NCBI GenBank assembly: GCA_030145195.1
Contig: JAQYVY010000015.1
Span: 1 to 64,000 of the forward strand
Length of the DNA: 64,000 nt
From: Desulfuromonadales bacterium
GTDB lineage: Bacteria; Desulfobacterota; Desulfuromonadia; Desulfuromonadales; BM103
Reading direction: 5' to 3'
The notes under the pieces are model-generated. The model saw only the letters and a program-made list of their open reading frames with translations. It had not been told where the DNA came from and did not search any database. Position 1 is the first letter of the stretch. Every line of letters begins with the position of its first letter. The position numbers and the translations under genes were made by a program. Shown here piece by piece: positions 1-64,000 of this stretch.

Positions 1-542
1 GCATCGCCGATGGTATCAAAATCCGTATCAAGATTAGTCAGGCTGTAGTCACTGGGGCAAAAATCATCACAGTCGGTAAATCCATCAGAATCACTGTCTC
101 CACCGGGAAAAAAATCGCTGTCAGTGGGTGCACAATCATCGTTGGTGTCGGAAAAGTAAGAAAGGGTACCAAGCGAATCAGCAGCCGCTGTTTCGAGGTA
201 ATCACACGGGTATGAAATCGGCTGACCATTCCAAAGCGTCTCCAACGACGAACCTGAATCACCATAGCCGTCGTCATCGGCATCGGGGTAGCACATATAC
301 TGAGCAGGAGAAAAATCTTTCACAAAGCCAGCAGGGCAACTCTCTGGGACTGGGAACATAGGCAAAGGTGAAGCACAACCTGGTGGCGCATTAATATCAC
401 AGCACTCGGCACAATAGGTGACAGGATCGGTCGGGTCACAGAGGTAGCCCCACGACACTCCAGCAAAGCCCAACACCATCACCAGTGCGAGCAACAAATT
501 ATTCAGCAAACGAAAAACGGTCTTATGACGACGATCCGGCAT
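1..542 (-). CDS. Secreted Cys/Asp-rich protein, partial (3' end beyond window)
   Basis: The reading frame is open from an ATG at 540-542 down to base 1, so about 180 N-terminal residues are visible and the C-terminus lies outside the window. A strong Shine-Dalgarno (AGGGAGG) sits 6 nt before the ATG. Residues 1-33 form a signal peptide: basic start (MPDRRHK), hydrophobic core (LLLALVMVLGFAGVSWG). The mature part is rich in Cys (YCAECCDINAPPGC) and then in acidic stretches (DADDDGYGDSG, DTNDDCAPTDSDFFPGGDSDSDGFTDCDDFCP). These resemble thrombospondin type-3 / EF-like calcium-binding repeats, as found in bacterial surface and matrix proteins. I infer an exported, calcium-binding, disulphide-rich surface protein. 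It lies next to the EPS block but is separated from it by repeat DNA. Exact function unknown. Confidence 0.8.
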   Translation of the reverse strand, partial: MPDRRHKTVFRLLNNLLLALVMVLGFAGVSWGYLCDPTDPVTYCAECCDINAPPGCASPLPMFPVPESCPAGFVKDFSPAQYMCYPDADDDGYGDSGSSLETLWNGQPISYPCDYLETAAADSLGTLSYFSDTNDDCAPTDSDFFPGGDSDSDGFTDCDDFCPSDYSLTNLDTDFDTIGD

Positions 543-1147
543 GACAACCTCCCTGGGCGCATGAGCTGTAGGTAAATCACTGGGATATATTGTAGAGGAA
601 ATATTGTTGTTGAGACTCTTGTTGCGCAAGCTATATTCTGATTGCATTGACACTCTCTAGTTGTCTGAGGAATCTGACGACGGAACTCGCTAATTGGTGT
701 CACGGCAGCGGACACTCTAACTTGGCCTTCCCGATTCGAGGGTAACCCAATGGTTATTTATGCAAAAAAAAAGCCAAACATCGGGGATATAGGTCAACAT
801 GGCGACAACATTAGCTGTGGGCCGAATAAAAGCAATCAAAGGCTAGCGAATCGGCGGGCCTTTATGCGATTTGACTGATCGTTCGTAGCATGAATGGGCG
901 AAAAGTTGTTGATTCATGTGATATGAGGCTCGTTTTTAAACTAAGTGGGCTATTTATCGTTAAGATTAAATGGCACCAAGGCAAGGCAAACTTTTTGTTA
1001 GAAATTCATTAAAAAACTACCCGGCTCCGCACTCTTAACCCTTCAAGGGCCCTTAAAGCCCCGCTCACGCATTGCTTGCGCATAGCAGGTGACAAAAAAT
1101 GTCAGGATTAAACGCCCATTGACACTTAATTGTCCCGCTCGGGGTAT
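543..1147. other. Intergenic stretch with no supported gene
   Basis: No convincing reading frame, tRNA or riboswitch in this 600-base stretch. It holds the leader of the leftward Cys-rich gene and an imperfect palindrome TTAAGGGCCC..GGGTTAA near 1035-1057. The only sizeable frame (503-715, minus) overlaps the signal-peptide region of the neighbouring gene and has no ribosome site. Confidence 0.5.
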
Positions 1148-1264
1148 GAATTATCGGGACATAATAGCTTCCCCATTGTGTCCCAGGAATTCAACTTCCA
1201 TTTGAATTGCCTGGGGCATGAATTATCGGGACATAATAGCTTCCCCATTGTGTCCCAGGAATTC
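1148..1264. repeat. Two REP-like hairpins, 45 bp each
   Basis: Two near-identical 45-bp units, 1148-1192 and 1220-1264, each GAATTATCGGGACATAAT, a 9-nt AGCTTCCCC loop, then ATTGTGTCCCAGGAATTC. The arms are imperfect inverted repeats. A third copy is at 9105-9149 and a divergent one at 11247-11294. Small hairpins with a GGGACA(C/T)AAT core resemble the REP/BIME units mobilised by RAYT (IS200-type tyrosine) transposases; that family link is inferred and no such transposase is in the window. Confidence 0.75.
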
Positions 1265-1490
1265 ATCTTCCATTTGTGTCTTTAGTGAGCAAAGCGGACG
1301 GGCGTGATGATGGTTTTCAGGTCAAGGGCTTGCCTCTCGCAGAGACGCAGAGACGGCAGAGAGGTCAAAAGCAAAACCCGAAAAGCTTATGTTCTTTGGT
1401 AAAACCTTTAGATCCTGATTGGTTTCTCTGCAGTCTCTGCGTGCTCGAGTGAGTGTAACGAACGGGCGAGAGGATGGTTTTAAGATCAAA
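1265..1490. repeat. 164-bp repeat, about 1.2 copies (left flank of EPS block)
   Basis: The landmark ACGGGCG occurs at 1298 and again at 1462, exactly 164 bp apart. The intervening sequence (GGTCAAGGGCTTGCCTCTCG, CAGAGACGCAGAGACGGCAG, TAAAACCTTTAGATC) matches the tandem array at 8207-9087 in the same orientation. The right edge reaches base ~1489, so the stop codon of the PHP phosphatase gene (1486-1488) lies in the repeat. Confidence 0.85.
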
Positions 1491-2391
1491 GCCCCAAATC
1501 CATCTGTGGACTCACTGATTCCACAACTTTGGGAAGAGGAACCTCCCCTTTCCACTCAGATAATTTTTTCAGCAGAGGATTGGTCGAAAGTTTCTCTTTA
1601 TCCAAAACTTGTGAGCAGGATTGACTGTCGTGCAAATCACTGGCGAGGCAGGTAAAGATTCCGGTTTTTAGAAGGTTATAAGCGCGCATCTGGTTCGGTA
1701 CACCATAGTAGGCCGTATAAGAACCGAGGTTTGTCTGAAAAAGGCATTGTTCTGGCAAGCCAAAGCGAAAGCCATTTTTCTCGGAGGAATCATCGCTTGC
1801 AGAATTTCGTGAGAACGGCCACAACTTTTTCCAGAACCCTTGGGTTTGGGATGACCGGTCCGGTTCGACGAAACGGCCCTCATCCGCAGCCCTGGTTTTT
1901 CGACCCTCTTCTCGCTGCTTCTGTAACTCTGCATCCATCATCCGGGAACGTTGCAGCAGGATACTGCTTAAAAGCTCGTTACGCTCGGGATGAGCAATCA
2001 GTGGGGTATAGCCTTGCGCGATAATCAATTCAAGGCCTTCCTGAACGACATCAGCATTGGCTTGCTGAGGAGCTTCGCAGAGGATGATGCGGGTGTTACC
2101 GAGGGGGAGGAGGTCATCGGCGAAGGCCGCGAAGCATTCGTCGAGACAATATTCCATCCCTGGCCACAGGTTGAGTTGAATATCGGAATTATCGAGATCG
2201 GCCTGCAGCATCAAGGTCGCTTCACGAACAGCCTGAGCGCTATATTCGTAGTAGCCTTTGAGACAGTGAGGGGTACAACAGATGGTGTCGAAGCCAAACT
2301 CCATCAGGCGAGTCGCCATAATGATCGAATCGCTAATATCAATGGAGCCATCATCCAGGCCAGGAAGGATATGACAGTGCCAATCAATCAT
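1486..2391 (-). CDS. CpsB/YwqE-type PHP-domain protein-tyrosine phosphatase
   Basis: Manganese-dependent phosphatase that dephosphorylates the C-terminal tyrosine cluster of a BY-kinase such as the Wzc-like protein encoded just upstream. The start is placed at the ATG giving MIDWHCHILPGLDDGS, with AAAGG 6 nt ahead; a longer frame reaching 2448 has no ribosome site. PHP metal-site motifs are visible: HCH near residues 5-7, GMEYCLDE, LIAHPERN and SDLHDSQS near the C-terminus. At 301 aa it is longer than the usual ~255; the excess is a charged segment between LIAHPERN and the FRFG strand (LQKQREEGRKTRAADEG .. WKKLWPFSRNSASDDSS), a likely disordered or membrane-touching insertion. The last bases of the gene overlap the 164-bp repeat. 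Confidence 0.88.
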   Translation of the reverse strand: MIDWHCHILPGLDDGSIDISDSIIMATRLMEFGFDTICCTPHCLKGYYEYSAQAVREATLMLQADLDNSDIQLNLWPGMEYCLDECFAAFADDLLPLGNTRIILCEAPQQANADVVQEGLELIIAQGYTPLIAHPERNELLSSILLQRSRMMDAELQKQREEGRKTRAADEGRFVEPDRSSQTQGFWKKLWPFSRNSASDDSSEKNGFRFGLPEQCLFQTNLGSYTAYYGVPNQMRAYNLLKTGIFTCLASDLHDSQSCSQVLDKEKLSTNPLLKKLSEWKGEVPLPKVVESVSPQMDLGL

Positions 2392-2449
2392 TTCAACCTT
2401 TAAAGTAAGTCTTAAGATGGATCTTGGGTCACTAAATATAAGCGACAAA

Positions 2450-2545
2450 ACCCTCAGGCAAAAGATAACGCATACTTAAACCAATCTTTACCCTTTGCGT
2501 TCTTTCCCCACCCCATTGCGCCTTTGCGTTATTTTTTTGCCTCTA
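2450..2545. repeat. Dispersed GCGTTTCTTT/AACGC-family repeat between phosphatase and BY-kinase
   Basis: Contains AAACCCTCAGGCAAAAGATAACGC, also present near 22760 and 23050, followed by CTTTGCGTTCTTTCCCCACC and GCGCCTTTGCGTTATT, also present near 23205. It therefore belongs to the same mosaic repeat family that fills the other gaps. Confidence 0.7.
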
Positions 2546-2555
2546 GCTTGTATTA

Positions 2556-4913
2556 TCAAGAATTCAACCGTCCCCAGGCGCGTTTAATCGCCGCAACAAA
2601 AGCACCATCTTTCAGCTCCGCATCGTCTTCGCCGTAGTACCCTCGATAGTACTTGTCGCCGTAATAGTTGTAGGAGCCATAATACTTGAAGCCACGGCCC
2701 GATTTGTCATTGAAAATAATCCCGGTAATTTTGGCGTTAACCGCACGCAGGGTTTCAACCATCTGCAGGGCGGCCTTTTCGGGAACCCGACAGGGCTCTA
2801 ACACCACCAGGTTAATGTCGACCAAAGGCGCAATAATCTGCGCATCGGTGACGGGCAGAACGGGAGTGGCATCGATCAGCACGTAATCGTAACGTTGCCG
2901 GGCAATCTCCAGAAACTTCTTGAAACGATTGGAGTCGAGGATTTCCGACGGATTGGGTGGCACGGTACCAGCAGAGAGGAAGTCGAGATTAGTCCCTTTG
3001 ATATTGCGGTGCAATGCGTCCTGGTTATTGTCCAGCAAAAGATTGACCAATCCGGGCTCACTCTTCTGATCAAACATCTGATACAGCGAGGGCCGCCGCA
3101 AATCACAGCCAACCAGCAACACCTTGGCCCCGGTCTGGGCCATAACCACCGCCAGATTGCCAGAGACTGTTGACTTGCCTTCATTCGGCAGCGAGCTGGT
3201 GATCATAATTAGCTTATGCTTTTCTTTGCCGGTCGCAAAATTGAGATTGGTGCGCAAGGCACGAAACGCCTCCACCACCGGCGATTTTGGCGATAACGTT
3301 GTCACCAGGCGCTTGCCTGGCAGCTTGGCATCTTCATCGGCAAACGGAATCCGGGGGATGATGCCAAAGACATTGAGGTTAAGTTTCTCCCGGATATCTT
3401 CGGTTGTTTTGAGGGTTTGATCCATGTAATCCAGCAGGAATGCCATGCCGACACCGAGCATGATCCCGAGGATCAGACCGAGAGCGAGATTTTTGCGTTT
3501 GTTCGGAGCCACCGGGCGGCGTGGCGTCAGGGCCGGGTCGATCACCGAAGCGTCGCTGATGGTCGAAGCCTGGGCAATCTGCGCTTCCTGTTGCTTCTGT
3601 AAGAGGAAGGTGTAGAGCCCCGAGTTGACCTCGTTGACCCGCAGCCGCTTGGCAAGTTCGAGTTCCGCTTCCGGAATGTCTTCGAGCTGACCTTCGAAAC
3701 CAGAGATGGTTTGAGCGATATCCCGTTCGCGTAAGAGCAGTTCCTGCCTGACGCTCTTGTAGTTGGAGAGCATCGCCTCCTGCACCTGCTGAATCTGAGC
3801 CTGGATTTCAACCACCTGAGGATGGGCCCGGGTGTAATCAACCAGCAGACCATTCTTTTGTGCTTCCAATTCTGCCAGTTGATTGGCCGCTTCAGCAATT
3901 TGCGGGAAATCTTCAATCGTTGGTGGGCTAAAGGTCTGGTTCTGCTTGACGGCTTGACGAAGAGAACTGATAGCGAAATCGACCCGTTGCCGCTTGAGGT
4001 TCAATTCAGCCTGCTCCTGCTCTAAGGAGACCATCTTCTCAACCAGTGAACTGCCCTCCGGGCCGAGAGTGATTAAACCGGTTTGTACTTTATATTCCTG
4101 CAAGCGCTGTTCGGAAAAATCGAGCTTTGACCTGACTCCATCCAGTTGCTGGGAAATAAAATCGACCGCCTTGCCCGCTTCCTGGGTGCGAGAGGAGACA
4201 TTTTTGGAGAGGTAGCCATCAATCAACAGGTTGACGACATCACGGGCCTTATCCGGATCGGTGTCACGAAAGCTGACCCGAATGACATTGGTCATCTTGC
4301 CAACTTCGCCAACGCTGAGTTTATCCATAAAACTCTCGACCAGCTCATCGGTCGAAACCTGTTCAAATTCGAGGAATTGACCGGCTTGGCCGTTATCGAT
4401 ATCAACCAGAATCTGACCGCCGTTAAAATCACAGAGTTTATGATTGTGCGCCTCACAGAGCACCGTCCCGGATAGATCGCTCACCCGAAAAGTTTCTGGG
4501 CCGGTCAGTTCAATGAGCAAACCTGGTAGCTTGTTCTGGACCGAAAACTCGCGGACGGTAAAATCCAGACCTTTGCTGAACGCACCGATCTGCCAGTGCA
4601 GATTCAGTTGTTTGATGGCGGTTTCAGCGAGACTTCGAGAACGCAGCTTTTCTATTTCGGTCTCGACCGACCCATCGCCACCAACATCAATCCCTTCGAG
4701 CAAACCCTGCTGCTTTTTACCACCGACTTCCAGAGTGGCCGCAGCTTCATAGATCGGCTGCATCAACAGGGTCCGCAGTGAAACCACACAGAACACCACA
4801 AGCATAATAAACAAAACGATTTTCCAACGCCGAAACACGACGTTGAGGTAATCGATGAGGTGGACTTCTTTTTCAACCCCGACCAGCGGGTAAAATGTTT
4901 TTTGATCGTTCAT
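2556..4913 (-). CDS. wzc: Wzc-like chain-length determinant / BY tyrosine kinase
   Basis: Inner-membrane co-polymerase fused to a bacterial tyrosine kinase; controls assembly and export of exopolysaccharide with the Wza-type porin. An N-terminal Wzz domain with a TM segment at about residues 32-52 (IVLFIMLVVFCVVSL) precedes a long periplasmic coiled-coil/GNVR region. A second TM follows the proline motif (LTPRRPVAPNKRK, LALGLILGIMLGVGMAFLL). The kinase has Walker A (SSLPNEGKST, ~573-582), Walker A' (VLLVGCDLRRPS) and Walker B (YVLIDATPV, ~680). The C-terminus carries the autophosphorylated tyrosine cluster (KYYGSYNYYGDKYYRGYYG, ~741-761). At 785 aa it is a full-length proteobacterial fusion rather than a split CapA/CapB pair. 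The PHP phosphatase gene follows. Confidence 0.93.
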   Translation of the reverse strand: MNDQKTFYPLVGVEKEVHLIDYLNVVFRRWKIVLFIMLVVFCVVSLRTLLMQPIYEAAATLEVGGKKQQGLLEGIDVGGDGSVETEIEKLRSRSLAETAIKQLNLHWQIGAFSKGLDFTVREFSVQNKLPGLLIELTGPETFRVSDLSGTVLCEAHNHKLCDFNGGQILVDIDNGQAGQFLEFEQVSTDELVESFMDKLSVGEVGKMTNVIRVSFRDTDPDKARDVVNLLIDGYLSKNVSSRTQEAGKAVDFISQQLDGVRSKLDFSEQRLQEYKVQTGLITLGPEGSSLVEKMVSLEQEQAELNLKRQRVDFAISSLRQAVKQNQTFSPPTIEDFPQIAEAANQLAELEAQKNGLLVDYTRAHPQVVEIQAQIQQVQEAMLSNYKSVRQELLLRERDIAQTISGFEGQLEDIPEAELELAKRLRVNEVNSGLYTFLLQKQQEAQIAQASTISDASVIDPALTPRRPVAPNKRKNLALGLILGIMLGVGMAFLLDYMDQTLKTTEDIREKLNLNVFGIIPRIPFADEDAKLPGKRLVTTLSPKSPVVEAFRALRTNLNFATGKEKHKLIMITSSLPNEGKSTVSGNLAVVMAQTGAKVLLVGCDLRRPSLYQMFDQKSEPGLVNLLLDNNQDALHRNIKGTNLDFLSAGTVPPNPSEILDSNRFKKFLEIARQRYDYVLIDATPVLPVTDAQIIAPLVDINLVVLEPCRVPEKAALQMVETLRAVNAKITGIIFNDKSGRGFKYYGSYNYYGDKYYRGYYGEDDAELKDGAFVAAIKRAWGRLNS

Positions 4914-5422
4914 ATGTTCTCAATTACGAATCGCTATCACAGCGATGAATCAGTATTAGAAAGTACAATAAAATCTTAAGACAAAAGAATAACGCAAAGT
5001 CGCAATGAAACCCAAAACAAGTTGCAAAGGGTAAAGCTTTTTTGGGGTTAAAATCTTAAAAATACATTTAAACGCAAAGGCGCAAAGACGCTGAGAAAGC
5101 TTTAAACAAAAAGGTTAAACCATTCTTTTCACTTTGCGTTAAAAGCTTTTAGCCTTTGGCTTGATCAGCGTTCATCAGCTTTGATCTGCGGCCAATTGCT
5201 TTTTGGGTTAAAACCTTAAAAACACATTTAAACGCAAAGTCGCAGAGTCGCTGAGAAAGCTTTAAACAAAAAGGTTAAACCATTCTTTTCACTTTGCGTT
5301 AAAAGCTTTTAGCCTTTGGCTTGATCAGCGTTCAAATGATTTTCTTTTCTTTGCGTCTTTGCGTCTTTGCGTTAAATATTTTAGCTTTAATTTAGTTTTC
5401 TGACCCCTAAAACTCTACCTTA
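4914..5422. repeat. 509-bp gap filled with dispersed repeats, including a 160-bp direct duplication
   Basis: A block from 5045 to about 5172 is repeated at 5205-5332 with exactly 160-bp spacing and few differences (landmarks GGGTTAAAA at 5045/5205 and TTTAAACAAA at 5101/5261). Each copy contains AAACGCAAAGGCGCAAAGAC, AGGTTAAACCATTC, TTTGCGTTAAAAGCTTTTAG and CTTGATCAGCGTTC. The segment ends in TTTGCGTCTTTGCGTC arrays at 5350-5375. No gene is visible. Confidence 0.85.
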
Positions 5423-6493
5423 TCAGTCATTACTATCCAACAGGTACTTCATCTGCACAAAGGGCTGCAAGGTCGCGCCAATCGCCTGCAACGACGGTAA
5501 CAGCTCCTGAAGTTCTTCATTCCAACCGCCCATCCTGGTCTTCGGCACATAGACGATATCACCATCCATCAACGGCATCGGCAGGGCATAACCGTTGGCC
5601 ATCATGCCGAGATCAACGACCAGCAACTGGCCGCGGGTCGGGGTCAAAGAACGAATGATCCGAATATGTTCGTCGTCGTAGGGTTTGTCACCCAGACCGG
5701 CAGAGCTGAGAGCCTGAACCAGGTTGAGGCGACCATTATCCATGTTCACCGCCCCCGGCTTTTTCACCTGACCGAAAACAAACACCTGCTGGTCTTCGTT
5801 GCCTGGGACATAGATGGCATCACCGGAACGCAGCTGCACATTTTGTTTGGCGTCATTGTAATTCAGCAGTTGATAGATATCGACCGGCAAAACCCGTTCC
5901 GCACGGACCAGGCGAGCACCGCGCAGGTTAGCGCGATCATCTAAGCCACTGCCAAGCGCCAGACCATGCAACAGCGAAGTAGGACGATCCAGGTAGTACA
6001 GACCCGGTTGGTTAAATTTACCGAGAAGGTAGATCGGCTGCGACTTAAACTCAAGAATTTCGACCGAGACAACCGGTTTCTTGATGTAACTGAGAAAGAC
6101 TTCGATCAGCTTGATCTGAATTTCCTCGACGGTCATGCCAGCGACTTCAATGCCGCCGACCAATGGCAAGAGAATTTTGCCGCTGGTGTAGACACGAAAG
6201 CTGCCCAGAGTGTCACCCTGATCGTCTCGACGATATCGATCATCCCGGTTATTGCTTTCGACCAGGCCCGGCACCGAGATTGACAACACATCACCTGCGC
6301 CGACGCGATATTCGGTGACGATCTCATCAGGAGCACGTGCCGCGACTGAGACATCCTCCATTTCAACGATGGCTGCTGTTTCATCGTTGATATCCACCAC
6401 TGTTCCCGGAGCATACATTTCGTAGCGAGAGCAGCCGCCCATAAAAAAAGCCAAGCCAACCACGACCATAAGAAAGAGAGCACTTCGCTTCAT
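5423..6493 (-). CDS. wza: Wza-like polysaccharide export lipoprotein
   Basis: Outer-membrane exopolysaccharide export channel. Start chosen at the ATG giving MKRSALFLMVVVGLAFFMGGC because AAGGA lies 9 nt before it; an upstream ATG exists but would bury the signal peptide. The lipobox FMGGC sets Cys21 as the acylated residue. The mature protein has a Poly_export domain (YRVGAGDVLSISVPGL .. GSFRVYTSGKILLPLVGGIE), then SLBB-type beta-grasp repeats (PIYLLGKFNQPGLYYLD and QVFVFGQVKKPGAVNMDNG). 356 aa, close to the usual Wza length. It is the first gene after a good promoter at 6714-6743 and is followed by wzc and the phosphatase, all leftward. Confidence 0.92.
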   Translation of the reverse strand: MKRSALFLMVVVGLAFFMGGCSRYEMYAPGTVVDINDETAAIVEMEDVSVAARAPDEIVTEYRVGAGDVLSISVPGLVESNNRDDRYRRDDQGDTLGSFRVYTSGKILLPLVGGIEVAGMTVEEIQIKLIEVFLSYIKKPVVSVEILEFKSQPIYLLGKFNQPGLYYLDRPTSLLHGLALGSGLDDRANLRGARLVRAERVLPVDIYQLLNYNDAKQNVQLRSGDAIYVPGNEDQQVFVFGQVKKPGAVNMDNGRLNLVQALSSAGLGDKPYDDEHIRIIRSLTPTRGQLLVVDLGMMANGYALPMPLMDGDIVYVPKTRMGGWNEELQELLPSLQAIGATLQPFVQMKYLLDSND

Positions 6494-6713
6494 CGACACC
6501 ATCCTTATCAACTCCATAGCCCTTGCCACTCTGTACCTAAACACTGGTCAAAACAGCACTGACACGCCCTGACAACAACCCGTATTTCACAACAACTAGC
6601 GTCACGCAAATCACCCGAGCCACCCATAAAAGCAGCACAAAATACTTAGCCCAGGCAGCATCTTAAACGTATAGATGGTATTAACTCATGATTCTAGTAG
6701 CTTAGTTTACGTT

Positions 6714-6743
6714 GTTATACTAAATTAAACATAATTATGTCAA
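6714..6743 (-). promoter_or_regulatory. Sigma-70-type promoter of the wza-wzc-phosphatase genes
   Basis: On the minus strand TTGACA (6738-6743) and TATAAC (6714-6719) are separated by 18 bp. Predicted start near 6707 leaves a leader of about 210 nt before the wza ATG. Confidence 0.65.
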
Positions 6744-6807
6744 ATTAAAATGAATGTCGACAAAAGATGGCTAATTGCCGGGTAGTCCCACCCTCCAGAC
6801 GCTGAGC

Positions 6808-8124
6808 TTACAACGCCCAATAAACCATCCCGGCGGCCTCAATGGCGCAACGATCCAATTGCGCTTTGACATCAATCACAACCCCACGGCCAGAATCACT
6901 GGCGCAAAGACGAGCAAAATCATCCGGGGTAAGAGCTTTGAACGCGGCATGCGGGACCGCGTAGACGATGGCGTCATAGGGTGCACCCGCATGACAATCA
7001 ATCAACTCCAGGCCATATTCGGTGCGGGCTTCCTCGGCCTTGGCCATGGGATCGTGGACCTGTGGAACAACCCCGTAACTGCTCAGTTCTTCAATAATAT
7101 CAATAATTCTGGTATTACGGATGTCAGGGACATCCTCCTTAAAGGTCAACCCCAGGATTAGCACTCGACTGCCCTTGATCGGCTTGTCGGCTTCAATCAT
7201 CAACTTGACCGTTTTTTCGGCAATGTATTTGCCCATGCCATCGTTGATGCGACGCCCGGAGAGAATAACCTGGGGATGATAGCCGATACTTTCGGCCTTG
7301 TAGGTCAGGTAATAGGGGTCGATGCCAATGCAGTGCCCGCCGACCAGGCCCGGCGTAAACCGGAGGAAGTTCCATTTGGTTCCCGCAGCTTCGAGCACCT
7401 CGCTGGTCGGGATATTCATCTTGTCAAAAATCAAGGCCAGTTCGTTCATCAAAGCGATATTGAGATCACGCTGTGTGTTCTCGATCACCTTGGCCGCTTC
7501 AGCCACCTTGATACTGGACGCACGATAAACTCCAGCGGTAACAACCATTTCGTAGACGGCGGCAACGACCTCAAGGGTCGGTTGATCCTGACCGCTGACA
7601 ACCTTGGTGATTTTGTCAACGGTGTGGACTTTATCGCCCGGGTTGATCCGCTCAGGGGAATAGCCGACCGTGAAATCAACCCCGCACTTCAGACCTGACT
7701 GGGCTTCGAGGATTGGAACACAGAACTCCTCGGTGACACCAGGGTAAACGGTCGATTCATAGACGACAACACTGCCGGGAGAAAGGTTGCGACCGATGGT
7801 TTCAGAAGAAGCCCGTAGCGGGTAAAGATCAGGCTTCTTGTTGTCGGTCAAGGGGGTAGGCACTGTGACAATAATGAACGAAGCCTCTTTGAGGCGTTTC
7901 GCATCGGTGGTGTAATCGATACGAGTCGCCGCCAGATCGGCCTCATTCAATTCTCCGGTGCTATCGTAGCCACGCCTCAGTTCCGCGATTTTGCTTTCAC
8001 TGATATCGAAACCAATGACCGGCACTTGCCGTCCAAACGCAGCAGCCAAGGGCAAACCAACATAACCGAGTCCAACCACCGCGATCATCGACCGCCCCTG
8101 TTTGATATCTTCTATCGACAACAT
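6808..8124 (-). CDS. UDP-N-acetyl-hexosamine 6-dehydrogenase (nucleotide sugar dehydrogenase, TviB/WbpA type)
   Basis: Cytosolic NAD-dependent four-electron oxidation of a UDP-HexNAc (or UDP-Glc) to the uronic acid, a precursor for surface polysaccharide. Rossmann motif MIAVVGLGYVGLPLAAAFG lies near the N-terminus, the catalytic Cys in GLVGGHCIGIDPYYL, and C-terminal LGLTFKEDVPDIRNTRI. The NWNFLRFTPGLVGGHCIG context and 438-aa length favour the UDP-HexNAc subgroup over classical UDP-glucose dehydrogenase; the exact substrate cannot be decided from sequence alone. AAGGA lies 7 nt before the ATG. It sits just upstream of wza with its own intergenic region, and no glycosyltransferase adjoins it. 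Confidence 0.88.
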   Translation of the reverse strand: MLSIEDIKQGRSMIAVVGLGYVGLPLAAAFGRQVPVIGFDISESKIAELRRGYDSTGELNEADLAATRIDYTTDAKRLKEASFIIVTVPTPLTDNKKPDLYPLRASSETIGRNLSPGSVVVYESTVYPGVTEEFCVPILEAQSGLKCGVDFTVGYSPERINPGDKVHTVDKITKVVSGQDQPTLEVVAAVYEMVVTAGVYRASSIKVAEAAKVIENTQRDLNIALMNELALIFDKMNIPTSEVLEAAGTKWNFLRFTPGLVGGHCIGIDPYYLTYKAESIGYHPQVILSGRRINDGMGKYIAEKTVKLMIEADKPIKGSRVLILGLTFKEDVPDIRNTRIIDIIEELSSYGVVPQVHDPMAKAEEARTEYGLELIDCHAGAPYDAIVYAVPHAAFKALTPDDFARLCASDSGRGVVIDVKAQLDRCAIEAAGMVYWAL

Positions 8125-8206
8125 TCGAGATCCTTATGATAGTAAAAAAATCTTTCTTAGCGACATGATAAATCTTTTAACTATTACCAGAAAATGCCAA
8201 TAAATG

Positions 8207-9087
8207 GAATGGGGTTAAGGCCAAAGGCTTACCTCTCGCAGAGACGCAGAGACAGAAGAGAGATCAAAGGCAAAAACTTAAAAGCTTGGGTCTTTTGGTA
8301 AAACCTTTTAGACCTTGATTGGTTTCTCTGGTTTCTCTGCTGTCTCCGCGTGCTCAAGTGAATGTAATGAACGGGCGTGAGGATGGTTTCAAGGTCAAAG
8401 GCTTGCCTCTCGCAGAGACGGCAGAGAAGTCAAAGGCAAAAACTGGAAAACTCGCTTCTTTTAGTAAAACCTTTAGATCTTGTTTGGTTTCTCTGCTGTC
8501 TCTGCGGGCTTGAGTGAATGCAATGAACGGGCGAGACAATGGTTTTAAGGTCAAGGACTTGCCTCTCGCAGAGACGCAGAGACGGCAGAGAAGTCAAAGG
8601 CAAAAACTGGAAAACTTGCTTCTTTTAGTAAAACCTTTAGATCTTGTTTGGTTTCTCTGCTGTCTCTGCGGGCTCAAGTGAATGCAATGAACGGGCGAGA
8701 TAATGGTTTTAAGGTCAAGGACTTGCCTCTCGCAGAGACGCAGTGACAGCTGAGTGGTCTAAGGCAAAAACTGGAAAGCTCGCTTCTTTTAGTAAAACCT
8801 TTAGATCTTGTTTGGTTTCTCTGCTGTCTCTGCGGGCTTGAGTGAATGCAATGAACGGGCGAGATAATGGTTTTCAGGTCAAGGACTTGCCTCTCGCAGA
8901 GACGCAGAGACGGCAGAGAAGTCAAAGGCAAAAACTGGAAAACTTGCTTCTTTTAGTAAAACCTTTAGATCTTGTTTGGTTTCTCTGCTGTCTCTGCGGG
9001 CTTGAGTGAATGCAATGAACGGGCGAGATAATGGTTTTCAGGTCAAGGACTTGCCTCTCGCAGAGACGCAGAGACGGCAGAGAGATC
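8207..9087. repeat. 164-bp tandem repeat array (about 5.4 copies)
   Basis: The landmark ACGGGCG recurs at 8371, 8527, 8691, 8855 and 9019. Spacings are 156, 164, 164 and 164 bp; the 156-bp unit lacks one 8-bp GCAGAGAC. Each unit holds GGTCAAGGACTTGCCTCTCG, CAGAGACGCAGAGACGGCAG, AAAGGCAAAAACTGGAAAAC, TAGTAAAACCTTTAGATCTT and TTTCTCTGCTGTCTCTGCGG. The third and later units differ at only a few bases, so amplification is recent. Frames through it are repeat-coded and have no ribosome sites. Another copy is at 1265-1490. Confidence 0.95.
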
Positions 9088-9104
9088 TATGTAAAAGCGT
9101 GTAT

Positions 9105-9149
9105 GAATTGTCGGGACATAATAGCTTCCCCATTGTGTCCCAGGAATTC
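9105..9149. repeat. REP-like hairpin (third copy)
   Basis: GAATTGTCGGGACATAAT, loop, ATTGTGTCCCAGGAATTC: same 45-bp unit as at 1148-1264, including the 3' flank CATCTTCCATTT shared with the copy at 1220-1264. It abuts the right end of the 164-bp array. Confidence 0.8.
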
Positions 9150-9186
9150 ATCTTCCATTTAAGACCGATTAACTACGGTTGCCATC

Positions 9187-9216
9187 AAAAAAACGGCCCG
9201 CCGAATTCGGCGGGCC
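9187..9216 (-). terminator. Strong terminator ending the riboswitch transcription unit
   Basis: Perfect 22-bp palindrome at 9195-9216 (11-bp arms, centred on GAATTC), followed on the minus strand by a run of seven T (9187-9193). Confidence 0.85.
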
Positions 9217-9584
9217 TAAACCTGCATCACATTAAATGACATATTGGGGTAAGATAGTACCCTGTGCCCTGCCAAAAGATTTCAAGACATCAAAACCTCC
9301 TCAGACCCCGCTTTGAGCCCCCTCCAACCTCTTCACGGCATCAATACTTCATTGCATTAAAATTACAGGATAGTTTTCTTGTTGGTTTGTAGGTAAAACT
9401 ACGACCCCCCCTTGCATAACATTACAGGTTTAACTAAAAAACAAAGCAGTGAACTCGACACGACTCCGCCAACAAACGGTCACAGTGACCTCACCAAAAA
9501 TGTAGTAATGGATTTGCCCCCCCCCCCTCTTTCTGAGGATGTAAAACCTGAACCAACAATCTACGCAATACACGGTATAAACAC
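9217..9584 (-). ncRNA. Transcribed region downstream of the c-di-GMP riboswitch; no gene recognised
   Basis: This 368-nt interval lies between the riboswitch terminator and the next terminator, so it should be transcribed when the switch is ON. No minus-strand frame with a start and ribosome site exceeds about 25 codons. A good AGGAGG at 9297-9302 is followed by ATG TCT TGA, a two-codon frame. It has runs of 11 G and 7 G (minus strand). It could be a c-di-GMP-controlled non-coding RNA or a decayed or frameshifted small gene; I cannot tell which. Confidence 0.45.
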
Positions 9585-9626
9585 AAAAAAGCCGGGCACT
9601 CAGGAGATGTTTCCTGGCAACCCGGC
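9585..9626 (-). terminator. Riboswitch expression-platform terminator
   Basis: Minus strand: GCCGGG (9621-9626) pairs with CCCGGC (9591-9596), with an inner CAGGA/TCCTG stem, followed by six T (9585-9590). The left arm and inner stem reuse bases of the aptamer, including the 3' strand of P1, so aptamer folding and terminator are mutually exclusive. Ligand binding should therefore relieve termination (ON switch, inferred). Confidence 0.75.
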
Positions 9627-9686
9627 TATCTTCAAGAAAAAGACCCGTGGCTTTCCGCCCCTCCCTCACGAGAGGTTTGGCATCTC
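9604..9686 (-). ncRNA. Cyclic-di-GMP-I (GEMM-I) riboswitch aptamer
   Basis: Read on the minus strand: P1 is GAGATG (9681-9686) with CATCTC (9604-9609). Then CCAAACC, and a six-pair hairpin CCTCTC-GTGA-GGGAGG capped by a GNRA tetraloop. Then GGAAAGCCACGGGTCT, and AGATAGCCGGGTTGCC as the 3' core. This order and spacing match the GEMM-I consensus (CAAACC, GNRA hairpin, AAAGCC, CGGGTCT .. AGCCGGGTTGCC). The base just before CAAACC is C instead of the usual G, and its expected partner before AAAGCC is G instead of C, a compensatory change. The residue equivalent to Vc2 G20 remains G, which favours c-di-GMP over cGAMP. Confidence 0.85.
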
Positions 9687-9718
9687 TACAAGAATTTCAA
9701 GACTTAATTGGTGCGCGC

Positions 9719-9747
9719 ACATTAGCCAGCTCAAAGGATTTTGTCAA
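9719..9747 (-). promoter_or_regulatory. Promoter of the c-di-GMP riboswitch unit
   Basis: Minus strand TTGACA (9742-9747), 17-bp spacer, TAATGT (9719-9724). Predicted start about 9712, some 26 nt before P1 of the aptamer. Confidence 0.75.
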
Positions 9748-9779
9748 GAGCAAAAACATAAAAGTCTGAGTCAAACCAC

Positions 9780-10216
9780 TAAATTGGCCACAGATAAAAT
9801 CTGATAAAGGCTGATTTAAAGATTGAAGACCGAGTTTTTTGGTTTTCCTGCTTGGTCTGTCGGTTTTACCATTGAACATAGCTCTTAAATGTTTAGCCTT
9901 TTAATTTTGCCTGATCAGCGTAAATCAGCTTTGATCTGTGGCTAATTGCTTTTGTTTTTCTCCGTGCCTTGGCGTCTTTGTGGCTAACCTTTTTTTGCCC
10001 TGTTTTGTTTGATCAGCGTAAATCAGCTTTGATCAGCGTCCAATTGCTTTTGCCTTTCTCTGCGTCTCTGCGTCTCTGCGTCTCTGCGTCTTTGCGCCTT
10101 TGCGCCTTTGCGTTAATATGGTTCATCGTTTTGCTTGATCTGTGTAAATCAGATTTTATCTGTGGCCGATTGCTTTTAGTTAGCTTTTCTCTGCGCCTCT
10201 GCGCCTCTGCGTTAAA
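9780..10216. repeat. Mosaic of dispersed repeats downstream of the peptide permease
   Basis: Several copies of the TTTATC/GATCAGCG..CAGCTTTGATCTGTGG family (9783-9815, 9908-9955, 10009-10050, 10134-10172) alternate with 8-bp GCGTCTCT/GCGTCTTT/GCGCCTTT arrays (10056-10113, 10190-10214). The plus-strand frame 9969-10220 simply translates these arrays (LRLC repeats) and is not a gene. Confidence 0.85.
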
Positions 10217-10223
10217 GTAGTCT

Positions 10224-11198
10224 TTATCCTTTTCGAATACGTGGGTCGGCCATAGCGTAGCTGATATCAGCCAACAAGTTGCCGACCAGAGTTAGAGCAG
10301 CGCCAATGACGAGAATACCCATAATCAACGGGTAATCGCGCATCATGACCCCATCGTAAAAGAGCTTACCCATACCGGGGATGGCAAAGATTGTTTCGAA
10401 GATCACGCTACCACCAATCAACCCCGGCACCGAGAGACCCAGGATGGTGATCAGTGGCAAAAGAGCGTTGCGGAGGGCGTGTTTGTATATAACTGTTCGC
10501 TCCGACAAACCTTTGGCACGAGCAGTCAGAATGTAGTCTTGGCGAATCACTTCGAGCATATTGGAACGCATATAACGAGAAAAACCAGCTAAGCCACCGA
10601 AGGCGGAGACGAACACCGGCAAGATCATATGCCGGACGTAATCCCATATTTGCCCGGGCCAGCTGTAATATTCATGGCCAATATCCTTGAGACCCGCGAT
10701 CGGAAAGAGCCCCAAACGAACCCCGAAATAATCCATCAGCAGCAACGCCAGCCAGAATGACGGCATGGCAAAACCGATAAAAACAAAGATCGTGGTGCCG
10801 CGATCAAACGGGGAATTGCGCTTAACTGCTGAGAGAATTCCGATGGGGACAGCCACCAGCAGAATGACCAGAATGGAGAGGACATTGATAATAATAGTAA
10901 TGGGCAGACGTTCAGCGATCTTATCCATGACCGGCCGATGGTCCTGGGCGAAGGACTCACCAAAATCGAGCCGTACCAGACGTCCCAGCCATTTGCCATA
11001 CTGGACGTAAAGCGGCTTATCGAGATCGTAACGCTCCATCAACCGATTGCGCATTTCGGCGCTCGCTTTCGGGTTGAGGTCGGTCTGCATATCAGTCGGC
11101 TCACCCGGTGCCAGATGGATCACAACAAAACTGATCAGAGTAATTCCAATCAACAGTGGGATCATCATGGCGAGCCGTTTTAAAAGATAAGTCAGCAT
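10224..11198 (-). CDS. Peptide/nickel ABC transporter permease (DppB/OppB type)
   Basis: Inner-membrane permease of a binding-protein-dependent importer for oligopeptides or similar solutes. Start taken at [20 protein letters not shown] with GAGAG 7 nt upstream. It shows the typical N-terminal [26 protein letters not shown], and the EAA loop ([20 protein letters not shown]). It ends with [11 protein letters not shown], a normal family C-terminus, so the gene is intact (324 aa). The upstream neighbour is a family-5 binding lipoprotein. The expected second permease and two ATPases do not follow: about 2 kb of repeats do. Confidence 0.9.
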
Positions 11199-11246
11199 TG
11201 TACTCTCAACCCACAACGGGTATGGGGACGGTCTCGGTTTCTCACG

Positions 11247-11294
11247 TTAATTATCGGGACACAATGGTTTTTTGTATTGTGTCCCTGCAATTAA
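11247..11294. repeat. REP-like hairpin inside the peptide-transporter pair
   Basis: TTAATTATCGGGACACAAT (11247-11265), 10-nt loop, ATTGTGTCCCTGCAATTAA (11276-11294). It shares the GGGACA.AAT core with the hairpins at 1148, 1220 and 9105, but has a different loop and outer arms. It lies between the binding-protein stop and the permease start, where it could weaken read-through or stabilise mRNA. Confidence 0.75.
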
Positions 11295-11307
11295 TCCTTC
11301 ACTTAGC

Positions 11308-12918
11308 TTATCGCGCATACTTCTGCTCACTGGCCGGAACATACCACTTGATGAAATTATGCTTGATCCCTGACGGTGCGGGTTCGATGCCGCGGAAGCG
11401 CTTGGCCACTGCGGGCAGGGCTTCACCAACATAAAGGAAGGTGTAAGGCTGCTCCTCGGCGAGGATCTCCTGGAAGCGGTCATAAATTTGTTTACGTTCG
11501 GCCTGGTCGAAAGTCCGTCGGCCCTGTTCCAGTAGCTCGTCGACTTCTGCATTCTGAAACTTGACAAAATTAAGCTCTCGCGGAGCGGTCTTACTTGAAT
11601 GCCAGATATTGTACTGGTCAGGCTCGGGACCACCGGTCCAGCCGAGAATGGTGACATCAAAGTTCCCCGGGAAGATAAACTCCTTGAGGAAGGTGGCCCA
11701 TTCAACCACTCGAATCTTGACCTCTATGCCAACTTCCTTGAGTCGGCGCTGAATGATCTCGGCTGACTTGGTGCGAAGGTCGTTACCCTGGTTAGTGACA
11801 ATGGTAAACGCAAAGGGCTGACCGTCTTTGTCGCGAATACCATCGTCATCATGATCGACCCAGCCAGCCTCGTCGAGGAGCTGACGAGCCTTTTCAGGGG
11901 CATAATCATAGCGTTTCACCTTTGCGTTATAAACCCAGGTATCCGGCTTGTAAGGTCCAGTTGCCGCTTGGCCAAGTCCGAGCAGGACCCCATCAATAAG
12001 CTCCTGCTTGTCGATGGCATAGGAGATCGCCTGGCGAACTTTTTTGTCCTGGAAGATCGGTTTCTGCAAGTTATAACCCAGGTAGGTATAACCAAAAGCG
12101 AGGTAGCTGAACTTGTTAAAGTTGCGTTTGAACGCCGGGGTATCGGTTTGCGTCGCATACTGAATCGGGGTCAGGCTCATGAAATCGAGCCCCCCGGATT
12201 GCAATTCCAGAAACTGGGTCGAAGCATCGGGGATCACACGGTAGACGATTCGATTGATATAGGGGCGGCCCTCAAAATAGTCGAGATTGGCTTCAAGCAC
12301 CACCTTTTCACCGGCATCCCACTTGATAAACTTAAACGGCCCGGTGCCGATGGGAGCCCGCGAGAGCGGACTCTTGGTCACATCCTGCCCGGTGAGCAGG
12401 TGTTTCGGATGAATCGAGGTCCCCCAACTTTCGAGCGCCGGAGCGTAGGGTTGCTCGTAGGTGACACGGAAGGTGTAGTCATCGAGAGCTTCAGCTTTAG
12501 CAATCTGCAAAAAATCTTCGGCATAGGAGGTCGGGACCTCGGGATCGATATACATCTGGTAGGTGAACATCACATCGGCGCTGGTGAATGGTGCGCCGTC
12601 ATGCCAGACAACCCCTTTGCGCAGGTGAAAAGTAATCGTCAGATTGTCCTCGGAGATTTCCCAGAACTCTGCCAGTTCGCCTTCGAGCACCAGCTTTTTG
12701 TCATACCGGACCAGGCCGCTGTAAACTAATCCGTTGATCGCTGAAGAGGCAGAATCCGAAGAGAGGACTGGCAACAGGTTGCTTGGCTCGCCGATCGACG
12801 CCTCGATAAAGGTATCACCAAGGACCGGCTTGGCGGCTTCACCTTCAGCGGGCACGACAACGTCCTGCTGATTACAGGACATGAGTAAAAAAACAAATAG
12901 AACCAGCAGAATTCTCAA
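11308..12918 (-). CDS. Peptide-binding lipoprotein of an ABC importer (SBP family 5)
   Basis: Envelope-anchored solute-binding protein of the DppA/OppA family. The start is a TTG at 12916-12918, preceded by AAGGAG at a 7-nt distance, giving MRILLVLFVFLLMSC; the first in-frame ATG (12966) lies in repeat-like sequence and lacks a ribosome site. Lipobox LLMSC makes Cys15 the acylated residue. The family core is visible: TFIEASIGEPSNLLPVLSSD, LTITFHLRKGVVWHDGAPF, GTGPFKFIKWD, VRQAISYAIDKQELIDGVL and LLDEAGWVDHDDDG. About 536 aa, normal for the family. Paired with the permease at 10224. Confidence 0.9.
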   Translation of the reverse strand: MRILLVLFVFLLMSCNQQDVVVPAEGEAAKPVLGDTFIEASIGEPSNLLPVLSSDSASSAINGLVYSGLVRYDKKLVLEGELAEFWEISEDNLTITFHLRKGVVWHDGAPFTSADVMFTYQMYIDPEVPTSYAEDFLQIAKAEALDDYTFRVTYEQPYAPALESWGTSIHPKHLLTGQDVTKSPLSRAPIGTGPFKFIKWDAGEKVVLEANLDYFEGRPYINRIVYRVIPDASTQFLELQSGGLDFMSLTPIQYATQTDTPAFKRNFNKFSYLAFGYTYLGYNLQKPIFQDKKVRQAISYAIDKQELIDGVLLGLGQAATGPYKPDTWVYNAKVKRYDYAPEKARQLLDEAGWVDHDDDGIRDKDGQPFAFTIVTNQGNDLRTKSAEIIQRRLKEVGIEVKIRVVEWATFLKEFIFPGNFDVTILGWTGGPEPDQYNIWHSSKTAPRELNFVKFQNAEVDELLEQGRRTFDQAERKQIYDRFQEILAEEQPYTFLYVGEALPAVAKRFRGIEPAPSGIKHNFIKWYVPASEQKYAR

Positions 12919-12966
12919 TTTGGGACTCCTTAGAATTTCCAGATCTGGCAAAAAGCTCAAAACCAT

Positions 12967-13312
12967 CTTAACGCAAAGGCGCAGAGTCGCAAAGAAAAGC
13001 CAAAGCTATTGGACGCTGATCAAACAAAACAGAGCAAAAAAAGGTTAGCCACAAAGACACCAAGGCACAGAGAAAAGCAAAACCAATTAGCCACAGATAA
13101 AAGCTGATTTACACTGATCAAGCAAAACGATGAACCATATTAACGCAAAGGCGCAAAGACGCAGAGAAAAGCAAAAGCAATTGGACGCTGATCAACCTTA
13201 AAGGCTAAAACCGTTTAACGCAAAGTCGCAAAGGGAAAAACAGTTTGTCTTTTTGTTCAAAGATTTCTCAGCGTCTCTGCGTCTTTGCGTCTTTGCGTTT
13301 AAATAGGTTTTT
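12967..13312. repeat. Dispersed repeats between binding protein and LolB-like gene
   Basis: Composed of AACGCAAAGGCGCAGAGTCG, ATTGGACGCTGATCAAAC, TTAGCCACAAAGACACCAAG, TTAGCCACAGATAAAAGCTG, AACGCAAAGGCGCAAAGACG and a terminal GCGTCTCTGCGTCTTTGCGT array (13270-13305). The outer ends are inverted relative to each other (AACGCAAAG.. at left, ..CTTTGCGTTT at right). No gene. Confidence 0.85.
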
Positions 13313-13329
13313 AAGGTTTTAAACCAGCA

Positions 13330-14148
13330 CTAATGGCTACTCCCTTGAATCTCACCCTCTTCCGGATCCAAGGCGATGACCGTTACTCCTGCGGGTGGTT
13401 TCAATTCAAAAATCCCCGGCAAGAACTCACGATTCGTGCTCAATTCGGAAAACTCGAGGCTGGCGGTGGTTTGAAGCTTTGGGATTTCAATGCCAAAAGC
13501 GCTCGGGAAACGGGGCTCTTGATCGTCAAAACGGGCATAACTGATTTTCAGAAAGAGTTCATCACTGTCGAAATAACGCACCTCTTCAAGATTGCGGTCG
13601 GAGTCGAATTCAAGCTCCTGACGATGGTTGGCGTTACTTCGGATCAGCAACCAGCCTCCACGATCGAGGGCGAAGGTTTCCTCTGCATGAGCAATGATCA
13701 GGGGCGCTTGGTAAAGCAGAACGCTGACCAAATCTTCCAAACGAAGTGGAATTCTGGCAAAGCGTCCAAGATTTTCCGCAGAGGCCTTGCCCGTGTAATA
13801 ACGATTCTGCGTCGGCATCAGTACCGACAGCCTTTCACTGTTGGCAGCCAAGGTCAGCAAAGGAGTACCAAAAGGGCTCAATGTTTCGGCGCGAAGATGT
13901 CCCGGTTGCTCCGCAAGAATGACCTGAGTGCCGCTTCTGGAGCCCTCCTCGGTTCGCACCTTGACCTTAGCAAGCCCTTGTACCGAATGGACCAAAGCTG
14001 AATGCTCCTGCCACCCCTGCAACAGTGACTGACCGACTTCGTCATTGACAGCCGTTCCAGAAAATTTGGATTGGAGCGGCGCACAAGCGGACAGCAACAT
14101 TGCCAAAAACATCAATAGGTTGAACAACGATTTATTTTTCATGGCCAT
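13330..14148 (-). CDS. LolB/DUF4292-like outer-membrane lipoprotein
   Basis: Predicted lipoprotein of about 272 aa: signal MAMKNKSLFNLLMFLAMLLSAC with lipobox LLSAC. The mature part has the half-barrel pattern of LolB/DUF4292 proteins (VHSVQGLAKVKV, GHLRAETLSPFGTPLLTLAA, RFARIPLRLEDLVSVLLYQ). Such proteins carry or receive lipoproteins at the outer membrane; the assignment is by pattern and moderate. No clear Shine-Dalgarno precedes either ATG (14148 or 14142), but a TATAAT (14160-14165, minus) lies only 12 nt upstream, so a very short leader is possible. The TPR lipoprotein gene is upstream, separated by ~500 bp of repeats. Confidence 0.7.
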   Translation of the reverse strand: MAMKNKSLFNLLMFLAMLLSACAPLQSKFSGTAVNDEVGQSLLQGWQEHSALVHSVQGLAKVKVRTEEGSRSGTQVILAEQPGHLRAETLSPFGTPLLTLAANSERLSVLMPTQNRYYTGKASAENLGRFARIPLRLEDLVSVLLYQAPLIIAHAEETFALDRGGWLLIRSNANHRQELEFDSDRNLEEVRYFDSDELFLKISYARFDDQEPRFPSAFGIEIPKLQTTASLEFSELSTNREFLPGIFELKPPAGVTVIALDPEEGEIQGSSH

Positions 14149-14174
14149 TAATTATCAGTATTATAATCGAAAAA

Positions 14175-14655
14175 AGGGGAACAACTAAGACGCCAAGCCA
14201 CTGAAAGAAACAAAGCAATGGCCACAGATAAAAGCTGATTTACGCTGATCAAGCAAAACAAAGAACAATATTAACGCAAAGGCGCAAAGGAGCAGAGACA
14301 CTGAGAAAAGCAAAAGCAATTGGACGCTGATTTGCGCTGATCAAGCAAAATCAATGAACCAAGACTTTAAATCTATACTAAAGGGTAAAACCAACAGACC
14401 CGTAAGGAAAAAAACCAGAGCAAAATTCTGGGGCGACGATACATATAAAAGACTTAACCTTTTAGGGGTTAAATCAGCATTTATCAGATTTTATCTGTGG
14501 CCAATTCAAGGTTTTGACTCATGCTTTTATTCATTTGCCCTGCGCCTTCGCCTGGTGGCGCCTACTTTTGGTGCGTCTCTGCGTTAATAAATTGTTAAAA
14601 GTCTTTGCCTTCAGGGTTTAAAATCAGCGCTCATCAGTTTTGATCAGCGTCCTAT
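14175..14655. repeat. Dispersed repeats between LolB-like and TPR lipoprotein genes
   Basis: Contains GGCCACAGATAAAAGCTGAT .. TACGCTGATCAAGCAAAA (14218-14260), AACGCAAAGGCGCAAAGGAG (14272), TGATTTGCGCTGATCAAGC, ATCAGATTTTATCTGTGGCC (14482-14502), TGGCGCCTACTTTTGGTGCG (14556-14575) and AATCAGCGCTCATCAGTTTT. The frame 14354-14587 (plus) runs through these and is not supported. Confidence 0.8.
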
Positions 14656-16395
14656 TCAAGGGTTTGGCACAGTGACCTGCGTGGCAGCAAGGCTATCAAG
14701 TTTTTCACGAGCTACGACGTTATCGGGATCCATCTCAAGGACTTTTTCGAAAGCGAGACGGGCTTGTTCAAGGTTGCTCAGTGCCAAGTGAATAAGACCG
14801 AGGTGTTCAAGCACAACGGCGTCTTTTGGCAGTTGGCTGTTGGCGTTCTCAACGGCGGCGAGAGCTTCGTCCAGACGGCCGAGGCGATAGTAAACCCAAC
14901 CGAGAGTGTCCAGGATATGCGCTGCTGGCTTTAAGGCGATGGCTCTCTCGGCATAGATAAGGGCCTCATCGAGAGCCCGGTTATCCTCAGCATAGGCGTA
15001 AGCCAGAAAGTTAAGGGCCTCGGCATGTTCCGGCTCTATGGCAACAATTTCGAGCATCCCAGTGATGGCCTCCGCATGGCGCTTGCTCCTCTCAAGCAGC
15101 AAAACCTTCTGGTACATCAAGTCAACATCGTCCGGGTACAGGCTGGTTCCCTGGTTGGCTACGGAGATGGCTTCCTCGATACGATCATCAGACATGTAGA
15201 GTGACACCAGATAATAGAAAACCTGTGGTCGCGGATCCGTCTCTGACCTCCGCGTTTCGAACAGAGCAATCGCCTCGTCAACACGATCTGTTTCCAGATA
15301 GATGTAACCGATATGAGCAACGGCGTCATCATACAAAGACGATTCAGGTTCAATCCCCAGGAAAGCATTTAAAGCCAGCGACCATTCGGACTGACGTTCG
15401 TAAGCACTGCCAAGGTAGTAGCGAGCCAACTCCAGATCCGGAGCCAAATCAGAAAGTTCTTTGAACACTTTGATGGCGTCGTCCCAACGCTCCTGTTCGA
15501 GATAAAGCAGGCCGACCTTACGCCGGGCATCGAAATCATCCGGCTTGAGCTCAATAATGACATTCAGTTCTTCGAGAGCTTCAGCATAGCGATTCATACC
15601 GACAAAAATGCGGGCGATATGATGACGTAAGGTAAAATCGAGTGGCCGCCGTTGTTGCATGTTCTGGAAAAGGCTCAGAGCTTTTTCCCACTCTTTGATA
15701 TCCTCGTAGAGTAGCCCCAACTCCAGATGGGCCTGATCCACTTCAGGAGAACGCCTGATCAGATCGACATACTGCTCCTCGGCTAGCACATTCAGTTCGG
15801 TTTCACGATAAAGCCTGGCCAGAGCCAGCCGGCCCGGCTTCGAATCCGGGTTGCGCTTTAACAATTTTTTCAACTCATCGGTCGCCAGATCCACTTCGCC
15901 AGCGCGCACCAGAGCAATCGCCAGATGCAGTTGAACCTGCTCACGCTCAGGGTCAAGTTCCAAGGCATGACGAAAATAGGGCACAGCCCTGGCGGGCTGC
16001 TGGTTGCCGAAATAGGCGTTACCGAGCACCAGATTAGCTTTAATCGAGTCGGGATTGCGTAACAGAACATCCTCGACTACCCGCATCGCCAGCTTAGGGT
16101 CTTCAAGCCTGAGATAAAGTTCGGCCAAATCGAAACGCAGATCATCGTTATCAGGGTCATAATCAATCGCCCTGACATAGGCTTCGGCGGCCGTCTCCAG
16201 ATCACCATCCCCCAGCAACATGCGCGCCCGCGCATAGTGATAAAGTGCATTCGATTGCGGTTCGTCAAGACGTGATACGTAAGGAATTTCAGCCGAGGCC
16301 CCATCGTTGGCATTCCTCTGCACGTTGGTCGCGGCACAACTGACGAGTAACAATAACGGCAGCAAAGTCAAACGAAGGAACCATCTTTCGAACAT
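14656..16395 (-). CDS. TPR-repeat lipoprotein
   Basis: Exported tetratricopeptide scaffold of about 579 aa. Start chosen at MFERWFLRLTLLPLLLLVSC, a lipoprotein signal with lipobox LLVSC (Cys20); the 22 residues of the longer frame would spoil the signal. The rest is a nearly continuous TPR solenoid of 34-residue repeats with the usual W/L/G/Y/A/F/A/P pattern (ALYHYARARMLLGDGDLETA, KANLVLGNAYFGNQQPARAV, DARRKVGLLYLEQERWDDAI, HILDTLGWVYYRLGRLDEAL), about 15 repeats. No catalytic domain. Such proteins support assembly of envelope or secretion complexes; specific partner unknown. The LolB-like gene follows it. Confidence 0.82.
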   Translation of the reverse strand: MFERWFLRLTLLPLLLLVSCAATNVQRNANDGASAEIPYVSRLDEPQSNALYHYARARMLLGDGDLETAAEAYVRAIDYDPDNDDLRFDLAELYLRLEDPKLAMRVVEDVLLRNPDSIKANLVLGNAYFGNQQPARAVPYFRHALELDPEREQVQLHLAIALVRAGEVDLATDELKKLLKRNPDSKPGRLALARLYRETELNVLAEEQYVDLIRRSPEVDQAHLELGLLYEDIKEWEKALSLFQNMQQRRPLDFTLRHHIARIFVGMNRYAEALEELNVIIELKPDDFDARRKVGLLYLEQERWDDAIKVFKELSDLAPDLELARYYLGSAYERQSEWSLALNAFLGIEPESSLYDDAVAHIGYIYLETDRVDEAIALFETRRSETDPRPQVFYYLVSLYMSDDRIEEAISVANQGTSLYPDDVDLMYQKVLLLERSKRHAEAITGMLEIVAIEPEHAEALNFLAYAYAEDNRALDEALIYAERAIALKPAAHILDTLGWVYYRLGRLDEALAAVENANSQLPKDAVVLEHLGLIHLALSNLEQARLAFEKVLEMDPDNVVAREKLDSLAATQVTVPNP

Positions 16396-16572
16396 AAAAA
16401 AATCCAATATCGGCAAAAGGTTGAGTTCGAATAAAGTAGCATAGAGACGTACTCCGGTCAATTGAACCAGACTTGCAGGCAGACGACTTTACATGTCTAT
16501 ATCATTTGATAATCTTTAATAAAATCGGCAATTAAGAATTATTTCTCTAGCTGTTTATCGGACGATACGGCC

Positions 16573-18129
16573 ATGGAGAAAATACATCAGCAACTGCTCG
16601 ATCCATCCACATATCCCGACATGACCAGAACTGTCGATTTCAAGGAGACTCACATCTCCCGCATTTATCTGACAGAGACCCATGTCTACAAAATCAAGAA
16701 GCCTCTTAATCTCGGTTTTCTCGACTTCACCACCTTGGAGAAACGTCAATTTTTCTGCGCCGAGGAAGTCCGCCTCAACCATCGTTTCGCCCCTGACACT
16801 TATCTCGGCGTCAGCGAGTTACGCCTCGACCATGGCCACCTGCGCTTCGACGGAACCGGCGAACTGGTGGATGTGGCCGTAAAGATGCGTCGACTGCCAG
16901 ACGAATTGATGCTCAACCAAATCATCTCTCGCAACGCGGAAGAATTGCCGCACGCAATTGATCGGCTGGCGAACCGGCTCTGGCTGTTATTGAACCAGGC
17001 TGAGACTTGTCGTCTGGACGATGGCAGGAGTAATGCCGAGGTCGTCGCCGAAAACTGGCTGGAGAACTTGACTCAAACCGAAGCGGCGATAGGCACGGCC
17101 CTGCTACCTGAAGCTCATCGAATCATGAGTGCAATCGTTAAGGCGCAGTTGACACAACTGCGCCCACTCTTGGCGAAACGCGATGAGCAGAGTTTTGTTC
17201 GAGACGGCCACGGCGATCTGCATACCGGCAATATCTGCATGACCGAGCCGATCCGCATCTACGACTGCATCGAATTCAATCGCCGGTTTCGGGTTGCGGA
17301 TATCGCTGCAGACCTGGCCTTTCTGCTGATGGATCTTGAGTTCATGGGTCGCAAGGATTTGGCGTGTCGTTTCCTTGACAGCTATCAGAATCAAGCCAAC
17401 GACAAAGACCTTGAGCAATTGCTCCCCTTTTACAAAAGCTACCGAGCCTGGGTCCGCGGCAAGGTGGAAAGCATTCTGGCCGGGGAGTCGGAGGTCGCAA
17501 TAGCGCTGCGAAAAGAAGCAACGACAGTGGCCCGACAATATTTCAATCTCGCTCTTGGCTACTGCTTGCCCCCAACCCTGTTAATGACCGTCGGTCGTAT
17601 GGGCGTCGGCAAAACGACCTTGGCTACAGAGCTAGCTGGCGCATGTCAGGCCGTGCATCTTCGTTCCGATGTCGTCCGGAAGAAATTGGCCGACTGGCCG
17701 CAACAGACAGCAAACCGCGATGACTTCAACTGTGGGCTCTACGACCCGGCTATGTCCAAGCGCACCTACCGTAAGCTGGCTGATCAGGCCACTGAAATCC
17801 TGCAGCAATCACGCAGTGTGATCATTGATGCCTCATTTTCTCGGCGGGAAGACAGGGAAAGGTTTTTTGAGACTGCAAAAAAAACCGGACACCAGGCTTT
17901 TATACTGCATCTGGAATGCCCGGATGAATCTCAGTTGACGCGCCTAGAGCGCCGCCGAGAGTCCGGTCAGGACATTTCTGACGGTCGCACAGAACTATTA
18001 AAACAACAGAAAGAACAGTTCGATCCGGTCGATATTACGCGTTGTGTTCTAACTATCGACAGCATGCGACCAGTGGACTATAATGCTCAGGTTATTCTAA
18101 TCAAAATGTTAGAAGGCTTTCGAACTTGA
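16573..18129 (+). CDS. Fused APH-fold kinase and P-loop (AAA_33-type) kinase
   Basis: Two-domain cytosolic protein, 518 aa. Residues ~30-320 have the aminoglycoside-phosphotransferase fold, with Brenner motif HGDLHTGN at 213-220 and the DxD-like YDCIEFNRRFRVADIAAD after it. Residues ~335-515 are a P-loop kinase with Walker A GRMGVGKTT (~341-349), HLRSDVVRKKLA and a lid-like RLERRRESGQD. This is the widespread COG2187+COG0645 fusion usually labelled bifunctional aminoglycoside phosphotransferase/ATP-binding protein; its natural substrate is not known and antibiotic resistance should not be assumed. It is 71 bp upstream of the transporter-phosphatase cluster on the same strand and may be co-transcribed. 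Confidence 0.85.
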   Translation: MEKIHQQLLDPSTYPDMTRTVDFKETHISRIYLTETHVYKIKKPLNLGFLDFTTLEKRQFFCAEEVRLNHRFAPDTYLGVSELRLDHGHLRFDGTGELVDVAVKMRRLPDELMLNQIISRNAEELPHAIDRLANRLWLLLNQAETCRLDDGRSNAEVVAENWLENLTQTEAAIGTALLPEAHRIMSAIVKAQLTQLRPLLAKRDEQSFVRDGHGDLHTGNICMTEPIRIYDCIEFNRRFRVADIAADLAFLLMDLEFMGRKDLACRFLDSYQNQANDKDLEQLLPFYKSYRAWVRGKVESILAGESEVAIALRKEATTVARQYFNLALGYCLPPTLLMTVGRMGVGKTTLATELAGACQAVHLRSDVVRKKLADWPQQTANRDDFNCGLYDPAMSKRTYRKLADQATEILQQSRSVIIDASFSRREDRERFFETAKKTGHQAFILHLECPDESQLTRLERRRESGQDISDGRTELLKQQKEQFDPVDITRCVLTIDSMRPVDYNAQVILIKMLEGFRT

Positions 18130-18200
18130 CTTGCCGTGACGAGAGGTTGGAAGTTCGAAACCAGGTTTAACAGCCTTCTCGCCGCTCAGGGAGCGATTTG

Positions 18201-18458
18201 ATGACCCCGCATAAAGTTCGACAAACCAAAGAGGCCTGGGTGATTTTCTTCATTCTTGGCGTGGTCATGCTTAATTTCCCTTTCCTCCACATTTTCAACA
18301 GGGATGTTCTCTTCTTCGGCATCCCGCTTATCATCGTCTATCTTTTTGTCGGTTGGCCTGTCTCAATCCTGATCATCTATCGTTTTTCCGTCTCTCTCAG
18401 TAGAAAAACGCATATCGAAGATGATGACACAGAGCAAACACCCGAGGACCGCACATGA
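18201..18458 (+). CDS. Small two-TM protein coupled to the SLC5-phosphatase gene (CbrX-like position)
   Basis: 85 aa: MTPHKVRQTKEAWVIFFILG, a first TM (VIFFILGVVMLNFPFLHIF), a second TM (FGIPLIIVYLFVGWPVSILI), then a short charged tail. AGGGAG lies 7 nt before the ATG. Its stop overlaps the start of the next gene as ATGA, indicating translational coupling. In pseudomonads a small ORF (cbrX) precedes and is coupled to cbrA, whose N-terminus is the same SLC5 symporter type; the arrangement here is parallel. Function unknown; a small subunit or chaperone of the symporter domain is an inference. Confidence 0.75.
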   Translation: MTPHKVRQTKEAWVIFFILGVVMLNFPFLHIFNRDVLFFGIPLIIVYLFVGWPVSILIIYRFSVSLSRKTHIEDDDTEQTPEDRT

Positions 18459-21400
18459 TACCGGTCGGGATCGTTGCCAGCATATCACTCTGTTATTTTG
18501 GCCTCCTCTTTGCCGTCGCCTACTATGCCGACCGGCAACGCGAGCGTGGGCGCAGCTTGATCGACAACCCGACGGTCTACTCCCTCTCACTCGCAGTCTA
18601 TTGTACCTCCTGGACCTTTTACGGCAGCGTCGGTCGCGCCGCAACCAGTGGTATCGACTTTTTGGTGATTTTTCTCGGGCCAACGTTGATGGCGTTTTCC
18701 TGGTGGTTTCTTCTGCGCAAAATGGTGCGGATCAGCAAGGAGCAGAAGATTGTCAGCATCGCTGACTTCATCTCCAGTCGCTACGGCAAGTCAGCAACTC
18801 TCGGTGCCATAGTCACGGTCTTTGCTTTGCTTGGCATCATGCCCTACATCGCTTTGCAGTTAAAAGCGGTCTCATTCTCCTTCGAGCTTCTGACTGTCCC
18901 GGTCATTCAAGACGCCAGCGGCATCAAGCAATACCTGCCAGCGCTTCCGGAAACAGTGGATACTGCCTTTGTCGTGGCCATTCTGCTCGGCCTTTTCGGC
19001 GTTCTGTTTGGCGCCAGGCATCTCGACGCTACGGAACGGCACGAAGGGCTCGTGGCTGCCATTGCCTTGGAATCATTACTTAAAATTGTCGCATTCCTCA
19101 TGGTCGGCCTGTTTATTACCTATGGCCTCTTCGACGGCTTTGCCGATATCGTTGAGCAGTTTCTAACCCGTTTTCCAGAACGCAAAGCGCTCCTGATGCT
19201 CGACACCAGCAGAGTGCCCTACCCCTCGTGGTTCACCCTGACTTTTGCAGCCATGATGGCGGTCATGTTCCTGCCGCGGCAATTTCATATCATGGTCATA
19301 GAGAACTGTCGCGAAGAACATATCTGGAGCGCGATGTGGCGCTTTCCGGCCTACATGTTCCTCATCAACCTGTTCGTTATTCCAATCGCCCTGGCTGGCT
19401 TGCTTTACATGGATGGAAACGCTGCCTCTGCAGACTTTTTCATTTTACAACTGCCGCTCGCAACCGGACACCCCTGGCTCGCGCTGATCGTTTTCATCGG
19501 TGGCTTCTCGGCAGCGGCTGGCATGGTCATGGTTGAGTCTGTCGCTTTGTCGACCATGATCCTCAACCACCTGTTGATGCCAATCATCCTCAAACTCTAC
19601 ACCCGGGGCGGCAATCTTTCCCGACTCTTGATTAACCTGAAGCGCCTCGGCATTATGTTCGTCATCCTTCTCGGTTATCTCTATTACCACTTTCTCGGCG
19701 AATCCGTTGCCCTGGTCAACATCGGCCTGATCTCATTTATTGCCGCGACTCAGTTTGCACCAGCGGTCATCGGTGGCCTCTATTGGCGAGGGGCGACTCA
19801 CCGCGGTGCCTCCCTCGGCCTGATATGCGGCTTTGTACTTTGGTTCTACACCTTGCTGGTTCCTTCGTTCGTGGAATCAGGCTGGCTGAACAGCTCAATC
19901 ATTGAGCAAGGGTTATTCGGCATCAACCTGTTAAAACCGACCGCGCTCTTTGGCCTGAGCGGCTTCGACCTCTGGACTCATTCGCTCTTCTGGACACTGT
20001 TCGCCAATATTGGTTGTTTTGTCGGCATCTCAATCTTGACCATCCCCAGTTCTGCGGAAAAAGAGCAAATTGGAAAGTTTGTCGATGTCTACCATAAACC
20101 ATCAGGTCGACAACAACACCACCGCATCACCAAAGCGCCATCAGTCATCGAATTTGTCGATTTGATGGCTAAATTTATTGGTATCAAACAATCCCACGCC
20201 GCAATTGCCGAATACCTTGGGAACCGCGAAATTGACGAAAAAGGGAGTCTATCCGAACACGAGTTGCCGCAATTGAAGCGTTTTACCGAACTGACTCTGG
20301 CAGGGTCAGTTGGCGCAGCCCCGGCCCGTATTATCATCGACAATTACCTCGCCGCGCGCGGGAGTCACATGGAAGACGTCTTTAACGTTTTCGGAACGGT
20401 CAACCTCAGTCGAGCCGCCAGCCGAGAACAACTCAGCGTCCTCTATGAAGCCGCTCACGTGGTATCAAGCGGCGCCAACTTACAAACGACTCTCGATGAA
20501 ATCCTGATGATTTTCACCGACCAGTTCAAATTCGATCTCTGTGTCATTCGCATCCTTGACGAAGACCGTCAAACCCTGACTGTTCGCAGTCAACGCGGCA
20601 TGACCTCAAAGCATTTTGGTGAATCGGAACGCAATCTCAACATGGAGACCTTTATCGGCGAAACCTTTTTGACCAATCAGGTATCAGTGATCAACGACTC
20701 TGACTTTACAACCAAACCTGAAACGGCCAAAATCATTCGGCGCGAAGGAATCTTGTCTTTTGCTCATGCACCAATTGCCGTTGAGGGTGAACCAATCGGC
20801 GTCCTTTCGGCTTTTTCGCGATCAGCGAAAGGAATTTTCACCGAAGAGTTTGTTGAACTCTTCAGAAACTTGGCCGGTCAGGTTGGCATTGCCTGGCGCA
20901 ATGCCCAGCAGACCGACCGACTGATTACCGCCCGCGAGCAGCAACGTGAGCTCGCTATTGCCAAAGACATCCAACTTGGCCTGCTACCGACCAGCATACC
21001 TGATGTTCCTGGCGTCCAGCTGGCCGGAATCTGTGTCCCGGCCAAGGAAGTCGGCGGCGATTATTACGATTATCTGTTGCATGAAGACGGTCGTCTTGAT
21101 CTGGTGATTGCTGATGTGTCTGGACATAATGTAGGTGCCGCCCTGATTATGGCGGAAACCCGAACCATGATCCGCTCACGTAGCGACCGGGCCGGCAACC
21201 CTCTGGAGATTATGCAAGAGCTAAACCACTTCTTCTACGATGACCTGACCCGCGCGGAACTTTTCGTGACCCTTTTCTATCTGCAATACCGCCCCGAGAC
21301 TCAGCAAGCACTCTATGCCAGTGCGGGCCACTCTCCGCCGCTGCTCTGGCACGAAAAAAAGAACCTGTGCACACGACTCGACTGCGAAGGCTTGATCATA

Positions 21401-21724
21401 GGGGTCAAAGATTCTTTTCCATACGAACAGAAAAGTCTTCATATGGAAGCAGGCGATGTTCTGCTTTTATATACTGACGGGGTGATCGAAGCAGAGAATA
21501 GTCAAGGCGACTTTTTCGGCGAGGCCAGGTTAACCAAACTCCTTGAGACACACTCACATTTAGTTCCTCAAGAGTTGATCGACCTTATTTTCGAGCAGGT
21601 ACGTATCTTCTCTGGACGTCACAGCTTTCATGACGATGTTTCTCTCGTCGTCATGAAGTTGGACCATAATATTGAGCAGGCAACCAGCGCAAAACTGGCT
21701 GATGACGCCGAGAAAATTTCTTAA
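18455..21724 (+). CDS. SLC5 symporter - STAC - GAF - SpoIIE/PP2C phosphatase fusion
   Basis: 1089-aa membrane protein. Residues ~1-520 are an SLC5 (Na+/solute symporter-like) module of about 13 TM segments, with the CbrA-type signature YSLSLAVYCTSWTFYGSVGRA near residues 46-66. Residues ~560-635 match the STAC linker found between SLC5 modules and signalling domains. A GAF domain (~655-825, YEAAHVVSSGANLQTTLDEI .. VGIAWRNAQ) follows. The C-terminus (~848-1068) is a PP2C-type phosphatase: AKEVGGDYYDYL (Asp869), IADVSGHNVGAAL, YASAGHSPPLLW, LLYTDGVIEAEN, FHDDVSLVVMKL, all metal-site aspartates present. CbrA-type proteins end in a histidine kinase; here the output is a Ser/Thr phosphatase. The next two genes encode its probable substrate and the opposing kinase. 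Confidence 0.9.
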   Translation: MIPVGIVASISLCYFGLLFAVAYYADRQRERGRSLIDNPTVYSLSLAVYCTSWTFYGSVGRAATSGIDFLVIFLGPTLMAFSWWFLLRKMVRISKEQKIVSIADFISSRYGKSATLGAIVTVFALLGIMPYIALQLKAVSFSFELLTVPVIQDASGIKQYLPALPETVDTAFVVAILLGLFGVLFGARHLDATERHEGLVAAIALESLLKIVAFLMVGLFITYGLFDGFADIVEQFLTRFPERKALLMLDTSRVPYPSWFTLTFAAMMAVMFLPRQFHIMVIENCREEHIWSAMWRFPAYMFLINLFVIPIALAGLLYMDGNAASADFFILQLPLATGHPWLALIVFIGGFSAAAGMVMVESVALSTMILNHLLMPIILKLYTRGGNLSRLLINLKRLGIMFVILLGYLYYHFLGESVALVNIGLISFIAATQFAPAVIGGLYWRGATHRGASLGLICGFVLWFYTLLVPSFVESGWLNSSIIEQGLFGINLLKPTALFGLSGFDLWTHSLFWTLFANIGCFVGISILTIPSSAEKEQIGKFVDVYHKPSGRQQHHRITKAPSVIEFVDLMAKFIGIKQSHAAIAEYLGNREIDEKGSLSEHELPQLKRFTELTLAGSVGAAPARIIIDNYLAARGSHMEDVFNVFGTVNLSRAASREQLSVLYEAAHVVSSGANLQTTLDEILMIFTDQFKFDLCVIRILDEDRQTLTVRSQRGMTSKHFGESERNLNMETFIGETFLTNQVSVINDSDFTTKPETAKIIRREGILSFAHAPIAVEGEPIGVLSAFSRSAKGIFTEEFVELFRNLAGQVGIAWRNAQQTDRLITAREQQRELAIAKDIQLGLLPTSIPDVPGVQLAGICVPAKEVGGDYYDYLLHEDGRLDLVIADVSGHNVGAALIMAETRTMIRSRSDRAGNPLEIMQELNHFFYDDLTRAELFVTLFYLQYRPETQQALYASAGHSPPLLWHEKKNLCTRLDCEGLIIGVKDSFPYEQKSLHMEAGDVLLLYTDGVIEAENSQGDFFGEARLTKLLETHSHLVPQELIDLIFEQVRIFSGRHSFHDDVSLVVMKLDHNIEQATSAKLADDAEKIS

Positions 21725-21867
21725 ATTTTCTAACATTGTGGTACTATATCAGCTGAGTTGTCATAATTTATGAATCTGGGCGATGCAGTCTGGCGATGGC
21801 TTGGCTACCGTTTCACGATGATTCAAAAATGAGTGGACAACCCCAATACCCTCACAAGGAGTTTAGA

Positions 21868-22209
21868 ATGAATTTGCAGATCGAGGACAAAGGGGCTGCA
21901 GTCTTGATGGAGGTTCAAGAAGAACGTCTGGATGCACATAACAGCGGCGACCTGAAGAATCAGATGCTCAAATTGTTTGAAGATGGCAAGACCAACTTGG
22001 TGGTTGATCTCCAAGCGGTTCGCTTTGTTGATTCATCGGGACTTGGCGCTCTGGTTTCAGGATTTAAAAATGCAAGTTCCCGTAATGGCAGTTTGAAGCT
22101 AGCCGGATTGCAGCTTCAGGTAAAATCGATGTTTGAACTGACACGTTTACACCGAGTATTTGAGATTTTCACCGATTCAAGCGAAGCACTGGCAAGCTTT
22201 CAGCAATAG
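21868..22209 (+). CDS. STAS-domain anti-sigma factor antagonist
   Basis: 113-aa cytosolic partner-switch protein of the SpoIIAA/RsbV family. Start at MNLQIEDKGAAVLMEV, with AAGGAG 7 nt upstream; the longer frame from 21796 is not needed. The phosphorylatable serine lies in FVDSSGLGALVS (Ser56/Ser57). In this family the phosphorylated form is inactive, a PP2C phosphatase reactivates it, and a HATPase kinase phosphorylates it. All three are encoded consecutively here, so the upstream fusion is its likely phosphatase. Confidence 0.92.
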   Translation: MNLQIEDKGAAVLMEVQEERLDAHNSGDLKNQMLKLFEDGKTNLVVDLQAVRFVDSSGLGALVSGFKNASSRNGSLKLAGLQLQVKSMFELTRLHRVFEIFTDSSEALASFQQ

Positions 22210-22245
22210 TGCCGCTCCGGCACATCAGGAACCAGGCGGACTTAA

Positions 22246-22671
22246 ATGATCACTGACCGGATTGCTGTAGACATAAAAGTTCCCAACCAGACTCGCTACC
22301 TGTGTCTTATCGGCCACATTGGTGAGAACATCGCACGTACGCTCAGGCACTTCGGTGGTGATCGGGAAAAGCTGGCCTACGATCTCAATCTGGTCCTCAC
22401 AGAGGCGATGGCTAACGCCATTCAGCATGCCAACGAGGGTGACCCCACCAAAGAAGTCCACATCGAAATCAGCATTGCCGAGCAACGCCTGATTATCAAG
22501 GTCTTTGATTTCGGCCAGGGGTTTGATGTCGACCAGTATATCGAACCGCGCCCCCCCCTCGATGAACACGGCCGCGGCGTCTATATCATTCACACGATTA
22601 TGGATAAAATATCTTATCTGCCGACTGATAACGGACATGTGCTGGAGATGGTCAAGAATCTGCAAAACTGA
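22246..22671 (+). CDS. RsbW/SpoIIAB-like HATPase anti-sigma serine kinase
   Basis: 141-aa GHKL ATPase. The N box LNLVLTEAMANAIQHAN (catalytic E, Mg-binding N) and the G1 (FDFGQGFD) and G2 (DEHGRGVYII) boxes are intact, so it should bind ATP and phosphorylate the STAS protein encoded 36 bp upstream. There is no sigma factor gene in the cluster; the released target could be a sigma factor elsewhere or another effector. The frame on the opposite strand (22225-22806) is a shadow. A strong terminator follows at 22694-22731. Confidence 0.9.
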   Translation: MITDRIAVDIKVPNQTRYLCLIGHIGENIARTLRHFGGDREKLAYDLNLVLTEAMANAIQHANEGDPTKEVHIEISIAEQRLIIKVFDFGQGFDVDQYIEPRPPLDEHGRGVYIIHTIMDKISYLPTDNGHVLEMVKNLQN

Positions 22672-22693
22672 AAGTTGAATTAATAACTTGTAT

Positions 22694-22731
22694 AAGAAAG
22701 GGCCTCTTCTGTAATGGAGAGGCCCTTTCTT
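22694..22731 (+). terminator. Terminator after the partner-switch cluster
   Basis: 14-bp perfect stem AAGAAAGGGCCTCT / AGAGGCCCTTTCTT, 10-nt loop, then TTAT. Confidence 0.8.
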
Positions 22732-22739
22732 TATGCTTA

Positions 22740-23375
22740 GTGTTGCAAGATAAGCGAAAACCTTCAGGCAAAAGATAACGCAAAGAGGTGAACAAAGTTT
22801 TAACAAAGGCGCAAAGGGTAAAGTCTTTTTGGTTAAAACCTTAATGACAATTAAACGCAGAGGCGCAGAGGCGCAGAGAAAACTATAAAAATGGTTAAAC
22901 CAATCTTTTCCCTTTAAGTCTTTTAACCTTTGCGTCTTTGCGTCTTTGCGTCTTTGCGTCTTTGCGTCTTCGCGTTAAGGGGTTTTCGCTTTTGGGTTGA
23001 TCAGTGTTGATCCGCTTTGATCTGTGGCTAATTGGTTTTGTTTTTAAAGCGACAAAACCCTCAGGAAAAGATAACGCAAAGTGGTGGATAAAGTTTAAGA
23101 AAGATGCAAAAGTAAAGTCTTTTGGTTAAAACCTTAAAGGCGAATTTAAACGCAGAGCCGCAAAGACGCTGAGAAAAATACAAAAAGGGTTAAACCAATC
23201 TTTTCCCTTTGCGTTCTTTCCCCACCCATTCGCCTCGTGGCGCCTACTTTTGGTGCGTCTTCGCGTTATTCTTTTAGCCTTTTGGTTGATCAGCGCTCAT
23301 CAGCTTTGATCTGTGGCCAATTGCTTTTCTTTGAGTCTTTGCGTCTTTGCGCTAAAAGCCTGACGGTTTTTATTT
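22740..23375. repeat. Dispersed repeat cluster with five-copy GCGTCTTT array
   Basis: AAAACCTTCAGGCAAAAGAT, AAACGCAGAGGCGCAGAGGC, then the 8-bp array TTTGCGTC x5 (22929-22976), GATCTGTGGCTAATT (23020-23034), a second AAACCCTCAGG..GATAACGCAAAG unit (23053), TTTGCGTTCTTTCCCCACCC, CGTGGCGCCTACTTTTGGTG (23235-23254), GATCAGCGCTCATCAGCTTT and a terminal TTTGCGTCTTTGCGC. Two partial units appear duplicated in direct orientation. No gene in this ~670-bp gap. Confidence 0.85.
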
Positions 23376-23402
23376 AAGCTCGCCACCGACAAAAGCAACG
23401 TT

Positions 23403-24026
23403 TCACTGGCCCACAAACATCGCCACCAGTTCCTGATGATGATCGATCCGCACATCCGCAGCCAGAGAACCTCGATAGATGGCAAAAGGCATCTTCGCAG
23501 CCAAAGCCGCGGCTTGGTCCAGCTCTGAGTCACCAATAAACAACAATTCATGGGTAGAAACACAGAGTCGGTCAGCGGCTTCAAGCAGCATGTCTGGCTG
23601 CGGTTTAGGCTGGGCAACATCACGACTGGTCACCACGGTAGTGAAATAGTCTGACAGACCAAAATGCTCTAGAATCTCCGGCATGCTGTAACCACGATTT
23701 GTCGCCACCGCCAGCGGAAAGTGTGCGGATAGGCTGGCCAAAGCTTCCGACAACCCCGGTTCAGGTTGCATAAAGGGAATAAACTCCCTGTAATCAAGCT
23801 CAGCTGCCATAATCATGGCTCTGTCAACCCGTTCCTCACCAAGCAGACCGGAAAAGACATTGCGACTAGCGGCAGTATGACAAAGATGCGCCTTGTCATG
23901 ATCATCGGCGTCTACTGGCGGAACGTCAAAAGCGTTCAAGATCACATTATAGTATGCCAGGTTGGCTTGACGACTCTCGAACAGAACCCCATCACAATCG
24001 AAAACAAGACCACGAATTCCATTCAT
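23403..24026 (-). CDS. HAD-superfamily hydrolase (phosphoglycolate phosphatase-like)
   Basis: 207-aa cytosolic phosphatase of HAD subfamily IA. Motif I FDCDGVLF (nucleophile Asp11 region), motif II ATNRG, motif III lysine in QPKPQPDMLL, motif IV FIGDSELDQAAAL. The helical cap lies between residues ~20 and 95. The substrate is not evident; resemblance to Gph/PpaX is only at family level. Its ATG overlaps the lgt stop codon as ATGA, so the two genes are translationally coupled. Confidence 0.85.
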   Translation of the reverse strand: MNGIRGLVFDCDGVLFESRQANLAYYNVILNAFDVPPVDADDHDKAHLCHTAASRNVFSGLLGEERVDRAMIMAAELDYREFIPFMQPEPGLSEALASLSAHFPLAVATNRGYSMPEILEHFGLSDYFTTVVTSRDVAQPKPQPDMLLEAADRLCVSTHELLFIGDSELDQAAALAAKMPFAIYRGSLAADVRIDHHQELVAMFVGQ

Positions 24027-24811
24027 GCAACTGGCCCTCTCCGACGTAAAACCCAGACAACGCCAATCAGACCGCCAATCATCATCGGCAACGATAGCAA
24101 CTGGCCCATGGTCGCCCCACCCCAGAGAAAACCAAGATGAGCATCGGGCTGGCGAAAGAACTCTACGATAAAGCGGAACAAGCCATAGCCCAAAAAGAAG
24201 CTAAAGAAAGGTACCCCCGCTAACACCTTGCGGCGCTGTAGCAAATAGAGGATTACAAAGAGCAGCAAACCTTCAAGCAACGCTTCATAAAGTTGGCTGG
24301 GGTGTCGTGGCAGCGGACCGGCCCCAGGGAAGACCATCGCCCATGGTACATCTGTGACACGACCCCACAATTCTGCATTGATGAAGTTGCCAATCCGACC
24401 CAACCCCAGACCGATGGTGGCAGAGGTCACCACCACATCACCTGCTAGCAGCAACGGTAAGTTTCGGCGACGGCAGAAAAGTACCGAGGAAACTATGACC
24501 CCGATCAAGCCCCCATGAAAGCTCATTCCACCCTGCCACACAGCAAAAATCTCTAGCGGAGAAGCAAGGTACTGACTTGGGTTGTAGAATAAAACGTAAC
24601 CAAGGCGACCGCCGATCACAACACCGAGGACTCCCTGAAACAACAGGTCGGAGACACCATCACGATCTAAAGCCAGATCACGTAATTTCGCCAAATGGCT
24701 CATCAGCAGGTAGGCCGCTCCGAAACCGAGCAGGTACATCATCCCGTACCAGCGGATCGCCAATGGACCGACTTGGAAAATAATCGGATCAATTTTTGGA
24801 TATACCATCAT
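24023..24811 (-). CDS. lgt: Prolipoprotein diacylglyceryl transferase
   Basis: Integral inner-membrane enzyme that transfers diacylglyceryl from phosphatidylglycerol to the lipobox Cys of prolipoproteins, of which this window encodes several. Seven-TM pattern; N-terminal FQVGPLAIRWYGMMYLLGF; the Lgt signature GRIGNFINAELWGR near residues 137-150; GGMSFHGGLIG with the conserved His; C-terminal FRFIVEFFRQPDAHLGFL. 262 aa, usual length. First gene of a two-gene unit with the HAD phosphatase. Confidence 0.96.
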   Translation of the reverse strand: MMVYPKIDPIIFQVGPLAIRWYGMMYLLGFGAAYLLMSHLAKLRDLALDRDGVSDLLFQGVLGVVIGGRLGYVLFYNPSQYLASPLEIFAVWQGGMSFHGGLIGVIVSSVLFCRRRNLPLLLAGDVVVTSATIGLGLGRIGNFINAELWGRVTDVPWAMVFPGAGPLPRHPSQLYEALLEGLLLFVILYLLQRRKVLAGVPFFSFFLGYGLFRFIVEFFRQPDAHLGFLWGGATMGQLLSLPMMIGGLIGVVWVLRRRGPVA

Positions 24812-24839
24812 TTCAGTCGATGCTCTCTTGCAACTCGTT

Positions 24840-25110
24840 AAGAAGAAAAACCGGTTGAAACCTTAAAAGCATATTTAAACGCAAAGACGCACCAAAAGTA
24901 GGCGCCACGAGGCGAAGGCGCGGAGAAAGCGATAAAAAAGGGTTAAACTAATCATTGCCTTTACTACTTTTCGTGCGTTAAACAGTTTCAGCCCTTAGCT
25001 TGATCAGCGTCCATCAGCTTTAATCAGCGTCCAATTGCTTTTACGACTTAAACAAAGCAACTAAAGACTTGCTTATTCTTTGCGTCTTTGCGTCTTTGCG
25101 TTAAACGCCT
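24840..25110. repeat. Dispersed repeat with inverted ends
   Basis: Left end TTTAAACGCAAAGACGCACC, followed by AAAAGTAGGCGCCACGAGGC (inverse of the GGCGCCTACTTTT module) and GGCGCGGAGAAAGC. Centre GATCAGCGTCCATCAGCTTT. Right end TTTGCGTCTTTGCGTTAAAC. The ends are inverted copies, as in a hairpin or MITE-like unit of about 230 bp. Confidence 0.8.
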
Positions 25111-25126
25111 TTAGCCTGTTGTTTAT

Positions 25127-26083
25127 TTACAAAGCTGACAATTCGACGGAATCACCAAATAAATGCTGCAGGACTACACAAAAATCATCAGGCAGCGGTG
25201 CACGAAAAGACAACGGCTCATGCGTTGCCGGATGATCAAAAACCAGGTCTCTGGCATGCAACATCTGTCGAGGCACTGGCAACCCCAAGATTGTATCAGG
25301 GCCACCATAAAAGGTATCTCCCAGCAGGGGCAGACCGGCTTCGGAAAAATGTGCTCGAATCTGGTGAGTACGGCCGGTCAGCAGCTCAACTTCAACCAGA
25401 GTGGCAACATCGTTCGTCTGCAAAACTTTATAACGCGTCTCGGCATGTTTACCACCACGTTCGACGGAGACCGTCCGGTTGGTAGATCTGCGTTTGGCCA
25501 ACAGCGAGCAAAAAGCTCCTGACTCTTCGTCAGGACGACCAGCAACAAGGGCCCAATAGCGCTTGTCCACCTGGTGATTTCTGAAAGCCTCGGTCAATGC
25601 TTTGTGACCACGAGAATGAATCGAAAAGACCATCACACCGGAGGTATCACGGTCAAGTCTTTGGACCATACCAATACTCGGGTTAACACATCGCCGACTC
25701 TGGTCCGAAAGCAATTTCTGTAACTCAGAATAAATGGTGCCCTTATAGCGGGCAGGTGTTGGCTGTGTCGCCATGCCTGACGGTTTATTAAGCACTATCA
25801 GACATTGATCGCGATAAAGCAGCTGAGAATCATCCAGAGGTTGAGGTTCAAGTGGCTGTGCATCAACAAAAACCTCGACAGACTCACCCACAGCAACTGT
25901 TTGACTGCAGTGCCGAATGCGTCTACCAGAGAGATGAACGCCTCCAAGGTTGACCAAGCGTTTGGCAATACTACGAGAGAAACCATCCGAACAACCAGCG
26001 AGAAAAAGGTCAAGACATTGACCGGAGCTATCAGCTCCGACAGAAAAGCGATAAACGCCAGGCTTGAGTTGGTTGCTCATCAT
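25127..26083 (-). CDS. RluA-family RNA pseudouridine synthase
   Basis: 318-aa enzyme isomerising uridine to pseudouridine in rRNA or tRNA. N-terminal S4-like RNA-binding domain (RSIAKRLVNLGGVHLSGRRI, ~36-55). Catalytic motif QRLDRDTSGVMVF with Asp144; most relatives have HRLD, here Gln precedes. Further motifs: IVLNKPSGMATQP, KRYWALVAG and LLTGRTHQIRAHFSEAGLPL. The precise target (RluC, RluD or TruC-like) is not clear. Stands alone, flanked by repeats and the 6S RNA locus. Confidence 0.9.
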   Translation of the reverse strand: MMSNQLKPGVYRFSVGADSSGQCLDLFLAGCSDGFSRSIAKRLVNLGGVHLSGRRIRHCSQTVAVGESVEVFVDAQPLEPQPLDDSQLLYRDQCLIVLNKPSGMATQPTPARYKGTIYSELQKLLSDQSRRCVNPSIGMVQRLDRDTSGVMVFSIHSRGHKALTEAFRNHQVDKRYWALVAGRPDEESGAFCSLLAKRRSTNRTVSVERGGKHAETRYKVLQTNDVATLVEVELLTGRTHQIRAHFSEAGLPLLGDTFYGGPDTILGLPVPRQMLHARDLVFDHPATHEPLSFRAPLPDDFCVVLQHLFGDSVELSAL

Positions 26084-26180
26084 GTATAAATTATCGAGTA
26101 TTAATCGTTATGGAAGAGTGTTTAGCCCCCCGCGCCTGAGTTAATTCATTCACGGAACAACAGCAAAAAGGCCATTCCAG

Positions 26181-26208
26181 TTGACAGCCACGAACCCTAT
26201 GCTAGCAT
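26181..26208 (+). promoter_or_regulatory. Promoter of 6S RNA
   Basis: TTGACA (26181-26186), 16-bp spacer ending in TGC, then TAGCAT (26203-26208): a consensus -35 with an extended -10. Predicted start about 26215, some 20 nt before the mature RNA. Confidence 0.7.
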
Positions 26209-26236
26209 GAGTAATAAGTGACACCAAGAGCTCTTT

Positions 26237-26426
26237 GACAACCTCTGGAACGCGCGACAGATTTTCTTGTGTGCAGGCCAACTGAAAGATATATTACCTG
26301 AAGAATCGGGTAGTGGTGAGCAAGCCCGTACTTGAACGGGAAGCCTAAAACTCCCCTCTAAGGTATTCTCCGTATCACTCGGTCCTCTCTAAAAGGAATG
26401 AGCTGTCGGTGTTTTGGAGGTTGTTG
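26237..26426 (+). ncRNA. ssrS: 6S RNA
   Basis: About 190 nt, the expected size. The terminal stem pairs ACAACCTC (26238-26245) with GAGGTTGT (26417-26424). The most diagnostic stretch, GGTGAGCAAGCCCGTACTTG then AACGGGAAGCCTAAAACTCC (26314-26355), matches the E. coli 6S core GGTGAGCATGCTCGGTCC..GAAGCCTTAAAACTG. The middle forms an internal bubble that mimics an open promoter and sequesters the housekeeping RNA polymerase holoenzyme in slow growth. The E. coli partner gene ygfA is not adjacent. Confidence 0.88.
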
Positions 26427-26454
26427 TATTCAATCAGCAAGCAACAACCCTACA

Positions 26455-26504
26455 GATAAAACAGTTGAGGCTCCGTTAGTAAACGGAGCCTCAACTGTTT
26501 TATC
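26455..26504. terminator. Perfect 23-bp-stem bidirectional terminator (6S RNA / ihfB)
   Basis: GATAAAACAGTTGAGGCTCC.. (26455-26477) and its exact reverse complement (26482-26504) around a 4-nt loop, with A/T-rich flanks on both sides. It can end 6S RNA transcription from the left and ihfB transcription from the right. Confidence 0.9.
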
Positions 26505-26543
26505 ATTCTTTAGCTAAACGCTTAAACGAGCGAAAGAGGCCGT

Positions 26544-26825
26544 TCAGGCGACGTTAACCCTTTCGCGCAACTCTTTGCCGGTTTTAAAGAATGGCGTCTT
26601 TTTAGCGGATATTTTCACGACATCACCGCTCTTGGGGTTACGCGCCTCGCGTGCATCACGTTCACGAACAGTAAATGAACCGAAGCCTCGAATCTCTACA
26701 CGATCACCTCCAACCAGAGCCTGACCGATGCTCTCGAAGATGGAATTGACAATCAACTCAGATTCACGCTTGCTCAGAACATCATTATCAGTCGTCAATT
26801 GTTCAATCAGTTCACTTTTCGTCAT
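26544..26825 (-). CDS. ihfB: Integration host factor subunit beta
   Basis: 93-aa DNA-bending protein of the HU/IHF family. Start MTKSELIEQLTTDNDVLSKR with a perfect AGGAGG 6 nt upstream. The IHF/HU signature FGSFTVRERDAREARNPKSG and C-terminal KISAKKTPFFKTGKELRERV are complete. RNPKSGD with the proline that intercalates DNA is present. Lies downstream of sppA in the rpsA-sppA-ihfB order common in deltaproteobacteria. Confidence 0.93.
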   Translation of the reverse strand: MTKSELIEQLTTDNDVLSKRESELIVNSIFESIGQALVGGDRVEIRGFGSFTVRERDAREARNPKSGDVVKISAKKTPFFKTGKELRERVNVA

Positions 26826-26948
26826 GTCGGACCTCCTGAATATGAATTGATGGAGCAAAGGCCCCAAAAAATAATACTTGTAACCTTGCCCTAAACTTGA
26901 AACATCTCAGTTATATCAGATTGCATTATTTGCAGTGCAATAAAAAAA

Positions 26949-27839
26949 TCAATCAAATCCGGGCCAAAGAAATTGCATCCCGGTGGTACGCTGTTTTTGT
27001 AATGCATATTGTAGATGGTTGAGTGATTCCTCGATAAACAAGTCAATGAAACGAGGCTTTTCGCTTTCGGGATAAACAACCTTTGGCTCGCCTTCAATCC
27101 CACCGAGTTCAGCAGCACGCCGGATCGCGACGTCAAGGTTGCCCATAGTATCTACCAGCCCCATCGCCATCGCCTGACGACCGGTAAAAATACGCCCATC
27201 AGCCAAACTCCGGACAATTGTTTCGTCGAGTTCCCGCCCAATTGATACCGATGCAACAAACTGGCTATGAACATCATCAATCAAGGATTGGAGCAGAGCG
27301 CGTTCAGTATTGGTCATTGGCCGTGTCGGCGAGCCAATATCCTTGTGCTGTCCACTTTTGATCACTTGGCTGCTCAATCCGATTTTATCAAGCAAATCCT
27401 GAAAATTGGTAAACTCCATGATGACGCCGATGCTACCGGTAATCGTCCCAGGGTTTGCCACAATCTCGCGGGCCGGAGCAGCGATGTAATAACCACCAGA
27501 GGCGGCCACGGAGCCCATGGAAACAACGACCGGTTTCTCCGCATCAACGAGTTTGACCTCATCGTGAATTTCCTGTGATGGACCAACACCTCCACCTGGA
27601 GAATCGACCCGAAGGACAATCGCTTTGATGCTGTCGTCATCCTGGAAATCATGGAGTTGCGAGATGATCTGCCTGGAATCAGCTATGACGCCATAGACTT
27701 CTATAACACCGACCTTGTCGCCAAGGGCAAAGCCGGTCGGACGCCCCATAAAACTGGCGACAGCAATAACCAACGCCAGGAAAAAGACGAAGACACCTGC
27801 TAACAGGGCCGAAGCAAGTAGAAACGGACGTTTCTTCAT
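26949..27839 (-). CDS. sppA: Signal peptide peptidase SppA
   Basis: Membrane-anchored serine protease that clears cleaved signal peptides. Start MKKRPFLLASALLAGVFVFF (ATG at 27839; a TTG at 27848 would add three residues). One N-terminal TM. Catalytic Ser114 in SVAASGGYYIAAP and Lys166 in SGQHKDIGSPTRPMT form the Ser/Lys dyad; the IKAIVLRVDSPGGGV motif is also present. 296 aa, the short (single-domain) form. Only a few bases separate the start from a strong terminator-like hairpin (27847-27885). Confidence 0.93.
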   Translation of the reverse strand: MKKRPFLLASALLAGVFVFFLALVIAVASFMGRPTGFALGDKVGVIEVYGVIADSRQIISQLHDFQDDDSIKAIVLRVDSPGGGVGPSQEIHDEVKLVDAEKPVVVSMGSVAASGGYYIAAPAREIVANPGTITGSIGVIMEFTNFQDLLDKIGLSSQVIKSGQHKDIGSPTRPMTNTERALLQSLIDDVHSQFVASVSIGRELDETIVRSLADGRIFTGRQAMAMGLVDTMGNLDVAIRRAAELGGIEGEPKVVYPESEKPRFIDLFIEESLNHLQYALQKQRTTGMQFLWPGFD

Positions 27840-27846
27840 GGTTTCC

Positions 27847-27885
27847 AAAAAAAAGCGCGTTTCTGGACTAGTCCAGAAACGCGCT
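27847..27885 (-). terminator. 32-bp perfect palindrome with T-run between rpsA and sppA
   Basis: AGCGCGTTTCTGGACT and its reverse complement (27854-27885), followed on the minus strand by a run of T through 27847. The T-run ends about 8 nt before the sppA ATG, overlapping the place where its ribosome site must be. Confidence 0.85.
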
Positions 27886-27903
27886 ATACATTAGGTGTAA
27901 AAG

Positions 27904-29697
27904 CTACTCAGCAGAGTCCTCGTCGTTGCGACCCATTGCCCCTTGCAAGAGATCTCCGAAGTTGGAAGTTGCTTGTTTCTGAGCTCCGAGGAACTCTTGA
28001 ACTTGAGCTTTTTCCTTATGGTGAGTCAACTGCTTAATCGAAAGTGCAATCTTTCGGTCAACGTTGTCGACATTCAGCACGACAGCTTCGAGTTCATCAC
28101 CGACGTTGGCAAAATCTTTAGGCGTCTCGACTTTTTCCTGACTCAGTTCAGAGACATGAATCAAGCCTTCGATACCTTCCTCAATTTCAAGGAAGACACC
28201 AAAATCTGTGACCGAGGTTGCCTTGCCGCGAACGATGGTGCCCGGAGCGTACTTGGTTGGGATCGCCTCCCAGGGATCGGCAAGCAACTGCTTGAGTCCG
28301 AGAGAGAAACGCTCGTTGTCCCGATCAATATTCAGCACCACAGCCTTAACCGTATCGCCTTTCTTGAATATTTCAGACGGATGCTTGACACGCTTGGTCC
28401 AGGAGAGATCCGAGATATGAACCAGGCCATCAATACCTTCGTCAACACCAACGAACACACCAAAGTCGGTGATATTCTTGACTTGGCCTTCGATGACGGT
28501 ACCGACCGGGAACTTCTCGCCAATCACTTCCCAAGGGTTCGGCTCAACCTGCTTGAGGCCAAGCGAGATGCGTCTATTTGGGATATCAAGAGCCAACACC
28601 ACGGTTTCAACTTCATCACCAACCGTCAGCAACTTGTTGGGGTGTTTGATGCGCTTAGTCCAGCTCATTTCTGAGACATGAATCAGACCTTCTACGCCAT
28701 CTTCGAGCTCAACGAACGCGCCATAATCAGTCAAACTGACCACTTTGCCCTGAACGCGGTTGCCAACAGGATAGCCGCTTTCGACTTGCAGCCATGGATC
28801 TGGCGTAATTTGCTTCAGCCCAAGGGAGACACGTTCGCGCTCACGGTCATACTTGAGAATTTTAACATTAATTTTCTCACCAACTGAAAGGACGTCGGAG
28901 GGGTGATTGACGCGGCCCCAGGACATATCGGTGATATGCAACAGACCGTCAATACCACCGAGATCAATGAATGAACCGTAGTCGGTAAGGTTTTTAACAA
29001 TACCCTCAATCTCCTGCCCTTCAGCAAGAGTTTCAAGTGTATCGGAACGCATATTTTCACGTTGTTCTTCGAGCAGAACGCGTCGTGACAATACAATATT
29101 ACCGCGCCGCTTGTTCAGCTTGATGATCTTGAAGTCGAAGGTTGCACCGAGCAGCTTTTCGAGATTACGAACCGGTCGCAGATCAACTTGGGAACCGGGC
29201 AGAAAAGCGTTTATGCCAATATCGACTGTCAGGCCACCTTTGATGCGACCAACGATCCGGCCTTCAACCACCGCGCCTTCTTCAAGAGAGCCCCAAATCT
29301 TCTGGCGATCAGCTTTCTCTTTGGAAAGAGAGATAAGACCACTCTCGTTTTCGCGTCGCTCGAACAGAACGTCGATTTCATCGCCAACGTTAACGTTGAT
29401 TTTGCCTTCTTCGTCCTTAAACTCGGCAAGAGGGATAACCCCTTCCGACTTGTAGCCGACATCGACAACAACGTGGTCACCAGTGACCTGTACAATAGTT
29501 CCAACAACAACATCGCCAACATTCAGCTCTTGCATGCTGCTTTCGAACATCTCTTCAAAAGACTGTTCCATGTCCATGTCCGGATCCATTTCCTGATCCA
29601 TGTCCATGTCCGGATCCATTTCCTGATCCATGTCCATGTCCTGATCCACGTCCAGTCCTTCTGTTTCTTCACTTGTTTTGTCGTTACTTTCCACCAT
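27904..29697 (-). CDS. rpsA: 30S ribosomal protein S1
   Basis: 597-aa mRNA-binding ribosomal protein with six S1 (OB-fold) repeats, e.g. VGDVVVGTIVQVTGDHVVVDVGYKSEGVIP, GLLHITDMSWGRVNHPSDVL and GLIHVSELSQEKVETPKDFA. Start MVESNDKTSEETEGLDVDQD, with AGGGGG 10 nt upstream. The N-terminus carries an unusual acidic Met/Asp repeat (D-Q-E-M-D-P-D-M-D-M, twice plus a partial copy) before the normal SFEEMFESSMQEL leader helix; it is encoded by an in-frame 30-bp tandem repeat at 29569-29640. Lies between ispH and sppA. Confidence 0.96.
   Translation of the reverse strand: MVESNDKTSEETEGLDVDQDMDMDQEMDPDMDMDQEMDPDMDMEQSFEEMFESSMQELNVGDVVVGTIVQVTGDHVVVDVGYKSEGVIPLAEFKDEEGKINVNVGDEIDVLFERRENESGLISLSKEKADRQKIWGSLEEGAVVEGRIVGRIKGGLTVDIGINAFLPGSQVDLRPVRNLEKLLGATFDFKIIKLNKRRGNIVLSRRVLLEEQRENMRSDTLETLAEGQEIEGIVKNLTDYGSFIDLGGIDGLLHITDMSWGRVNHPSDVLSVGEKINVKILKYDRERERVSLGLKQITPDPWLQVESGYPVGNRVQGKVVSLTDYGAFVELEDGVEGLIHVSEMSWTKRIKHPNKLLTVGDEVETVVLALDIPNRRISLGLKQVEPNPWEVIGEKFPVGTVIEGQVKNITDFGVFVGVDEGIDGLVHISDLSWTKRVKHPSEIFKKGDTVKAVVLNIDRDNERFSLGLKQLLADPWEAIPTKYAPGTIVRGKATSVTDFGVFLEIEEGIEGLIHVSELSQEKVETPKDFANVGDELEAVVLNVDNVDRKIALSIKQLTHHKEKAQVQEFLGAQKQATSNFGDLLQGAMGRNDEDSAE
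29569..29640. repeat. 30-bp in-frame tandem repeat within rpsA
   Basis: Two perfect copies (29569-29598 and 29599-29628) and a 12-bp partial third copy. Each unit encodes ten residues, DQEMDPDMDM. Perfect identity at the DNA level indicates recent duplication. Confidence 0.95.
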
Positions 29698-29796
29698 TAA
29701 CAGCTTACCCCCTAACAAATTCCACCGTAAAAACGGTGGTATGGCTCTAGGCCATGGTCGCCGAAGATAGCATAGGCAAAATGAAAACTCAAACTT

Positions 29797-30642
29797 TTAT
29801 TTTCCTAGCTCGGCGACCCTTGAAACAACCTCGTCAATCAACCAGCGCGGCGTGGAAGCACCTGCGGTCACACCAACCCGCTGCACCTTATCAAACCATT
29901 CTGGCTTGAGTTCTTCCGCCGTCTCTACATGCCAGGTGTGCGGCTGAATTTCACCGCAAATTCGCGCAAGTCGCGTGGTGTTAGCGCTGGCATGGCCACC
30001 GATCACAAACATCAGATCAACCGTCCGAGCGATCTCTCTGGCCTCATTCTGACGTAATGAGGTAGCATCGCAGATCGTATTGTAAACACGAAGTTCCTGG
30101 CTCTTGGCCAGGCAGATATTAACTATCTGACTAAAATTCTCAAAGACCTGGGTGGTCTGGGCGACAATGCCAACCTTTTTCATGCGCGGTAAAGCCTCGG
30201 CCTGTACCGCATCGACAACAACATGAACCGTGGCAGCATTCGCGTAAGAGACGATACCCTGCACTTCGGGATGTGCCATCTCGCCAACAATCACAACGGT
30301 GTAACCGTCGCGACTGAGTCGGCTGGCGTATTCCTGAGCTTTTTTAACAAACGGACAGGTGGCATCGACAACGGAAAGATCACGAGCCAAAATCTGGTTC
30401 ATCTCTTCAAAAGTGACACCATGAGAACGTATGATCACCGAACCGGGAGGAATTTCATCAACCTTGGACACGACCTGTACGCCCTGCTCTGCGAGTTTTC
30501 TAACAACTTGCGGCGAATGAATAACCGGGCCAAGAGAACAAATCTCCTCATTTTCCGCTGCAGCATCAAACGCCATATGGGTGGCTCGTTCGACACCGAA
30601 ACAAAAACCGGAGCTTTTGGCTACGATAACTTCCACCTTCAA
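29797..30642 (-). CDS. ispH: 4-hydroxy-3-methylbut-2-enyl diphosphate reductase
   Basis: Last enzyme of the MEP isoprenoid pathway, reducing HMBPP to IPP and DMAPP with an iron-sulphur cluster. The three cluster cysteines are Cys14 (SSGFCFGVERA), Cys96 (VDATCPFVKKA) and Cys191 (ICDATSLRQNEA). 281 aa, normal. The start is a TTG overlapping the cmk stop as TTGA, suggesting coupled translation. Fusion or neighbourhood of IspH with S1 and Cmk is common in Clostridia and deltaproteobacteria. Confidence 0.95.
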   Translation of the reverse strand: MKVEVIVAKSSGFCFGVERATHMAFDAAAENEEICSLGPVIHSPQVVRKLAEQGVQVVSKVDEIPPGSVIIRSHGVTFEEMNQILARDLSVVDATCPFVKKAQEYASRLSRDGYTVVIVGEMAHPEVQGIVSYANAATVHVVVDAVQAEALPRMKKVGIVAQTTQVFENFSQIVNICLAKSQELRVYNTICDATSLRQNEAREIARTVDLMFVIGGHASANTTRLARICGEIQPHTWHVETAEELKPEWFDKVQRVGVTAGASTPRWLIDEVVSRVAELGK

Positions 30643-31331
30643 GCCCCCGCTGAATCTGACGTTTGATGACGAGCGGCGACAACTTCCAGCATACGCATCA
30701 GCGCCTGGGATATATCCAGATCACCAGTGTCAATGACTACAGCATCTTCAGCCTGCCGCAACGGTGAGGTCGAACGATTCATGTCAGCAGCATCACGCGC
30801 CTCAACCTCTGCAACCGTACGCGCAAGGCTGGATCCCATACCTTTGGCCTGTAGTTCCAAAAATCGTCTTTGACCACGCACATGCGCTGAAGCTTTAAGA
30901 AAAAGCTTAACCTCGGCCTGAGGAAAAACCACCGTTCCTATATCTCGGCCCTCCAGAACCACTCCGCCACCGGAGCCAAGTTCACGTTGACGCTGAACCA
31001 TCGCCTGCCGCACTTCGGGACAAGCAGCCACCCGCGCGGTCATTAAGCTAATTTCCGGTGTGCGAATTTGCGCAGAGACATCCTCGCCATTGAGAAGCAC
31101 GCGTTCAGATGCGCCATCACGAGCAAATTCAATCACAATATCCTTGCAGAGTTTCGCGAGTTCCGAACGATCATCAATGTTGAGGCCCTGACGTTCCGCA
31201 GCAAAAGCCACCGTACGATACATGGCCCCTGTATCCAGATTGACATAACCCAGTTCGTCAGCCAGAAGCTTGCTCAGTGTGCTCTTGCCGACCCCGGACG
31301 GGCCATCAATGGCGATAATTAATTTATTCAT
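30639..31331 (-). CDS. cmk: Cytidylate kinase
   Basis: Phosphorylates CMP/dCMP to the diphosphates with ATP. P-loop IAIDGPSGVGKST at residues ~6-18, LGYVNLDTGAMYRTVA substrate segment, EGRDIGTVVFPQAEVKLFL and C-terminal DAVVIDTGDLDISQ. 230 aa. Sits between aroA and ispH in a leftward run. Confidence 0.95.
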   Translation of the reverse strand: MNKLIIAIDGPSGVGKSTLSKLLADELGYVNLDTGAMYRTVAFAAERQGLNIDDRSELAKLCKDIVIEFARDGASERVLLNGEDVSAQIRTPEISLMTARVAACPEVRQAMVQRQRELGSGGGVVLEGRDIGTVVFPQAEVKLFLKASAHVRGQRRFLELQAKGMGSSLARTVAEVEARDAADMNRSTSPLRQAEDAVVIDTGDLDISQALMRMLEVVAARHQTSDSAGA

Positions 31332-31425
31332 AAAAACTCGTAACTGGTTATTTGAGACTTGCGACTTTAAGGTCTGCGACGGGCACCAATCGGTTGCTGT
31401 CCGTTAATCGCTTGCAACCGGCTCC

Positions 31426-32736
31426 TCACCCCTCACCAGCCCCTTCGAGAATCTGCCAGAAATTCGGAAAAGAGGTTTCCGTGCAAGCGGTGTCCTCGAT
31501 AGAGACTGGACCGTCAGCTGAGAGTGCAGCGACAGCCAAACTCATCGCGATCCGATGGTCGCCACAGGAGGACACCTTGCCGCCTTTAAGTTGCTCGACT
31601 CCCTTGATCACCATACCGTCACGGCGGGCTTCCACTTGAGCACCGAGTTTACCGAGTTCACTCACCATCGCCGCGATCCGATCCGTCTCTTTGACGCGCA
31701 GTTCTTCCGCGTCACGGATGATTGTCGTACCTTCTGCCAGAGCAGCGGCAACACTAACCACCGGGAACTCGTCTATAGCGCGCGGGACCACATCACCACC
31801 GATTTCAATCCCCTTGAGTCGGCTGTAACGGACCAGAACATCAGCCACCGGCTCACCCGATTGTTCACGGAGATCGAGCAGTTCAATCTGACCGCCCATG
31901 GCAGTAAGAATATCGATGATGCCACTACGAGTCGGGTTAATACCGACGTTGCGAATTAGTAGTTCCGCTCCGGGAGTCACCAGCCCAGCAACCATGAAGA
32001 ACGCAGCCGACGAGATATCACCAGGGATAAGCACCTCTTGAGCCGCCAGGTGAGGGCGACCGACCAGACTGACGCCGCCGGTGAAGGGTCTGACCTCGGC
32101 ACCGAAATAAGCCAACATCCGCTCGCTGTGATCGCGAGAGAGATGTGGCTCTGTGACCGTGGTTTGACCTTCAACAGACAACCCGGCCAACAGTATCGCC
32201 GACTTAACCTGGGCACTGGCGACCGGAGAAGCGTAGGTCGTCGGTCGCAGGTCCGTACCTTGAATTGCCAGAGGTGCACGTTCGCCGCCATCGCGCCCCC
32301 AGATACGGGCACCCATGGCGTTCAAAGGCGTAAACACCCGTTTCATCGGCCGCCGACGCAGGTACTGGTCTCCGGTCAGAACTGAGAAAAAGCTTTGTCC
32401 GGCCAGCAGGCCGCTCATCAAGCGCATAGTCGTTCCGGAGTTACCGCAGTCAAGTACATTGCCGGGTTCCGAAAGACCGTCAAGCCCCTTGCCATCGATT
32501 TCAAGTTCGGTCTGGCCCGTCTGGCGAATGTCAATCCCCATCGACTCGAAAGCCTTCCAGGTTGAGAGGTTGTCTTCGCCCATCAGGAAACCGCTCACTC
32601 TGGTGGTCCCTTCTGCCAGGGAGCCGAGCATGATCGAGCGGTGAGATATCGACTTGTCACCAGGAACAAAGATTTCTCCCCGCAATGATTTCACCGGTTT
32701 AATAATTCTGGTTTCTAATTTATGCTCACTCATCAC
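31426..32736 (-). CDS. aroA: 3-phosphoshikimate 1-carboxyvinyltransferase (EPSP synthase)
   Basis: Sixth step of the shikimate pathway: shikimate-3-phosphate plus PEP to EPSP. Motifs FVPGDKSISHRSIMLGSLAEG, LDCGNSGTTMRLMSGLLAGQ, LRVKETDRIAAMVSELGKLG and CGDHRIAMSLAVAAL are all present. The first ATG codons are adjacent (MMSEH), only 9 bp after the tyrA stop. The PGDKSISHR / GNSGTTMR forms are those of the bacterial class with FLMGEDN. 436 aa. Confidence 0.96.
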   Translation of the reverse strand: MMSEHKLETRIIKPVKSLRGEIFVPGDKSISHRSIMLGSLAEGTTRVSGFLMGEDNLSTWKAFESMGIDIRQTGQTELEIDGKGLDGLSEPGNVLDCGNSGTTMRLMSGLLAGQSFFSVLTGDQYLRRRPMKRVFTPLNAMGARIWGRDGGERAPLAIQGTDLRPTTYASPVASAQVKSAILLAGLSVEGQTTVTEPHLSRDHSERMLAYFGAEVRPFTGGVSLVGRPHLAAQEVLIPGDISSAAFFMVAGLVTPGAELLIRNVGINPTRSGIIDILTAMGGQIELLDLREQSGEPVADVLVRYSRLKGIEIGGDVVPRAIDEFPVVSVAAALAEGTTIIRDAEELRVKETDRIAAMVSELGKLGAQVEARRDGMVIKGVEQLKGGKVSSCGDHRIAMSLAVAALSADGPVSIEDTACTETSFPNFWQILEGAGEG

Positions 32737-32747
32737 TCAGCACTGCC

Positions 32748-33614
32748 TTAAATAATTTCATCTCGACTTTGCTTCGAACGGCGAAAGAACTCAAACAGTC
32801 GCTCATCAGAGCCACTGGCGACATCTTCCTTCAGCTCGGCAAAAAAATTTTCAAACTGCTCCATCATCTCAACCAGTGCCGCCCGGTTTGTCAAAGCGAT
32901 ATCACGCCACATGGTTGGATCGGAAGAAGCAATTCGAGTGAAATCCCGAAACCCGCCTGCCGAATAGGCAAGAATATTTTCATCGTAGCGATCATAGGCA
33001 CCAACAGCATTAACCAAAGCATAAGCCACCATATGAGGCAAATGACTGATCGCAGCCAGCACGCGGTCATGTTTCTCCACGGCCATAATCTCCACCTGGC
33101 TACCAACGATCTGCCACATCTGACGAATTTTTTCGAGGGCCACCTCAGCGGTGCGTTCGGTCGGTGTCAGAATACAGCGTCGTTGCTGATATAGGGTTGC
33201 GAAGGCCGCGTCAGCCCCACTGTTCTCAGTGCCTGCAATCGGATGACCGGGAACAAAATGGACATCGTCTCGCAGCGACGGTTCAATGGCATCGATCACG
33301 GCCTGCTTGACACTGCCACCGTCAGTCAGGATAGCTCCTGGCTTAAGATGCGGCATCGCCTGTTGCGACACCGAGCCCAGAGACTGCACCGGCGTCGCCA
33401 AAAAAACCACATCCGCATCGGCAACGCCTTTCGCCAAGTCCTGGGTAAAAGCATCGACGACGCCAAGCTCGAGGGCTTTTTCAAGGTTCGACAAGCCCCG
33501 GCCGATACCGACAACCTGCCCGACCACACCGGCGGCCTTCAGCCCCAGAGCTAACGAGCCACCAATCAGACCAACGCCCACAACTGCCAGTTTATCTATA
33601 TAAAAATCATTCAT
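32748..33614 (-). CDS. tyrA: Prephenate dehydrogenase
   Basis: NAD(P)-dependent oxidative decarboxylation of prephenate in tyrosine synthesis. Rossmann motif AVVGVGLIGGSLALGLKAAG (~10-29), VFLATPVQSL, HFVPGHPIAGTENSGADAAF and the catalytic His in AISHLPHMVAYAL. Monofunctional, 288 aa. Followed 11 bp later by aroA and preceded by pheA, from which ~180 bp of repeat-derived DNA separates it. Confidence 0.94.
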   Translation of the reverse strand: MNDFYIDKLAVVGVGLIGGSLALGLKAAGVVGQVVGIGRGLSNLEKALELGVVDAFTQDLAKGVADADVVFLATPVQSLGSVSQQAMPHLKPGAILTDGGSVKQAVIDAIEPSLRDDVHFVPGHPIAGTENSGADAAFATLYQQRRCILTPTERTAEVALEKIRQMWQIVGSQVEIMAVEKHDRVLAAISHLPHMVAYALVNAVGAYDRYDENILAYSAGGFRDFTRIASSDPTMWRDIALTNRAALVEMMEQFENFFAELKEDVASGSDERLFEFFRRSKQSRDEII

Positions 33615-33639
33615 AGTTATTTAATTTTGAGGGTTACGA

Positions 33640-33785
33640 TCCAAAACAAAGTTAATTCTACGGCAAAGAGAACCAGACCAAGGACAAAACAGTTAACGCA
33701 AAGGGTAAAACTTCATTCTTTAATCGTTGGTCTTTTTTGCGTACTTTCCTTTTGTATCTTTGATCTTTGTCGCTTTGCGTTAAAT
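33640..33785. repeat. Repeat remnant between pheA and tyrA
   Basis: Contains AACGCAAAGGGTAAAAC .. TTTGCGTACTTTCC .. GTCGCTTTGCGTTAAATG, an inverted pair of the AACGCAAAG/CTTTGCGTT family. It interrupts an otherwise tight aromatic biosynthesis run. Confidence 0.65.
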
Positions 33786-33795
33786 GCTGGCAGTC

Positions 33796-34872
33796 TCACT
33801 TCCGTGCTCGCGGGTATGACCCGAGCACCTTGAGGAACTGGCAGTATTTGCGCAACTCTTCGATCGCTTCTGCGATCTCAGGGTCCTGGATATGCCCTTC
33901 CATATCGAGGAAGAAAATATATTCCCAAGCCTTGCCCTTCATCGGCCGGCTCTCAATCTTGGCAAGGTTGATGTCACGCTTACTGAACGGCTCAAGCATA
34001 TTGTAGAGCACCCCAGCCTGGTCCTTGACGCTGAACATGATTGAGGTTTTGTCCTTACCGCTCGGGCCCTGCATCTCGTTACCAATCACCAGGAATCGCG
34101 TGAAGTTATTCGAATTGTCCTCAATCTTGTGCTTGACTACCCGTAGTCCGTAAAGCGTGGCGGCGGTTTCGCTGGCAATCGCGGCGGCGCTGGCATCTTC
34201 CGCAACCTGCTGAGCGGCATTGGCCGTACTGGAAGAATCGACCACCGGCAGGTCGGGCAGATTGTCTTCAAGCCATGAGCGGCACTGGGCAATGGCCTGT
34301 GGATGAGAAATGACTTTACGCACATCCTCGATCTGTCCAGAAAGATTCAGCAGATCATGTGAGATCGACAACATAATCTCAGCAATAATTTTGAGGTCGG
34401 ACGACATAAACATATCGAGCGTATGAGACACCACACCTTCGTTGGAATTCTCAACCGGGACCACCCCATAACTCGCTCGTCCACGACTCACTTCATCGAA
34501 GATCGAGGGGATACTCTTAAGAGGGACCAGCTGCGCTGAAAAACCGAACTGCTGCATCGACGCGACGTGAGTATAAGTCGCCTGCGGGCCGAGGAAAGCA
34601 ACCTTGAGGGGCTGTTCAAGCGAAAGAGATGCGGAGATGACCTCGCGAAAAACCCGCTTTATCCCTTCTTCCGGAAAAGGTCCGGTGCTTTTGCTGAGCA
34701 GACGTTCGTAAATGGCCTTCTCGCGACTCGGCACATAATACTCACCCTGCTTCTCGTTTTTAGACTTACCGACCGCGATAACCACCTCGGCACGGCGATT
34801 CAAGAGATCAAGAATCTGGTCATCAAGGCTATCAATTTGCCGTCGCAAATCTTGCAGATTTATTTCGTTCAC
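33796..34872 (-). CDS. pheA: Chorismate mutase / prephenate dehydratase (P-protein)
   Basis: Bifunctional phenylalanine-pathway enzyme. The start is placed at a GTG giving MNEINLQDLRRQIDSLDDQI, with AAAGGA 8 nt upstream; an ATG at 34935 overlaps the predicted promoter -35/-10 and is rejected. Residues ~1-85 form the AroQ chorismate mutase, ~95-270 the dehydratase (VAFLGPQATYTHVASMQQFG, VPVENSNEGVVSHTLDMF, NNFTRFLVIG), and the C-terminus is an ACT regulatory domain (KTSIMFSVKDQAGVLYNMLE, KIESRPMKGKAWEYIFFLD), so feedback control by phenylalanine is likely. 358 aa. Confidence 0.94.
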   Translation of the reverse strand: MNEINLQDLRRQIDSLDDQILDLLNRRAEVVIAVGKSKNEKQGEYYVPSREKAIYERLLSKSTGPFPEEGIKRVFREVISASLSLEQPLKVAFLGPQATYTHVASMQQFGFSAQLVPLKSIPSIFDEVSRGRASYGVVPVENSNEGVVSHTLDMFMSSDLKIIAEIMLSISHDLLNLSGQIEDVRKVISHPQAIAQCRSWLEDNLPDLPVVDSSSTANAAQQVAEDASAAAIASETAATLYGLRVVKHKIEDNSNNFTRFLVIGNEMQGPSGKDKTSIMFSVKDQAGVLYNMLEPFSKRDINLAKIESRPMKGKAWEYIFFLDMEGHIQDPEIAEAIEELRKYCQFLKVLGSYPRARK

Positions 34873-34906
34873 GAGATCGGTCCTTTCCTGTATTTCGGGA
34901 ATTGTG

Positions 34907-34935
34907 AATTTATCCCATGAGTCATTAAAATGCAA
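34907..34935 (-). promoter_or_regulatory. Promoter of the pheA-tyrA-aroA run
   Basis: Minus strand TTGCAT (34930-34935), 17-bp spacer, TAAATT (34907-34912), about 25 nt ahead of the AAAGGA-GTG start of pheA. Confidence 0.55.
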
Positions 34936-34958
34936 GCAGTCGCGACCAGCAACAATCC

Positions 34959-34987
34959 TTGACCAACGACGGCGGTACAGCTAAACT
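34959..34987 (+). promoter_or_regulatory. Promoter of the aminotransferase gene
   Basis: TTGACC (34959-34964), 17-bp spacer, TAAACT (34982-34987). Divergent from the pheA promoter only 24 bp away, so the two may share regulation. Confidence 0.55.
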
Positions 34988-35037
34988 CCCAACTCAGTTT
35001 TTCTGAGCTAACAATGCTATTTTCAAGGAATTCATCA

Positions 35038-36225
35038 ATGACAGTTTCTATAAAGGTTCGTACCGCCATCGAGCGTTCTTCCTGGATTCGCCGCATGTTC
35101 GAAGAAGGGGCTGCTCTAATCGCCGAGCATGGCGCAGAGAACATTTTCGACTTCACCCTCGGCAATCCGTCGGTGGAGCCACCGGCAGCATTTCATCGTG
35201 AATTACGGCGTCTTGCTAATCAGCCTGACATCGGCATGCATCGCTACATGAACAACGCTGGCTACGAAGAGACTCGAACTGCGGTTGCTGAACACCTGGC
35301 AAAGAGCTCTGATGTCCCGGTCAACGCCAGTCATATCATTATGACTTGTGGCGCTGGTGGTGCGCTTAATGTCGTCTTGAAAACAATCCTCAATCCCAAC
35401 GAGGAAGTGATTATTCTGACGCCTTTTTTCGTCGAATATAAATTTTATGTCGACAACCACGGCGGGACAACAACTGAGGTCTGGACTGACCCGGAGACCT
35501 TCCAGCCGGACATTGACGCTATCGAGGCAGCCATTACGGAGAATACCCGGGCCTTAATCATCAATTCACCCAACAATCCAACCGGTGCAATCTACAGTGC
35601 AGAGACTCTCAAAGCTTTAGGTGAAATGCTTGAACGCAAGCAGGCCGAACTTGGTCGCAGTCTTTATGTGATTTCTGACGAGCCCTATGCGCGACTGGCT
35701 TTTGATGGCATCACCGTACCGCCTGTTTTCAAATATATCCGCAACGCCATCCTGGTGACTTCGCACTCAAAAGATCTGGCCCTGCCGGGAGAACGCATCG
35801 GTTACTTGGCAGCCAATCCGGCCATGGATGACGTTTCTCTCTTCATCGAGGGAGCCATTTTCTGCAACCGGGTGCTCGGATTTGTCAACGCCCCGGCCCT
35901 GATGCAACGACTGGTTGCGAGATTGCAACAGGAGAGCGTCGATATCAGCGAATACCAGACCAAACGCGACCTCTTGTACGATTACCTGACCGAACTCGGT
36001 TTCTCCATGGTGAAGCCTGGTGGCGGGTTCTATCTCTTCCCGAATTCACCTCTGGCTGACGATGTCGAATTCGTGCGCAGAGCCCAACAACAAAACATAC
36101 TGCTGGTGCCCGGTTCCGGCTTTGGCGCTCCCGGCTACTTCCGCATCGCTTACTGCGTTGCGATGGATGTGATTGAGCGCAGTCTGCCAGCATGGAAAAA
36201 ACTTGCAAAAGAAGTGGGGCTTTAA
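35038..36225 (+). CDS. Class I/II PLP-dependent aminotransferase
   Basis: 395-aa fold-type I aminotransferase. Start MTVSIKVRTAIERSSWIRRM, with AAGGA 8 nt upstream. NSPNNPTGAIYS (substrate and PLP contact), SDEPYARLAF and the Schiff-base lysine in TSHSKDLALPGERIGYLA are present; C-terminal arginine in FRIAYCVAMD. It resembles the AspC/AlaT subgroup found in anaerobes. Its divergence from pheA suggests a role in aromatic or aspartate transamination, an inference from position only. Confidence 0.87.
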   Translation: MTVSIKVRTAIERSSWIRRMFEEGAALIAEHGAENIFDFTLGNPSVEPPAAFHRELRRLANQPDIGMHRYMNNAGYEETRTAVAEHLAKSSDVPVNASHIIMTCGAGGALNVVLKTILNPNEEVIILTPFFVEYKFYVDNHGGTTTEVWTDPETFQPDIDAIEAAITENTRALIINSPNNPTGAIYSAETLKALGEMLERKQAELGRSLYVISDEPYARLAFDGITVPPVFKYIRNAILVTSHSKDLALPGERIGYLAANPAMDDVSLFIEGAIFCNRVLGFVNAPALMQRLVARLQQESVDISEYQTKRDLLYDYLTELGFSMVKPGGGFYLFPNSPLADDVEFVRRAQQQNILLVPGSGFGAPGYFRIAYCVAMDVIERSLPAWKKLAKEVGL

Positions 36226-36236
36226 GGACAAAACCT

Positions 36237-37049
36237 ATGCAAAAGCGCTTTCTGACCCCAATTGAAACAACCCAGGCGATTGCCGAGAGCGGTCGCCGGG
36301 TGTTGACCCAGCCCCTATCTCGCACCTGGGTTTTGAGCCTGCTGGCCGGATTTTACATCGCCTTTGGCGCCGAACTGGCCACGCTGGTCACCTCTGATGC
36401 CGCAACCCATTTCGGTCTGGGCGTCTCCCGTCTACTCGGCGGCAGCGTCTTCTCGCTCGGCCTGATGTTGGTTATCATCTGCGGAGCAGAACTTTTTACC
36501 GGTAACATCTTGTTGACCAAAGCCGCTCTGCAGGGCCAAATTCCATGGCATAAAATTGCCGAGAATTGGACGATTGTCATCCTTGGCAACCTGGTTGGCT
36601 CGCTCTTTATGGCTTGGTTGATGGTTCAATCAGAACAGTGGCAAGTGGGTCGGGTCGCGGAACATGCGGTCAATATTGCGGCAGCCAAGTGTCAACTTTC
36701 TTTCGGAGTTGCCTTAGTCCGTGGGATTCTGTGTAACTGGCTGGTCTGTCTGGCGATCTTCATGGCGGTGGCCGCTCGGGACATTCCCGGCAAGATCCTC
36801 GCGTGCTATGTGCCGATCATGGCCTTTGTCGCCAGCGGCTTCGAGCATTCCGTCGCCAACATGTACTTTATCCCAACCGGGCTGATGCTAAAAGCCGAAC
36901 TGGGGCTAAATACCCCAGGGCTTACCTGGTCTAACTTCTTTATTAGCAACCTGATTCCGGTGACCATCGGCAATATTATCGGCGGCATGATTTTCGTTGG
37001 CTTCGCCTACTGGTTTGTTTATCTCAAGGGAACACTCAGCGAGAAATAG
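36237..37049 (+). CDS. Formate/nitrite transporter (FNT) family channel
   Basis: 270-aa pentameric inner-membrane channel for formate, nitrite or hydrosulphide. Six TM segments; IAFGAELATLVTSDA, GAELFTGNILLTKAALQG (omega loop region), LVRGILCNWLVCLAIFMA, the central-pore histidine in ASGFEHSVANMYFIPTGLML and NLIPVTIGNIIGGMIFVGF. Start MQKRFLTPIE with AAGGA 8 nt upstream, 11 bp after the aminotransferase stop, so probably co-transcribed. Substrate cannot be fixed from sequence; formate fits an anaerobic metal/sulphur reducer. Confidence 0.9.
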   Translation: MQKRFLTPIETTQAIAESGRRVLTQPLSRTWVLSLLAGFYIAFGAELATLVTSDAATHFGLGVSRLLGGSVFSLGLMLVIICGAELFTGNILLTKAALQGQIPWHKIAENWTIVILGNLVGSLFMAWLMVQSEQWQVGRVAEHAVNIAAAKCQLSFGVALVRGILCNWLVCLAIFMAVAARDIPGKILACYVPIMAFVASGFEHSVANMYFIPTGLMLKAELGLNTPGLTWSNFFISNLIPVTIGNIIGGMIFVGFAYWFVYLKGTLSEK

Positions 37050-37107
37050 ATTGCTCCTGGTGCCATCCCTGAACGGGCCTGGACATTCACACCTCGCTCA
37101 TCTACCT

Positions 37108-37587
37108 CTAATGTGGTTCGGGAAAATTGAAGTAATCTGTCGTCGGTGTCACCCCGGCCGGCAATCGGGCTGGCGCGTGCACGCCTTTGGGGCCAAGGTA
37201 CCTGACGAACCGGTGGACGGCACGCAGGTCCTGTTCCGTCACCTTGAGTATTGAGCTCCAGGACATCGGCGAATCCTGACGCATCTGTCTGGCAAGAACC
37301 AGCCATTCTTCTTCTGATATATCGTTAAGCATCAATCGTAGGTTGGCGGGGTATGCCGTCCCCCAGGAACCATGGAAACCGAGGGTCCCGCCGACCAACC
37401 ATTCGTCTTCAGGGAGAAAGGCACTGCTCCCCATGTAGTCAGGAGTATGGCAATCATTGCAACCCATGATCTCAATCACATAACGACCGCGCTCGACATC
37501 AGGTGACTTCTGTTTAGATCCAACGCATCCGGAGAACTGAAGCAAAACGATCAGGAGCAAAAGCAAGACAACGCGTTTGGGATACAT
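37108..37587 (-). CDS. Monohaem c-type cytochrome lipoprotein
   Basis: 159-aa predicted lipoprotein. Start MYPKRVVLLLLLIVLLQFSGC with AGGGGG 7 nt upstream; the longer frame from 37653 is not needed. Lipobox FSGC, acylated Cys21. One haem-attachment site CNDCH (Cys43, Cys46, His47) in YVIEIMGCNDCHTPDYMG; a downstream DSPMSW Met is a candidate axial ligand. The pattern resembles monohaem cytochrome subunits of the gluconate/sorbose dehydrogenase or diheme-related type. Convergent with the FNT gene; electron partner unknown. Confidence 0.85.
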   Translation of the reverse strand: MYPKRVVLLLLLIVLLQFSGCVGSKQKSPDVERGRYVIEIMGCNDCHTPDYMGSSAFLPEDEWLVGGTLGFHGSWGTAYPANLRLMLNDISEEEWLVLARQMRQDSPMSWSSILKVTEQDLRAVHRFVRYLGPKGVHAPARLPAGVTPTTDYFNFPEPH

Positions 37588-37718
37588 CGAATTCCCCCTA
37601 GTGAGACAATCGAGTGAGACGTGACAAAGCAATAATTCAGACGCGCTCTTCATAGCTATAATAGAGACACTCAGGAAGCAGAGCCTCGGGTGTTGGCACT
37701 GGTTATAAGTGACACTTT

Positions 37719-38057
37719 CTACTCAGAGGCTTTCAAAAGTTCGGAATCGAATTCATTGTCTTCCTTCTCTTCGTAACCAACGGTGCACTGGAAACTTGAC
37801 GGCACCGTGCGAGCCGTCGTCAAGCTGACGTTCAGACGATCCTTACTCCACTCACGGCGAAACAGGTCTTCATAAAATCCCGGATTTGCCCGAAGGTCAG
37901 AAAACATCTCATGGAGAGACTTGTCGAAGTGCTGAGCTAAAACCTCGACCCAGTTTTCAACATCAATTCTGGCGACTATGTTCTTACGCAAGCTGATTCT
38001 GCAATAGCCTTGCTTGGCAAGAGCCTCCCCAATGACAATCATTCTTTTCTTGGCCAC
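37719..38057 (-). CDS. Hypothetical 112-aa protein
   Basis: I do not recognise this family. GTG start with AAGGA 8 nt upstream. Soluble, mixed charge: KKRMIVIGEALAKQGYCRIS, a helical middle (VENWVEVLAQHFDKSLHEMF), then FQCTVGYEEKEDNEFDSEL. No signal or TM segment. The predicted beta-alpha start suggests a small regulatory or binding protein. Flanked by the cytochrome and recJ genes in the same direction but with spacing of ~65 and ~130 bp. Confidence 0.65.
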   Translation of the reverse strand: MAKKRMIVIGEALAKQGYCRISLRKNIVARIDVENWVEVLAQHFDKSLHEMFSDLRANPGFYEDLFRREWSKDRLNVSLTTARTVPSSFQCTVGYEEKEDNEFDSELLKASE

Positions 38058-38186
38058 TGTTACATTCCTTTCGCCCCTCGTGAGTCAAAACTGACAAGGG
38101 AGTGTTTATTTATTTTGACCGGCGGAGGCTGGAATCAATCGCTCGCGCTCTTCTGAATCATTGCGATGATTGGCCGTGCCCGTCGC

Positions 38187-39914
38187 TTACTTCCTGCTAC
38201 TCAGTTTAACATCCTTGATCCGCAACTGCACCGACTCGCGATTTTTGTAGAGATTAATCTGTGGGCTCACCAATAAGTCAATTTCGCCCTGAAACTCATC
38301 ACGCCGTTCGGCCATACCAAAAGCGATGGCAGGATGGCTGAAAGCTCCCTGGCAAGCGGTAAAACGCAGATGTTTGTCACCCAACGTTTGGACCTGCATC
38401 GCTCGCACTGATTCAACAACCAGCAACGGCTCAGGATTTCCCATGCCAAAAGGTGCCAGTTGTTCCAACTCACGCAGCGTAGCGAGATCAATATCCTCGA
38501 GCAGGACGACACCATCATGCCGCAATTTCGGGGTCAGATCGTCAACTGACAACTGGAGTCTGGCTTCGGCTTCCAGGGCCGCGGCAAAAGCGTCCAGTCG
38601 ATCTACGCTCAGGCTCAACCCGGCTGCCATCTCATGGCCGCCAAAAGAACTCAATTGTTCGGTACAGGCCTGTAAGCCCAGGTAAAGATGAAAACCTCGA
38701 ATCGAGCGACAGGAGCCTTTGCCGGAGTCACCATCCATAGCCACCAGGACTGTCGGTCGATAATAATGATCGACCAAACGGCTGGCGACAATGCCAATCA
38801 CACCGGGATGCCAGCCTTCCTCTGCGAGAATAATCGCATGGGTATGTTCAGCGGGCAATTCAGCAACAGCGGCTTCCGCCTGACGCAGCGTCTGTGCTTC
38901 AAGTTCCCGGCGTTCTAGATTACACTGATCCAGATGTCGTGCCGTGGTCAAGGCTCGCACCATGTCCTGCTCCAGCAACAAGTCCACACCACGTCCGGCA
39001 TCTTCCATCCGCCCGACGGCGTTAAGCCGCGGGGCCAGTTGATAACCAACCACGCCGCACGTAACAGCCTTGACTGCCGCAACCTGCTTCAGTGCTTTGA
39101 TCCCAACTCTTTGGCCACTTTCGATCAAAGCCAAACCACCTCGCGTCAAGATGCGGTTGACTCCCTGCAGAGGGACCAGATCGGCAATTGTTCCCAAGGC
39201 AACCAAATCAAGAAGACGTCGTAAATCAGGTTCGGTTCGTTCTTCAAACCAACCGCAATCCCGTAACCGCTTGCGCAGCGCAACCAACAAAAAAAAGGCC
39301 ACCCCGACTCCAGCCAGATCACGAAAAGGAAATTTCGACTCTTGCCGTTGTGGATTAACCACAGCCAGAGCTGTCGGCAGCGACTCCGGAGGTTGGTGGT
39401 GATCAGTAATAATCAGATCAAGGCCACACTCACGGGCAATCAGGGCTTCTTTGTGGGCAGAGACACCACAATCAACCGAAACAACGACCCGCGTTCCCAG
39501 CTCTGCAGCCGTTCGCAAGGCTTCAGCGGAGAGGCCATAGCCATCCCGCAAACGCAGCGGGATATGAAAAGCTAGGTTCGGCGCGCCCATGGCGCGAAAA
39601 CCTTCCAGCAAAACAGCCGTGCCCGTGATGCCGTCAACATCGTAATCACCGTGGACTTCGATCCGTTCCTCTCCTGCTAAAGCTTGTTGAAGTCGATCAA
39701 CAGCCAGGCTCATGTCGGGTAGCAGGAAAGGATCAGGCAGATCAGCCAGACGCGCCGCAAGAAACTTGGGGGCATCATCGGCAGCCATTCCACGGCTGAT
39801 TAGAATCTGGGCCACCAGTGAGGAAAGGCCAAGGTCCTGTCGATAAGAGAAGAAATCTGCGGCATCGGGGGTCGCACTGCGTGGCACCCAGAGACGTTCG
39901 CTTACGGGTTCCAC
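38187..39914 (-). CDS. recJ: Single-stranded-DNA-specific exonuclease RecJ
   Basis: 5'-3' ssDNA exonuclease in recombination and mismatch repair. DHH-domain motifs: VHGDYDVDGITGTAVL (motif I), VSVDCGVSAH, LIITDHHQPPE (motif III, DHH), PRLNAVGRMEDAGRGVDLLL; the DHHA1 GGHEMAAGLSL motif and a C-terminal OB fold follow. 575 aa, normal. The start is a GTG that overlaps the end of the upstream beta-helix lipoprotein gene by 13 nt. Confidence 0.94.
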   Translation of the reverse strand: MEPVSERLWVPRSATPDAADFFSYRQDLGLSSLVAQILISRGMAADDAPKFLAARLADLPDPFLLPDMSLAVDRLQQALAGEERIEVHGDYDVDGITGTAVLLEGFRAMGAPNLAFHIPLRLRDGYGLSAEALRTAAELGTRVVVSVDCGVSAHKEALIARECGLDLIITDHHQPPESLPTALAVVNPQRQESKFPFRDLAGVGVAFFLLVALRKRLRDCGWFEERTEPDLRRLLDLVALGTIADLVPLQGVNRILTRGGLALIESGQRVGIKALKQVAAVKAVTCGVVGYQLAPRLNAVGRMEDAGRGVDLLLEQDMVRALTTARHLDQCNLERRELEAQTLRQAEAAVAELPAEHTHAIILAEEGWHPGVIGIVASRLVDHYYRPTVLVAMDGDSGKGSCRSIRGFHLYLGLQACTEQLSSFGGHEMAAGLSLSVDRLDAFAAALEAEARLQLSVDDLTPKLRHDGVVLLEDIDLATLRELEQLAPFGMGNPEPLLVVESVRAMQVQTLGDKHLRFTACQGAFSHPAIAFGMAERRDEFQGEIDLLVSPQINLYKNRESVQLRIKDVKLSSRK

Positions 39915-40783
39915 GACAGACCAACCTGAGGAGTGGGTTTATTCAGAAAAGGTTCGATCATCGCCCGTCCCAAATAAGAACTGCGGCGACCGTCATAAAT
40001 CAGAGTCGCCATTGGTTGTACATCAGTCTGCCACCAGAAATTTCGGAACAGGTTGACATCTTTCGGAACCTCTTCGCCGAAGACGACATGATACTCTTCA
40101 GGCTCGCCAAAAGAATTGTTCTCGATGTGATAATCACGGGGATGCGAGGTCACGAATAGGTTGACGCTATTATTCAAAAATTCGTTTTGGCAGATGACCG
40201 GAGCCCCTAAATGGAAACGAATGCCAGTATGATTGTTGCGCAACAAATTGTGTTCAATAAGAATTTCCGAATCATTGAAACGAATACCGACCAGATTGTC
40301 TTCAAAAACCGACTGTTCAATATAAACAGCGGAATCCCAACTGTGCACGGCACTGTCGGCCTGACGAAACATACAATATTCAAACACAGCTTCCTGGCTT
40401 CCTACCAGATTGATCGCACCCCAGAAGCCAGCAGGAGCCGAGGGATCAGCAGCCGCGAACAAAATCGGCTCAAGAGGTGTCCCGACAGCATGGATCTGGC
40501 CTTTGATAATCAGCTCACTGCCGGGGAAATGCGGATGATCAACCCAACCTCTGTTACCAGTCTCAGGCGCCATAAAAAGCACTCTGGTGCCAGGCAGAAT
40601 AGTCAGCTTGACGTCCTCTTCCAAGACCACATCACCAGCAACAAAGACATCACCCTGCCACACCAGATCACCATGCAGAACGCCACTGACAATCTTTTTC
40701 TTGTCAGTCAGACAACCGACAAGGAGCAGGCAGAGGAGACCAGGAATCAGATATCGTAAGGGTGTGAGGTAAAAACTATACAT
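39902..40783 (-). CDS. Right-handed beta-helix lipoprotein
   Basis: 293-aa predicted lipoprotein; signal MYSFYLTPLRYLIPGLLCLL with lipobox LLVGC (Cys24). The mature part shows repeated beta-helix rungs of the PbH1/NosD type (GDLVWQGDVFVAGDVVLEED, AVFEYCMFRQADSAVHSWDS, VYIEQSVFEDNLVGIRFNDS, ILIEHNLLRNNHTGIRFHLG). Such folds occur in polysaccharide-active and surface proteins; no catalytic residues can be assigned. Its 3' end overlaps the recJ start, so it may be co-transcribed with recJ though functions look unrelated. Confidence 0.8.
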   Translation of the reverse strand: MYSFYLTPLRYLIPGLLCLLLVGCLTDKKKIVSGVLHGDLVWQGDVFVAGDVVLEEDVKLTILPGTRVLFMAPETGNRGWVDHPHFPGSELIIKGQIHAVGTPLEPILFAAADPSAPAGFWGAINLVGSQEAVFEYCMFRQADSAVHSWDSAVYIEQSVFEDNLVGIRFNDSEILIEHNLLRNNHTGIRFHLGAPVICQNEFLNNSVNLFVTSHPRDYHIENNSFGEPEEYHVVFGEEVPKDVNLFRNFWWQTDVQPMATLIYDGRRSSYLGRAMIEPFLNKPTPQVGLSWNP

Positions 40784-40834
40784 GGTGCCTATCCCAAAAA
40801 ACTACGCACAAACCCCAATAAAATTCAACCGATG

Positions 40835-40935
40835 AGCCACAAAGAACGCAGAGGAAAAGTGACTATTTAAGGGAGTCCTGGCTCAGACATGAACAATAGC
40901 CTCTGTGTCTCAGCACCTCTGCGTTAATAAATTGC
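40835..40935. repeat. Short dispersed repeat with inverted ends
   Basis: GAGCCACAAAGAACGCAGAGGAAAA at left and CTCTGTGTCTCAGCACCTCTGCGTTAA at right: inverted ends of the AACGCAGAG family. Confidence 0.6.
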
Positions 40936-40971
40936 TGAAACTGTTTTTGCCTTTATTTAACTCATGGGTAC

Positions 40972-41008
40972 GAAAAAAAATCGGGCCGGTTGCATGCGCC
41001 GGCCCGAT
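40972..41008 (-). terminator. Terminator of the Sec/queuosine operon
   Basis: Minus strand: ATCGGGCCGG stem (40999-41008 with 40980-40989), 9-nt loop, then a run of eight T (40972-40980). Located 22 bp after the TPR gene. Confidence 0.9.
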
Positions 41009-41029
41009 CTGAATATTTCTTTTCGACGT

Positions 41030-41599
41030 TTACTTCGCCACGGGTGGATGCGTTTTCAAAAACTCCAGATCCTGACGTACCCGGTCAGAACCTGGCCCGG
41101 ACGGATTAACCTCTAAAAAACGCGTCCAAACTTCTTGAGCTTTGGCGAAGTCCTGTAAGTCATATCGATAAACAACCCCCAGGTTGTAAAGACTGGTAGC
41201 ATGAGTCGGAGCTATTTCATTAGCTTTTGAAAAGTTGGCGATAGCCCGATCAAACCACCCCAGGCGCTTAAACATAACGCCCTGATCAGTGAGGACATCA
41301 GGGGAATTCGGCTGAAGTGCCAGAGCCTTGTCATAGGCCTCGATCGCATCCATAAATTGGTTGCCGTCAAAATACTCGTTGCCAAGAGCAACCCAGGCCT
41401 GGAAATTACCCGGATCAACAGAGACAATTTTCTTCAGCTCATTAAGCTTCTGCTGCAAATTTATCGACGGTGCCTGAGCAGCCGGTGGGGCCGAAGCCGA
41501 GACCTTGACTGCAGGGTCAGATTTTTGACCGACCAGAAGCCCGATGATGAAACCTGCCACCAGAGTGACAATTGCTATCAATAAGGTTTCTTTTTTCAT
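41030..41599 (-). CDS. Membrane-anchored TPR protein in the sec operon
   Basis: 189 aa: N-terminal TM anchor (LIAIVTLVAGFIIGLLVGQ), a low-complexity Ala/Pro linker (ASAPPAAQAPS), then about three TPR units (AWVALGNEYFDGNQFMDAIE, DVLTDQGVMFKRLGWFDRAI, SLYNLGVVYRYDLQDFAKAQ). The ATG overlaps the secF stop by one base (TAATG), so it is coupled to secF. A periplasmic helper of export is a reasonable inference; I know no characterised function for it. Confidence 0.85.
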   Translation of the reverse strand: MKKETLLIAIVTLVAGFIIGLLVGQKSDPAVKVSASAPPAAQAPSINLQQKLNELKKIVSVDPGNFQAWVALGNEYFDGNQFMDAIEAYDKALALQPNSPDVLTDQGVMFKRLGWFDRAIANFSKANEIAPTHATSLYNLGVVYRYDLQDFAKAQEVWTRFLEVNPSGPGSDRVRQDLEFLKTHPPVAK

Positions 41600-42531
41600 T
41601 AAGCACTCCCTTCAGAAATCACAGCTTTTTTGCTTGCACCGGAACGATAGTCATCCCAAAAGATCAGGATCGGGCTGGCGACAAAAATCGAGGAATAGGT
41701 ACCAACCAGAACACCGATCAGCAAGGCAAAAGCGAAGTTGTGGATCACGCCACCACCGAAGACAAAGAGTGCCAGCACCACCAGCAAAGTCGTGCCGGAG
41801 GTCAGGATGGTTCGTGACAGCGTTTCATTAACAGAACGATTGACCACGGTTAAGAAGCCTTTTTTCTGGTGCTTGCCATAATTCTCACGAATACGGTCAT
41901 AGACGATGATCGTATCGTTAAGAGAATAACCGATAATAGCAAGGAACGCGGCGATGATCGGCAGGTCGATCTCACGGCCGGACAGAGAAAAAGCGCCGAG
42001 AGTGATCAGGACATCATGCAGCAAAGCAACGATCGCACCGACCGCAAAGCGGAATTCGAACCGCCAGGTGATGTAGATCAGGATACCAAGCATGGCATAA
42101 ACAATCGAGAGAATCCCTTTTTGACGCAGGTCTTTGCCAACTTGCGGGCCGACCATTTCAACCCGGCGGATATCAACTTGACCTTTACCGTAAGAGGTCT
42201 CAAGGCTCTTGGAAATGAGTAGGGACAAACCCTTACTTTCAACACTTGACTCCTGAACCCGGACCAGGAATTCATTCGGGTTATCACCGAAACGCTGAAC
42301 GACGACCGCACCGAGCTCAAGACCACCCATGGCCTCTTTGATTTTCGCAGCGTCGGTGTCTGCAGAGAACTTGACCTGCACCAGAGTACCACCGACGAAA
42401 TCAATGCCGTAGTTCGGCCCTTTTATCACCAGAGACGCCAGTCCAATCAGGATGACAATTCCTGACAGAATCAGGGCCAGCTTGCGCTTACCGACAAAAT
42501 CTATATTAATATCATGTTTAACTATCTGCAT
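41599..42531 (-). CDS. secF: Protein translocase subunit SecF
   Basis: 310-aa inner-membrane RND-like subunit; with SecD and YajC it uses the proton gradient to assist late translocation. Six TM; GPNYGIDFVGGTLVQVKFSA, RFEFRFAVGAIVALLHDVLI, AIIGYSLNDTIIVYDRIREN and LTSGTTLLVVLALFVFGG are conserved. Starts 10 bp after the secD stop. Confidence 0.96.
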   Translation of the reverse strand: MQIVKHDINIDFVGKRKLALILSGIVILIGLASLVIKGPNYGIDFVGGTLVQVKFSADTDAAKIKEAMGGLELGAVVVQRFGDNPNEFLVRVQESSVESKGLSLLISKSLETSYGKGQVDIRRVEMVGPQVGKDLRQKGILSIVYAMLGILIYITWRFEFRFAVGAIVALLHDVLITLGAFSLSGREIDLPIIAAFLAIIGYSLNDTIIVYDRIRENYGKHQKKGFLTVVNRSVNETLSRTILTSGTTLLVVLALFVFGGGVIHNFAFALLIGVLVGTYSSIFVASPILIFWDDYRSGASKKAVISEGSA

Positions 42532-42540
42532 TGACTGCTC

Positions 42541-44139
42541 CTAGATGCTCAGACGATCTACCGTGCGCCGCGACAAGAATAAATCGAAAATCAGTCGCGA
42601 AACGAAAATGGCCGTAAAGAGAGAAGCGAGAATACCCACGGAGAGGGTCACAGCAAAACCTTTGACCGGACCGGTACCGAACTGGAAGAGAACCAGCGCA
42701 GCAATCAGGGTGGTAATATTGGCGTCAATAATGGTCATGAACGCCTTGGCGTAGCCTGCCTCAATAGCCGCTTTAACGGTGCGTCCCAGCCGTAACTCTT
42801 CACGGATACGCTCAAAGATCAACACGTTGGCATCGACTGCCATACCGACGGTCAGAACGATACCAGCAATTCCGGGAAGCGTTAAAGTGGCACCCAGGAT
42901 TGACAACATGGCCATGATAAAAATCAGGTTCAGGATCAACACCACGTTGGCGACCAAGCCAGACAGTCGGTAGTAAATTAACATGGCCAGCACGACCAGA
43001 AAGCCGCCGATCAAAATCGAGAGCATTCCCTGGTTGATTGAATCCTGTCCAAGCGAGGGGCCAACCGTCCGGTTCTCAAGGATATTAACCGGAGCGGGCA
43101 ATGAACCGGCACGTAATACGATTGCCAGATCGGTCGCTTCCTGCTCGGAAAAGCTGCCGCTGACCTGAGCACTGCCACCAGAGATGCGCTCCCGAATCAC
43201 CGGAGCGGAATAGACGGTGTCATCAAGCACGATAGCCATGCGACGATTAATATTGGAGGCCGTAATCTGGTCGAAACGCTTGGCACCGACAGAGTTGAAG
43301 TCGATAGCGACATACGGTTCGTTAAAGCGATTATCAATCCGTACTTGAGCATTGGAGAGCAAATCACCAGTCAGAACGGTCTTATTTTCAACAACCAGTG
43401 GCACTTCCGTCACCACACCGGTACGGTTGTCAACCCGACGCTCATAGAGCAACTGTCCACCTTGCGGCAGATTCCCGGCGGCAGCATCCTGCGGACTAAC
43501 ACCCTCCATAACCATTTTGAATTCGAGAAGAGCCGTCTTGCCGAGCAAATCGATAGCGCGTTGCGGATCCTTGATTCCCGGCAACTGAATCAAAATACGA
43601 TTATCAGCCTGACGCTGCAGTGTCGGCTCACTCACGCCAAACTCGTCAACACGATTGCGCAAGGTTTCAAGCGCCTGACGAACCGCAAATTCCTTGATCT
43701 CGGCGATTTCGTTGTCACTCAAACGGTAATGTTTCTGAACATAGCCGCCCTCGGCGGTCAGTGTCATTGTCTCCAGACTGGGGAAGCTCTCATCCATTAT
43801 GGCGTCAACCTGAAGACCGGCTTCTTCATCATAGACGGTCACAACGATTCTTTCCCCAGAAGAACGATCGACCCGTTTGAAAATGATATCCTTTTCACGG
43901 AGCAGATCATCGGTCTGGTCGACAATCGTATCAAGACGACTCTCCACCGCTTTATCGGCGTCGACGCCGAGCACCAGATGCATACCACCCTGCAGGTCGA
44001 GGCCCAGATGGATCGGGTCAAAAGCCTTACGCCACAAATCCGGCAAGTTGTCGCCGAAAAGTGTCGGTCCGAGAGAACCCAGAGCTAACACAAGACAGCT
44101 CAGAACCACGCAGGTCCTAATTTTGAGACTATTGGACAT
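42541..44139 (-). CDS. secD: Protein translocase subunit SecD
   Basis: 532 aa. Start taken at MSNSLKIRTCVVLSCLVLAL, with AAGGAG 11 nt upstream. FDPIHLGLDLQGGMHLVLGV opens the periplasmic P1 domain; LRNRVDEFGVSEPTLQRQAD and IQLPGIKDPQRAIDLLGKTA follow; AGIVLTVGMAVDANVLIFER and GYAKAFMTIIDANITTLIAA are the TM4-TM5 signatures. Normal length for a separate SecD. Confidence 0.96.
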   Translation of the reverse strand: MSNSLKIRTCVVLSCLVLALGSLGPTLFGDNLPDLWRKAFDPIHLGLDLQGGMHLVLGVDADKAVESRLDTIVDQTDDLLREKDIIFKRVDRSSGERIVVTVYDEEAGLQVDAIMDESFPSLETMTLTAEGGYVQKHYRLSDNEIAEIKEFAVRQALETLRNRVDEFGVSEPTLQRQADNRILIQLPGIKDPQRAIDLLGKTALLEFKMVMEGVSPQDAAAGNLPQGGQLLYERRVDNRTGVVTEVPLVVENKTVLTGDLLSNAQVRIDNRFNEPYVAIDFNSVGAKRFDQITASNINRRMAIVLDDTVYSAPVIRERISGGSAQVSGSFSEQEATDLAIVLRAGSLPAPVNILENRTVGPSLGQDSINQGMLSILIGGFLVVLAMLIYYRLSGLVANVVLILNLIFIMAMLSILGATLTLPGIAGIVLTVGMAVDANVLIFERIREELRLGRTVKAAIEAGYAKAFMTIIDANITTLIAALVLFQFGTGPVKGFAVTLSVGILASLFTAIFVSRLIFDLFLSRRTVDRLSI

Positions 44140-44208
44140 TTCTGTTGCATCTCCTTCCAAACAACCCATTCACAACGGGTCGTTTTGAGGTATGGCTTTG
44201 AATTAAAG

Positions 44209-44541
44209 TTATTCGGCCAGCGCTTCAGTCTGGGCACCAACAATTGAGCTACGATTGACTTTAATGCGCACGCCGCTCGAAATCTCCAAGGTTGCCAGAG
44301 TGTCCTGGACAGCAACGACCTTGGCATGTATCCCACCCGCAGTAATGACCTGATCGCCAGCCTTGAGACTGTCAATCAGTGTTTTGTGCTGTTTGGCACG
44401 CTTCTGCTGCGGACGAATCAGCAGCATGTAAAAGATTGCAAACATAATGAGCAGCATGAAAATGCCTTCAGCACCGCCGCCTGCTTGTTCTCCGCCAGCG
44501 CCAGCGCCACCAGCCATGGCATATGCATTTGTTGCGAACAT
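44209..44541 (-). CDS. yajC: Preprotein translocase subunit YajC
   Basis: 110-aa single-TM protein; FMLLIMFAIFYMLLIRPQQK RAKQHKTLI is the family core, followed by a KOW-like beta domain (LKAGDQVITAGGIHAKVV). GGGAGG 7 nt before the ATG. The Gly/Ala/Glu-rich stretch before the TM is typical. Between tgt and secD. Confidence 0.95.
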   Translation of the reverse strand: MFATNAYAMAGGAGAGGEQAGGGAEGIFMLLIMFAIFYMLLIRPQQKRAKQHKTLIDSLKAGDQVITAGGIHAKVVAVQDTLATLEISSGVRIKVNRSSIVGAQTEALAE

Positions 44542-44605
44542 AATGTGTCCTCCCTTAAAAAGACAATTTTTGGTTGTCAGTCAATTAGATAACCGGTAAA
44601 AGCCC

Positions 44606-45945
<1,340 letters not shown>

Positions 45946-45968
45946 TTTCGGTTTCAGGTCTGGTGTAA

Positions 45969-47000
45969 CTATTCAATCAGCATGCAGTCACCATAGCTGA
46001 AGAAACGGTATCGCTGCGCGACGGCTTCACAGTAAGCCTCAAGAATAAATTCACGTCCGGCGAAGGCAGAGACCAACACCAGCAAGGTTGATTTAGGCAG
46101 ATGAAAGTTGGTAAAGAGTGCATCCACCAGTCGGAATTGGAACCCCGGCTGGATAAAAAGATCCGTCTCGCCAGAGCCAGGATTTAGTCTCCCTTCTGCA
46201 TCAACAGCATATTCAAGAGTACGGGTGACCGTCGTGCCAAGAGCCACGATCCTACGTCCTTCTGCTCGCGCCAGGTTAATTTTTTCAGCCGTTGATTGCG
46301 GAACCTCATAGACTTCACTATGCATGCGATGATCCTGTAGATTCTCGACCCGAACCGGCAAGAAGGTCCCTGGTCCGACATGCAAAGTCAAACCACAAAC
46401 ATCAATATTCCGCTTCGCCATCAAGTCGAAGGTCTCTTCGCTGAAATGCAACCCAGCCGTCGGGGCAGCAACAGCCCCGACATTATTGGCAAAAACCGTC
46501 TGGTAACGCTCCCGATCCAATTCGCAATCGTTGCGTTTTATATATGGCGGCAAGGGGATATGCCCGATCTGATCCAGCTTTTCAAAAAAATCACCGACGC
46601 AGTGGAAACGCACCAGCCGATCACCGTCCTCTTCTACCGCGGTAACTTCGCCCGAGAAGTTCTCTGCAAAAATAATTTCACAACCTACCCGGGCCGACTT
46701 CGAACTTTTAGTTAAACACCGCCAGGTATTCGTCGCCACATCAACCTGACGAATCAGCAACACTTCAATTCGGCCGCCACTCTGCTTTTGTCCAAGCAAA
46801 CGGGCCGGAAAAACACGCGTCTCATTGCGAACCAGCAGGTCGCCATCTCGCAACAGCGCAGGCAGATCAGCAAACTGCTCATGAGCAATCCGCCTTTCGG
46901 TCCGAACCAGATGCAATAACCTCGATGATGAACGCTGTACCGCGGGCTCCTGAGCAATCAGATCCTCAGGCAACAGGAAATCGAAATCGGACAGCAGCAT
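45969..47000 (-). CDS. queA: S-adenosylmethionine:tRNA ribosyltransferase-isomerase
   Basis: Converts preQ1-tRNA to epoxyqueuosine-tRNA using the ribosyl part of SAM. N-terminal LSDFDFLLPEDLIAQEPAVQ, LLVRNETRVFPARLLGQK, VAAPTAGLHFSEETFDLM, LTLHVGPGTFLPVRVENL and LFTNFHLPKSTLLVLVSAF are all diagnostic. 343 aa. Precedes tgt, giving the usual queA-tgt-yajC-secDF order. Confidence 0.96.
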   Translation of the reverse strand: MLLSDFDFLLPEDLIAQEPAVQRSSSRLLHLVRTERRIAHEQFADLPALLRDGDLLVRNETRVFPARLLGQKQSGGRIEVLLIRQVDVATNTWRCLTKSSKSARVGCEIIFAENFSGEVTAVEEDGDRLVRFHCVGDFFEKLDQIGHIPLPPYIKRNDCELDRERYQTVFANNVGAVAAPTAGLHFSEETFDLMAKRNIDVCGLTLHVGPGTFLPVRVENLQDHRMHSEVYEVPQSTAEKINLARAEGRRIVALGTTVTRTLEYAVDAEGRLNPGSGETDLFIQPGFQFRLVDALFTNFHLPKSTLLVLVSAFAGREFILEAYCEAVAQRYRFFSYGDCMLIE

Positions 47001-47041
47001 CAGTGATTATCTCTTGTATGCATACATGTATTCATATAAGT

Positions 47042-47236
47042 TTAAGAAACTCTAAACGCGTAAACGATCAGTAGCCCAATAACCATAAAAAACAAACCGA
47101 GGCCACGCAGGGTCTGATCGCTCAGCAAAAACAGTTGACTCAACACCTGCTTGACCGCCTTCGGCGAGAGAAACCAGGGGATTCCCTCTACGATCAGCAC
47201 GACACCAATGACAACAATGAGAAAATTAAAAGACAT
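47042..47236 (-). CDS. DUF2065 small membrane protein
   Basis: 64 aa, two TM segments (LIVVIGVVLIVEGIPWFLSP and LGLFFMVIGLLIVYAF) joined by QVLSQLFLLSDQTLRGLG; matches the YjeT/DUF2065 pattern (GxxLxxEGxPxxxxP .. LRxxGL). Function unknown. 41 bp upstream of queA and the apparent first gene of that operon. Confidence 0.8.
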   Translation of the reverse strand: MSFNFLIVVIGVVLIVEGIPWFLSPKAVKQVLSQLFLLSDQTLRGLGLFFMVIGLLIVYAFRVS

Positions 47237-47427
47237 TTTTTAATAACCGTGGAGACTTGAGGTCTTTGTGGCGTATTCTTTGCAAACTACTCTTATGATA
47301 AACATGGCGATAGTGTGGTAAAGGTAATGAGAGCATACGGATGTCCTCAAGATGGAAGCACGATATCGTATAGACATGCACCATAAGTGTCAAGTCGGCC
47401 ACCAAATCCGCACAAATAGTGACCTGC

Positions 47428-47456
47428 TTGACACACTATCAGGCTCGTCATATAAC
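47428..47456 (+). promoter_or_regulatory. Promoter of the HD-GYP/GGDEF gene pair
   Basis: TTGACA (47428-47433), 17-bp spacer, TATAAC (47451-47456). Predicted start ~47463, 62 nt ahead of the ATG. Confidence 0.75.
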
Positions 47457-47524
47457 GGCACGCTCGCGATTTAACGTAACTTTTGCAACTCAGCTTTAAG
47501 GCTGACACTAATTATCTTTGGTAT

Positions 47525-49567
47525 ATGAACTCACTTAAAATTAAATTCCTGGGATTATCTGGTCTCATCCTCATGATCGCTATCAGCCTGACGACCTGGT
47601 ACAACTTGCAGACCCAGAAAGCCCTTCTCAGCAAACTGGCCGCCGAGCATGGTCGTCTGCTTGCAGAGACAGTCCGCAACAGTATTATTACTGACATGGC
47701 TAACGGTAAAAATGATCGTGTCAGCCATATTCTCGGCAAGATCAACAACGAACCGGCGATCAAGGATGTCCGAATCTTTGATGAGTCTGGTCGCGTCTTA
47801 ATGTCTGCAAAACAAAATGAAATCGGAGACTTAGTTTCCACTGCGGAACTGATGGCCTACCGTACCGGCAATTTTGCATTTCAATCCAATTTGGGTGACC
47901 ACAATCACTTCAACTCACTGGTCCCAATACAGAATGCTCCAGCCTGCTATGCCTGCCACGATGCATCAATCAAAATTCTGGGTGTTCTGAACCTGAGTCT
48001 TTCTCTCGAAGAGTTGGCACATATGCAAAGCAGCGGTCGTAACGCGACCATGATTGCCTCTGGTGTCATGCTGATCATTCTGGTCCTGACCATTACGGCT
48101 TTCCTGCTGGTCTATGTCGATGCACCGATTCGCAAACTGGTCACGGCCATGGACCATGTCGAAAAGGGCCAGTTTGAGCATGCACACACGACCGTCAGCA
48201 GCTCCGACGAAATGACCATGCTCTCTTCAAAGTTCAACTACATGGTGCAACGACTTCGAGAATTGATGGATAGCACCATCAAAAATGAGCGTGAACTCGC
48301 TGTCAGTCAGGAAAAACTGGCACACAACGAAGAAGTTCAGGCCATGAACATCGCCCTTGAAGAGCGACTCAAGGAAATCGAATATCTCAATATCAATCTT
48401 GAAGAACGCATTGAAGAGATCGAAGAGGCAAACTTCAAGATTGCCGACTTAGCCAGCGAATTGGAAGAGAAGAACATCGGTCTCAGTGAGGCGGTGGATC
48501 GCTTGCAGGCTCTTTATAAAATGGGCCTTGCGATTAACGCCACGATGGATCTGACCAAGCTGTTGGACCTGCTCAGCAGCAAGAGCATGGAAACCATGAA
48601 AGCACAAGTTGGCTATATCCTCATGTTAAACGACAAGACCGGCAATATGTTGGTTGGCGGTGCCGCTGGCATTTCCGATGAATTTGATCGCAGCATGGAA
48701 ATCCCGATAAAACCTGGCGGCGTTTCTTATTGGGTTATCAACAACAATCAGCCAAAGCTTCTGGATGAGGTTGACAAGGGCCGCGAGTTCAGCAAGATGA
48801 GCCGTCTCGGTTTTATTCGCGAATCGGTTATTTGCGCCCCCCTGACTGACAAAGAAAAGGTCATCGGCACTATCACTGTTGCCAATCCTCTAGACGGCAC
48901 CAGCTTCCTGTCTGCCGACCTTGAGCTACTAACTACCATTGCCGCGCAAGCGAGCGTTGCTATTCGCAACGCACGTCTCTACGAAGAGCAGCAGCATTCT
49001 TACCTCAATACAGTACAGGCACTGGTCTCAGCAATTGAAGCAAGCGACGCCTACACTCGCGGCCACTCTGATCGGGTGACTCGCTACAGTGTTGCCCTCG
49101 GCAAGAATCTTGGGCTCAAAGGCGACCCCCTCAAACGGCTTGAACAGGCGGCCATTCTGCACGACATTGGCAAGATCGGCATTGATGCCTCCATACTTCA
49201 CAAGAAAGGAAAATTGACGCCAGCAGACATCGACATTCTCAAGTTGCATCCCTCCATAGGTGTGCGTATACTTGAGCCGATAGGTTTTCTTGCGCCGATT
49301 CGTGATATTATCGAGCAGCACCACGAGCGTTACGATGGCAAAGGCTACCCGAATGGGCTGGAAGGTGATGATTGGCTTATTGAAGGGAAGATCCTGGCCG
49401 TCTGTGACACCTATGACGCGATGACTTCTGATCGCCCCTACCGAAAAGCTTTGCCTCATGAGGTTGCGGTTCAGGAAATCAGGGATCATTCCGGCAGTCA
49501 ATTTGACCCAGAGGTAGCAGCAGCTTTTGTTACTATGTGCATTGAGGGTCAGTTATTAAAATTATAA
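47525..49567 (+). CDS. Membrane HD-GYP phosphodiesterase with periplasmic CxxCH motif
   Basis: 680 aa. Start MNSLKIKFLGLSGLILMIAI (TM1). The periplasmic domain contains ACYACHD: Cys141, Cys144, His145, a c-type haem attachment motif. TM2 (~169-194), then HAMP (APIRKLVTAMDHVEKGQFEH), a coiled coil, a GAF domain (YKMGLAINATMDLTKLLDLL ..) and HD-GYP. The catalytic motifs are intact: HDIGKIGI (His546-Asp547) and HHERYDGKGYPNG (GYP at 607-609), so c-di-GMP hydrolysis is expected. The haem motif suggests redox or gas control, an inference. Nine bp upstream of the degenerate GGDEF gene. Confidence 0.9.
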   Translation: MNSLKIKFLGLSGLILMIAISLTTWYNLQTQKALLSKLAAEHGRLLAETVRNSIITDMANGKNDRVSHILGKINNEPAIKDVRIFDESGRVLMSAKQNEIGDLVSTAELMAYRTGNFAFQSNLGDHNHFNSLVPIQNAPACYACHDASIKILGVLNLSLSLEELAHMQSSGRNATMIASGVMLIILVLTITAFLLVYVDAPIRKLVTAMDHVEKGQFEHAHTTVSSSDEMTMLSSKFNYMVQRLRELMDSTIKNERELAVSQEKLAHNEEVQAMNIALEERLKEIEYLNINLEERIEEIEEANFKIADLASELEEKNIGLSEAVDRLQALYKMGLAINATMDLTKLLDLLSSKSMETMKAQVGYILMLNDKTGNMLVGGAAGISDEFDRSMEIPIKPGGVSYWVINNNQPKLLDEVDKGREFSKMSRLGFIRESVICAPLTDKEKVIGTITVANPLDGTSFLSADLELLTTIAAQASVAIRNARLYEEQQHSYLNTVQALVSAIEASDAYTRGHSDRVTRYSVALGKNLGLKGDPLKRLEQAAILHDIGKIGIDASILHKKGKLTPADIDILKLHPSIGVRILEPIGFLAPIRDIIEQHHERYDGKGYPNGLEGDDWLIEGKILAVCDTYDAMTSDRPYRKALPHEVAVQEIRDHSGSQFDPEVAAAFVTMCIEGQLLKL

Positions 49568-49576
49568 TGGCCTCCG

Positions 49577-51778
49577 ATGAAAACTGCTGACTCTCCATCC
49601 TCTTCGTCAAGACCGAAGCACTTTCGCTCCCTGCGAAGGAAAATATTCTTCCCTTTTCTGGTTCTGCTGCTGTTATTCGGGGTATCCGCAATCCTGGGGT
49701 CTTTGCATCTGGCACGGACTTCCTTCATGAACAGTGCAGATGAACGGCTTTCTGCTGCTCAAGAAGTTCTCTTTCGGGAATTCAAAAAGCAGGAGATCAT
49801 TCTGCAAACATATGCCACCTTCCTCCAACAGTTCCAATCATTGGCAGAACGGGCTGAGTTCTCTACTGAGACCGGAATTCTTCAGGACAAATTTTTCAAT
49901 TCTCTTGAAAAAGCCAATATTTCAACATCGTTCTACCCGGCTGACATCAAAGGCATCATTGAATTTGAGTCACTAATAGCACTCTTCGACCAGGTGCGCC
50001 GAAGCAATCAGGCCCGCTTTCGCTATACCAACGATTTCGGCGGTTCTCCGACCCTGATGGTTGCAGCACCACTCTACGCCCACGGAGAAATCACTCGTAT
50101 CCTCCTGCTACAGACAACGATGGGAGATGCTTTTCTGCGCGAAATCGCCTCATCCCTGAATGTTACTGCAACATTGATGAATATCGAAGGGATCACCCTG
50201 GCGCAAAGCCATGCGGATGCAACCAATTTAAACCTGACCCCAGATCAGATCAACTTTATTGGCAGCGGTAAAAAACTCTATATCGACCACAATGGACCGA
50301 ACGGTGCGGAGCGACACCAATATTCAGCCATCCCCCTAGGCAGTAGCGATATGGTCCTGTTATCGTTGGAAGCATCCCTCAAACGAAACACTGAACTCCA
50401 GAATGAAATGCTCGTCCGCTTGATCTTAGTCGTACTGGCATCGATCATTCTTGGAGTTATCATCTACTTTCGTATCATCGACAGCATCACGCGACCAGTT
50501 CGTGAGTTACGCAACGCAACCGAAGCTATAAGTCGCGGCGACCTGAACTACCGCATTATCGACATACCTTCTGATGAATTTGGGCAGATTTCCCAATCGT
50601 TCAATCAGATGGCAGAAGACCTTGAGTCATCCTACCAAGAGCGTTCCAGCAAGGACATCGCCGATGCTATAGCTATGCAAGAAGTCAAGACTCACGCCCT
50701 TTTGGAGAAAAAAGAGCGCGAACGTGACAAGCTTAATTATGAGCTAAGCATCCTGCAACGGGAATCCTCCGCGCTTTACCAGTTGAACCAAGCGATGACC
50801 TCAGCCATGGCGCTAACGTCCCTGTTCGACCGTATTCTTCAAGTCATGAATGAAATTCTGAGCTGTGACCATATTGTACTCTTAGCTTACAATCCCGGCG
50901 ACAGCGCGCTAGAGGTCGTCCGAACAGCCGGATTGGATGAGGAGGTTCTCAGCAACATTCGTTTTACCTTCGATCAGGGAATTACGGGTGAAGCCGCCCA
51001 GAGTCAGAGAATGATCTATATCAAGGACCTTGATAAGGACGAACGCAATTTAAGCTACCATGGACAGATCGTCACCCGCGGTTCAATGATCTCCGTTCCA
51101 CTGATCGTCAAAGGGCGATTGGTCGGTATTATCAATCTGCACAAAAAACAAATTGAAGCATTCTCCGCCTCCGAACTAAAACTTATTCAAGCCGTTGCCA
51201 ACCAGACTGCCATTGCGATTGATAATGCTCAACTTTTTGAAAAAACACGTGACTTGAGCAATACAGACGAACTGACTGGACTCTCCAACCGCAAATATTT
51301 CCAGACGATTTTAAAACGAGAGGTAGCCCAGGCCCGACGCTTCAGTTCAATTTTTTCAATCATTATGTGCGATATAGATAATTTCAAGGACCACAATGAA
51401 AAATTCGGCCGAATGCGGTGTGATGCGCTGTTGCGTCAGGTCGGTCAGACTCTTTTGAAAAACACGCGAGGCATCGATCTCGTCTGTCGCTTTGGCAACG
51501 AGCAGTTTGTAATACTGTTACCAAAAACTGACAAAAACGGTGGAGTAGCGGCCGCGGAGAAGTTGCGCAAGCATGTTGAGCAAGAAGACTTTGCCAAAAA
51601 CATTGAAGGCATATCGAGTATCAACCTGTCCATGTCGTTCGGCGTCACCATATTTCCAGGTGACAGTAAGAACATCTACGAACTGCTTAATCTGGCTGAT
51701 CGTGCGCTCTATGAAGCCAAACAGGACGGCCATAACTGTACTGTAGCGTGGCAAGGGGCGAGACCAGGGCTGGAGTGA
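49577..51778 (+). CDS. Membrane sensor with degenerate GGDEF domain and intact I-site
   Basis: 733 aa. TM1 (IFFPFLVLLLLFGVSAILG), a periplasmic Cache-like domain (residues ~45-275), TM2 (LILVVLASIILGVIIYFRI), HAMP (ITRPVRELRNATEAISRGDL), coiled coil, GAF (YQLNQAMTSAMALTSLFDRI .. AIDNAQLFE) and GGDEF (~570-725, DELTGLSNRKYFQTILKREV). The signature is GNEQF at 640-644 instead of GGDEF/GGEEF, losing the second Gly and the fourth-position Glu. The inhibitory RxxD site five residues ahead (R631-G-I-D634) is intact. I infer a c-di-GMP receptor without cyclase activity, probably acting with the HD-GYP protein encoded just upstream. Confidence 0.87.
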   Translation: MKTADSPSSSSRPKHFRSLRRKIFFPFLVLLLLFGVSAILGSLHLARTSFMNSADERLSAAQEVLFREFKKQEIILQTYATFLQQFQSLAERAEFSTETGILQDKFFNSLEKANISTSFYPADIKGIIEFESLIALFDQVRRSNQARFRYTNDFGGSPTLMVAAPLYAHGEITRILLLQTTMGDAFLREIASSLNVTATLMNIEGITLAQSHADATNLNLTPDQINFIGSGKKLYIDHNGPNGAERHQYSAIPLGSSDMVLLSLEASLKRNTELQNEMLVRLILVVLASIILGVIIYFRIIDSITRPVRELRNATEAISRGDLNYRIIDIPSDEFGQISQSFNQMAEDLESSYQERSSKDIADAIAMQEVKTHALLEKKERERDKLNYELSILQRESSALYQLNQAMTSAMALTSLFDRILQVMNEILSCDHIVLLAYNPGDSALEVVRTAGLDEEVLSNIRFTFDQGITGEAAQSQRMIYIKDLDKDERNLSYHGQIVTRGSMISVPLIVKGRLVGIINLHKKQIEAFSASELKLIQAVANQTAIAIDNAQLFEKTRDLSNTDELTGLSNRKYFQTILKREVAQARRFSSIFSIIMCDIDNFKDHNEKFGRMRCDALLRQVGQTLLKNTRGIDLVCRFGNEQFVILLPKTDKNGGVAAAEKLRKHVEQEDFAKNIEGISSINLSMSFGVTIFPGDSKNIYELLNLADRALYEAKQDGHNCTVAWQGARPGLE

Positions 51779-51821
51779 TACAACCGGCGTGAGCGTAACT
51801 TATAAACGTCAATAACGAACA

Positions 51822-51867
51822 ATCAAAAGAGAAGGCCACCTCATTACAGGTGGCCTTCTCTTTTGAT
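51822..51867. terminator. Bidirectional terminator between GGDEF gene and argC
   Basis: 20-bp perfect stem ATCAAAAGAGAAGGCCACCT / AGGTGGCCTTCTCTTTTGAT with a 6-nt loop; A-run on the left and T-run on the right serve both convergent genes. Confidence 0.9.
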
Positions 51868-51884
51868 AATATTTACGTCCAATC

Positions 51885-52922
51885 TCAGGGGAAAAGCGGT
51901 GACTGTAACAGGCCGGTCTCTTCCGGTAAACCGAGCATCAGGTTCATATTCTGCAGAGCCTGACCGGCGGCGCCTTTGACCAGATTATCAATGGCGGAAA
52001 CGACAATGACACGGTTGGTACGCGGGTCAAAAACCAGCCCGATATCGCAGTAATTGCTCCCCCTTACCTGAGAAATATTCGGCAACACTCCCGTAGGCAA
52101 CACCCGGACAAAAGGCTCCTCGGCATATTTCTCCTGATACAACGAAAGGAGCTCTTCCTGATTCAACGGAGTCGCAAGCGAGGCATAACAGGTACTAAGA
52201 ATCCCTCGAGTAGCGGGAACTAAATGTGGGCTAAAGCTGACCACGACATCGCTTCCCGCCACCCGACTCAAGGTTTGTTCAATTTCCGGGAGATGCCTGT
52301 GGCGCGGCAGGCCATAAGCCTTGAAGCCTTCATTGACTTCGCAATAGAGCGTATCAACCTTGGCCGCACGTCCGGCACCACTGGTCCCTGACTTGCTGTC
52401 GATGATAATCGTCGCTGGATCAATCAGACTCTTTTGCAGCAAGGGAGCCAAAGCCAGAGCCACACTGGTTGGATAACACCCTGGATTAGCTACAAGACGC
52501 GCGGCAGGAATCTGCTCTCTGAAAAGCTCAGGTAAACCGTAAACCGCCTCATCAAGAAGATTTTTCGCAGTATGTTCCTGATACCACTCGGCATAGACCT
52601 CAGCATCGCTAATTCGAAAGTCTGCCGACAGGTCGACAACCCGACAGCCCGCAGCCAGCAGATCTGGAACCATCGACATCGCCGCCTGATGAGGTACCGC
52701 AGTAAACACCAGGTCGACCCGACCGGCTAAAGCAGCAGGATCAACATCTTCAAATATCAGATCAAAGACACCACGCAACGACGGGAACACCTCTGCAACC
52801 GACTGACCGGCATACTGCCTTGAAGTCACTGCGACAAGCTCTGCCTCAGGATGTCTTGCCAACAAACGCAGCAACTCCACTCCGGTGTAACCACTGGCGC
52901 CTATCACTGCAATTCGATGCAT
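51885..52922 (-). CDS. argC: N-acetyl-gamma-glutamyl-phosphate reductase
   Basis: Third step of arginine synthesis, NADPH-dependent. [20 protein letters not shown] (dinucleotide fold), catalytic Cys in [56 protein letters not shown] and [13 protein letters not shown]. 345 aa. AAGGAGG ahead of the ATG. Downstream of rplM-rpsI, but a palindrome at 52941-52972 separates it from rpsI. Confidence 0.96.
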
Positions 52923-52940
52923 AGTAGCCTCCTTAAAACA

Positions 52941-52972
52941 GTAATAGGGAAACCCGCGGGTTTCCCTATTAC
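52941..52972 (-). terminator. Perfect 32-bp palindrome between rpsI and argC
   Basis: GTAATAGGGAAACCCG followed directly by its reverse complement (16-bp arms, no spacer). It has no long T-run, so it may act as a partial terminator or processing site for rpsI while allowing argC read-through. Confidence 0.65.
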
Positions 52973-53009
52973 AGCCAAATATTCCAAGCGACCAAAAGGT
53001 CGCAGGGCA

Positions 53010-53402
53010 TTAACGCTTGGAGAACTGGAAACTACGGCGAGCGCCACGCTTACCGTACTTCTTACGTTCCTTGATACGGCTGTCGCGGGTAATAAAACCA
53101 GCTTTCTTCAATGTGTCACGCAAATCAGGGTCAACATCGAGCAGAGCCTTGGTGATGCCATGCTTGATAGCACCAGCTTGCCCTGAAGGACCACCACCGC
53201 AAACGTTAACAGAAATATCGAATTTACCAATATTGTCTGTCAGTTCAAGCGGTTGACGCACAACCATTTTCGAAGTCGGGCGACCGAAATATTCGTCGAT
53301 TGTCCGCTTGTTGATTACAATCTCACCAGTACCCGGTGTCATCCATACGCGGGCAATGGAAGTTTTCCTCTTACCGGTGGCGTAAATTTTCTGATCTGCC
53401 AT
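53010..53402 (-). CDS. rpsI: 30S ribosomal protein S9
   Basis: 130 aa; [40 protein letters not shown] and the basic C-terminal tail [16 protein letters not shown] that reaches the P-site. Follows rplM by 22 bp. Confidence 0.97.
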
Positions 53403-53424
53403 CGTCTATTATCTCCTGAATCCC

Positions 53425-53853
53425 TTAAACCTGAAGTTCTTTGGGTTGCTGTGCCTGATGCGGATGATCGGCACCGCAATAGACTTTAAGTTTCTTGAAC
53501 ATCGAACGTCCCAGTTTGTTTTTCGGCAACATCCCCTTCACTGCTTTTTTGATCAGTTCTTCGGGTGCTTTCTCAAGCATCTTACCAGCCGGAATCGATG
53601 TCAGGCCACCGGTGTAACCGCTGTGGCGATGGTACATCTTCTGAGTCAGTTTATTCCCGGTCAAGACGACTTTTTCAGCGTTGAGCACAACGACAAAATC
53701 GCCAGTATCAACACTCGGGGAATAAATTGCTTTGTGCTTACCACGTAGGACACGGGCAATCTCAGTTGCGACCCGGCCCAAAACTTTACCTTCCAGATCA
53801 ACGACAAACCAGTTTTTCTGGATATCTGCTTCTTTAGCAATCTGCGTACTCAT
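53425..53853 (-). CDS. rplM: 50S ribosomal protein L13
   Basis: 142 aa; [53 protein letters not shown] and [18 protein letters not shown]. Standard rplM-rpsI pair; GAGAGG 8 nt before the ATG. Confidence 0.97.
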
Positions 53854-53908
53854 TAATTATCCTCTCTATATCGAATCTGTGAAATTAACGGGGCTCACAG
53901 AAACTCGG

Positions 53909-53967
53909 AAAGTAGCTAAAAAACCTTAGGGTGTCAAGCTTTTTTTAACAACATTCAAAAGACACCC
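53909..53967 (-). promoter_or_regulatory. rplM promoter overlapped by an inverted repeat
   Basis: Minus strand TTGACA (53932-53937), 17-bp spacer, TACTTT (53909-53914). GGGTGTC (53929-53935) and GACACCC (53961-53967) form an inverted repeat whose promoter-proximal arm overlaps the -35; with the T-rich loop it may be a terminator for the upstream M42 gene or an operator. Confidence 0.55.
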
Positions 53968-53974
53968 GAGCTGA

Positions 53975-55042
53975 TCAATTCGGCACGAAAGACCCGGCAG
54001 GGGTTATTTTTTTACACAAAGCAGCCAGCAGTCGGACGGCCGCCTCAATATCCGCCCAGTCAAGCACTTCGACCGGGGTATGCATATAGCGCAAAGGAAT
54101 ACTGACAAGAGCTGTGGCGACGCCACCATGGACCAGTTGCATCACGTTGGCATCGGTCCCTGTAGCGCGTGGAATGCCCATAATCTGGCAGGGGATATCT
54201 TCCTCCCTTGCCGTGGCTACCAACAGGTCGAAAAGCACCGGATTGATATTAGGACCTCGAGCAATAACCGGCCCCTTGCCAAGGCGAATTTCTCCAGAAT
54301 GCTTATGATCGGCATCGGGATAATCGCTAGCAAAGCCAACCTCGACAGCGATGCCGACATCAGGCTGAACGCCATAGGCGCTGGTCGCACCGCCTCGCAG
54401 ACCAACCTCTTCCTGAACCGTTGAGACCCCGTAGAGGTCAACAACCGACTCGCCAGCGCGGCGGACTTCACGCAAAACCTGGGCCACAATAAAAGCACCC
54501 ATTTTGTCATCCAGCGCGCGGGAGGTCACACGTGTGCCCTGTAAACGCTCGACTCCGACGGCAAAAGTCACAGGATCACCAATAGCGACCAGATGTTTGG
54601 CTTCATCCTTATCATGACAACCGATATCGATGAACTGATTCTTAAATGGCATGACCTTGTCACGATCTTGGGGTTCAATCTGGTGTATGGGCCGTTTACC
54701 GACAACTCCCACAACCGCACCTGTAGCCGTATGCACCATCACCCGTTGCCCTGGTACCAGATGGGCGTCTACGCCACCGATGGGAGCAAAAAACAAGAAG
54801 CCATGCTCATCGATATACTTGATCATAAAACCGATTTCATCGCAGTGACCGGCCAGCATCAGACGCGGAGCACCTTCCGGACCCTGGATATGCGCCACCA
54901 CATTGCCCATGACATCCGTACGGATATCATCGGCCACATCAGCTAAGGCCTGGCGAATCACCCTCTGAGCCGGCTGTTCGAACCCAGAGGGGCTGGGTGC
55001 CTCAATCAGTTCCTTGAAAAACTGGAAATCCTGTTCGTTCAT
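53975..55042 (-). CDS. M42-family metallo-aminopeptidase
   Basis: 355-aa di-zinc aminopeptidase (TET-forming family). Metal and catalytic motifs: MLAGHCDEIGFMIKYID (first His), SRALDDKMGAFIVAQVL (bridging Asp), STVQEEVGLRGG (catalytic Glu-Glu), VEVGFASDYPD and the final His in IPLRYMHTPVEVLD. SPSGFEQPAQRVI near the N-terminus is the family opening. Annotated variously as endoglucanase M or FrvX; peptide substrates are more likely. No signal peptide, so cytosolic. Confidence 0.9.
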   Translation of the reverse strand: MNEQDFQFFKELIEAPSPSGFEQPAQRVIRQALADVADDIRTDVMGNVVAHIQGPEGAPRLMLAGHCDEIGFMIKYIDEHGFLFFAPIGGVDAHLVPGQRVMVHTATGAVVGVVGKRPIHQIEPQDRDKVMPFKNQFIDIGCHDKDEAKHLVAIGDPVTFAVGVERLQGTRVTSRALDDKMGAFIVAQVLREVRRAGESVVDLYGVSTVQEEVGLRGGATSAYGVQPDVGIAVEVGFASDYPDADHKHSGEIRLGKGPVIARGPNINPVLFDLLVATAREEDIPCQIMGIPRATGTDANVMQLVHGGVATALVSIPLRYMHTPVEVLDWADIEAAVRLLAALCKKITPAGSFVPN

Positions 55043-55080
55043 AGCTCCTCAACTTTACCAGGGTTCGACACAAACACACC

Positions 55081-56412
55081 TTACGAGGCACTTTGCACCA
55101 GTTCACCCAAATGCGAATTACGAAAAGACCTGGTGATTTTCACCGACACAAGCGTCCCTGCCAGGCTCTCATCACCGGAAAAGTTAACAATGCGATTCCA
55201 GGTATTACGGCCGAACAACTGCCCTTCTCCCAACTTACTGGTACCTTCAACCAGAATTTCCTGCACCGTGCCGACATCCTGCTCCCAGACCTGCTGACAA
55301 ATGTCCTGCTGCAAAAGAAGCATGCGATCAAAACGTGCTTTCTTGGCCGCAGTCAAAGTGTCATCTGCAATATCCGCAGCGGCCGTGCCGCGGCGCGGCG
55401 AATAGATAAAGGTGTAAAGCTCAGAGTATCGGACATGTTCCAACAGCGAGAAGGTCTCAGCAAAATCAGCCTCTGTCTCACCCGGAAAACCAACAATAAT
55501 GTCGGAAGTCAAACGGATATCGGGACAGACCGCACGCAACCGATCAATCAGCCCCAGATAATGTTCTCGGGTATAACCGCGATTCATGGCTCGGAGAATC
55601 GTGTCAGCCCCACTCTGGACAGGTAGATGGAGATGTCGGCAAAGCTTCTCCAATCGGCCAAAGCAGTCAATCAACTCGGGAGAAATATCTTTCGGATGAG
55701 AGGTGGTAAAACGAATTCGATCAATGCCCTCAACGGCGTTAACCTGTTCCAGCAGTTCGACAAAACCAACCTCGGTATCATCCTTGGTTCCATAAGAATT
55801 AACGTTCTGCCCAATCAGGGTGATTTCACGCACCCCCTGCCCGGCTAACTCATGAATTTCATCAAGGATCTCATGACTGGGACGACTAATCTCGCGGCCA
55901 CGGACATAGGGAACAACACAGTAACTGCAATAATTATCACAGCCCTGCATGATTGTCACAAAGCGGGTAAAGGCCTCTTGACCGGTACGGGTCGGAAAGA
56001 GTTGCAGACGAGTCTCCCGGTCAAGGAACTCAGTTTCCTTGCACCGGACCCGATTCTCGGCGACCTGCTGCACCATCTCCGGGAGGCGATGGACGTTGTG
56101 CGTCCCAAAAACCAGGTCGAGATAAGGGAACTGTTCCAGTAGCTGCTCCCCTTCCTGCTGGGCGATGCAACCGCCCATACCGACAATCAGCTGCGGGTTA
56201 CGATCTTTAAGAGGCTTAAAACGGCCCAGGTGACCGTAGGCCTTGCGCACGGCCTTGTCGCGCACAGCGCAGGTGTTCAACAAAAGCAAATCCGCCTGCT
56301 CCGGCTGATCGACCTGTTGGTAATCAATTTCTCCGAGCAGTGCCACAATTTTTTCTGAATCGACTACATTCATTTGGCAGCCGAAGGTTTCAAGATAAAA
56401 CGATTTATTCAT
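55081..56412 (-). CDS. miaB: tRNA-2-methylthio-N6-dimethylallyladenosine synthase MiaB
   Basis: Radical-SAM methylthiotransferase acting on i6A37 of tRNA. Start MNKSFYLETFGCQMNVVDSE; a TTG five codons earlier is not needed. UPF0004 domain cysteines (FGCQMN, LLNTCAVRDKA, VGMGGCIAQQ) and the radical-SAM CDNYCSYCVVPYVRGRE are complete; C-terminal TRAM domain (EILVEGTSKLGEGQLFGRN). 443 aa. The length and GCQMN/CSYC pattern fit MiaB rather than MtaB or RimO. Confidence 0.94.
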   Translation of the reverse strand: MNKSFYLETFGCQMNVVDSEKIVALLGEIDYQQVDQPEQADLLLLNTCAVRDKAVRKAYGHLGRFKPLKDRNPQLIVGMGGCIAQQEGEQLLEQFPYLDLVFGTHNVHRLPEMVQQVAENRVRCKETEFLDRETRLQLFPTRTGQEAFTRFVTIMQGCDNYCSYCVVPYVRGREISRPSHEILDEIHELAGQGVREITLIGQNVNSYGTKDDTEVGFVELLEQVNAVEGIDRIRFTTSHPKDISPELIDCFGRLEKLCRHLHLPVQSGADTILRAMNRGYTREHYLGLIDRLRAVCPDIRLTSDIIVGFPGETEADFAETFSLLEHVRYSELYTFIYSPRRGTAAADIADDTLTAAKKARFDRMLLLQQDICQQVWEQDVGTVQEILVEGTSKLGEGQLFGRNTWNRIVNFSGDESLAGTLVSVKITRSFRNSHLGELVQSAS

Positions 56413-56489
56413 AGCGTGTTCTGTCAATTGGGTTTAAAAGGTATGCAAACGGGGTAAGAGACTAATCAAAACCGGCGGCAAAGGCAATG

Positions 56490-57020
56490 CTATTCCGCCG
56501 TTTCTGAGGAAACAGGTTGTGCTTTATCGCCCATGGCGACTTCCAGTAGGGCAACCACTTTTTGCGGATATTCGACACAAAGCAACGACAAGGTCCGAGC
56601 CTCTCCGGCACTATAAACCCGGAATGTGCCCAATTTTTCACCATGGGGCTGCAGGCGAAAGTAAGTAATATCGTCCAGATCCATAGCCATGACGCGCAGT
56701 TTGAATAAACCACGCTGAATCAGTAAACGTCGGTCAGTCACGGCATAATAGACCCGGTTCCATTCAAACCGCGACAAAACAATATGACCGAATGTCAGAT
56801 AAAGAGCGATCAGAAGAAAAGGTAAGGGTAGCCAGGCCATCCAGATCGACTGATATTCTGCCGCCATCTCGATTCCACTTTTCTGCCAGAATGCGGTAAC
56901 CAACAAAAGTACCAGACCAAAAAGAGAATGCAGCCAGTTTCTGAAAACATAACAGCGCGGTGCCGGGCGGCCCTCCCAGCAAAGCGTCTCATCGACGTCG
57001 AAGATCTGTGTCCACCTCAT
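56490..57020 (-). CDS. PH-domain (DUF304-like) membrane protein
   Basis: 176 aa. FDVDETLCWEGRPAPRCYVF, two TM segments (LFGLVLLLVTAFW and LPLPFLLIALYLTFGHIVL), then YYAVTDRRLLIQRGLFKLRV, the core of bacterial PH domains of the YdbS/DUF304 class. Function unknown. The ATG overlaps the stop of the upstream M48-like gene as ATGA, so the two are coupled. Confidence 0.8.
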   Translation of the reverse strand: MRWTQIFDVDETLCWEGRPAPRCYVFRNWLHSLFGLVLLLVTAFWQKSGIEMAAEYQSIWMAWLPLPFLLIALYLTFGHIVLSRFEWNRVYYAVTDRRLLIQRGLFKLRVMAMDLDDITYFRLQPHGEKLGTFRVYSAGEARTLSLLCVEYPQKVVALLEVAMGDKAQPVSSETAE

Positions 57021-58276
57021 TTATCACCCTCCATTTCCTCTAAACGTGAGGCGGCAGCACGGCCGAGTTTGCTGCGTCGATCCGCTTCAAACACTCGACG
57101 GTAAAGAGTTATGGCTTTATTGTTGTCACCCAGGCCTTCCCTGGTTTCGGCAAGCAGATAGAGATTCTCCGGCACTGGCAGCAACTCAACGCTCTTTGTG
57201 AGCTCGGAATCGGCTTCGATGAAACGATTAAGCTGCAGGTAAAGATAACCAAGGCCCATCCTGGTGCGATAGTAGTCAGGTTGTAATCCAACCGCCTTCT
57301 GAAGATGCAAGCGCGCCGACTGTAACTGCCCGGCGCGCAGATAGGCCATGCCGAGGGCACCAAGAATACGCGGTTCATCAGCAGCCACAGTTGCGGCCTG
57401 TAGGTAAGTTGCAATCGCTTGCAACTCCTTTCCTTCAGCTTCAAGCGTCTGGGCCTGCACCAGCAGCCCATATCCTGTCTGTAAAGACTTCAACCGACCA
57501 AAAGAGGCAGGAAGGCTTTGTCCTGTGGAATCGCCCACAGGTGCCACCGACCCAAGTCCGAGGGCGTCAAGGCGCCCTACCGAACAAGGATGATTCTCCG
57601 CCAGACCCATTTTCAGGGTATGATTATCGAGGCAATGACTCAACATAACGGCCAGGCCGTCTTTAGCCAACCCCGCTTTCGCCAACAACTCCAGAGCGAT
57701 TCGATCAGCAGTCAACTCCTCATCAAGTTCATATTCTCGCTTCTCAAGCATCTTCGCCAGCAAGACATCCAAAGCCTCGGGGTTTTCCTGTCGACCCTTA
57801 GGCGATGACGTCAGGAACTCATGTGATGCAGCCGCCAGGCTACGTGTCGCCCGGCCAGCAAAAGGATCTTCATCTACATGTCCGATGGCATGCGCCAAGA
57901 GTGCAATCAATTCATCGCGGCTTTGCAATTCACTCAGCAACCCGCGAGTGACAACGATCTGTCCTGCGGGCAGAACAAACAAACCAGGCTCGCTTCGATC
58001 GGCGACAGCAAATTGGTAGGGTAAATCAGCACGAGCAGAGACTTGCCCGAGCTTGCGACCCCAGCGATTCAGATAAGCTTCAAGTTCCTCATCGAGATAC
58101 GGCCCACCGAGAAGTTGGGTCGTGCGCAACCGCACCGCTTGCCCCAAGGCGATTTCCTGGTCGAGAGTCAACTGCGGCGAAGCCGTCGGCAACTTCTGAA
58201 CCAGCGTGGCACAACCTGAAAACCACAGCAGCAGCGGAACCATAAAGAGGTAAAGTATCGTTTTTTTCAAGGTCAT
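57017..58276 (-). CDS. M48-like lipoprotein with TPR domain; catalytic Glu replaced
   Basis: 419 aa. Start MTLKKTILYLFMVPLLLWFSGC; lipobox FSGC, Cys22. Residues ~25-235 have the BepA/YfgC M48 layout (TLDQEIALGQAVRLRTTQLL, FVLPAGQIVVTRGLLSELQS, EELTADRIALELLAKAGL), followed by TPR units (GALGMAYLRAGQLQSARLHL, RMGLGYLYLQLNRFIEADSE). Where active enzymes have HExxH this one reads LLAHAIGHVDED: H129-A-I-G-H133, codon GCC, so the general-base Glu is Ala. The zinc ligands (two His and the Glu of EELTAD) remain. I infer a non-proteolytic chaperone-like relative of BepA. Confidence 0.85.
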   Translation of the reverse strand: MTLKKTILYLFMVPLLLWFSGCATLVQKLPTASPQLTLDQEIALGQAVRLRTTQLLGGPYLDEELEAYLNRWGRKLGQVSARADLPYQFAVADRSEPGLFVLPAGQIVVTRGLLSELQSRDELIALLAHAIGHVDEDPFAGRATRSLAAASHEFLTSSPKGRQENPEALDVLLAKMLEKREYELDEELTADRIALELLAKAGLAKDGLAVMLSHCLDNHTLKMGLAENHPCSVGRLDALGLGSVAPVGDSTGQSLPASFGRLKSLQTGYGLLVQAQTLEAEGKELQAIATYLQAATVAADEPRILGALGMAYLRAGQLQSARLHLQKAVGLQPDYYRTRMGLGYLYLQLNRFIEADSELTKSVELLPVPENLYLLAETREGLGDNNKAITLYRRVFEADRRSKLGRAAASRLEEMEGDK

Positions 58277-58300
58277 TACCTTAAGGTTTCTTGGTTTCAC

Positions 58301-58802
58301 AACCCAAACAAAGATTAGCCACTAAGTCACCATGACACGGCGGAACCACTTGCATTTTTCGACAAACATTAAAAACACCAGAGCTAAAGAATCAATCTAT
58401 ACCCTATATAAAGAGCTTCTTGGTGCCTTCGTGTCTCGCCTGAAGGCGCCTACTTTTGGTAGTGACAAGCACAACCTTTTGGGTGGCTAAAAGGACAATT
58501 TATATCTACTGCTCGCAGAGGACTCATCCGATTGCATTTCTCAGGGAATGCATGTTAGGTCATTCATGGCAATCAAACAAGTCCAAGGCTTGTTTTAACA
58601 AGGTTTCAACCCATAGGTTAGAATCAAAAGGGTAAAAATGAAAAACATCCTTGCATTTCCTCAGCAACTGACTATTATGTGCACCCCGCTAAAATCATAC
58701 AAAGCCAGAATCAGTGAGCACTGACCGGGCGGCAGCACAAAACTTTCACATTCTTCTCCCGCCCCGAACTCACGGTTCCAGGTTATACGGAAGGTTTCCA
58801 AA
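58301..58802. other. Gap with dispersed repeats and the typA leader
   Basis: 58315-58495 holds TTAGCCACTAAGTCACCATG at left and TTGGTGCCTTCGTGTCTCGC, CTGAAGGCGCCTACTTTTGG, GGGTGGCTAA at right: an inverted-end unit of the TTAGCCAC family. From 58500 to 58802 I see no gene or known RNA motif; it must contain the typA promoter, but no good -35/-10 pair stands out. Confidence 0.55.
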
Positions 58803-60614
58803 ATGACAAGCAACTTACGCAACATCGCCATTATCGCCCACGTTGATCATGGTAAAACCACCCTCGTTGATGCCATGCTTAAGCATTCCGGGGTTTTTCG
58901 CAACAACCAGGTCATCACCGAGCGGGTTATGGATAGCAATGACCTGGAAAAAGAACGCGGTATCACGATCCTCTCTAAGAATCTCTCGGTCATTCACAAC
59001 GGAATCAAAATCAATATTGTCGACACACCAGGGCATGCCGATTTCGGCGGCGAAGTGGAGCGCGTTCTGGAGATGGTTGATTCGGTGCTGTTGCTGGTTG
59101 ATGCCTTTGATGGCCCAATGCCGCAAACCCGTTTTGTTCTGAAAAAATCTCTCGACCTGGGCCTCCGTCCAATCGTCGTTATCAACAAAATTGACCGTCC
59201 CGGAGCACGCCCGGAAAAAGTCGTCGATATGGTCTTCGACCTCTTTTGCGAACTGCAGGCTGACGAAGATCAACTCGACTTCCCGATTGTCTACAGCAGC
59301 GCCAAGTTGGGTTTTGCCAAACGCGAACTGGAAGACGAGTCGAACGACCTTGAGCCTTTGTTTGAGATGATCAAGGAATGTGTCGCACCGCCAACGGGTG
59401 ACGCAGACGCACCGTTCCAGATGCTGATCACTTCGATCGCTTACAATGATTATCTGGGGCGCATTGCCACCGGGAAAATCGTTAACGGCAAGGTCAGTAC
59501 CGGCGAAACGATCTGTCTGATCAAGAAAAACGGCGAAATCTTTAAGGGACGCATCAGCAAACTGCTCGGCTACGAAGGCCTCAACCAAATTGAGATGCAG
59601 AAAGCAACGGCCGGTGACATCGTCTCCATCGCCGGTTTTGAGAATATTGGCATCAGCGAAACCCTGGCCTGTGCTGAACATCCGAAATCGCTCCCTTACG
59701 TTTCGATTGATGAACCGACCCTGGCCATGAACTTTATCGTCAACTCATCGCCATTTGCTGGCCTTGAAGGAAAATTTGTCACCTCACGTAATCTTCGCGA
59801 GCGTCTGACCAAAGAGTTACGTACCAATGTCTCCTTACGCGTCGAAGACACCGCCGACACCGACACCTTCAGAGTCTCCGGACGCGGTGAGCTGCACCTG
59901 TCGATCCTGATTGAGAATATGCGCCGTGAAGGCTTTGAGCTGGCCGTGTCCAAACCGGAAGTTATTTTCCGTGAAATTGACGGCGAAAAGTGCGAGCCAA
60001 TGGAGTACCTGATGATCGACGTGCCAGAGGAACATCAGGGCACGGTAATTGAGAAGCTTGGGCCACGCAAAGCAGAGATGGTCGCCATGAACGCCATGGA
60101 AGGAACCAATCGGCTTGAGTTTGTGATCCCGGCTCGCGGTCTGATCGGCTTTCGCAGCGAATTTATGACCGACACCCGGGGCACTGGCGTGATGAATCAT
60201 ACCTTTCATGGCTATGCCCCCTGGAAGGGTCCGATCCAAGGTCGGAAAAATGGTGTCCTGATTGCCATAGAAGCGGGTGAAACTGTGGCTTACTCTCTGT
60301 TCAACCTGCAGGATCGCGGCAGTCTTTTTGTCGCTCCCGGCACGAAAGTTTACGCGGGGATGATTATCGGCCAGCACGCCAAGAATAACGACCTGGTGGT
60401 TAACTCCTGTCGAGGCAAGAAGCTGACCAATGTCCGCGCATCAGGCACTGATGAAGCGATCCGCATCATCCCGCCAAGAATCCTGACCTTAGAACAAGCT
60501 CTCGAATTTATTGACAATGACGAATTGGTTGAAGTCACCCCACAATCAATCCGTCTGCGTAAACGGCTCCTCGATGAAAACGACCGAAAGAAGTCATCAA
60601 AGCGCGACAATTAA
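58803..60614 (+). CDS. typA: Translational GTPase TypA/BipA
   Basis: 603-aa ribosome-associated GTPase involved in stress and ribosome assembly. G1 [19 protein letters not shown]2 [10 protein letters not shown]3 [18 protein letters not shown]4 [13 protein letters not shown]5 SSAKLGF; C-terminal [20 protein letters not shown] and [26 protein letters not shown] lies 10 nt before the ATG. A clean terminator follows. Confidence 0.97.
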
Positions 60615-60637
60615 TTTCCATCAACAGCAATCACTTC

Positions 60638-60670
60638 AAAAACCGGCATTCGACCAGAATGCCGGTTTTT
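60638..60670 (+). terminator. Terminator after typA
   Basis: Stem AAAAACCGGCATTC / GAATGCCGGTTTTT with a 5-nt loop, followed by T. Confidence 0.9.
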
Positions 60671-60726
60671 TAATTTCCACCTCACCCCTCACTATTCCCC
60701 GTGAAAACCTCCGCCAAGTCGTGGTA

Positions 60727-60755
60727 TTGGTGTTATCCCTAAAAGAAGTTATAAT
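60727..60755 (+). promoter_or_regulatory. Promoter of the OYE-type reductase
   Basis: TTGGTG (60727-60732), 17-bp spacer, TATAAT (60750-60755); the ATG is about 54 nt after the predicted start. Confidence 0.6.
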
Positions 60756-60815
60756 CACGACCAGAATAGTTGATATCGGCTTTTGCCAAACGCCACAGGC
60801 TCCGAGGAGACCCCC

Positions 60816-61943
60816 ATGGAAAAATCGTTATTCGACACGTTTCAGATCGGCAATACGACCCTGAATAACCGTTTTGTACGTAGCGCAACATGGGAAGGAA
60901 TGTGCGGCCAGAGCGGCGCGGTGACGCCTAAGCTCACGGAATATTGTAAAGCTCTTGCCCGCGGCGGGGTCGGCCTGATCATCTCTGGATACAGCTATGT
61001 ACGTGAAGACGGCAGACAATACCCTGGCACAATGGGTATTTACAATGATGACCTCCTGCCAGGACTCAAGCAGTTAACCGAAGCCGTTCATCAGGAAGGT
61101 GGTGTTATCTTCTGTCAATTGGTTCACGTCGGCGGGCAGGCCAGCAGTAAAGTCATTGGAGAAACCCCTTTGGCGCCTTCCGCGATCGAATCTTTTGGCA
61201 ACAAGGAACTCCCCCGGGAGATGACGACAAAGGATATCTCCGCAATAGTGGCTTGCTTTGGAGAGGCTGCACGCCGCGCTAAAAAAGCAGGCTTCGACGG
61301 CGTACAATTGCACGGCGCTCACGGCTATTTGATCAACCAGTTCCTTTCACCTCTCTGCAATCAGCGTGAAGATGATTACGGTGGAGATGCGTCCAGACGC
61401 ATGCGCTTTCTCGAAGAAGTCTACACCACGGTTCGCTCTGCAGTCGGCAGTGACTATCCGGTTTCGATCAAATTGACCGCGTCAGACAATATACAAGGAG
61501 GCTTTAATCTGAACGAGGCCGTCGCCGTAGCTCAACGGCTAGAAGTTCTCGGCATTGATGCGATTGAGGTCAGTTCCGGCACCCCAACTTCCGGTGAGAT
61601 GAATCCAGTCCGGCAGAAAATCGACAGCCCGGATCAGGAAGCCTATAACGCCGAATTTGCCAGCGCCATTAAGCACGCCGTAGAGATCCCAGTGATACTG
61701 GTCGGTGGGCTTCGTTCATGTGGGGTCATGCAAGAGTTACTTTGGAGAGGAGATGCCGATCTATTTGCCCTCAGTCGGCCACTGATCCGCGAGCCAAAGC
61801 TGCCTAACCTCTGGCAAGAGGACGACAACCACATTTCAACCTGTATCTCCTGTAATGGTTGTTTCCGCCCAGGGCTCAAAGAAGGTGGCATCTACTGCGT
61901 TATCGACAAAATCGAAGAAAAAAATCAAAACCCGCAGATTTAG
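60816..61943 (+). CDS. NADH:flavin oxidoreductase (Old Yellow Enzyme family)
   Basis: 375-aa FMN TIM-barrel reductase of unsaturated carbonyl compounds. Start MEKSLFDTFQIGNTTLNNRF with GAGGAG 8 nt upstream; the longer frame from 60783 lacks a ribosome site. Motifs: NRFVRSATWEG, CQLVHVGGQAS, DGVQLHGAHGYLINQFLSP (substrate His-x-x-His), NQREDDYGGDASRRMRFLEE, LVGGLRS. The C-terminus keeps a Cys group (CISCNGCFRPGLKEGGIYC, C-x2-C-x2-C-x11-C) but lacks the FAD/NAD domain of dienoyl-CoA reductases. Physiological substrate unknown. Confidence 0.9.
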   Translation: MEKSLFDTFQIGNTTLNNRFVRSATWEGMCGQSGAVTPKLTEYCKALARGGVGLIISGYSYVREDGRQYPGTMGIYNDDLLPGLKQLTEAVHQEGGVIFCQLVHVGGQASSKVIGETPLAPSAIESFGNKELPREMTTKDISAIVACFGEAARRAKKAGFDGVQLHGAHGYLINQFLSPLCNQREDDYGGDASRRMRFLEEVYTTVRSAVGSDYPVSIKLTASDNIQGGFNLNEAVAVAQRLEVLGIDAIEVSSGTPTSGEMNPVRQKIDSPDQEAYNAEFASAIKHAVEIPVILVGGLRSCGVMQELLWRGDADLFALSRPLIREPKLPNLWQEDDNHISTCISCNGCFRPGLKEGGIYCVIDKIEEKNQNPQI

Positions 61944-61965
61944 GGGCCAGGCCATCCCAAAAAGC

Positions 61966-62100
61966 TTAGCCACTAAGACGCCAAGACACGGAGAAATCTT
62001 TGGTCCATTCCTAAATAATTCAGAAAACCTAAGGTTGCGATTTTTTTATCCCTTAATCACTCTTTTGGTCACCTTCGTGTCTTCGTGGCTAACACAACCT
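61966..62100. repeat. TTAGCCAC-family repeat with inverted ends
   Basis: CTTAGCCACTAAGACGCCAAGACACGGAG (61967-61995) at left and CACCTTCGTGTCTTCGTGGCTAA (62071-62093) at right are inverted copies around ~75 bp. Confidence 0.75.
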
Positions 62101-62230
62101 TTGTTTGGATTATAGGTCCGAAAAATAATGCAAGAACTGCATCAGATAACTTGAAAAAATCGCAACATAGAACTATGATTGCCGAATTCTTCTAGTCACC
62201 CTTTTATCATTGCAAATATTCGGAGGCAGC

Positions 62231-62788
62231 GTGGACCGAGAGTTGAATGCTCACGAAAAACAAGCCCTCTTGGCTATTGCTCGCCAAGCCATTATTCAAG
62301 GCGTGCAAACCGGCCAGGAATATGTAGAACCCCGCGAAGAGAAAGTCCTCAATCAGCGAAACGGTTGTTTTGTCACCATCAAACAGAACAACCAATTGCG
62401 CGGTTGTATCGGCAACTTCCAATCGGAATTGCCTCTCTTCAAGGAAGTCGCCCAGATGGCGCAGGCCTCAGCCGCTAAAGACCCCCGGTTCTATCCACTG
62501 AAAGAAGAAGACCTCGACAACTTCACTCTGGAGATCTCGGTTTTGTCCCCACTTCATAAAATTGAGGGCATCGAAGAAATCGAAGTTGGCCGACACGGGA
62601 TCTACATCGAGAAAAGTTTTTATCGCGGCGTGCTCCTGCCGCAAGTTGCCACCGAACACGGCTGGGACCGCCATACATTCCTTAAACAGACTTGTATTAA
62701 GGCCGGGCTGCCAACCAACGCCTGGGAAGCTGAGGACGCTGAGATCTACGTTTTCAGCGCGCAGGTTTTCGGAGAAGACAAGCCATAA
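62231..62788 (+). CDS. AMMECR1-domain protein (AmmeMemoRadiSam protein A type)
   Basis: 185 aa. GTG start with GGAGG 4 nt upstream; the TTG at 62210 lies before that ribosome site. The family signature QLRGCIGNFQSELPLFKEV is present, with ASAAKDPRFYPLKEEDLDNF and LEISVLSPLHKIEGIEEIEV. In many bacteria this domain occurs with a MEMO-like protein and a radical-SAM protein; neither is adjacent here. Biochemical role not established. A terminator follows immediately. Confidence 0.88.
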   Translation: MDRELNAHEKQALLAIARQAIIQGVQTGQEYVEPREEKVLNQRNGCFVTIKQNNQLRGCIGNFQSELPLFKEVAQMAQASAAKDPRFYPLKEEDLDNFTLEISVLSPLHKIEGIEEIEVGRHGIYIEKSFYRGVLLPQVATEHGWDRHTFLKQTCIKAGLPTNAWEAEDAEIYVFSAQVFGEDKP

Positions 62789-62792
62789 ACCA

Positions 62793-62826
62793 AAACAGGC
62801 CGATCTCTGTTGAGATCGGCCTGTTT
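62793..62826. terminator. Bidirectional terminator after the AMMECR1 gene
   Basis: 15-bp stem AAACAGGCCGATCTC / GAGATCGGCCTGTTT, 4-nt loop; it lies between convergent genes and can serve both. Confidence 0.85.
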
Positions 62827-62852
62827 CGTAAATTCAGCCTTCTGGACAAACC

Positions 62853-63827
62853 CTATTCGGCCGACCCAAGATTCAGCTTATACGCCTGGATCGCTTCCCC
62901 ACCTTCTGCATCAGTCACAATGATCGTAACGTCGTATTGCCCTGGTGCGACTCCAACCAGCGGCCATTTAACCAGGCCAGTCTTGGGGTCAATCATCATT
63001 CCCGCAGGAGCATCTTCAAGCCGGTAGGATAAGACCGCCTCAGAAGCATTCTCGACCACAACCTGGTAAATATAGTCAACAGCTTTGAAGTTTTGCGACG
63101 GTTGCGAAGTAATCCGCGGCGGGCCTTTGGGAAGAACAATCTCGCGCCGGTAGGCAAGGCCTTCATCGGTACCGTCAGAAGGGACAATCACTACCTCTAT
63201 TTTATCACCTCGCACATAGCTGGAAGCGGGCAAAACCGACTCTGTCAACACAGCATCTTCTTCCTCATTGATCAGCCACTGATAGAGATATTCGATCTCA
63301 TCGCCATCAATATCTGAACCAACTGCGGTGGCTGTGATAGCGCTATTTTGCAGAGCATTATTCAAGCTTATTGACACCTCCAGGATCTCCGGCGGTGTGT
63401 TTCTGATCGTAACCGTCGAGTCAGCACCAACATCGATTGTGCCAACAGACACCCGGACCTCATCGCCGCGCTTGAAATAATCGCTGCAAAGAGTTGCACC
63501 GGCATGCTGTGGCACAAGCTGCCCGTTGACAAACCACCGGTACGCAGCACGACCGGGCTGCCCCTGAGCAACGGCCCGTAAACAACCTCGATCACCAGGC
63601 CGATCAGGGCTCATGGTCAACGTCACCCCACCCTGCCCCGTTGAACGGGTTGCCACCATTTCGGCATCCGTTGCTGGCGCAATCATCTCGTTTGCGCTGT
63701 TCTTCGGCGCGACTTGCTCAGCCTTGGTCAAACGATCCCAATCAGGTTCTTTATATTCTTTTTTCGGCTCTTCACCGCAAGCCGCCAGCAAAAAGATGCA
63801 TCCGGCAAGCCACCACCACTTTTTCAT
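62853..63827 (-). CDS. Ig/cadherin-like lipoprotein
   Basis: 324-aa predicted lipoprotein: MKKWWWLAGCIFLLAAC with lipobox LAAC (Cys17) and GGAGGG 7 nt before the ATG. A linker (YKEPDWDRLTKAEQVAPK) is followed by three beta-sandwich-like units with domain-edge phrases typical of Ig/cadherin folds: YRWFVNGQLVPQ, ISLNNALQNSAITATAVGSD IDGDEIEYLYQW, and YRLEDAPAGMMIDPKTGLVK W, the last like the putative-Ig (He_PIG) motif GMxIDxxTGxxxW. Function unknown; likely a binding or structural envelope protein. Confidence 0.8.
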   Translation of the reverse strand: MKKWWWLAGCIFLLAACGEEPKKEYKEPDWDRLTKAEQVAPKNSANEMIAPATDAEMVATRSTGQGGVTLTMSPDRPGDRGCLRAVAQGQPGRAAYRWFVNGQLVPQHAGATLCSDYFKRGDEVRVSVGTIDVGADSTVTIRNTPPEILEVSISLNNALQNSAITATAVGSDIDGDEIEYLYQWLINEEEDAVLTESVLPASSYVRGDKIEVVIVPSDGTDEGLAYRREIVLPKGPPRITSQPSQNFKAVDYIYQVVVENASEAVLSYRLEDAPAGMMIDPKTGLVKWPLVGVAPGQYDVTIIVTDAEGGEAIQAYKLNLGSAE

Positions 63828-63914
63828 ATAAACCCTCCAAAGAGTCTCTCTGCCCTACATGAGACGCTATCAGTCAGTTCATTGATAGTCCAACATACTG
63901 CTGACACAAAATAA

Positions 63915-63948
63915 CCGACCCGACCGATTTTGACAACCGGCCGGGCCT
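63915..63948 (-). terminator. Probable terminator of the partial gene at the right edge
   Basis: Minus strand GGCCCGGCCGG .. CGGTCGGGTCGG around a loop TTGTCAAAAT, with a few G-T pairs, followed by TTATTTT. Confidence 0.5.
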
Positions 63949-63973
63949 GATTAATTTCAATCTGCTCAGTTTA

Positions 63974-64000
63974 TTACCACTGCATCCAGTAAACCGGGCT
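63974..64000 (-). CDS. C-terminal tail of a leftward gene cut by the window edge
   Basis: The minus strand is open from base 64000 and reads SPVYWMQW then TAA at 63974-63976, followed by a probable terminator. Eight residues are too few to name the protein; it would lie upstream of the Ig-like lipoprotein gene in the same direction. Confidence 0.4.
   Translation of the reverse strand, partial: SPVYWMQW

Follow-up and report, generated by a model that had tools for sequence, protein, structure and literature searches.

The minus strand between positions 9747 and 9187 of the window (the whole stretch of Desulfuromonadales DNA that was analysed, 64,000 nucleotides) probably holds a small, complete gene whose product is a regulatory non-coding RNA, with synthesis switched by c-di-GMP or a close cyclic dinucleotide. 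An aptamer, a mutually exclusive terminator, a conserved RNA domain, covariation within this domain, a gene-less state and the nature of the neighbouring genes were established by computation, and the non-coding-RNA reading of the unit is largely supported. More tentatively, the domain may represent a new family of c-di-GMP-gated structured regulatory RNA in one Desulfuromonadales-type family, which occurs either as a 3' UTR or stand-alone (the latter once the genes had been lost, or before they were gained) and could serve polysaccharide control without a protein sensor.

Promoter, aptamer and terminators of the unit

Read on the minus strand from 9747 to 9187, a promoter is followed by a GEMM-I aptamer, terminator 1, ~370 nt without a credible gene and terminator 2. 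The following features were assigned:

9742..9747 (-): -35 hexamer TTGACA, a perfect match; identical hexamer in 9/9 related units
9719..9724 (-): TAATGT, -10 hexamer after a 17-nt spacing; 3/6 matches to TATAAT
9612..9690 (-): GEMM-I aptamer, best Rfam family c-di-GMP-I-GGC (RF03167), 63.5 bits
9585..9627 (-): terminator 1, the expression platform; its stem is 9627-9590, followed by a U tract to 9585
9419..9584 (-): spacer, poorly conserved, with an 11-G run at 9527-9517; relatives have two exported-protein genes or a short ORF here
9193..9418 (-): conserved structured RNA domain (model R1 positions 1-238), 56.5 bits
9187..9216 (-): terminator 2, 9-bp all-GC stem 9216-9195 plus T tract; homologous in 9/9 units

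The original prediction, made from the letters of the window, had named a consensus promoter. Its -35 half is perfect, and TTGACA is kept upstream in all nine related units, in eight of them before an aptamer. For the window alone the term is overstated, because the -10 hexamer matches at only three of six positions and the promoter was not listed by a simple promoter scanner, which called one other site (2.0 expected).

The predicted aptamer was confirmed using covariance models, with scores above the gathering score both for RF03167 (63.5 vs 59 bits, E 1.1e-12, 9690-9612) and for the parent family RF01051 (60.8 vs 35 bits). In the RF03167 alignment, the window has an A at one consensus G, a pairless position after P1b, as does the ordinary class. 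By the usual naming, the c-di-GMP-I-GGC variant has signature residues of its own, and the aptamer is filed only as GEMM-I. With the usual numbering, the J1/2 ligand residue is a G, as is the rule in c-di-GMP binders. In G. sulfurreducens, cGAMP is reported as the ligand of 12 of the 17 GEMM-I switches (PMC8835794), and cGAMP is a possible ligand of the window aptamer as well.

The last 16 nt of the aptamer (9627-9612) are shared with the stem of terminator 1, so that the ligand-bound aptamer and the terminator are predicted to be mutually exclusive. On this structural prediction the proposed expression-platform terminator stands. The strong second terminator stands also, on account of its stem and its conservation; by count, terminators are not significant in this region (two terminator-like sites called by the scanner in 8000-10400 vs 2.7 in shuffles).

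The lack of a credible gene behind the switch was upheld by the ORF listing of the window, in which no ORF of more than 17 aa with a ribosome site lies between terminators 1 and 2. After the switch, the two longest frames have 47 aa (GTG start) and 31 aa (TTG start), and both lack a ribosome site. AGGAGG lies upstream of a 17-aa TTG frame, the ATG just before this frame opening two codons only, and a 79-aa GTG frame begins inside the aptamer. To our knowledge, nearly all c-di-GMP riboswitches control a protein gene behind them, and the original prediction had given control of the adjacent gene as the rule for GEMM-I. This rule was found to apply to all six other GEMM-I aptamers of the genome, each of which is followed by an ORF of at least 130 aa starting within about 250 nt; the window aptamer is thus the exception among seven.

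Distribution, conservation and fold of the 3' domain

The domain comprises the last ~230 nt of the window unit (9418-9193). Searching 58 genomes with the tail of the unit returned few matches. The first relative obtained was G009, from another genus of the family, with 82% identity over 56 bases at terminator 2. This locus adjoins a phosphomannomutase gene. It has the same aptamer and terminator 1, then a stretch of several hundred bases in which GGAGGGG motifs occur, and terminator 2. The phosphomannomutase gene was followed through 19 genomes, which led to G018 and G015 with aptamers before ugd-wza-type genes, as in the window; the units of G018, G015 and G009 share the window's architecture end to end. 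With the tail of G018, 136 genomes of the order were searched, and its last ~275 nt were detected in G015, G012, G002, G004, G014 and G019 at 72-82% identity; this search missed the window copy. Eight of the nine domain copies follow a GEMM-I aptamer, the ninth being that of G019, and the Rfam aptamer scored over threshold in seven of the eight other units. In G019 (L116, 3230-3340), the promoter, the same genes and a terminator-like hairpin are kept and the aptamer is gone, which amounts to a natural aptamer deletion.

For covariance model R1, only the seven clear copies were used, without the window and G009. R1 matched the window over all 238 positions (56.5 bits, E 1.8e-17; calibration was short for these models, and their E-values are rough) and G009 with 44 bits. 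Since terminators can score by themselves, a second model of this type, R2, was made without the terminator. R2 matched the window at 9233-9418 (40.3 bits, E 9.5e-8) and G009 (28 bits, E 7.6e-5), the next match having 16.8 bits. Strong R1 matches (at least 44 bits) were found in 9 of the 22 family genomes, one in each, and the next best match reached 22.3 bits; using stricter filters, the strong matches numbered 9 in 136 genomes of the order and 9 in 277 of the class. At E up to 1, R1 matched in 17 of the 22 family genomes, strongly in only 9, and R2 gave nothing above 17.4 bits on the 20 loci of the other R1 matches. A missing domain in some family genomes may reflect contig ends. Five weak matches of R1 and R2 (G004:C3, G012:C20, G014:C59, G019:C138 and G020:C424; 13-14.5 bits) all fall at about model positions 66-160, possibly representing one orthologous, unrelated locus.

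A pattern scan of 84,980 genomes gave 26 stretches, 7 with the domain according to R1 and 19 without. The seventh, a 5.3-kb contig labelled Shewanella MAG-BB-1 (L157), carries the domain with 260.6 bits, and no aptamer was found on it. It is 93.4% identical to G014 over 2,758 nt; owing to this near-identity it is probably misbinned and was not counted as a further holder. A known Rfam sRNA family was rejected as the identity of the domain, as none exceeded its gathering threshold; the best partial match was anti-hemB at the terminator end (21.5/21.7 vs 49.5 bits). No description of the domain RNA was found in searches of the open-access literature.

Sequence conservation was compared with the four-fold sites of a single gene, phosphomannomutase, and by this yardstick the domain is more conserved in all 21 genome pairs. 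Between clades, identity is 72-81% for the domain vs 40-50% for four-fold sites. In pairs of gene-less units, the values are 83.8% vs 67.1% (G018-G015) and 72.1% vs 45.5% (G018-G012). Between G018 and G015 the unit is a conserved island, with identities of 91.4% for aptamer plus terminator, 81.7% for the spacer and 83.0% for the domain, and with flanks that hardly align. No reading frame is conserved through the domain when the units are compared, and coding in the domain was rejected, as frames after the GGAGGGG/AUG array vary in length and register between units.

The main rival explanation assumes a role in cis plus leftover copies: the operon lost two exported-protein genes, the domain once served the mRNA in cis, and too little time has passed for the decay to be complete. 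We consider this unlikely, while several properties of the window copy agree with it. The copy is the second most divergent of nine (about 56-61% identity to the seven core copies), holds an 11-G and a 7-G run, and has lost one stem of the family fold. Together with G009 it forms a pair of divergent copies, at about 56-63% to the other seven and 48.9% to each other. Decay is at odds with conservation above the synonymous level in the gene-less pairs, and also with the intact aptamer, terminators and TTGACA hexamer of the window unit itself. The fold of the window domain, computed free of any alignment, bears on the same question. It contains the following stems:

9407..9410 (-): P1 5' strand GGGG, pairing with CCCC at 9249-9246, in the window's own minimum-energy fold
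9384..9406 (-): P2 hairpin (GGU-GUAG / CUAC-ACC), in the window's own minimum-energy fold
9365..9372 (-): P3 5' strand UAUCCUGU, pairing over 8 bp with ACAGGGUA at 9265-9258; equivalent stem in the other eight units
9258..9265 (-): P3 3' strand ACAGGGUA, in the window's own fold

The domain is more stable than expected, with z -3.1 in the window (0/200 shuffles as stable) and z -4.0 for the 3' part of G018. Covariation was determined twice. In the model-fitted alignment of all nine copies, which leans towards structure, both sides have changed in 23 of 58 pairs (shuffles 8.6, slid 2-6). In an unfitted MAFFT alignment of seven copies, the number is 10 of 58 (shuffles 4.7, slid 0-2). Outside the terminator, 16 family pairs recur in the window's minimum-energy fold (P3 6/13, P2 6/7, P1 4/4); P4 is lost (0/5 pairs), P7 is not formed and P3 is shortened. 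Among 1000 neutral derivatives of G018, changed by substitutions only to 60% identity, the mean was 1.1 such pairs and 16 were reached in two, a control that flatters the window because indels and realignment through the model were not part of it. This retention of P1, P2 and P3 argues against decay of the window copy. The G009 copy is closer to what decay would leave: P3 is kept, with 13/13 possible pairs, 9 of them in its own fold, and its number of possible pairs outside the terminator is not better than neutral, as 317 of 1000 controls have at least as many.

In 8 of the 9 domains the motif AUGNNAUG is over-represented (3-5 copies; reached by 0/300 shuffles). The window has a single copy, which is not significant (21/300 shuffles). 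GGAGGRG is also enriched in several domains. GGAGGGG motifs in several loops would suit a sponge for CsrA/RsmA, in which G-rich GGA sites titrate CsrA at high c-di-GMP. This explanation was judged extremely improbable: in the window's own genome, which is 99.95% complete, no CsrA (PF02599) match was found by a search that was positive in 3 of 14 control genomes. Moreover, ANGGA is not enriched in 8 of the 9 domains, G009 being the exception (1/300 shuffles).

Units with and without coding genes

In G002, G004, G014 and G019, the domain comes after two genes for exported proteins, A and B (274 and 405 aa in G014; no Pfam match). As these genes lie between switch and domain, the domain is a 3' UTR in the four genomes, which allows a role in cis (mRNA stability, termination). 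The other five units, namely those of G018, G015, G012, G009 and the window, are gene-less, and tblastn of A and B in them gave nothing better than E 1.8. In these, A and B were lost or never there, and the conserved RNA is what remains. Two options had been left by the original prediction: a c-di-GMP-gated non-coding RNA, or a gene that was lost or frameshifted. The former is now favoured by the domain in eight relatives, and to the latter corresponds, in part, the absence of A and B from five units.

The position of A and B in four genomes is what the leftover explanation would expect, and the spacer of G009 can be read in the same way. It contains just the 5' end of a gene for a transglutaminase-like exported protein, of the type found in G017, where a phosphomannomutase-linked GEMM-I aptamer precedes a transglutaminase-core ORF open for more than 1600 codons (L085, minus strand, from 4847), with an additional weak Ig-like match. 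Against it, gene-less units are found on both sides of the deepest split between the holders (G000 vs the rest). A tree of 19 phosphomannomutase proteins requires two changes, with gene loss and gain not told apart, and 77 of 500 shuffles of the labels with and without genes were at least as clustered. Since all holders of the domain belong to one family, the number of independent events is small, and MAG contigs often end nearby. The loss of a gene specific to the window was rejected as the sole explanation, because similarity of the tail to the exported-protein gene of G017 is weak and the 3' half is better accounted for by the domain model.

The original prediction had named a small ORF conserved in relatives as evidence that would speak against it, and such evidence was found in part. 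Between terminator 1 and the domain, G018, G015 and G012 have co-located ORFs of 33-39 aa with a ribosome site, and G009 has the 5' end mentioned above; the window has neither, and no frame is conserved in the domain. The unit could then be a gene for a short exported peptide of 33-39 aa behind a GGAGGGGG-type ribosome site, with the domain as its UTR, and several G018-G015 differences in the frame are indeed synonymous (few codons). We give this very little credence, since the ORF is absent from the window, the ORF of G009 is a different one, and the spacer is about as conserved between G018 and G015 as the domain, so that the frame is not singled out.

Two further kinds of ORF were observed around these loci. 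A gene of 355-360 aa starting with MPISPPVET or MPIAPPIET is found near the phosphomannomutase gene in L112, L113, L116, L117, L128 and L088; its copy in G009 has no Pfam match. ORFs starting with MARPLRIE occur near GEMM-I units in L090 (G051), L088 (G002) and L145 (G012), and we take them to resemble REP-associated transposases.

Genomic surroundings, proposed function and known systems

Downstream of the unit, Pfam searches assigned three genes of a polysaccharide locus in the window, given here as context:

6808..8124 (-): UDP-glucose/GDP-mannose dehydrogenase gene
5423..6544 (-): polysaccharide export gene (Poly_export/SLBB, Wza-like)
2556..4913 (-): Wzz/GNVR chain-length/tyrosine-kinase gene

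By the same searches, the downstream genes are a dehydrogenase and Poly_export in G018, Poly_export in G015, CpsB/CapC and a dehydrogenase in G012, CpsB/CapC in G002, and Poly_export behind an opposite-strand gene in G009. In G014 and G004, a PDDEXK_3 protein comes first, then phosphomannomutase and GDP-mannose dehydratase/epimerase, the polysaccharide or sugar-nucleotide genes being 1.3-2.8 kb from the unit. Such genes are thus near all eight copies with downstream sequence; the contig of G019 ends. Synteny suggested that the unit could be the leader of a ugd-wza operon. This was rejected, as terminator 2 ends the unit in 9/9 cases, a promoter-like TTGACATAATAACGTATAATTGTGTATAAA was seen by eye before wza in G015, and the opposite-strand gene intervenes in G009.

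Between the unit and the dehydrogenase gene, a five-fold array of 164-bp repeats was observed at 8208-9083. Each repeat carries TTCATTGCATT, an 11-nt complement of AATGCAATGAA in the RNA, and the RNA could conceivably act as an antisense to the repeats; 12 of 300 shuffled RNAs match likewise. Short CGCAGAGA/TCTCTGCG tandem repeats occur at 10057-10211, 8237-8255 and in other intergenic stretches of the window. Elsewhere in the window, a 6S/SsrS RNA was detected at 26239-26424 on the plus strand (54.1 bits, cut-off 46.4).

For the proposed regulatory RNA, we infer transcription, an ON direction of the switch, action in trans and a target. Transcription would start near 9712. At low ligand concentration, terminator 1 would capture the 3' strand of the aptamer and transcription would stop near 9585. 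An aptamer held by its ligand would block terminator 1, and read-through would yield an RNA of ~520 nt ending at terminator 2. In the last ~230 nt, P1 would enclose hairpin P2 and the long stem P3, which would present an internal loop region where G-rich and AUGNNAUG segments lie. These P3-enclosed loops may act in trans, either through pairing with an RNA or through capture of a protein, and neighbouring surface-polysaccharide or attachment genes are the putative targets. If this is true, second-messenger signalling reaches other genes via RNA alone, and a 3' UTR module can outlive, or precede, the coding genes of its operon, which would define an evolutionary path. The nine genomes are natural variants (with genes, without genes, one without aptamer), and the domain can therefore be tested at once.

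Like 3'-UTR-derived small RNAs, the domain is a conserved module of a 3' UTR, has a terminator of its own and could be released as a regulator. It differs from them in that it persists in units without coding genes, directly behind a riboswitch. From the usual GEMM-I members (RF01051, RF03167), the window switch differs in that it precedes a structured RNA and not a protein gene.

The merRNA of Bdellovibrio bacteriovorus is reported to be 445 nt long, to carry a c-di-GMP riboswitch but no conserved ORF, and to be conserved in Bdellovibrio alone; a storage role was proposed for it (PMC3627812). Compared by description only, the window unit likewise lacks a conserved ORF after its c-di-GMP riboswitch. 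Unlike merRNA as described there, it has a separate conserved 3' domain, an intervening expression-platform terminator and a 3' UTR form in relatives. An abundant RNA could likewise buffer or store c-di-GMP via the aptamer, its 3' domain merely stabilising it; the gross anatomy and similar size shared with merRNA (PMC3627812) and the very stable fold would suit such a sink. We regard a sink as improbable: it needs no expression-platform terminator, terminator 1 would remove the stabilising domain exactly at low ligand, and the domain also occurs with genes and, in G019, without an aptamer.

Rli55 of Listeria monocytogenes is described as a riboswitch-gated non-coding RNA of about 450 nt in full length, located beside the operon under its control, with a B12 switch of OFF direction, and it sequesters EutV via an ANTAR element (PMC8079631). 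The window switch is similarly predicted to end or permit transcription of a non-coding RNA. Of the features expected from an Rli55-like RNA, the excluding terminator is predicted here and a conserved non-coding domain was found by R1, R2, covariation and slow evolution. The window unit differs from Rli55 by its c-di-GMP-type aptamer, a predicted ON direction and an unrelated 3' domain. For competition of a terminator with the 3' strand of the aptamer, which terminator 1 of the window shares, the pilM ON-switch of Geobacter is the precedent, as described (PMC9262584). In the open-access literature searched, no description was found of the domain, of its double life as a 3' UTR and a stand-alone RNA, or of its setting among polysaccharide genes; the kind of RNA is already known from merRNA and Rli55.
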